Below are positions 1-35,216 of a stretch of DNA of 35,216 nt, one piece after another. This DNA comes from Glutinoglossum americanum (lineage: Eukaryota; Ascomycota; Geoglossomycetes; Geoglossales; Geoglossaceae): positions 1 to 35,216 of the forward strand of contig JAGHQL010000226.1 in NCBI GenBank assembly GCA_020080175.1, in the 5' to 3' direction. Under the pieces are notes generated by a model. It worked only from the letters and a program-made list of their open reading frames with translations. It made no database searches and was not told the DNA's origin. Positions within the stretch are counted from its first letter, which is position 1. Each line of letters starts with the position of its first letter. The translations under genes were made by a program, and so were the position numbers.

Positions 1-1
1 T

Positions 2-751
2 GACCAAAGAAATTCAGGCGCAGCTCACTTCTTCCGAAACCCTTATAAATATAAGCCACTAACCTCTCTCTTCCAAACTACTACTCCCTCCCTAACCACA
101 CGTATCGACCTTGCTCTCGCAATCACGAACTGCATCCGCTACCTCCACTCCACAAACTGGTTGCACAAAGGCCTCCGCTCTCACAACATAATCTTTTTCG
201 CCTCCCCCCCTCAATCCCCAGCCTCCTCTGCAACTACGTCCCAACCAAAACCAGACTGCGACCTCTTATCCCCCATCCTAACCGGCTTCGACTACGCCCG
301 CCCCGCCCGCTCAGAAGAGATGACCGAACGTCCTCCAGAAAACCCAGAATACGACATCTACCGCCACCCCGCAACCCACAGCTCAAACCCCACATCATCC
401 TACAAAAAGCCCTACGACATCTACTCCCTCGGCGTCATCCTAGTCGAGATCGCACACTGGAGACCAATCGACCAGATCATCGGCATCGAGGATCTAGCGA
501 AAGCGAAGCCCGAGAAGACGAGGGGCGTTCAGAAGTTGCTGCTGGATACGGCCGAGGGGTATTTGGATGACGTGGCGTTTAGGGTTGGGGAGAGGTATCG
601 GGAGGCGGTGGTTATGTGTTTGAGCGGGGAGTTTGGAGTCGGAGGGAAGGGGTTAAAGGATTATAAGGAGGAGGAGCATGGTGCGAGGTTGCAGGCGGAG
701 TTTTATGAGAAGGTCGTTTTGAAGTTGGGGGGGATTGTTACGGGGATGTGA
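2..751 (+). CDS. Protein-kinase-like C-terminal domain protein (5' end outside the window)
   Basis: The frame is open from the left edge and ends at TGA 749-751, giving about 249 residues of a protein whose N-terminus lies outside the window. Visible landmarks are those of a degenerate kinase fold. A helix ending IRYLHSTNWLHKGLRSHNI stands where the catalytic loop HRDLKxxN should be. GFDYARP stands near the DFG position, and DIYSLGVILVEIAHWRPI matches the conserved helix after the activation loop. The HRD aspartate is glycine and the following lysine is arginine, so it is probably a pseudokinase. From knowledge of the family, fungal proteins with this C-terminus often carry a HET-s/HeLo-like (prion-inhibition and propagation) domain at the N-terminus, but that part cannot be seen here. 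Function is unknown. No intron is needed in the visible part. Confidence 0.72.
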   Translation, partial: DQRNSGAAHFFRNPYKYKPLTSLFQTTTPSLTTRIDLALAITNCIRYLHSTNWLHKGLRSHNIIFFASPPQSPASSATTSQPKPDCDLLSPILTGFDYARPARSEEMTERPPENPEYDIYRHPATHSSNPTSSYKKPYDIYSLGVILVEIAHWRPIDQIIGIEDLAKAKPEKTRGVQKLLLDTAEGYLDDVAFRVGERYREAVVMCLSGEFGVGGKGLKDYKEEEHGARLQAEFYEKVVLKLGGIVTGM

Positions 752-1019
752 TGATGGGCGGGGTTTTGTAGGGTGGCTTTTTTTTCCTTCGTTTCATTTG
801 TCCTTTTTTTTTTTTTTGGGCCATTTGGAAGACCGGGATTTTTCCTGTGCAATCTCATCTTTATGGATAGGGAAGAGAAGAACATAGTACTTTTTAAAAG
901 TTCGTCCTCATATAAAATACAATATACAGTCTTTCTTTCCGTCAACCTGATATCCCCTTTCTTTATACTTTACAGCCAGCGGGATATATATAAATACAAG
1001 ACATTCCCTCCTCCTCACC
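752..1019. other. Convergent 3' intergenic spacer
   Basis: Short spacer between the 3' ends of the kinase-like gene (+) and the mL50 gene (-). It holds two T-rich runs near 778-818, consistent with a 3' untranslated region and polyadenylation zone on the + strand. Nothing else was seen. Confidence 0.5.
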
Positions 1020-2364
1020 CTACCCCCTCCCCAAAACAGGCAACCCCCTCTCCTCCAACTCCTTCTCGATAATCTTCCACCTCCCCACCGCCTTCTCCCG
1101 ATCCACAGGCGTGACCCTCCTCTCCACCACCTTAACGTTCGGAAGCCGGACAAGCTCCTCGTTCTCGAGCAGAGATTGCGCGAGTTTCCTAGGGGGGGGT
1201 GGAGTGACGAGGAGGGTCAGAAGGGATTGCGTGGTGAGGAGGTTGTGGATTTTGGGGTCGGGGATCAGGTGGCCGGTTAGTTGGGTTGTGCGTTTTAGGA
1301 TCTAGTTGGTGGAGGGAGTTAGTGTGAGGGGAGCTTTTTTTTTTTTTTTGAGGGGGGAGGCTCAACGTACGGCGAATTTGAGAGCCGGTTCTGTGAGAGG
1401 GATTGAGAGCCAGGAGGGGTTCCAGGTGGATATTATTTCTTGGAGGTGGGAGTCGGTTTTGTAGTGTTCTCCGGAGGATTGCTCGCCCGCGACGAGAAGG
1501 CCTTCTTTCTCCGTAGTGGGGGGTTCACCCTCAGTTGGGAGGTCAGTCGGAATGTTTTTATCTTCGGAAGTCTCATCTGTTGCGGCTTCGATGACTTCCT
1601 GGGGGAGCTCGCTAGGAATTGCATATTGCAGGATATCCTCCTTGACTTGGCCATCTGGATATACAAGGCTGATGCCTTGTTGTTCGTTGAGTGTAATTTG
1701 GACGGGGGTAGTTATGTCTTCATCGAGGTTGGTTGGGATGTTAGATACGTCTCCTAGAGGTTTTCCGGCTTGCTGAAGCGTGAAGACTTCTACGACGGCG
1801 CGGTGAAGGGCGTTGGTTAGGGCTGTTGGAGAGGCTAAGCGCTCTGGTGGGATGAAGCTATATGCATACGAGAATATCAGCGTCCAAAGTCCGGTTGTTG
1901 AAAGATGGAAGGACCTAGGGAGAGACCTACCACATAGACGCCTTAAACCCATATACCGGATCCCAGTTCTTCTCCCACCACCCACCAGATCCACCCACAT
2001 GCTCCAATCCATCCCACGTCGTCGCAGGTGAATACGCCTCCGCTCCCCCCGTCACTACTGAAACCTCTTCCTCAACAGGACGAGTTCGACGATCGTGTGG
2101 GTTGTAGGGATCTATCTGTCCGGGCGGCTTGTCCGTACCCCATAGCTTCCGTCTAAGCTTTTCGGAAAATGGCGTATTTTCGGGGTCAGTAGTGGGTTGG
2201 CGGCGAGCTGGGCGGGAGGAGAATGTGCTGAAGTTGGTTGCTGCGGCGAGAGGCAGGAGGCGGCGGGATCGGCATGCTGAGCAGAAGCGTGGAGATATAG
2301 CTAAAGGAATTGCGGAATCGTGGACGATGCCGATTGACCGTCCTAGTCTGGATAATCGGCGCAT
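1020..2364 (-). CDS. Mitochondrial large ribosomal subunit protein mL50 (MRPL13-like)
   Basis: Three exons on the minus strand: 2364-1931, 1857-1371 and 1301-1020, giving 400 residues. Introns are GTAGGT...ATATAG (branch-like CTGAT) and GTACGT...ACTAG (branch CTAAC); both joins keep frame and restore family-like text (ALTNALHRAVVEVFTL; LKFAILKRTTQLTGH). The ATG at 2364 was chosen because it starts an Arg/Ser-rich segment without acidic residues for about 50 residues, which reads as a mitochondrial presequence; the frame stays open upstream. The middle is acidic and variable, and the C-terminus (IPDPKIHNLL...TPPPPRKLAQ) is the conserved part. mL50 is a peripheral protein of the mitoribosomal large subunit. 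Identity rests on remembered resemblance to fungal MRPL13/mL50 proteins. The second intron contains a run of about 15 A on the coding strand. Confidence 0.72.
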
Positions 2365-3096
2365 TGTAATGGGTCGAAACTGCTGGTTAAATGTTTTGGC
2401 GGATGCTGATGCGAGCCAGAATTTACTGCCGCTTCGGGAATGCGAGTGCGCTAAGCCTATCCAGGATGCCTCGCTCAATATAAGTTTGTTTATGCACGAA
2501 GTTACTAACTGCCTCGTGGTGGGATACAACACTCCACGAGGTATTCCACAAGCAAAACGTCGAAAAATCCATACCCAAACGGGATGTAGGAGGAAGGAGT
2601 AGGTGATCCACCAAGCCTTTTTGCTGCGTGTTCGACCCTTAGCATTCCCGCTTATTTAATATTTTTTACTCCCGTCACTCATGAATTGCAGCCCAATTCT
2701 ACCGATTATACATACATCCCAATCTAAGTAATCTACACTTTACGTTAAGAGTCCTAGAGCGAGGGGTGTTTACCTATCATCCACTACGCATGGTACGCAA
2801 ACGGGTGCAAAAATTAGGGTAACCCACTTCGATCCATGCATGTTCCCTTAATTTTGGGGCCTTGGAGACAAACGGAAATACCTTTCATACTCCTGTCGTC
2901 GTGGGCATTCGTATCGGGATCTTGCGTTACATCCTAGGGCTAATCTCTGACCTAGTGCTTTTTCTAAGCCGGTGTCTCTGTCCGTCTGACTAATTGCGGC
3001 ATTTTGGCACTGAGACTAACAGCCCTAAATACTCCCTGGGATTGACTGTGAGAGGATGCCACAGCTTTCATCCTAGTAGAGCAGCAGCAGCAGCAA
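2365..3096. other. Intergenic region: mL50 promoter and DUF2458 3' end
   Basis: No reading frame here resembles a gene. The part near 2365-2620 should hold the mL50 promoter and 5' leader; an open frame continues through it but has no family resemblance. A short AGC/CAG repeat (about 3081-3096) lies immediately after the DUF2458 stop, within its likely 3' untranslated region. Confidence 0.5.
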
Positions 3097-4217
3097 TCAT
3101 TTGCACATATCCTCTAGCAACTCCAACATCTTCCTCTGCAGCTTGACCAATTCTTGGTCATCGATTCTTCCATCTTCGCCTCCAGGACCGCCACCTCCAC
3201 CTACAGGAACCCCGTTTACAGGTCCAGGACCTTTCCTTCTTACTAGGTTCGGTTTTGTGCCGAAGAACGGGACTCCTAGACTCTTCAAATCGGAACTCAT
3301 TGCCTTGGCCATTTCTACAGAGGCTTTGTAGACCTTCACCTCGAAGGTCCGAAGTTCCTGAGCGTCTTGCTCAGGGGTCTAGGATCCATTGTTAGCAATT
3401 TGAGAGGATCTGGCGACAGGAGCAATTGGAGATTGGGTCATACCGACACGGCGTCTCCAGCTGGTACAATGCCACCTACAAAACGCCTATATACATCCAC
3501 GTCAGTTCTAGTACAACCTAGACTTCCGCAAGTGATGCCATACAATACTTCATCTAGCTTCTTTTTCCCTTCAACTCTAGCTTCCTGTTTTTTCAATAGA
3601 GCCTTCCGGCCTTCCCACCTATGAGATCTGAATTAGCTGCCATATTGGTAAGAAATGGAGTATTCTTAACCGTAGAATACATGCCATGTTTTTTCATTTT
3701 CGTGTTGCACTGCAATCAGCTAATTTCATTACCCCAAAATCAGTAAAGTCCGCTATGTGACTTTCAAGCATAAGCGGCAAACCTTCTTGATCCTTGCCAT
3801 AGTGGTGTCACTTTGCGCAACCGTTTTCATAACACACTTCAGCCCAGCAGACCAATCTGTGATAGTGGTTGCGTCTATGGGTGGGGGTCTATTTACGGTC
3901 TCTGCTGGTGGTGGCCGAGGCATTGTACTCGCCGGTTGTAATCTTGGATCTCTAGATGGTTGTGCTTGGAGCGCTGGATTACATCCTAGCACATTTGCTG
4001 GAGGAGGCACCGTGGAAGCTTGGGATACAGAGTCTGGTGGTTCATATTCGCCCTCTTCGAGCTCATAGTCCTGTCGTTGGGGTATCGACAGGCCTGTATG
4101 TGCAACAAACGGCGCTGGTGGAGGTTGTGTTGCCTGTGGAGGCTGCGGTGGTGCTAGAGATGCTAGTGTCTTTAATACAGACGCCAGGTCTGGAGGTTGG
4201 TATGTGAAGTCGGACAT
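3097..4217 (-). CDS. DUF2458 family coiled-coil protein, five exons
   Basis: Exons on the minus strand: 4217-3783, 3719-3685, 3618-3544, 3486-3444 and 3378-3097, giving 289 residues. Exon 1 carries MSDFTYQPPDLASVLKTLAS and a Pro-rich stretch ending in DWSAGLKCVMKTVAQ. The small internal exons restore a basic helical segment (IAVQHENEKTW, then WEGRKALLKKQEARVEGKKK). The last exon has VKVYKASVEMAKAMSSDLK and a helix ending LLEDMCK. This order matches my memory of the fungal DUF2458 family, whose function is unknown to me. All joins keep frame. Three introns are GT-AG; the second appears to start with GC (TG|GCATGT) because no GT donor in the needed phase exists there. The 35-nt exon 2 is unusually small. 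The gene is divergent from the COX14-domain gene, 364 bp away. Confidence 0.78.
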
Positions 4218-4581
4218 TTTGATTAGTGGTGGTTGATTGAGCCGTCCACGGCCGAACTTATGCAATTGGGGATTTCTAAAGGGTGTCCTTGTTAGAACAA
4301 GCTGGTGAACGCAGTAGCTCCCTGGAGCATACTATTTACTCGAGACGGCCACCCGCCCGCACTGTAGTCTTTTTCGACTTGTGAGACGTTGTGAGTAATA
4401 ATATCATTGGAAAGCTGGAGGGATTTACCGTAGTTTCCAAATCAAGTCTAGCGCGACGATGAATGAACATCACCGAAATATTCTCTCGCGATGAATCCGT
4501 ATCTCTTTACAGCTCAGTAGACAGTAACACCTAATCTAACACGACTACACAATCCACTATCTGGCCTTTTTTATAGCAACA
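4218..4581. promoter_or_regulatory. Divergent promoter between the DUF2458 and COX14-domain genes
   Basis: A 364-bp gap separates the two start codons, which point away from each other, so both core promoters should lie here. No clear TATA box was seen. The + strand start at 4582 is preceded by a TTTTTTATAGCAACA leader. Confidence 0.5.
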
Positions 4582-5456
4582 ATGCCTCGCTCCGCAGCGG
4601 ACGCAACGCGGTTCACGGCCACAGCACCCCACGCCCACTCCAAATCCTCACGTATCCCCTCGGCATCTCCAACAATGCCGTCGCCGCCCAATCGACAAGA
4701 AACTCCCCAACAGAAAGTTGCTAGGCTGCGAGCCGCAGCATTAAAGGCTAAGGAGGGGAATATCTCAGCGTTTGATAAGGTTGTCGTTAGGGGGCGGGTA
4801 TGGGCTGATCGAGCACATCGGTTCGTAACGCTGAGTTTAGTCGGGCTAACAGGTATTATACCTGGGAAAATTCTTCTCGAACACCCCCCTCTGCATTGCA
4901 GCCAACATGCTCACCACACCTTAAAACTCCAGGCCTATCCGCCATCTACGCCACAGTAGCGATAACCGACATGCTCCTCCACAACCGCCGCAAAAAACGT
5001 GAATACTTCGCCCAACAATCCCACCTCCTCAGCGTATCCATCGCCGACGCTGCAGCCGCCGAGGCCCTTGGCACTGCCACAGAACCTCAAATCGCTCTCC
5101 TGAAACGCGAACGTGAGCATGCGGCTTATTTAGAGGAGTTGGAGAGGCAGAAGAATCCCGGAGTCGTGGAGAGGACGAAGGAGTGGCTGTTTAGTGGGTT
5201 GAAGAGGGATGAGGGGGAGGAGGCTGGGAGTAAGGATGGGACGCCGGCGGGCGAGGGGATGGCGTATGATCGGGTGTTAGCGCAGGTACAAGCTTTGAAC
5301 GCAGAGCAAGAGACGGAGAAGGAGGAGGGAAGGATGCTGGATCGGCCAGGAGAAGCCTCATCCCCGTCTCCATCCTCGACACCGTCACTACAATCCGAGC
5401 CCTCGTCATCGTCATCCTCAAGGAGCTGGACAAGTTGGCTAGGTACCCGAAGATAG
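4582..5456 (+). CDS. COX14-domain cytochrome c oxidase assembly protein
   Basis: Two exons, 4582-4852 and 4933-5456, joined across an 80-nt GT-AG intron (donor GTATTA, acceptor CCAG), encode 264 residues. The N-terminal part, MPRSAADATRFTATAPHA, then ETPQQKVARLRAAALKAK and FDKVVVRGRVWADRAHR, matches the fungal cytochrome oxidase c assembly (COX14) family as I know it. One membrane helix spans the splice junction (about residues 82-104: VTLSLVGLTGLSAIYATVAITDML), followed by a basic patch NRRKKREYF and a long charged coiled-coil region. The tail is Ser-rich. Family role: assembly of complex IV in the mitochondrial inner membrane, by early handling of Cox1. The protein is much longer than yeast Cox14, as is usual for filamentous fungi. 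Confidence 0.78.
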
Positions 5457-6039
5457 GACTCGCAACCCTATATCAACCTTCCATCACCCTCTCATACAAC
5501 TACCCACCAGACGTACACGGTGATTTTATATATAGATATACTCTTTGCCCTACTCCCATCTTTCCCACCATACGCCCTCTATTCTCCCCACCAAAAAGCA
5601 TATCACCTCTGTACCATAAAAAACCTATTCCTTTTTTTTTTTTTTTCTTATTCTTGCATTCAAGTCCTACGTTCTACCGTGTCCGAACCGGGCTCTTCCC
5701 CTTCTTCACCCTCTACTGTTTGAAGCTGCAGGGAAAAAAAAAACACTTTTTGGTTTTTGCGGAAAAAAAAACAGCCCCTTGTAAATGAATTTGATTGAGT
5801 AGGTTAGGGAGAGAATAAGGGAAAAATAGAGGGAATGGAACGCCGTGTCTGTGTTCATCTTTATCTGCCTGCTCCTTCCTCGGCTCCAGTTGGAGGAATG
5901 GGAAAAGGAAAGTGAAAATGAAAGGAGAGATGAAAAAATCGTTCGTCGGATGATGCCCCTGTAGTCGGAGACGAAACAACTTGGGCAAAAACGAAGGGAA
6001 CGCTGAGTCTGTCCTCAAGCACCATGCTACAACCGGAAA
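5457..6039. other. Convergent 3' intergenic region with A/T homopolymers
   Basis: The COX14-domain gene (+) and the coiled-coil gene (-) end toward each other here. The spacer has a T run near 5632-5646 and A runs near 5732-5741 and 5763-5771, placed so that each gene may have its own poly(A) zone. Open frames covering it are low complexity and not recognised. Confidence 0.5.
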
Positions 6040-7259
6040 CTAAGGCTCTCCATCCAAAACACTCCTCGCACTCTCCCCAACCCTCACAACCTCCTCATCT
6101 CCCTCTCCCGGCCTCACCACCCCTCCCGCACTAGCTGTCGTACTAACACTTTCACTCCGGGTCCTCCCATTCTGACTCTGCCTTCTCGCACTAATCACCC
6201 GTTCTAACTCCTTAATACGCCTCCTCAACGCCTCATTCTCTCGTTTCACGCTCTCGAGTTCCGCACGGTGGTGTGCGGTTTCTTCATACCTGGATGTAGC
6301 GACGGCGGAGGGGGAGAGGATGCCGTCTGAGCCGTAGAGGGCGGGCGCAGAGGAAGGTGTGGGGATGTAGGCGTGCGTGTGGGAGTAGGAGTGTTGGCGG
6401 TAGTGCTGGTGGTCTCCACCGTAGAGTCCGGGGACTGGAGATGAGGTCCTAGAGCGGCGATCGGAGATAATGGAGGATGTGAAGGAGTTTTGGCGGCTGA
6501 GGCGACCTTCTCTAGCGCGGTCGGTTGTGGCTTGGAAGAATGGGACACTTGTATGAGAGGCTATCCCTGGGGTGCCTTGAGAGATCGCACTGCCTGATAA
6601 GCCAGCTGCGACCCATCCGGGTGCGTTTTCTCTCAAGGAGGGCGCAACGGCACTATGGTTACTGGTGCTGGATGATGTGCGGTGGTGGCGTCTCTGGGGT
6701 GCTGGGTGCAACGGTCCAGAGAGGTGATGGTTAGCACTGACGTAATCCGCAGTATCTGGCAGTCCAGAAGAAGACGTCGTAGATACAACGGATGCAGAGT
6801 GTTGTGCGCGCAGCATAGACAATTCCCGCGTTAATCGGTTTACCTTTTGAGAACTCGAGTTAGCCATCGCTCCTCAGCCCTTCTCGCAGATCTGAAAAAG
6901 AGACGACAAGAAATCACCGAAAAACCTACCACAGCCTCTTGTTCCTTCTCAAGCTGCAAATGCAAATCCGCCGCCGTCAACGGCCTCGGGTGCCTCAAAG
7001 GCCCCGGCCCAGCTCCAACCCCAGAGTTATCCCCCGGAACCGCGGATGCACCGTACCCAGACCCACTCATAGTAGGTACAGATCCCGACGTCAACGGCAG
7101 AGGCGAAGTAGGGAATGAACTTATAAGCGGAGAGTGCGGCTGCGGCGGAGGACCCATAAGCTGTGAAGTCCGTCGTGAAGAAGCTGTAGAAGGTGGGTTT
7201 GAAGGAACGGACGCCGGAGGTCGCCCCGACGGGTGGACATAGTCCAGATCAGGAGCCAT
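6040..7259 (-). CDS. Conserved fungal coiled-coil protein of unknown function
   Basis: Two exons on the minus strand, 7259-6930 and 6843-6040, give 377 residues. The intron (GTAGGT...AAAAG, branch GCTAAC) interrupts a strongly conserved-looking helix: QLEKEQEAV joins VNRLTRELSMLRAQ. The N-terminal 80 residues are Pro/Ser-rich and disordered, followed by GPGPLRHPRPLTAADLHLQ. A second coiled coil lies at about residues 300-332 (RAELESVKRENEALRRRIKELE). The linker between is Ser/His-rich. I recall this LRHPRPLTAAxLHLQLEKEQEAVVNRLTREL block from other filamentous ascomycetes but know no function. ATG 7259 is the first ATG in the frame; the frame upstream opens only with TTG. Confidence 0.75.
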
Positions 7260-8035
7260 GACAACAGCCTTATCCGGATGATGAAAAACAACCGGATCAG
7301 TAAAACCTTTACAGGCAACGACAGGATCCCGCTTCCCCCGGCCAAAAGAAAACCCCGTAGGAAGCAGACGCGTGTTTTGAACACGCGAGCTCAACTACAA
7401 GAGCCGGCGATCGAGACAGATCTCTAAATCGACGCGGCCAAGAACTTCTTGCGTAAAAGAAATGCAATGCAACGAACGGCCTTGCCTCACGGGGGTGGGG
7501 GGGGGTGGGTTCGTCTTATTAAAGTGACGGGCGAACGAGAACCGTGGATTTGCGATGGATAAGGGACCAGATTCACGGGAGAGCGGAAGAACCGTGCAGG
7601 AATCCACGTTGTTGGGAAGTCATTGCCCTTGGACGATGCAAGGGGCTGCCGTGTTTGATGCATGGGTGAGTCGCGAGATAGATTGGTTTTAGGATGGGAC
7701 AGGATAGTGGGGTGGCTAAGCCTCTGGAGGGGGCTATTTTTTCTTTTCTTTCCTTTTGCTACCCGTGCCCAACTTGGCCACCAAGTACTTCACACGCACC
7801 GATCATCACCGCACAGGCCGGTTGGTCTGAGCATAGCATCCCCATTTTCGAGTTTTCTTTTCTTTCTTCTATATATGCGGCAAGCCGGTAATGCACCGCT
7901 AGGCAACGATGGGTTAAGCGCATAGTAGATAGTAGTATGCTGTACATGATCACAAGGGTATCCCACCGCTCTCCTCTGCTTGCTCTATGTTGCGCAGGGC
8001 AAACATCTCCCTCTCTCTCTCTCCCTCTCTCTCTC
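7260..8035. other. Intergenic region with G-run tract and small hairpin
   Basis: Upstream region of the coiled-coil gene (-) and 3' flank of the orphan gene (-). It contains a perfect 8-bp hairpin (CGCGTGTT, 3-nt loop) at 7369-7387 and a G tract at 7491-7509. A CT-rich run at about 8007-8036 lies just beyond the orphan gene's stop. No gene was recognised. Confidence 0.45.
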
Positions 8036-8800
8036 CTACTCTTCGACGGATGGCACCATGACGCGGAAGACACCGTCATCAGGGAGAGACGTCAGCCATC
8101 CCTCCACCCTGTCGGTCCTCCCAATCCGTCTTCTGGTGCCGTCGGCATCCTGTCTAAGTATCTCCAGGAGCCGCGTTTTCACAACGCCCGTTTTGGCGCT
8201 CTTTCTATTCCTCCGGTTTTTCCGGATACCCCCTTTACGGAGCTTCTTGATATCACCTGCTTTTGCCGTGGCACCCTCTCCATCCTTCTTGATAACGTGT
8301 CCCTCTGGGCCGTGTTTCTTCCGTTCGCCCTCTGCGAATGCGCATCCGTCTTCGCGGTCACCATTGCCACCGATTGTGTTTGTAGGGATGGCTATGGTTC
8401 CTCCCGCAGTCTCGCAGGATTCCTCGCTGGAATCCTCACCCTCTCCGCTCTCACAAAAACCCGGATCGGAGGGGTTGTACCAAGAATCTTCTAGGTACTA
8501 GGATGAATTAGCGACGCCAAAAGATATCAAATGGCACAGGCACCACAAGTCACCTACTGGGTTTTTTGGCCACACAAAGTTCTCCCACCATTTAGGTTTC
8601 CCCTTCTCGACCGCTTCGTTCTCAGATCCGCCCTCATATCCTGAGAGCACTCCCTCACCCATGCCATCAACTTCCTCGTCCCTGACATCAACCGCTGTGG
8701 CAAAATCAAGGGAAGTTGTGAAGGATTCCCGGCGACTTCGTCTATCCGGGGAGAACAACTCGCAGTAGCTGTCGCTCGTCTTGGCTGTAGTGAAGCTCAT
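8036..8800 (-). CDS. Hypothetical protein, possible lineage-specific gene
   Basis: Two exons on the minus strand, 8800-8558 and 8497-8036, give 234 residues. The intron has donor GTAGGT, branch GCTAAT and acceptor CCTAG, and both sides are phase 0. The N-terminal half is acidic (RDEEVDGMGEGVLSGYEGGS), with a Trp-rich patch KWWENFVWPKNP at the splice site. The C-terminal half is basic (KKLRKGGIRKNRRNRKSAK) and ends with GWLTSLPDDGVFRVMVPSVEE. I recognise no family, signal peptide or membrane segment. Support is only the long open frame and a good intron; two frames on the opposite strand are also open across exon 2, so the assignment is uncertain. The start was placed at the first ATG, as the frame upstream opens only with GTG. 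Confidence 0.45.
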
Positions 8801-8806
8801 CTTGTC

Positions 8807-8945
8807 CTTTGTTGATGGATCAAGAGAGACAGAAGGTTGCTCTTTGGTTTTGATGGATTGAAGAAGATATAGGGATGATTTGTTTGGTATCGATGAAGTT
8901 AGAAAATACGGGAATGTTCTGTTCTTTGGTATCGATGGAGTTAGG
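8807..8945 (-). repeat. Four imperfect ~40-nt tandem repeats in the 5' leader of the orphan gene
   Basis: On the + strand a motif like TTTGGTATCGATGGAGTTAG recurs at about 8925, 8883, 8843 and 8808 with spacing near 36-42 nt and growing divergence toward the ATG at 8800. The block lies directly upstream of the start codon, and the reading frame stays open through it. Confidence 0.6.
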
Positions 8946-10472
8946 AAGACGGAAGAGTTCACAAGTGTGCGTCTGTCTGTAAGTTCAACACCGTGAACTT
9001 CCCAGCCATCTCTTTAAATACCATTGAGCTCAACCAAACACCCAATCCGGAAGTGTAGAGCATCAATGGGACAATAGCCAACCCCCCCATTGTGTTCAGC
9101 TCGGACACTGCCTGTGGGAAGAATAAGAAAAGAGTGGGTCTAGTGCGTAGCTCAATACCAGCACCATCGTGAACTCGGCTCGGACACCCTCAACCAGAAG
9201 AACTAGGAGAAGAGAAGAGCGTGCCAAGCAAGTCACCCACCACGTAATGACGGATTATCCACCCGCGACTTCCTCCCAACAGAAGCAGATGCATCCACGC
9301 AGCTGTACCAACAGTTCCGTAAAATATAGTCATCTCTTCTAGCGTGTGTATATATACTACCCGACTCAGCAGAGCTGATTGCCCGAATTGGTCAATTCGC
9401 CAAGTCAAGCAATCAGCTCTGCTGAGTACGAAGGACGGGAGAGATCAGAGGGCTAAACACGCTAAGGTTCACCAACCATGGGGTGTTAAGGCCAGCAAGT
9501 GAATGATAGATCCATGACATCACGGCTCCACTCATCGTTGGTGAAGCACCTCAAAATTGAACTTACTTTTCTGCTCCACTATCCACCACTCGGGACAAAG
9601 GCGGCGGCCATTATCTATTATTCTCATATGGCCATAACACACCCACCCACAGAACCACACACACACTGTCCGAACGCAACCTAGGCCGTTAGTCGCCCTC
9701 CCCAGCCCAACGATGAGACCCGCCTTCCTCTACAAAAGGCACCCCGCGGCTTTACAAAGGAAGAGGAGAAGCGCAAGGATAGGGAAGCAGAAGGACTTCT
9801 GAGTAATCCGGTGGGTAACCTAGATGGGAGGCCTGAAGAGAAGGGCCGAGAAGGGCGAAGGAGATTTAAGGCCGGGCTGGTATCGTAGCGGAGAGATTGG
9901 CGTTTACCAGCAACAGGGATAATGCCCGTCTGATGCGGTAGAAGCCCTCGCTCTCAATGCATGCGGGATATATCTTCCCATTTTCACCTCACCACGCCAC
10001 GAGTACAAGTCGTCAAAAACCAAGTAAAGTAATTGGAGATAAACTGTGCCATCCCCCGTCTCGCAACACGGGACGGGGAATAAGGAGCTATGAAAAAAAA
10101 AAAAAGGCACATGAAAGGGCAAATCGTGGTGATCATAGGTATCTATCAAGAACTGAACCTCTCCCCCACAGCTAGTTACTCCCTCGCCCCCCATCATAGG
10201 TCCCCCCGCCTCTTCACGAAAACGAAGGCAGTAAGCCGGTGGAGTTTTCATCCCTGGCTCCTGTGTAAGGCGGACGTGTGGTGAACGTAAGCGATAACAC
10301 CCTTTGACGATATTTATTTTATTTTAAGGAAAAGCGAATAATGATGTAGAAAAACAGCAACCGATCTACCCCTGCTCCGGAAAGATACAAAGGTGGAAGC
10401 CGAAAAAGAGAAACGCAACGACTAACCGCTATCAGACCCATCGTCACTTTCGAACATCCACCCCTCTTTTCC
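8946..10472. other. Intergenic region, about 1.5 kb
   Basis: No recognisable gene on either strand. The one clear structure is the inverted repeat at 9364-9427, listed separately. Short CA-rich runs occur near 9640-9665 and an A run near 10094-10105. The right end (about 10260-10472) is probably 3' untranslated region of the VIP1 gene. Confidence 0.45.
9364..9427. repeat. Perfect 19-bp inverted repeat (hairpin) with inner inverted repeat
   Basis: ACTCAGCAGAGCTGATTGC at 9364-9382 has its exact reverse complement at 9409-9427. Inside the 26-nt loop, CGAATTG (9384-9390) pairs with CAATTCG (9393-9399). No coding frame explains it. Confidence 0.85.
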
Positions 10473-10582
10473 TTACGTCTTAGCATCTCCTCCATAGGTA
10501 GGAGCAGCACCACCAGCAGCATAAGGCCCAGGGCCGGTAGCATAGGAGGGAGGAGGAGCGCTCTGATCAGAATACTCTTGTG
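10473..10582 (-). CDS. Possible alternative last exon of VIP1
   Basis: On the minus strand a branch-like ACTGAC and acceptor CCGCCAG precede a 110-nt segment. It reads QEYSDQSAPPPSYATGPGP then a Gly/Ala/Tyr-rich end, and stops at TAA 10475-10473. A donor at 10713 (GTGCGA) in the last cysteine repeat of VIP1 gives the matching phase. Splicing 10713-10583 would replace the last residues CAK by this Pro/Tyr-rich tail. The coding character of the segment is suggestive, but the donor is weak. It could also be plain 3' untranslated region. Confidence 0.35.
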
Positions 10583-10702
10583 CTGGCGGATTAAATAGAC
10601 GCGCGTCAGTGGGGAAAACAACACACAGAAACAATGAGAGCGATCCTAATAAAATTACAGTTTTCCACCGATCCCTATACGATTGCTTTTCGATCTCCCC
10701 CT

Positions 10703-11928
10703 TTATTTCGCACAATTGCATGTCCCCGGTGAACAAGTACAAGCGGCAGCATTGCCGCCGCAGTTGCAAGTACTCTCCCCGGGCTTCTGCTCCCCCGCAT
10801 GTCCCCCACCCGTAGCTTTGGGGCAATTACTGCACGCGCATGAGCTCGGCTCGCAGGCACAAATAGCAGCATTGCCACCGCAGCTGCACGTCGTCTTCGC
10901 AGTGCCCTCCACGGGTTTGACATCCACTTTAGGACAATCGGAACACCCGCACCTGCCAGGGGGGCAGGTGCATTGCTCACTTATGGAACCGCACTTACAG
11001 GTTACTTTTTCGGTCTCCAATGGAGTAGAAGCGGGCTCAGCGTAGCCGGTGGCCTCGGATTTACGGAGGTTGGCGAGGCGACGGGCTTCATTGTGGATGT
11101 CCACGGCTTCCTTCTCGCGCTCGACGTAGAATGTCCTTACGCGTTGGCCAGTGGGGGTGCCGAGAGCTCTCTCAAAGTAATGGCTTAAGCTACGCCACCC
11201 GGCGTTAGCTTTATCGGTGACGCCGTAGGTAGTGTCCATCGATCTAGCTCTATCGGTTGCGTGATATTTACTCTCGAAGTTGTGTAGGACAGAGGTGAAT
11301 CTATGGGAGAAACCATGTTTCTTATCCAGCTCGATAGCCTTCTGAACAGCCTGGTCCCCGACGACGTAACCGTGGGCGAGGTACTCGGCGATGATGCGAG
11401 AACGAGGCTTGTCTTCTTGGTCGAGGTGCTCGCCGTTCTTATAGGTCTGTTCGGTTGCAGTTTGCCCGGGAGCAATTTCGTCTAGGCCGGGAGCGCCAGA
11501 GACTTGGACTGAGGAAGGTCCGAGCTGGGCTAGGAGTTGTTAGCAGTGAGGCTACTAGCATAACCAAGGCACAAGGCTCACTGTTATCAAGGAGAAGCGC
11601 TGTCTTAGCAGCACTGTAGCGAGTTAGCATGCGTGTTCCAGAAACTCCAAATCCTGGGCCTCATCGGCCGGTAAGCATTTCCTAGGAGAACTCACGTGTC
11701 CTTCTCGAATGTTACAGTAGCAGACTTTGTGCTCTCCGGGTCATTCGAAACAGGAGTAACGGAGAGCGAAGTTATTTTCCCGCTAGCAATGCAGGACGAC
11801 GTGGTTAGAATACACGCTACCGAATATTCTAGACATCAGAGGCCATACCAGAAACTAAAGAAGTCTCTCACTTCTTGTTCGCTGGTTTGGTGCGAAATAT
11901 TCTTGACGTGGACGGTAGTAGACGACAT
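10703..11928 (-). CDS. vip1: VIP1-type RRM protein with metallothionein-like C-terminal repeats
   Basis: Four exons on the minus strand: 11928-11849, 11782-11696, 11613-11582 and 11529-10703, giving 341 residues. All introns are GT-AG and in frame. The RRM fold (about residues 1-80) reads STTVHVKNIS... SATVTFEKDTAAKTALLLDN. A helical region follows with EDKPRSRIIAEYLAHGYVVG and YHATDRARSMDTTYGVTDKA, typical of fungal VIP1 (S. pombe vip1), a cytoplasmic RNA-binding-type protein of unclear role. From about residue 240 come three cysteine repeats of the form CxC-x6-CxC-x4-CxC-x2-C (7, 7 and 6 Cys), spaced by linkers of about 20 residues. This is close to the seven-Cys plan of the metallothionein encoded at 24594. 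I believe some other filamentous fungi have a similar tail. Metal binding is inferred, not shown. Confidence 0.88.
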
Positions 11929-12661
11929 GGTGTATGGTCCGCCTTTGTTGCTTTTTGAGCGTGAAAGAATTTCTGGTGATTGCGTAACAGGAATTTTGGA
12001 TGAGGAGCTTTGAGGAGCTTTGATGCAAACAGCGTTGTGGACGGAAATCCGACTCTTATACCTGCCTCTAATTTCACACGAACTGGGGAAGGGCTATAGG
12101 GATCTGGGAGTGTCTGGTGGGGTGACGACGCAGGCAAATGCGGGACGTTTGTGGCTGAGACTTGAGTACGCACGTCATGTTGGCTGTGGCGCGCAGATCG
12201 ATCGCCGAAAAAACGGCTAATGTATTACGTCACCCACATGCTGCTTGCACAGTTGCACCTGCGCGTCTCACTTGCCCTACGCGGTCAAGGCAAATATTCT
12301 GTCGGAATCCGCGTCTCACGCCAAAGGACCAAACCCTTGCTGTGAGCACGTATGGAACACGCGAAGCTACATACAGGCGCCTGAGATCTGAGATGTCTGC
12401 GAAAATGCGTAACGGCGGAGGGGATCTGTCTCTCCGGAAGAAAAACGCCTCATGATGAATTCCAGCCATTCTCCAAGTTAAACTTGCCCAAGGCAAAAGA
12501 AACCAACCACCCGTGGAAAATAAAAGAATCCAAGCCCAGTCCTGCCATTCTAGATGAGCCCTAATCCATCTGCATGTTGATGGCATGAAATTGTTGAATT
12601 GACGAGTGCATGGGAAATGGCTGTTGGGCACGACCATACAGTCTATTACTGAGTAATATGC
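11929..12661. other. Intergenic region: VIP1 promoter and SIP5 3' flank
   Basis: No recognised gene. Both genes lie on the minus strand, so this is the VIP1 upstream region plus the SIP5 3' end. A direct tandem copy of TGAGGAGCTT occurs at 12000-12019. Frames of 97-135 codons are open but look like noncoding sequence. Confidence 0.45.
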
Positions 12662-15466
12662 TCATCCTGCCGTAGCGGGAGATGGGTTTGTAGCAACTAC
12701 CTCGACACTTCCAACATACTTCCCATGTGATTCCCCGATCTTATGTTCTGTGTTTGACCCGGAAGGAACTGAAACATTCAATCCACCGAATCCAGTGTTA
12801 CTAGTGCCAGAGCTAGATGCGGGTGCCTTAAGCGTGATTGTACTATCATCCATGGTATATCCGTCGGTTTGCAGAGAGGAAAGCCGCATGTCTGAACTCT
12901 CGCCTATATTCTTGCTGTCGTGGGCGCTGGCTGGATGTTCGATGTGGTTCGCCTCTGCCTCCTTCTCTTCATCTCCAATCACGGCCGCTAAACTTCTAAA
13001 ATTGAACATAGGCTCTGTTCCCGCGCCTCCGCCAGGGGGTGTAGCAGACCGAAACGAGTCAGGATGATCGTATGTAGCGTGGCCATGGCTTAAACTCAGC
13101 CCACTGGTATTTGGAGAGCCCTCGAATGCATGTATACCACTACGCAGCGACCCAGGCGCCGAATCAATGGACGATGCAGAGGAAGATGTATTCGACATAT
13201 GTCTGAGATGGGATGGGTGGAAAGGCTGCGAAGCGTTTTGCGCTGAAGGGTGAAGGTGGTGGGGGGGCTGAGCCTGATAATCGCAAGTTTCAGTCGCTCC
13301 GTGAGATGCGAATGGAGAACCACTCATGGGTGAAGGAAGGAGCTTGGCTCTTGAGGATGCCTCTTCGGTGACAGCGTTTCTCAAAGTGGATGGAGCAGAA
13401 CCAGGCTCTCTGGTCCCACTTCGGTCGACGCTCTTACCCTTGGTGTCTCCGTGGGTAGCCTCCTCGAAAGTTGGTGAGCAGTTGCCAGAGTCATAGGCGG
13501 CTGGAGGGGCTGACGATGAGCTCTCATTTCCAACGCCGAAACTAAGTCCCCGTTTCGCAGCTTTCTTGTTTTCTTTCTCCTTCTTTTTTGCGTTCTTCTT
13601 CTCTTCCTTCTCTTCCTTCTTCTTTCTCTCTTCTTCTTCAGCCAAACTTAGTCTAATAGCCTCCATAAGCATCATGTCCTCCAAGTCCATCATCCTAGTT
13701 CTTCGTCTTGAAGCTAGGTCACCACCAACCCTACCCAACATTCCATCTGCTAGGGAAGCCCCTAAAGTACCAAGATCGCCTCGGTTGCTAGAGGAGCCTT
13801 GCCGCTCAGCCATGGCTGCGAGGGCTGTAAAACTAATCCGCTCTTCGCCGCCTCGAGGTGTTCCTGTCCCTGAAGCGCTGCCCGGACTGTCATTTCCCAT
13901 TGCAGATCTCCGCACCAGGCCGCCACGTCTACCGAAGCCGCCGAAGCCCCTAACCTCACTGGAATTACCGTTGTTCATCAAATATGCAGCAGTATGTAGG
14001 GCCGTCGCCGCAGCTGCCCTTCTAGCTGCGTGGGATCTAGCGTTGGCGAGCTTCTGGGCCCAATCTGGCCGGATCTTGTCAGTAGTGATCACAGTCGAAG
14101 CGCTAGCAGATATTGAAGTTGTTCTGCGCCTCGATGTCGGAGCATTTGGTGTGACTGAAGACCCGCTCCCAGGGAATGATGATAAAGAAGACGAAGATGA
14201 CATTGCGGACGAAGCAGAGGCTAAAGGGTGAGCGAATGACTGGTTAGCATACGCTGATCCTCTGCGGAATGGTGGCGGTTCGAAGGTAACGCCAAATTCA
14301 GGCTGCACACAAAATGGGCATGCAGCTGGTTCTGAGACAAGTGCTCCGTCTTCAGTTGCCTCCCTTGACTGCGAAGACGCACCGCCTAGATTCGGTGGTG
14401 TCGGGTCGCTATGCTCAGGTGGATGCGGATCTGGACGCTTTATTTGGACAAAGCATTCAGAGCAGATAGGTTGATCACAACACCGGGTTTTGTTGAGATA
14501 GGGTGGATAATAGAGAAAACAGATTGGGCATTCAATTGCCTCCTTATATAGGACAGCCTCAAGAGGCCTTCCATCCACGTAGGGGTCTTCGGGTAGGTGC
14601 ACCTCCAGTGGCACCATATCTCCATCCGCGCTCTTTGTCGTGAGCGAGGCTATTGTCTTTGAGCGGGGCCTAAATTGGGACGATGAAGATGGAGGGGGGG
14701 ATGTCGGGTTTGAAGGTAGAGAGAACGTGGGATGAGACGGTAAGGATGAATCCGAAGTAGATGTGTACGAATGAGCGCGGGATCTTGAAGTAATAGGGAC
14801 GGTAAGAGAGGCAAGCTGCTGTGGTGGGGGTTTGCTCTGTTTTGCCAGCTCATCCACCTCATAGGCATCATCAGCAGCAGGAATAGGCAGTCCTCTGACA
14901 GCGGCAACAAGTTGCCGATCCTTCCACGAGCCCGAGTGATTCTCCAAGCCCTTAAAGAATGGGGCAAGGCGTCGTTCAATCTAGCATTAAGATCAGCGCC
15001 AGAGGTTCATAAACAGACTACCTATGCCTACCATTAATTGTCGTACGACGGCTTTATTGAAATCTTCTGTACCCGTATAAACGCCTTGTGTAACAAGATA
15101 CCCACCATCCACGCTCTCTTCCTTCATGCTCCGCTCACGCTCCTTTTCCCGAAGAATCCTCTCTCTCTCTGCTCTTCGTGCCTCTCTCTCAACTTTTGTC
15201 TCCCGCCGACCTTCCGGCACAACAGGATCCCTATCTGTATTTCCATTCCCGTTTCCGCCGAGCCCAAGAAATGAGAGATCAGGCCTATTACGACCAGTGC
15301 GGGAGTTATAAACAGGAGGCGGATGCCGATCCGTCGAAGAAGAAGAAGGGCGAGGCATGCCAGATGAGGATGGTGACACGGGATATCGATCGTGACCTGC
15401 TCCACCATGGTGAGGATATGACGGCGAGGGAGGTTGTCGGTGCTCTTTTGTAGATGTGTTCCCCAT
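12662..15466 (-). CDS. sip5: SIP5, zinc-finger protein of the Snf1-interacting family
   Basis: Two exons on the minus strand, 15466-15032 and 14980-12662, give 917 residues. The 51-nt intron (GTAGGC...GCTAG) joins VVRQLM to [13 protein letters not shown] in frame. The N-terminus MGNTSTKE is a possible N-myristoylation signal. The conserved block [20 protein letters not shown] starts near residue 295, and paired Cys at about 365 and 368 complete a RING-like zinc site. [14 protein letters not shown] (about residues 577-594) fits the ubiquitin-interacting motif consensus, followed by a Lys/Glu-rich coiled segment. The rest is Ser-rich and probably disordered. In yeast Sip5 interacts with Snf1 kinase and the Reg1/Glc7 phosphatase, linking it to glucose signalling; that role is carried over by family. 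Confidence 0.9.
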
Positions 15467-16455
15467 CTCAACCGCTATCTTTATGGGAAAGAGTCTCAGC
15501 TAGGGAAAAAAGCCACGCGGGGACAATGCAACGCCTCGAGTCCGGAGACAGACGAGCACACTTGGACACGCTGTGTTCCTTTTCTCGAACCCTATAGAGA
15601 CTCGGAAATAAGTCAACAATGGTTTGATCGAGGTATTAAATTCCTCGCTTGAACAATTTAGAGCGTGGGGTAGAGAAATATGCGTGAAACCGGTCACACG
15701 CCAACTGACCACTCGTTCAACAAGTATTTACGGACGGTCAACCCTGTTTTCTCCCTAGAGGCATCTGGGAGGACGGGACAATCTGATCAGCGCCGGCGAG
15801 TTTATGACTGTGGCGTCTTGGCGGAAATCTTTGGACGCGGCAAACTTGTGTCCTTATGTCAGAGACACGTCGATTGGCTATGACGGATCGGCGACCGAAG
15901 CCTTAACTTCGGTCGGGAATATTGCCAAGCCGAAAGTGGATGCCGGCAAAACTGCTCCGTTCGTGCAGATGCGCAGCAAGGATACTGCGGTCGCGCTGGG
16001 TGACTCGAAAGATGTAAGGAAGAAAGGGTTGAAAGGGGCGAACCAAGTTTTGTCTGAGGGTTTTCTTGAGCGATTGCTGACTCCGCAAGCTGAGAAGCGG
16101 CGGTGGAGGTGATGCGATGCAAGCCGCGTGCAGCAAAGGCTTATCGAACCCGAATCTATCACTGGGAGGCCGCCACACCTGGGATCCGCAGCCATACCAG
16201 CTTCTCTTAGCGCACAATACGTGTCTCACCCTCTTTCATGTGCCTAAATTGTGCTAGACATCAACAATACTGACTCAAACATCGCCTCGAAGGGTTAGGT
16301 TTGGAAGTCTGCTCCCGTTGTATTGACTCTTGTCGCTTGCATCTAGGAAATTGAAGCTGAGGACTGCACCACCCCTGGGATCCCGCGGTTTTAAGGTTGC
16401 AGTCCAACGGTTGCTAATTACATGCTACTGTCCTTATGCATCTCTGCTTCCCTCG
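15467..16455. other. Intergenic region, about 1 kb
   Basis: Holds the SIP5 promoter and the 3' flank of the ARA2-like gene. Frames of about 100 codons are open on both strands around 15804-16229, but none is recognised. A small perfect hairpin (GACCGAAG, 6-nt loop) lies at 15893-15914. Confidence 0.45.
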
Positions 16456-17628
16456 TTAGGAAGGCCTCTGGTTCACATAGCCGGGGTTGGGGCTGGGCCA
16501 TGCAAAGTCCACCCACTTCCCCAAAACCTCTCTTATACCAGCGGCAAGTATCAACATCTCTTTCCTCTTCGCCACGCTCCACTCATGGCCTCCCCTCCAA
16601 CGCCCAGCTGCGATGGCGATTTGCTCCCCGTCTTCAAGGCCATCTAAGACGTTGCGCCAAAGTCGCATTGTCTCCTCCAATTCCTCAACGGAACTACAGC
16701 CCATAACGCTAACCCCAAGCCTATTGCCTCCGCCAGGGCCCATGGTTTCGCGCCTTGGTGGTGCTCCGGATGTAGGGTTGCCCCTGGACCCCACAGAACT
16801 GCCTTCCTGAATCCAATTCTCGACCGCGTAGCGTATCGCAACACATTCTATTTTCTCACCATAACCATCACAGAATTTGCTCGCTTCACGGCAAGCACGC
16901 CGAAGGCCTTCCTCAGCCGGATGCCAGTCGCCCTTTCCTCCAACAGGCACACCCTTTCCGCGAAGGAGGCCCATCCCTAGCAAAGAGGCATTGAGCACAA
17001 CATCGACTCTAGCATCTCTAAGTCTTGCGACCCCAATTGAGCTGAGGGTTGTGTTTTGAAGCGTGAAATTGGCATAAGACATCACCGCGTCGAGTGGCTC
17101 ACCAGTCTCACGCAAAACGGTTTCGGACAACTCGCACAACACAGTGACGGGGTACCCGGATATCCCAATGTATTTTATAGAACCCTCTTCATCACGAATC
17201 CGCCGGAGTTCTCTGACCGCTGTAAGAACGTCCGGTGCAGAAACGAACTCAACATCGTGGCAAAAGACAACATCCAAGTAAGCGGTCCTCAATCGCTTGA
17301 TGCTTCGCTGAACGCTGTATCGCACCCACTCCGCTGAATAGTCAAACTCGGAGTTCGCAATTCTACCCACTTTGGTAAGGAGAAAGTAATCCTCGCGCGG
17401 GTAGTTTTCACGGACAAAGGCAGTGTCTAGAGCCCTCCCAACCAGCTCCTCTGCCGGCCCATAGTATGGGGATGTGTCAAACGCGCGGATTCCCAGGCTA
17501 AGAGCCTGATGAACAATCGAGGTGGTAGGTAGCGCATATGGGTCCAGGTTGTACAGCGAATTGAAGGTTGCAGTTCCACAGATCAGAGGAGGCAAAACAG
17601 ATGACAACGGGCGAGAAGTTCGAGGCAT
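16456..17628 (-). CDS. ara2: Aldo-keto reductase, ARA2-like NAD-dependent D-arabinose dehydrogenase
   Basis: A single exon of 390 residues on the minus strand. The aldo-keto reductase tetrad is visible: Asp51 and Tyr56 in FDTSPYYG, Lys86 in LLTKVGR, and His124 in VFCHDVEF. GTATFNSLYNLDP near the N-terminus, ISGYPVTVL and the C-terminal VMGCSSVEELEETM fit the ARA2/L-galactose dehydrogenase subgroup. Known role of the group: oxidation of D-arabinose to D-arabinono-1,4-lactone for D-erythroascorbate synthesis, in the cytosol. A Gly/Arg/Pro-rich insertion (about residues 274-300) precedes the last conserved block. A related L-galactose or other sugar dehydrogenase activity cannot be excluded. Confidence 0.85.
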   Translation of the reverse strand: MPRTSRPLSSVLPPLICGTATFNSLYNLDPYALPTTSIVHQALSLGIRAFDTSPYYGPAEELVGRALDTAFVRENYPREDYFLLTKVGRIANSEFDYSAEWVRYSVQRSIKRLRTAYLDVVFCHDVEFVSAPDVLTAVRELRRIRDEEGSIKYIGISGYPVTVLCELSETVLRETGEPLDAVMSYANFTLQNTTLSSIGVARLRDARVDVVLNASLLGMGLLRGKGVPVGGKGDWHPAEEGLRRACREASKFCDGYGEKIECVAIRYAVENWIQEGSSVGSRGNPTSGAPPRRETMGPGGGNRLGVSVMGCSSVEELEETMRLWRNVLDGLEDGEQIAIAAGRWRGGHEWSVAKRKEMLILAAGIREVLGKWVDFAWPSPNPGYVNQRPS

Positions 17629-18527
17629 AGTGGTTGTAATCGACGGTACCCACGGAGGCTTTTGAATTGGACGAAGCGGGGTTTTGACTGGAATGGTGCG
17701 ACGCGGGAGGACGACACGTAAACATGGCTATGCTACCGGAAGCCCAGTGGTCAATCGGTTGGGTGGAGTTAGAGGCGCTAATTCTCCGTGGTACAGTGGC
17801 GGTTACACTTGGTATTCTAGTTGGTCAGTGCATATAGTGCCTTTGAAGATGTCAAGTTGGATTAAGTCGTATCGACGGGGGGTCGGACAAGATAATTCCG
17901 AGAATTAAACCACTGAGGTTGACCCTCTTTTGACAAAAAAAAGGGGATAGGTCTAATATCCAATCTCCTACTCCGAAAAACTATCTCAAAAACAGTGCCG
18001 AGCAACTGAGCTGCAAATGCGAGGCCCATCTCTTCCCAAGAGTTCCATTTTCTCGAGGGATCCTATGATCCTCCATCTCCCACCCCGGCACAATGAATTT
18101 ATTTACAGATATAGAGTTGAGAGTTAGAGTGGTAGTACAAGGCAATATCTCCGTCAATGACCCAAGTGATTTTGTACATGATCCCACGCAGCCATGGAAT
18201 TCTTGTAAGTAGAAATGTCGGAAATATGATGCCCCACAGTCATCATAATGGCGCTGCCAACACAGCGATGCGGCAAGAGATCTCTGTACAGGAGACGAGG
18301 AGAATATGGAGAATTTGAATATGAACAGGTCGAATGCAAAGGATCCCCGATAACGCCACGTAGATGCTGCAAAAAAGTTCGCCGAAATAGTCAATATGCC
18401 CCTCGACTGTCTCGAAAGACCAACTGCTCTAGAAGACCGCAACCGCCAACAGTGAATTCTTCCCTCCCCAGCCGCACTGAATCTCCATCGTCCGTCACTT
18501 TCCCGCCATCCTCAGCACCTCACCCCG
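17629..18527. other. Intergenic region: ARA2 promoter and PAM16 3' flank
   Basis: About 900 bp without a recognised gene. Open frames of 130-153 codons exist on both strands around 17981-18637 but have no family resemblance and overlap each other. Both flanking genes lie on the minus strand. Confidence 0.45.
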
Positions 18528-19043
18528 CTATCGGTCCTTGTATACCTTCGGATTCCAACCCTCCGATAGTTCTTTTTCCCTCTCCGCCGCTTGCTCCGCT
18601 TCGCTCACTTCCATCTCAATCCGCTCCCGCGCCCTGAGTATCTTGCTTTGCAGATAAAAGCTCCCGCCATTCTTCGGCTCATTCATGTCAAAAAGTTTCT
18701 TGAACCTCGTCATTATGTTCTCCATATCTACCTTACCACCCTTGGGTGGCGCCACATTTAAAATCTTGCAGGCTTCATCGAGGGAGATGCCGGAGGCAAA
18801 CTTGACTGCCGCGCCTGGATTGCTTTTGGCCGCTTGTTGCGCATACTTGTGCGAGGCGGAGGCCTGTTTGTAGGCTTCTATAAAGGCACGACCAAGAACT
18901 CTTGATCCCGTAATGACCACCTGGGTTATGATTCGATGGGCCTATCGTAACGGCTATTCAGCATTGGTTGGTTCAAGCAAGTATCTCATAATGTGCCGTT
19001 CAATTTGCCGGTGAAGAAGACGGTGTTGAGGTAGACATACCAT
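18528..19043 (-). CDS. pam16: PAM16/TIM16, subunit of the mitochondrial import motor
   Basis: The main exon 18941-18528 starts with AHRIITQVVITGSRVLGRAF, which lacks its methionine. The ATG lies 98 nt upstream at 19043-19041, directly followed by a strong donor (ATG|GTATGT); the acceptor is GATAG|GCC. The spliced protein has 138 residues, a normal size. The body shows YKQASASHKYAQQAA, then the J-like domain with SLDEACKILNVAPPKGGKV, MTRFKKLFDMNEPKNGGSFY and KILRARERIE. As expected for Pam16, the J-domain HPD motif is absent (DMN instead). It pairs with Pam14 to regulate mtHsp70 at the TIM23 channel in the inner membrane. The first coding exon holds only the start codon. Confidence 0.88.
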
Positions 19044-19703
19044 TAGATTGGAGGGAGCCCGCAGATATACCGCTGTGAATATATAACTTTAGAATGTGCC
19101 GTGAGAACTTGAACGGTTGGGGAATTCCAGCGATAATTTTTCTGAAGGCTTCTAATCAACCGAAATACTTAGCACGTGATTTATCATCCTACTGTACCAA
19201 GAAGTATACATGCAGTTGCATGTATACTTTGATTGTGATCTCCCTTCACTTCAGATATCAATTACAGCACTGCATGCGAACTAAAATTTCACATTTCAAA
19301 GGATCTCTTTAATCTGTTTACTTTTCAAAATTAGGATGATTCTTCACATGTTGATTGTCAGCCACGTCTGACGAAATCGAGCTCGTGCGTGGCGCCCTTG
19401 CTACTCATGACCGCGCTCAGTATGATACCTCGCCCTCCTTTTCCTCATTCCTACTACAACGAAGTGAAGCAAGTTGTCTGCAAGGAGTGGAATACCTGTT
19501 CCGAGGGCAGGCGATGACGGCTCTTAGACGTTGAAGGTTGCACTTTGAATGGCTGCATTTGGTGCGTAACCGTTACTGCAAGCTTCAGAATAAATGCACT
19601 GTTGCGCCTCTCTGGGAAGAGCGTCATTCAGCTACATACGAACCCTCGGTGGGTGAATGCTCAGAATCTTACAAGCTCGTTAGAAATACCGTGGTTAGAT
19701 TCC
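19044..19703. promoter_or_regulatory. Divergent promoter region between PAM16 and the peroxin gene
   Basis: A 660-bp gap between start codons pointing away from each other. It contains the perfect 28-bp palindrome at 19202-19229. The frame before the peroxin ATG is open from about 19545 but begins with TTG and looks noncoding. Confidence 0.5.
19202..19229. repeat. Perfect 13-bp inverted repeat with 2-nt spacer
   Basis: AAGTATACATGCA (19202-19214) is followed by GT and its exact reverse complement (19217-19229). The arms also contain the smaller palindromes GTATAC and TGCA. It lies between PAM16 and the peroxin gene, 159 bp from the PAM16 ATG. Confidence 0.88.
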
Positions 19704-21470
19704 ATGTCTCCGACCTCAACTCCGGACCTAGATGGGACTCCGAGTCCAACTCAAGACCCAAAACCGCCCACAATAGCTTCCTTTTCTCCAGCCACTGTAT
19801 CGCACGCCTCTTCTGTTACAAGGCAACGCGCTACGATTTTAGTACACCAGAAGTCTCCCCTGTTGGTTGCGACACCCCCACAGATAACTCGTGTTCTCGC
19901 ATACTCGCATCCGTTTCTGCTGCCTCTCAACAAGCTCGCAGGTCTTATATCATGGACCGGCGGGGATCCGTGGGAGAGTTTCCTTCTGCTTGCAGCTTTC
20001 TGGGCAGCTGTACTTTATGGCGACATTGTGCTCAGGCTCGCGGGTCCCGTTGTGGTCGTTACGGGAATAATAGTGGGAATGTACGCTCGTAGATATTCTC
20101 CACTATCATCAACAGGTTGGACAGGGGAAAAGGTGAAGAATAGCCACGCTAGAAGAGAGTCAGAGTCAAGCACAAGACACCATAAAAGCTTGGACGAGAT
20201 TGTTGAGACGCTCAGAGATTTCACCTCACGGTGCAACGTCCTCCTAGAGCCCCTATTACGTTTCACCGACTTTCTCTCTACTCAGCGCACCGCAACCTCT
20301 GCAACCACTAGACCGGCTCTCACCACATTATTCATTCGTATCTTACTGGTCACACCTCTGTGGATGGCCTTGACTCTTCCGCCGCTTTGTATCATTACCG
20401 CAAAACGGATTGTTCTCACAACCGGCACTATCTTTCTCACTTGGCACTCCCGTCCTGCTCGCGTATCTCGGGAGATCGTCTGGCGCTCAGCGATGATTAG
20501 AAGACTATGTGCGACTATCACCGGACTCACTTTCGACATTCCCGAGTCGAGCCCACCAGCACTGCGAAAGCGTCCTCGATCGCCATATACAGACAACCCC
20601 GTAAACAAACCAAACGCTACAGTTTCTTTGTTAGACGCGGTCAGGAGGCCAGGATCCCCAGGGGTTCGGTTCACGTTTATCCTATACGAAAACCAGAGAC
20701 GCTGGCTTGGCGTTGGATGGACTTACTCACTTTTCGCCTACGAGAGAGCTGCGTGGACCGATGAGCATCTGAACCCAGCACCGTCATATGATGATTTTGA
20801 GCTGCCGGAGGTTGAAGGTGGAGGTGCAAAATGGAGGTGGCTCGAGGGTAGCGAATGGAAAATAGATGGCGGCAGAGATGATGAAGACGGCCGCAGTAAG
20901 AAGTCGAGAAAATGGGGCGTTGAATCAAAAACTGGAGATGGAGGCGGCTGGATTTATTATGATAACAAGGTGAGAGGATAATCACATTATTTGGACGTAC
21001 TGCTAGACCAATTTTTGGAATAAATTTTACTACTTTTCTTCTATGATACATATTGATGACGGTCTCGCTGACGAGATTCTCGGTAGTGGCGTGATGGCCG
21101 CCGGGGTCAAGACAGCTGGGGTAGGTACACGCGGCGGAGGAAATGGTACCGCGATGCAGAACTTGTGGAGGATGCCACGAGCACCGAAGTCACACCTAGT
21201 GTGACTCCAGACTCTGCCACCATTCATTCAGAGGCCGAGGCCACCTCAAAGAAGGAAAGCGATACCCCGAACCCCGCAGAGGTGCTCGGGGACGACGACG
21301 GCAACAGCTCTCGGAAGAGACGAAGGAGGAGAAGAACAAGCGGGACGGGGAGCAGTTTTAATAGCAATTTCGAATTGGGCAATATTACTGATGGCGAGGA
21401 GCATAGGCGGCTTCAGGAAAAGGAGGTCGGCTGGGGGGTGGGCGACGATGCGAAGATGAGTTTGAGTTGA
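19704..21470 (+). CDS. Peroxisomal membrane peroxin of the Pex23/Pex30 dysferlin family
   Basis: Exons 19704-20969 and 21087-21470 give 549 residues. The 117-nt intron has donor GTGAGA, branch GCTGAC and acceptor GGTAG. The N-terminal half has hydrophobic hairpin segments (ITRVLAYSHPFLLPLNKLAG; ESFLLLAAFWAAVLYG with GPVVVVTGIIVGMY; LFIRILLVTPLWMALTLPPL), as in ER-shaping Pex30-like proteins. Conserved blocks YSPLSSTGWTGEK and HHKSLDEIVETLRDFTSRCN match fungal Pex23/Pex30 proteins I recall. A dysferlin-type domain spans about residues 325-445: RRWLGVGWT, then WRWLEGSEW, GGWIYYDNK and, after the splice, WRDGRRGQDSWGRYTRRRKW. The tail is acidic with a run of Arg/Lys. Role by family: control of peroxisome number and ER-peroxisome contact. 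ATG 19704 is the first ATG in the frame. Confidence 0.87.
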
Positions 21471-24021
21471 GATAAGCACAAGCATAGCATCGGGGCAAGC
21501 GAATTAGGAGTTTTTATGGGCTCTTTTTTATTTATTTGTTTCTTCGTGGGAACGTATCGCGAACCACTATTGACACCAGACTTTATCCGTTGTTCATTTA
21601 GAGGAAATTTGAGTACGTGAACTGTAAGGCGTCCCCATCATGCTGCAGCTCGTTCATGTAGGTATTCCCTTTTTCTCTTCTTCTCTTTTCGCATTGATTG
21701 GCGTGGAGAACGATGTGCGTATATACATAGCATGAGCGGGGGGGAGGGGCGCACTTACTTTCGTTCTTTCTTTCTCCTCGGTGTAGAGATACCTTCAATC
21801 AACGTAAAGATTATATGCGTACGGAACTAACGAGATCCCGCTTTTTTTTCGAGGGGGGAGGGCTTTCGGGAGGTTTTATCGCCCTACCAGGGAGGATAGA
21901 GTTTTTTTTGGGGTAGTTCTAATAGAAGAAGAGTATTTTAAATAGTGTTTCCGACGGGGAAGGAGTCCCTTTGATTGCTAGGCTATGAGATATTCAGGTC
22001 GTAGGCGTGGGCATTGAGTCCCGTCCGATTTTGTGTTGATCTCCTGGTGGAGTTGGGATGGGGAGGTGGTTCAAGGGGAGGTCCGCAGGATTGTTCTTCC
22101 CTAGGTTCTTCCCTCTGCATTCCATGCCATCCTCTAATAGTGGTCTGCCTGTGGGTCCACAAGAGGCCTTTGTTTCAGTTGTCCAGGGGAGAAAACAGCG
22201 GAGGGGAACCTGGTGGGTTTGGAGAACGATATGGCGGGGATTTGCGATGGAGTTGTGAGGATACGAGCGGGGAAAGGGTTGTTTGTGGAGGGTTACAAAT
22301 GGGCCGATGTTGTAGTGTTTAGGATGCGGTCTTGTTTGCCGGTCTGAGGGAAAGTGGAGAGGATGGGCGGTGCCGGTATTGGGGAGTGTGGAGAGCGTTT
22401 GCTCCTCGGAGGGTTCTGAGGCATGTGTGTGATTGAGCGTAGAATGTAGGACGTGGCTTCGATTGTTGGCTTAAGGGCGAGATATGTTTTGTTTTCCTAC
22501 TAAGCGCGTCAAGTGCCCTACCTGCTTTGGATGGCGAAAATTTGCTTGCCAGAGATGTTCGTTGAGTATTCAAGTTTCTCGAGTGGACTGTGCCCAGAGA
22601 TTTACGTGCTCCCCCGGATACCCAGCCCTCTCTTCTAGAACTCAACCCCCCCCTTACCTCGCTCAAACGCGCCATCTCTTGGCCCCCATATTGATTACAT
22701 CTTGGAGCCCTATTTTTGAAGCAGGAAAGAGGCGCAAACCCAGCTGAGGGGTGCTTTACCCCTCCCCAGACCCCAGAAGTGATTGTCGAATCTCACGGAA
22801 CAATCGGCTTAGCGCGGGGGAGGCGATGTAAATCTTATCAGTGCATGCATATACAACGCATGACGATCATCATATCGGAATCTGCGCGTTGGTAAGGATC
22901 TCAGCTCCGATGTATCCTGACGACACGAGCCTCGTATCGTGCAGCGTGGTTAACGCGGATGAGGATCCTATTCGCGCGCCGAGATGGATTGGTAACGAAG
23001 GACAGTTTTTCTTTTTCGTTCCTTCATCCAGGTGGAATGCCCAGAGTGGAGAAAGCAAAAGCAAGAAAGAAGGCCAGCAGATCTGTAGTTCTGGATTTCC
23101 ACGGATCTCCCGCCTAGAGGTGAACTATAGACACTATGAAATGACACCAGGATTTTCACAGGAGGAGGAAAAAAGAAATTAATCCACCTGGCACTTGGTA
23201 TGTCTAGAGGAAGGAGAGAGGAGCTAGTAAAGTGGTCAGTACCCCGAGTCCCCCCGGGCGTTGAGAGCAAATCATCCAACACCAGGGTATCTCGCGAGAA
23301 AAGGGACGGAGAGTACGAGTTAGAAAAAGAAAAGTAGACTAGGGCGTGCTGACTTTTGCACGTACGCATGTCTGTACAGCCAGCAACGATAGATAGAGCT
23401 CATTTGCAACTGAGGTGGAAAGAGCACGAAATGTGGGTTGAGTGAGGGCAATATGAGCTATAATGAGCGAGTTTGTAAGGATCGCTAGTTATTGGGTCTC
23501 TCTACCAGATCAGGAAAAAAAAAAAAAAAAGAAGAGCATCAACAGAAAACTCCAGAGACATAAAGAGGGAGCTCAATCCAAAGATGTCAAGAGTTCCTTT
23601 GAAGAGAGGGAGAAAGTTTAATGCCACCCTACAGCAATGAGGAAGATTAAACTTGACCACTACTAAATCTCACCGGAGCCTATGGCACATATCCGACTAA
23701 CGACCACGACCACGACCACGACCATCACCAATCAACACGAGCACCGGGAGAAAACCCGAAGAAACGATTTAGAAAATTACAGAAGCCGACAACTCGTCCG
23801 AAAGCATAAAAAAGGAAGGAAGGGCTACCAAAGTGGGCCTGTACGATGATGTACAACACGCATTACCCACGTCCATAACCCCACCCTACCAGCGTGGGGC
23901 AAGGAAGGACCCACAGCACAAATGTCGCATACGGTTCTGGCGGGGGGTCGGGGTTGATTGCTCGCTCGAAGCTTGATTGCTTGCTTTGCTTGCGGACGAT
24001 AATGCCGTGTAAGGTTGTAAG

Positions 24022-24063
24022 GCAGCAGCAGCAGCAGCAGCAGCAGCAGCGGCAGCAGCAGCA
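24022..24063 (+). repeat. GCA trinucleotide repeat
   Basis: Fourteen trinucleotide units of GCA with one GCG-like interruption (GCGGCA near 24049-24054). It is open in several frames (poly-Gln, poly-Ala or poly-Leu) but no gene model uses it. Confidence 0.85.
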
Positions 24064-24345
24064 ACCCGCGCCTTTTTCACTCAACACCGCGGCAAGAAAG
24101 GGAAGGAAAAATAAACCAAAATGTTATTTTATCGGGTCCCGGCCTGGTCTGGTTGGTTGCTGGTGGGATGGGCCCTCGCGCCCGCCGCCGCCACCCTGGC
24201 CTCCTGACTCAAACTTCTTTTTTTTTTTTGGGGTCGGCCAAGCTGGCTCGAGGCATCATATGCCTACAAGCCTCTAGGGCTCTCCCATGGGCGATCCAAG
24301 GTTTTTCTTGCGGTAATTGTGCTGGAATCCTTCTTTTCTGAAACC

Positions 24346-24420
24346 TTGTGTGTGTGCGAGCATGTGTGTGTGTGAGTGTGTGTGAGTGTGTGTGAGTGTG
24401 TGTGAGTGTGTGTGAGCGAG
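24346..24420 (+). repeat. GT-rich minisatellite, 10-bp unit TGTGAGTGTG
   Basis: Several near-perfect copies of a TGTGAGTGTG unit run up to 24420 and end 8 bp before the TATA box of the first metallothionein gene. Confidence 0.85.
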
Positions 24421-24428
24421 TGGACGTT

Positions 24429-24436
24429 TATAAAAA
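24429..24436 (+). promoter_or_regulatory. TATA box of metallothionein gene 1
   Basis: TATAAAAA at 24429-24436, followed by a long CT-rich tract (24439-24485) where transcription probably starts, then an A/C-rich leader to the ATG at 24594. Confidence 0.6.
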
Positions 24437-24593
24437 GGGCCTCCTTCTCCATCTTCTTTGTCTCTTTTCCTTTCCTTCTTGCCTCGTCCTTGACCTTCTG
24501 CGAAATAACATCCCGATACGAGAATCAAAGCAAAGCAAAACAAAAGAGTCTTCTTCGACACCAACAACCAAACCCCTCAAAACAAAATTCATC

Positions 24594-24842
24594 ATGGGTG
24601 ACTGTGGATGCTCCGGTGCTAGCACCTGCAACTGTGGCGCATCTTGCTCTTGCGCTTCCTGCGGGGTACGTTTTTAATGCTTCTCGACTACATAGGAACC
24701 CCGCCCTCTCTCCCTCTTCTCCTCCTCTCCTCCTCTCCTACTCCCCAACCCCTTGCCTCCTTGCTCTCCCCATTCGTTCCCTCTTCCTAGACGTCGTGAT
24801 AAATACAAAATGCTCAGCACCACCATTTTTTCACAGAAGTAA
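24594..24842 (+). CDS. Copper-type metallothionein 1, very small protein
   Basis: Exon 1 (24594-24665) encodes 24 residues beginning MGDCGCSGAS and ending CASCG, then donor GTACGT. The best acceptor is TTTTTTCACAG at 24836, giving a last coding exon of six bases (24837-24842, AAG TAA) and a 25-residue protein ending in Lys. The seven cysteines follow CxC-x5-CxC-x3-CxC-x2-C, which I recall as the pattern of the N. crassa copper metallothionein, also about 25 residues and ending in Lys. Role by family: cytosolic binding of Cu(I) as a thiolate cluster, normally copper-induced. An alternative acceptor at 24790 would end the protein GTS instead. The intron of 171 nt is long for such a gene. Confidence 0.85.
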
Positions 24843-25362
24843 AACAATCGCCCTCGAACCTCCCCGTCGCTCGACGACTTTCCATTCCTTTTCGTTATCA
24901 TCTCCGACCCGGGTCTTTTCGATTGGGTGGCGGCCATGAATTGGTTTTAGTTCGTTTGGCTGGTGGCAGTGGAGAGTGCGGCGGTGATTGTATTTTTTGT
25001 CTGTCTTCCAAGTGGCTGAGTGACTGGCTGGCTGGCTTGCGTTGCCTGTGCGTCTATCTGGCTGGGTATTTGAGCACGACATTGTCCTACGGCGTTGGTT
25101 TCCCGCACGTGTCACAACGACGGCAGATTTTGAGCTCTCATATATCCTTACTCGTCGCAAAGAGAGGCAGATAGACAGAACACATGGATAGAAGCGTTTT
25201 TTGTTGGGGTCGTGTTGCACAAGTCGCGAATCCCTCGTTCAAATATAAGCTCTGATGATCCGATATGCTCATGAGGCTTTTACGCCACTACACATGGTGT
25301 TGTGCTTTAAAAAAAGGTCCGTAGTTCGTCCCTAAGCAGGTCAAGAGAAAAACTCGGCAGTC

Positions 25363-25391
25363 GGTTGGTATCCTGGTTGGTATCTTGGTTG
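25363..25391 (+). repeat. 12-bp tandem repeat array (GGTTGGTATCYT)
   Basis: GGTTGGTATCCT, GGTTGGTATCTT and a partial GGTTG in direct tandem order, about 600 bp upstream of the metallothionein 2 start codon. Confidence 0.8.
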
Positions 25392-25474
25392 CTTCCATCC
25401 TCCTCTCCCAAAGGTATAGGAAATCCATCGCCATCGATGACTGGAAACTGCAACAGCGCCCCTCGAGCCCACCA

Positions 25475-25505
25475 ACCAAACTGACCACCAAACTGACCAC
25501 CAAAC
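25475..25505 (-). repeat. 12-bp tandem repeat array (ACCAAACTGACC on the + strand)
   Basis: ACCAAACTGACC twice in perfect tandem, then a partial ACCAAAC. Read on the minus strand it is GT-rich like the array at 25363-25391, so the two arrays face each other with about 83 bp between. Confidence 0.8.
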
Positions 25506-25824
25506 GGGCCTTTTGACAGCTCCTAACCCTAGACGGCCCACCCTCTCACCTCATGACCAGAGAGAGACACGCACGCTGCATCCCCTCCCATGTAACCTGA
25601 CATGTAGTATCCGCGGCGAACGTCTTGTCTAACAAAAGATAAGAAAACACCCAAGCACAGCCTCTGTATCGGCCGGCGAATGGTTGGTGGTGGCCGCCGC
25701 ATGCCTGAACTCGTTACCAGAGAATTGTTTGCATGCGTTTGGGCTGGTTCCAGGCGTGCCCCGCCTTGGCCCATCATGCAATTCACTTTTCCAACTACCA
25801 AACGATTCTACGCTACCAAACTAA

Positions 25825-25832
25825 TATTTAAA
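25825..25832 (+). promoter_or_regulatory. Possible TATA element of metallothionein gene 2
   Basis: TATTTAAA at 25825-25832 followed by a CT-rich tract (25841-25875), the same order of elements as in front of metallothionein gene 1. Confidence 0.4.
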
Positions 25833-25984
25833 CCTGTAAACCTTCCCCTCCCTTCTGCCCTCCTCTCCTCCCCACCCGTGAACGACGAACAACATCTAAT
25901 AAAGACCATCAGACAAACCTCCATTGCACTTCCGATCCGAGACTTTTCTTCAAAACAAACCTCCTAAACTAAACTACATAGATC

Positions 25985-26149
25985 ATGGGTAACTGTGATT
26001 CATGCAATTGTTGTAGCGGCCCATGCCAAGGCGGCTGCAAGTGCTCTTCTTGTGGGGTAGGGCTTCACATTTAGTTCTTTTCCTTTTTAACTGGGTTGCT
26101 GCTGCCGTTCCAAGGTCCGCTGCTGACACAATCGGCTTTATAGCATTAA
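25985..26149 (+). CDS. Metallothionein 2, diverged tandem copy
   Basis: Exon 1 (25985-26056) encodes 24 residues starting MGNCDSCNCC and ending CKCSSCG, with eight cysteines. The donor GTAGGG follows the CGG-type end Cys-Gly at exactly the same residue as in metallothionein 1. The best 3' splice site is TGCTGAC, then TTTATAG at 26143, giving a six-base last coding exon (CAT TAA) and a 25-residue protein ending in His. Other AG sites downstream (for example 26175 or 26235) would give different tails, so the end is uncertain. Equal length, same intron position and same strand indicate a tandem duplicate. The spacing of Cys (CxxCxCC at the start) differs from gene 1, so metal preference or regulation may differ. 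Confidence 0.72.
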
Positions 26150-26945
26150 GTTATCCCCTCGTCGTCTCACCTTCAGTCTCCGGCAAGCCAATCAACTGCA
26201 GCCGCTAGCCCATCATCGGTCTGTCTGTTTTCCAGGGGAATACGTTCGATACTCAAGGTAGACTCGTCGGCGGGTTGTTGAGTGAAGGAGGCCAGAGTTT
26301 GTGAGTTGAGGGGCTGGGGCTGTGACAATCGGGGTGTTGGTTTCCGGCTTGGATTTCCCTTTAGTACCTACTCGATCTTTTTGGCAAACGAACCCACGGT
26401 TTTGGACGGAGCTTCGGGAGATTCGATGGAATACCCGGCTCTTAGGGCGTCGACATTGACGTCTTTCTTTTGGTGTAACTCTGCATAATTGAAGTAAAGT
26501 AATTTAATCTCGGCTTCAATGGTGATGTGAGACGCCTGGAATAACATTATCTAGTCCAGTAGTGTTAACAGTTATTGAGGCCGCTGGGCTGGAGTGGTGT
26601 CAAATGGTTTGGGGGGAATAAGGCACTTTAGCACCGTTGTTTCCCGGTAGATAAGAAAAGAGGAGCAAGGCCTTCGAGAGAAATTATCTACTGCCTTCTA
26701 AATACACAAATCTGTCGATTCTGCCAACAGCAGCAGATGTCCCTTCCCGCAATGCACTGGACGCCCTATGAACCGTCATCCGCCTCATCAAACATGCTAG
26801 AAAAGAAAAGTATAAGGTGTAACTGTGACAGACTACCTTGCCATGTGCACGCCGCTGAGCACTGGTCTAAAAGAAAAATTATGATAGGTAAGGGGGTGGA
26901 GCTCGTGTGTACCTTCGGTATATGTTTAACGCAGGAAGGGGGAAG
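26150..26945. other. Convergent spacer between metallothionein 2 and UBC6
   Basis: No recognised gene. It contains the 3' part of the metallothionein 2 transcript and the 3' flank of UBC6. Open frames on the + strand entering from 26737 run into the antisense of UBC6 and are taken as shadows. Confidence 0.45.
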
Positions 26946-27914
26946 TTACGATGCCGCTCCGTTTCCGAAGACTCTCGCTAATAATACGTATCCGAATATC
27001 ACCAGTGCCCCGACCGCCATCTTGTGCCTGCTTACCCAGCTCTGGCCGACGTCCCTCGCCACTTGCCCACCCTCAACCACTGCTCCTAATGGACCTGCGC
27101 TGCTGATAGGGCGTCGTCGAAGAGCCGCTGCTTCGGGAGAGCAGGCGCCTGAAGTAGTTGAACTTGCTTCCGAGACTGCCTCTCCTGTCGCTGGGTCGAT
27201 CTTGTTTTCTTTCATCCACTTCCAGTTTTCCTCATCTAGGTCTGGCCACTCTGCTCTGAATTTCGCGCCGCCGTCTCCGGCCTTGATCGCGCCTACGCCA
27301 CGATTATTTGAGCTGAGGCTCATGCCGGAGATCTGTCGCGTGGTTGTACCACCGCCCGTGGAATTCCACCAGCGTGTCCGGGCAGCTGCCCATTTACGCT
27401 CTCGCTCTGTTGCGCTCACACTCCCTGTTGTCATTTCCTCGCTTGTCATAAACGAGAGCAGGCCCGTGAGGATTGTAGAGACTTCCCAGGCGGGGTTGAA
27501 CGATTTAGGATGGAAGTCGCTGATGCTGAGGCAGAGGCGGGTGCTGGGCTGGAAGCGGCCGCTGGGAGTATGCATCCGGATGGCGGGAGGGGCGTACGGA
27601 TAGTCAGGAGGGAACATAAGCGTACCCCAGTATTGCCCATTGTGATAGGGCGTTGAGGGAGGACCTGTGAGGATGTAATGCCATCTGAAGGGGAGCATGC
27701 GTCAGTAATCATGTCGCATGGCAGATGCGAGTTAGATTCAACTCACTCTAGGATATTTTGCTCCGAAGGATGCGCGACGATGTATGGAGGCGGGTTCTGC
27801 TGGATGGATTTGTATTCGCGAGTAAGCTATAAAGGGAACACCGTATTAGCTCGTAGCTCCAAGGCTAGAGGTTATGAGGCACATTACCCGTGAGTTCGCA
27901 GTGCGGGTGGCCAT
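26946..27914 (-). CDS. ubc6: UBC6, tail-anchored ER ubiquitin-conjugating enzyme (E2)
   Basis: Exons on the minus strand 27914-27888, 27826-27747 and 27684-26946 give 281 residues. Introns are GT-AG with branches GCTAAT and ACTGAC. The UBC fold begins LTREYKSIQQNPPPYIVAHP and continues EWHYILTGPPSTPYHNGQYWG and PPDYPYAPPAIRMHTPSGRF. The active-site cysteine is Cys87 in STRLCLSISDFHP, the same position as in yeast Ubc6. HPKSFNPAWEVSTILTGLLSFM completes the catalytic domain. A Ser/Gly/Thr-rich linker leads to a single membrane helix near the C-terminus (AVGALVIFGYVLLARVF), as expected for a tail anchor. Role: E2 for ER-associated degradation with Doa10. The 27-nt first exon is short but the protein start MATRTANSRLTREY fits the family. 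Confidence 0.93.
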
Positions 27915-28298
27915 GTTTGATTTGGAAAGACAAGAAATGAATCGCTGCGTGTTGAGGGCGATGGGGCAATGAATGGGGGGAAAGCTGAGAGGCGAGACCA
28001 GGTGTTCTGAGTTCTCTTTAGTAACGATGACTTGAGAAGGATCTGTCTACAATTTTGTGTAATTCCCCTCAGTGAAACTGAACTCGTGAGATGTTAAAAT
28101 AGAACGTAGTTGAAATGAGTGGTTTTAACACGAATGCTAAAGCGTTTACTTCGCACGTCATAATGGGGCTGTGAAGGCTTCGGTGTACCGGCCGTTCGCG
28201 TGAGAATATCTCAGCACTAAGAGTTTGCTCGTTCCCGAATATCTTGCGAGATTTCCGACCAAGGTACTTCGTACCTTCCAACGTGCTCTTTTTACCAA
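27915..28298. promoter_or_regulatory. Divergent promoter between UBC6 and SAM50
   Basis: A 384-bp gap between two start codons that point away from each other. A 7-bp hairpin (AAGGTAC, 3-nt loop, GTACCTT) sits at 28261-28277, 21 bases before the SAM50 ATG and so probably in its leader. No TATA box was seen. Confidence 0.5.
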
Positions 28299-30136
28299 AT
28301 GGCGTCAACTCAGGGTCCCAATGATGATGATGTGTGTATAAGGAATCCAATTGGACATATCGTATGCGGCTATACATGCACTAATAGATTCATCGTTGGC
28401 AGGTCTTTGAGCTGCTCAGGCAGAATGTGAATCCGCAGGTGAAGGAAGAACGTGAGCGCGTAGTAAATCAAAGACTACAAGCACAGCAAGAGAAAGCCCA
28501 AAAGCGACTAGCAGAGGTGGTGAGTTCAAATGCCCGCGAGCAATCGTCTTTTCTTTGTATTGGAAATTCGAGTAATAATTAGAAGTCGACATAAATGAAA
28601 CCGAACCTTCCGTTCTCTGCGGATGCATAGAGCTAATTTGTTTGTCTGTGGCTTGCAGATCGACTCGAACTCGACACTTTCCGTTACTATATCCTCAGTA
28701 AAAGTCCTTGGTGCTACCCACACCCGGAGAGGCTTCCTCGAGCGCATATTCAATCCTCTACTAAGTGCAAACCAAGATAGACCATATACTCTGGCAGAGG
28801 CTCTAAAAGAGGTTCAGATTGGTGCAGACAAGCTTCAGAAGTTTGGTGAGTCTCGAGGATATTCTCCCGCGTGTTGTACGAGGGGGTGCATATATGGTAT
28901 CTTTGAGGTTGCTGACCTGGAACGTTAGATATTTTTCACCTGCCAATCTCTCTTTATCTGGACCGTCCTTCCCCAACGGATCCCTCCACTATTCCTACTG
29001 ATCTAGACATATATTTCACTGTACGGGAGAAATCTCGGATCCTACTCAAGACTGGTACGGACCTTGGAAATGCTGAGGGTTCTGCTTATGGTAATCTCCT
29101 TTGGCGGAATATCTTCGGTGGTGCGGAAACCCTGAATCTAAATGCCTCTCTCGGAACTCGGACGCGATCTGCGTATTCTATCGGGTTTGAAACACCTGTC
29201 CTGAGCAACCCTGATTTCAGATGGGAGATAGGGGGATTGGCCAGCTCGACGCAGAAGAGTTGGGCAAGCCATGAGGAAGCGTTGAAAGGAGTGGGGACCA
29301 AGTTTCGATGGAGCAATGGAGCAGGCAATTACGAACTAGGCCTTTCAGGCGTCTGGAGGCAGGTTACCGGGTTAGCCGGAAATGCATCCCCGGCGGTGAG
29401 ACACGACGCAGGGGATAGCTTTAAGAGTAGTATCACACATACTTACATTAGGGAACGCCGAGACTACCCGCTACTTGCATCTCGAGGTTACTTCCTAAAA
29501 ACTGTTTCTGAAATAGCAGGCTGGGGCCCTTTAAGGGGTGATGTGGCTTTCTGGAAGTCTGAAATTGAGTCACAAGCCGCACTATCAATTCCTATTCCGG
29601 GCATCAGCGGCGACAGCGGCATCTCTCTTACAACTGGTCTTCGGGCGGGCTTATTATATCCACTGGCTTTATCGGGAGAGTCTAGTCCACAGCCATCCCG
29701 CATTAATGACCGTTTCCAGCTTGGTGGCCCGACTGATGTTCGCGGTTTTCGTCTCGCGGGTCTCGGCCCCCGAGACGGCCAAGATGCGCTTGGAGGAGAT
29801 GTGTATGCCGCTGGTAGTGCTAACCTATTGTTCCCATTTCCACGCGTTGGGGCGGATAAGCCACTTCGTCTCCAGGCCTTTATTAACGGCGGACGGCTAT
29901 TGGCTTTAAAGAACCTTGGTGGCGAAAAAATAGATGGCCAGGCTATCAAGAAAAGCGTCAAGTCCACTATAGCGGAGCTGGGGAATGGCCTACCGAGCCT
30001 GGCGGCTGGCGTGGGAATCGTATACGCACATCCAGTGGCAAGGTTCGAGCTCAATTTCTCGTTACCGCTGGTCTTGAGAAGGTTCGAAGAGGGACGAAAG
30101 GGCTTATCGTTTGGAGTCGGAATAAACTTCCTGTGA
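28299..30136 (+). CDS. sam50: SAM50/TOB55, mitochondrial outer-membrane beta-barrel insertase
   Basis: Exons 28299-28331, 28403-28519, 28659-28845 and 28929-30136 give 514 residues, near the family's usual length. All introns are GT-AG; acceptors are GGCAG, TGCAG and GTTAG, with CTAAT or CTGAC branches in the last two. The N-terminal charged helix (VKEERERVVNQRLQAQQEKA) leads to one POTRA domain (about residues 50-130: VTISSVKVLGATHTRRGFLE). The barrel follows with NIFGGAETLNLNASLGTRTR, PLLASRGYFLKT, FQLGGPTDVRGFR (the conserved loop-6-like motif of Omp85 proteins) and a closing strand GLSFGVGINFL. Role: core of the SAM complex, inserting beta-barrel proteins into the outer membrane. It shares its promoter region with UBC6. 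Confidence 0.93.
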
Positions 30137-30430
30137 ATTTGCTAGGGTGTATATAGCTGTATTGTATTTCTAGAGTAGATACGAATATGTATATGTACTA
30201 AGTGCGACTCGCTCTGCAGAATCGTGGCACACAGTGATGTTCACGTGACCTACTATGGCTCAGCTTTGGAATTTGGTCGAACACGTCGCCTTTCAAGAGT
30301 GAACCTCAATATTACCTCCACCCTACTAGACAAGCAGTTCATTTGATCGTTCCCGCTCCCTGATTTCCTTGCGTTCATTTCCTTTAAGCCTGCTTTTGAG
30401 CGTGCTTAACTCAATCGCTTTTTGGCCACA
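30137..30430. other. Spacer between SAM50 and YIP1
   Basis: Both genes are on the + strand. It holds the SAM50 3' region (AT-rich at 30137-30200) and the YIP1 promoter with a CT-rich tract before the ATG. No other feature was seen. Confidence 0.45.
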
Positions 30431-31561
30431 ATGGCCCAATTTTTTCCTCAACAACCTCCATACACGTCCTCCTCTTCTGCGCAAAATCTCCAGTTCTACC
30501 CTTCAACATACGCCGCTGCGCCTGTCTCAGGCCATACTACGCCCTCGCAAGCATCTTATGGCAGCTACGGGCATACCGGATCCTCAACTTACCCGGGAAG
30601 CCAGTTCGGGAGTGCTGGAGGTGGATTTGGGGCACCAGGTGTGAGCGGGCGGATTGGTGAACAGGGGGGCTTGAGGACGGGATGGCTTGCGGCCTTTGGA
30701 ACTGAAGGGTACGAGGGTGAGCCGCCGTTGCTGGAGGAGCTTGGAGTCAATTTTGGGCATATTAAAATGAAGGTTAGGCTATCTTTGCTATCTTTGAATT
30801 AGTGACCACCTTTTTATGGAATATGTCAAGACAAGCTACTCCCAACCGGTAATAATATTGTTGGAGGCTTCTGGGAGGGCATTGCTGACTGTGAATGTAT
30901 CAAACTACAGACGCTTATGGTTCTTAACCCTCTTGCACGGATAGACCAAAATGTGATGGACGACTCTGACCTTGCCGGGCCAGTACTGTTCTTCTTGCTC
31001 TTTGGTTTCTTTCTTCTCTTTGTAAGATTCACCAGATATATTAACCGCTCCACTTACTAATAATCAAACCAGTCTGGCAAGCTTCACTTTGGCTATATCT
31101 ACGGCCTGGCCCTCCTGGGCAGCACCTGCTTACATCTCATCCTCTCGCTCATGTCACCACCGCTATCGCCGCAAGAAGCTGCTACGTCATCTTCATCCCA
31201 CCACGACCACCACGACCATCACCATGGCCCTTCCAGTTCCTCCCATCTCTCTAGCACTCTTACATTTCCTCGATCTACTTCGGTATTAGGATACTGTCTA
31301 CTCCCATTAGTGCTCACATCGCTAGTCGGTGTCCTCATGCCCATGGATACGGCGCTGGGGTATGTTTTGACTCTCGCGGCGATTATATGGTGCACATACA
31401 GCAGCTCGGGCATGTTCTGTGCAGTTGGTAGGATGCGGGGGATGCGTGGACTGGTCGCGTATCCGCTAGCGCTATTCTACGGGGCATTTGGACTTATGAG
31501 TATCTTTAGCTCCAGGGGAAGCGGGGTCGGACTGGCGACGAAGGTTGCTGTCACCGGCTGA
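30431..31561 (+). CDS. yip1: YIP1, Golgi/ER membrane protein of Rab-dependent transport
   Basis: Exons 30431-30772, 30911-31021 and 31073-31561 give 313 residues. Introns have donors GTTAGG and GTAAGA and acceptors TACAG and ACCAG. The N-terminus is Gln/Ser/Tyr/Gly-rich and cytosolic. The diagnostic motif PPLLEELGVNFGHIKMK precedes LNPLARIDQNVMDDSDLAGP, the Yip1 signature DLxGP. About five membrane segments follow, among them LFFLLFGFFLLF, IYGLALLGSTCLHLILSLM and SVLGYCLLPLVLTSLVGVLM. The second and third are separated by a His-rich loop (HHDHHDHHHG). The ATG at 30431 was chosen; the frame upstream offers only TTG. Role by family: binds Rab GTPases (Ypt1/Ypt31) with Yif1 in COPII vesicle formation and Golgi transport. 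Confidence 0.9.
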
Positions 31562-32592
31562 AGTCCAAGATCTCGAGTTGTGGCCTTCTGAGGCCACACC
31601 CGCGACCCTCTAGTTATATGTACATATACGGACTCGTTCTAGCGCAACTTTTTGTACCATATAAAGGTAACGAATAGGTAGAAATGACGATATTTCCTCG
31701 GTAGACACCTAGGCTTTTTATGTGGACATCTTGACCACTAGCCAAACGAAGTCCTGCATCTCCACAGCATGGGCAAAAAATCATGCGACGTCTCTTGATA
31801 ATTTGGCCGATCCGGGGGTCGTAGGAACAGCTGTTGTCTCAATCTCCACGACCCAGTTCCTCGCGGAAAGAATATCTAAAGCTGGAGCTGGAACGCCAAA
31901 TATCCCGTTGGTTCAACCTGCCAAAAGCCAAGTAGGCGCGCTAGCCGAATCGAGCTCCAAGCTTCAGGGAGAACGAGTGGGATGGCGGGCGCTGACGTTT
32001 CGTGGTGACGGAAGGGACGATTGATCGCCACTAGGTGAAGAGAGAAGAGGATGGGTTAAAAGACTTTGTAGTAGGAAAGAAGATTGGCCAACTGGGGGCG
32101 ATGTGCAACAAGAAATCGAGGAGATGCGTAGTTGATCACTTATGGTTAATCTACTTGATCTACCTGTGATAGAAGCACTTCGTAAACTCCGCTCCCTCAC
32201 CCGGCATTCTGCCACCATTCTATTCTATACATGTCCCGGCACGTCCATTGTCAATCTGGTGCGCATACCCCCCCGTACACCCCATCATCGAGCTCCATCC
32301 TAGAACCTGAAATTCCCGACTCCTGCTCCGTGCAACTCGTATTGTGCGTTTCCTTCCCCTCGACGGGGAAATTAAACCTGGAAATTATGGGCTTTTGCCG
32401 ACAGCTCTACGCTGCTATGCGATAGATATGCGGACGATCGCCCAGCTTTGCGGCCAAAATACCCCACAAAATGAATGCTTGGCATTGGCCGGGATATTGC
32501 GCATGACAATGCTTATGCCGAGTCAGAACTCCTGAGCCGCAGTATATATCACACCGAGCTGCCGCCCGGATTCCCTTGCTCGGCAGGCAATC
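31562..32592. other. Intergenic region: YIP1 3' end and aldehyde dehydrogenase promoter
   Basis: About 1 kb. A 100-codon frame at 31722-32024 is open but unrecognised. The right end contains a TATA box at 32543. No repeat was noticed. Confidence 0.45.
32543..32549 (+). promoter_or_regulatory. TATA box of the aldehyde dehydrogenase gene
   Basis: TATATAT at 32543-32549, 44 bp before the ATG at 32593. The short distance implies a very short leader, or that a site further upstream is the working one. Confidence 0.4.
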
Positions 32593-34380
32593 ATGGGTTC
32601 CTTCACAACTCCAGAGCAATTCGAGGACGCGTATACAACACTCTTCAAGACCTTCGACACTGGGAAGACGAAGTCCCTCGCCTGGCGCAAATGGCAGCTC
32701 AAGCAATGCTGGTGGATGATTGTCGAAAATGAGGACCGAATCGCCAAAGCTCTAAAAGCCGACCTGAATAGGCCAGAGTTCGAGTCCTATGCTGCGGATA
32801 TCAGAGGGATGAAACTGGATATCCTGGAACACATCGAACACTTTGAGGAGTGGGCAGCCGACGAGATCCCCGACGCTGGCTTCCTTTTTGGTACTCTGGG
32901 TAGAGCTAGGATCCGGAAGGAGCCCCTTGGCGTTGGGCTTATCATCGGAGCCTGGAACTTCCCCTTCATAGTTGTCTTCTCACCATTGTACGCTGCAATC
33001 TCAGCTGGATGTTGTGCTATAGTCAAGCCCTCGGATTTGTCTCTAGCATCGCAGGACCTCATTGCGGAACTCGTCCCCAAATATCTCGACCCCGAGGCTA
33101 TTCGAGTAGTCACTGGGGGTCCCCAAGAAACTAGTAGGATGTTGGAGCGGAAGTTCAATCACATCTTCTTTACCGGCTCCAATAAAATCGCCACTCATAT
33201 CACAGCTGCTGCGGCTAAGCATCTTACTCCCGTCGTTCTGGAGCTTGGTGGCCAAGGGCCCGCCATTGTGACAAGTACGGCTGACATTGACCTATCGGCT
33301 AAACGTATCGCCTATTCGAAACACATAAACGCAGGGCAAGTCTGTGTATCTACGAATCACACGTTCGTTCATCCGGACGTCCACGAAAAGTTTGTGGAGA
33401 GGCTTGGGTATTGGTCCGACAAGTTTTCGGGCGGCCCGAGCGCAGAGATAACTCATATCATCAACGAGAAGAACTTCGATAGGCTGAATGGACTTCTGGA
33501 TAAGACCAACGGGGAAGTTGTGTATAGTGGCAAAAAAGAAAGAGGGGACAAGCTCTTCGGTCCAACAGTCGTGACGGGGGTGACAACGAGCGGCAAGCAC
33601 TTCTTAAGCTACATCAACACGCCCAACGTGCTAACGCTAGTATGATATAACAGATGCTCTTCTGTCCGAGGAACTATTTGGACCAATCTTGCCGATAATC
33701 AAAGCGGACCACATGACTGCATGTAACACGATTCGGAGGTTGGTCAAAGTGAATGCGTTGCTGAAACCTATACTAATGAAGATTCCCTAGTATGCCACGC
33801 CCGTTAGCGATTTATATATTCAGTTCTAATCAGAAGGAAATTGACGAAGGTCAGTTTGTCAACTCCTACACCCTGCAGTTTCCACACAGGCTTTGGAAAG
33901 GCCAATGCTCATCATATGAACTAAATAGTCCTGGAAAACACCATTTCCGGGGGAGTGACGGTAAACGACATAGCAATGCACTGCGCGGTTCCGAATGCTC
34001 CTTTTGGGGGCGTGGGGGAATCGGGACACGGTAACTATCACAGCAAATACGGATTCCTCTCCTTCACGCACCTCCGGACGGTCCTCAGCCCTCCAAATTG
34101 GCTCGACAAGCTCATGGGCTTCCGCTACCCCCCTTACCACATGTCGAACTTGAGCAAAATTACGGTGACGAACCGCCTCGGCTTCAAGAAGGGGGAGACG
34201 ATGCAGGACCAGAAGACCAAGACCAAATCGAAGGGCTGGGATGTCGTCGTGATGGCTGTGAAATTTGCGGTGTTGGCGGTTGCGCTGGCGGCTGTGGATA
34301 GCAGGATGGGCGGAAACCCTCGCCTTCTAGAGGTGTTGATGTCGACAGTGAGGACGTTACGGGCCAAGGCTAAGGTCTAA
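32593..34380 (+). CDS. HFD1-like fatty aldehyde dehydrogenase (ALDH3 family)
   Basis: Exons 32593-33592, 33654-33738, 33791-33849 and 33929-34380 give 531 residues. ALDH landmarks: Asn122 in GAWNFP, Lys145 in IVKPS, FTGS near 193, general base Glu217 in LELGG, and catalytic Cys251 in NAGQVCVSTNH. After the small exons come EELFGPILPII, RPLAIYIFSSNQKEIDE and GGVTVNDIAMHCAVPNAPFGG, all in order. The C-terminus has a hydrophobic helix (WDVVVMAVKFAVLAVALAAV) after a Lys-rich stretch, fitting a tail anchor as in yeast Hfd1. Role by family: oxidation of long-chain aldehydes, such as hexadecenal from sphingolipid breakdown, and in yeast 4-hydroxybenzaldehyde for coenzyme Q, on outer mitochondrial or lipid-droplet membranes. 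The first intron appears to be GC-AG (G|GCAAGC, branch GCTAAC, acceptor AACAG); unspliced, the frame stops at 33645. Confidence 0.9.
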
Positions 34381-35216
34381 CTTGGGGTAAGACGGGGGGG
34401 AACGCGTAAAACGCTGTCCATGTATGGAGATTTTCATGTGTGGTGGGTCGAAATGGGCTTGTGAGTATCATGCTGCGTGTACACTTTGGGATGAAGGAAA
34501 TTGTATGTTATATACTATGGGAGCCGGATCCAAAGAAAAAAAAGAAAAACTCTTTTTTTTGGGATTTTCTACGATTTGGATTGGGTAGCTAGTTACATAC
34601 GGATAAGTCTCCCAATCAGCCTTTTGTTTTTCTTTCAAAGGGGGCTTTTCGGTCCCTGTGTAGCCTCGGCGTTTTTGGAAACACCGAGCCTCCCCCCCTC
34701 ATCACTCCCATCCCCGGAAAACACGGGGAGAGACCGTGATTCATAATTACTAAGTAAACGCCTACTCTGGGGCTGAAGTGTATGATTCACACCACATGCA
34801 CACCTCTCTCGGCCGAGTCGACCGAAGGGCTCATCTATTTATTTATCTCGTTCCGCATGCTCCCCCGTGGGGAGGTTCCGGCGTGTGAGCTCGAACTTGC
34901 GCTTGTTTGACCCGTGCGATTGTTGGCTTGCTTGCTTGCTTTGGCTGTTGCTCGGTGCTATTCACATTTACACCTACACGAACTCGCCGGGGAGAAAAGT
35001 GCGGGAGGGGTTTTGTCGAGGGCTCCGGGGAGGGGAATAAGCACGCCTAGTTGATTGATTGGTTTTGTGGCTCGGGTAGGGGAGATGGAGGCTGAGCTTC
35101 GCGAACGGGTGATGCATTATGCAGAGCCGTTGATCTTGATGGCTATTTCGGGGTGGTGTGGGTTTTGCTTTTGAGTTGTTTTTTTCTTTTAAGAGATGGA
35201 GTTGCTGATTTGGGGT
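34381..35216. other. Right-end intergenic region
   Basis: No gene recognised to the right edge. It contains the dehydrogenase 3' region, A and T runs near 34537-34560, a CTTG tetramer run near 34928-34941, and a T/G-rich stretch at the edge. It may be the promoter of a gene outside the window. Confidence 0.4.

Follow-up and report, generated by a model that had tools for sequence, protein, structure and literature searches.

The DNA analysed here, referred to as the window, comprises positions 1-35,216 (35,216 nucleotides, forward strand) of contig JAGHQL010000226.1 from Glutinoglossum americanum (assembly GCA_020080175.1). Its minus strand carries a gene for an RRM-fold protein which, following the name given in an earlier note on this DNA, we take to be a VIP1 and call VIP1-like. 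The four-exon spliced model of this gene (Table 1) would encode 341 amino acids and has introns of 66, 82 and 52 nt as calculated from the model coordinates; the exon borders are putative and represent our own reading of the splice consensus. Exon 4 lies in a stop-to-stop frame of 278 amino acids (10703-11539, minus strand) which runs continuously from the body of the protein into a Cys-rich tail. A frame of 130 amino acids lies opposite this tail (10653-11045, plus strand); it probably does no more than mirror the repeated codons of the tail frame and was disregarded. Between positions 9500 and 12700 no RNA family reached the Rfam gathering threshold.

About 13.6 kb from the tail, the same contig carries a gene for a free metallothionein at 24594, which the earlier note had described and which is indeed present with the Cys spacing CxC-x5-CxC-x3-CxC-x2-C, i.e. 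that of the Neurospora crassa metallothionein (PMC4755600) and of metallothionein family 8. Its final Lys codon and stop (24837-24842) would follow a putative intron, giving a peptide of 25-26 amino acids. Simple repeats of the CAG type and the GTGTGTGA type are found just upstream of it, at 24022-24063 and at about 24350-24420.

Searches of the whole genome with the VIP1-like body and with the Cys tail returned one match each, in both cases the locus itself, and judging from these matches the RRM-fold protein is apparently single-copy. The tail search did not recover the free metallothionein at 24594, which indicates a low sensitivity for short Cys-rich peptides, and for this reason no count of metallothioneins is claimed.

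Table 1. Features of the VIP1-like gene and of the free metallothionein gene in the window
Feature	Positions	Strand	Description	Basis
Exon 1	11849..11928	-	start codon, beginning of the RRM (RNP2 VHVKNI)	spliced model, RRM_1 match
Exon 2	11696..11782	-	middle of the RRM (RNP1-equivalent KSATVTF)	spliced model, alignment
Exon 3	11582..11613	-	end of the RRM	spliced model
Exon 4	10703..11529	-	body and entire Cys-rich tail; stop 10703-10705	open frame, spliced model
Module 1, CKCGSISEQCTCPPGRCGCSDCPK	10928..10999	-	7 Cys	Cys-pattern scan
Module 2, CSCGGNAAICACEPSSCACSNCPK	10817..10888	-	7 Cys	Cys-pattern scan
Module 3, CNCGGNAAACTCSPGTCNCAK	10706..10768	-	6 Cys, runs to the stop	Cys-pattern scan
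GTAAGT hexamer, consensus 5' splice site	10993..10998	-	inside the first CxC (TGT AAG TGC); possible tail-skipping donor	
Possible alternative last exon (exon 5), ...QEYSDQSAPPPSYATGPGPYAAGGAAPTYGGDAKT	10473..10582	-	acceptor CCGCCAG, preceded by CTGAC at a distance of about 24 nt	
Free Neurospora-type metallothionein, coding exon 1, MGDCGCSGASTCNCGASCSCASCG	24594..24665	+	comparison gene, outside the fusion	

Residues 7-70 of the VIP1-like protein match the Pfam family RRM_1 (PF00076) with 38.2 bits against a cut-off of 20.7, so that the domain can be assigned to the RRM fold. Nup35_RRM_2 stayed below its cut-off (24.3 versus 27 bits), three further RNA-binding-type models were weaker still, and outside the RRM no Pfam family was found. 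The gene is absent from the 85 matches of a six-frame RRM_1 scan of its own genome, presumably because the RRM is split over three exons. Among solved structures, 21 distinct sequences matched the whole protein at E values up to 1, nearly all of them over the RRM; the best match came from a poly(A)-binding protein, with E 1.8e-4. Weak alignments of two beta-ureidopropionase chains to residues 174-293 (E 0.12 and 0.18) were taken as chance matches.

Canonical RNA-binding RRMs carry aromatic residues at position 2 of RNP2 and at positions 3 and 5 of RNP1. When aligned to the RRMs of poly(A)-binding proteins, the VIP1-like RRM has all three of these positions replaced, by His in RNP2 and by Ser and Thr in the RNP1 region. 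As the RNP aromatics are replaced, RNA binding through the classical RRM surface is unlikely.

The body that follows is helical in a low-confidence model of the exon-4 part, which was predicted with no alignment and reached a mean pLDDT of only 39.5. Its amphipathic periodicity at 98-100 degrees does not exceed that of shuffled sequences (67% as high), and larger moments occur at other angles, e.g. 108 degrees, the shuffle comparison having covered 98-100 degrees. The idea of lipid-binding 11-mers in the body was dropped.

The tail consists of three modules of the type CxC-x6-CxC-x4-CxC, which start at residues 244, 281 and 321. Apart from Cys 27, all Cys of the protein (20 of 21) lie in the tail, at 244-265, 281-302 and 321-339, and each of these 20 fits the module pattern. 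Modules 1 and 2 end in x2-C-P-K, module 3 stops after CNCAK and has no seventh Cys. A single His is the only Phe, Tyr, Trp or His residue of the tail. Among 200,000 shuffles of the 102-residue tail, 459 contained at least one module and none contained three or more; at the composition of the tail, three modules almost never form by chance. The earlier note had described three CxC-array repeats with 7, 7 and 6 Cys following the RRM, and the open frame, the spliced model and the shuffles together confirm this description.

In the module pairs 1-2 and 2-3, the first and second positions of the Cys codons differ in 0 of 24 cases, those of the remaining codons in 26 of 52 (Fisher p 3.9e-6), a test that leans towards this outcome because the modules were picked and aligned by their Cys and Cys conservation between them is partly a matter of construction; the third positions of the same Cys codons differ in 5 of 12 cases. 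For the pair 1-3 the corresponding numbers are 0/12 for positions 1 and 2 of the Cys codons, 12/26 for other codons and 3/6 for Cys third positions. The codon pattern between the modules is that expected of a translated array under selection for Cys. In total the tail has a codon score of -11.8 bits, below that of coding sequence (the body scores +0.22 bits per codon), probably because Cys codons are rare.

Neither the Cys tail nor the free metallothionein matches any Pfam family. Metallothionein family 8 is defined by the pattern X2-[CXC]-X5-[CXC]-X3-[CXC]-X2-C-X3, which makes up the whole of a short peptide (PMC4755600). The order CxC, CxC, CxC, x2, C is common to this Neurospora type, including the copy at 24594, and to the tail modules; the tail differs from it in that the first two spacers are each longer by one residue (x6/x4 instead of x5/x3), and by forming an end piece of about 98-102 residues instead of a free peptide. 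With these spacers, and as part of a 341-residue protein, the tail falls outside family 8.

The tail can also be compared with the modular metallothioneins CnMT1 and CnMT2 of Cryptococcus neoformans and TmMT of Tremella mesenterica, which, like the tail, consist of tandem 7-Cys boxes with spacers, three boxes in the case of CnMT1 (PMC4755600). Tandem boxes with three CxC pairs and a final Cys, as in this class, are present in full in modules 1 and 2, module 3 having six Cys; 6-Cys variants of the box, which resemble module 3, are also known from TmMT (PMC4755600). In the TmMT box, CXCX3CSCPPGXCXCAXCP (PMC4755600), the second spacer is x4 as in the tail modules and the second half corresponds to CxC-PPG-x-CxC-x2-C-P of module 1, whereas the first spacer is x3; with x6 at this place the tail comes closer to the Neurospora type (x5). 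The Pro doublet that follows the second CxC in the CnMT and TmMT boxes is confined to module 1 in the tail. Small residues between the Cys and a Pro after the last Cys are shared by the CnMT and TmMT boxes and the tail, the Pro being present in modules 1 and 2 and missing from the end of module 3. However, the CnMTs and TmMT are free metallothioneins, and the array described here forms the end of a larger polypeptide, following RRM and body in one frame. The modules themselves belong to a known kind, and the protein that hosts them is unusual.

Misannotation of metallothionein genes is reported to be frequent (PMC4755600), and one might suspect that a metallothionein gene has been fused to VIP1 by the assembly or by the gene model. 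This explanation is hardly credible, as the join lies within a single open frame that contains neither a stop nor a run of N. Moreover, apart from its start the protein has a single Met, at residue 164, so that a separate, short metallothionein starting from an ATG at the tail is not to be found.

The 7-Cys boxes of the CnMTs have been reported to form Cu5 clusters, and four Cu(I) have been assumed for a 6-Cys box (PMC4755600). The tail would most likely bind Cu(I) in thiolate clusters and, by this rule, could hold about 14 ions (5 + 5 + 4). The Cys may on the other hand serve a different purpose, i.e. form a Zn(II)-stabilised interaction module or a redox-sensitive disulfide switch, or donate metal to a partner of VIP1. 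Such a purpose would agree with the Zn and Cd complexes that recombinant TmMT forms as well (PMC4755600) and with the attachment of the tail to a body that may bind partners, but a 7-Cys box rich in CxC pairs is the pattern that fungal Cu-thioneins show (PMC4755600), and we regard these alternatives, taken together, as unlikely. Metal binding by the tail is a safer prediction than any single role for it.

All this presupposes that the tail is retained in the mature transcript. The GTAAGT hexamer inside the first CxC is the best donor-like hexamer of exon 4 (with weights assumed from general knowledge), followed by GTGAGC at 10980, and both are in frame with the acceptor at 10583, which has a branch-like CTGAC upstream. 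Splicing from GTAAGT to this acceptor would remove the tail and yield a Cys-poor protein with a Pro/Gly/Ala-rich end containing PPSY, so that the Cys tail would belong to a minor isoform or to read-through. The sequence of exon 5 looks coding: of 4854 overlapping stop-free windows, drawn from five stretches taken as noncoding, 55 have a codon score as high. However, the in-frame fit is a weak argument, as 20 GT sites of exon 4 share it, and the intron would measure 416 nt as opposed to the 66, 82 and 52 nt of the other three. Synonymous shuffles of the tail contain a GTAAGT in 17% of cases, and the 2 strong donors observed are no excess over the 1.7 expected, so the hexamer may be a chance occurrence. 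A putative donor GTAATT at 10658 (score 1.46) would instead give an intron of typical size (76 nt) beyond the stop, making exon 5 untranslated sequence and the acceptor part of an intron in the 3'-UTR. Another putative donor, GTGCGA at 10713, would drop the last Cys only. Finally, the Cys array is intact across three diverged modules, which suggests that it is usually translated. We consider it improbable that such splicing, alternative or constitutive, usually removes the tail. That the gene gives rise to two proteins through splicing at the codons of the first CxC, one form with a metal-storing tail and another whose Pro/Gly/Ala tail would offer PPSY to partners with WW domains, is very improbable; if it were true, an abundant housekeeping protein would be coupled to metal status.

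We take Vip1 of Schizosaccharomyces pombe to be the orthologue of the VIP1-like protein, presumably with the same arrangement of a single RRM at the N-terminus and a helical body; in contrast to the protein described here, it has, to our knowledge, no Cys tail. An N-terminal RRM fold and a helical body, the latter binding protein partners, are also features of the plant BPA1 family (binding partner of ACD11), which differs from the VIP1-like protein in that, as far as we know, it has no Cys tail either.

The earlier note had proposed that the fusion of an RNA-binding-type domain with a metal-binding array suggests a metal-responsive RNA regulator or a metal store tethered to RNA. The fusion as such stands, since an RRM fold is joined to an array with a predicted capacity of about 14 Cu(I), the RNA regulator much less so. 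In such a regulator the metal loading of the tail would alter RNA binding by the RRM, and there is indeed both a real RRM_1 match and a real Cys array in one protein. In addition, S. pombe Vip1 emerged from a screen for TER1 RNA levels (PMC7397868), and a Vip1 protein of Histoplasma is listed in a section devoted to putatively RNA-associated proteins (PMC6437275). All three canonical RNP aromatics are replaced, however, and S. pombe Vip1, going by the context of the passage, is among the classical RNA-binding proteins that were negative in poly(A)+ RNA capture (PMC7397868) and, with 139,690 copies, outnumbers mRNA (PMC3482660). The regulator is thus quite improbable, and sensing through RNA binding would be unlikely. 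The vip1 gene of S. pombe is among those tabulated in an Atf1/Pcr1 data set (PMC8960879). VIP1 of Paracoccidioides is described as a nuclear protein which was found in cell-wall and vesicle proteomes, too (PMC10672198), and neither this passage nor that on Histoplasma (PMC6437275) mentions metals.

The replaced RNP aromatics, together with the abundance of S. pombe Vip1 and its negative result in poly(A)+ capture, led us to prefer a constitutive, tethered metal buffer, which fits better than an RNA regulator and has, in our estimate, about an even chance of being correct. According to this proposal the last exon of an RRM-fold gene would add three metallothionein modules to a scaffold with an RRM fold, and the resulting Cu-thionein array would constitutively buffer or store metal inside the cell, being tethered to the VIP1 body and hence to whatever this body sits on. 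A high abundance of the protein would be expected by analogy with S. pombe Vip1, the presumed orthologue.

The promoters of vip1 and of the free metallothionein were scanned for seven consensus motifs assumed from general knowledge, i.e. 14 tests in total. None of the copper-type motifs was clearly above shuffles upstream of either gene (highest 2 versus 0.97, with 24% of shuffles as high). The CRE-like motif TGACGT occurs twice upstream of the vip1 start on the minus strand, at -304 and -249; with 0.43 copies expected and 7% of shuffles reaching this number, the finding is unremarkable among 14 tests.

Further relatives were searched for in collections of viral and prokaryotic contigs, which contain no fungi by design, so that the absence of VIP1 relatives from them says little. 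Among viral contigs the whole protein, the RRM and a degenerate RRM peptide gave 7, 13 and 0 pattern-matching stretches, and among prokaryote genome contigs the tail and the body gave 106 and 35; none of these was confirmed. A scan of the viral contigs for the Cys spacing returned 54 loci, largely low-complexity Cys runs or repeats of the C-P-C-N type, and nothing recognisably VIP1-like was found in the peptides around them. Nine of these loci (L014, L018, L027, L037, L042, L045 and L049; also L019 and L023) contain long heptad repeats of the type C-P/T-C-N/D-C-N-F/Y in Cys-rich open frames with no visible relation to the VIP1 tail.

In the titles and abstract openings of the open-access literature, no fusion of an RRM with a metallothionein was found among the matches listed. 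Such a fusion may already be known to annotators, as the literature covered was mostly outside subscription journals and as, according to the earlier note, similar Cys tails occur in some other filamentous fungi.

Fungal metallothioneins have mostly been studied as free peptides. A metallothionein domain in an RRM-fold protein, and an abundant one if it resembles S. pombe Vip1, would provide the cell with a constitutive and positioned store of copper or zinc, and such a built-in store could escape both screens for copper induction and counts of metallothioneins. In addition, the metallothionein tail would offer a biochemical handle on Vip1, a protein called uncharacterized in the quantification study of S. 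pombe (PMC3482660).
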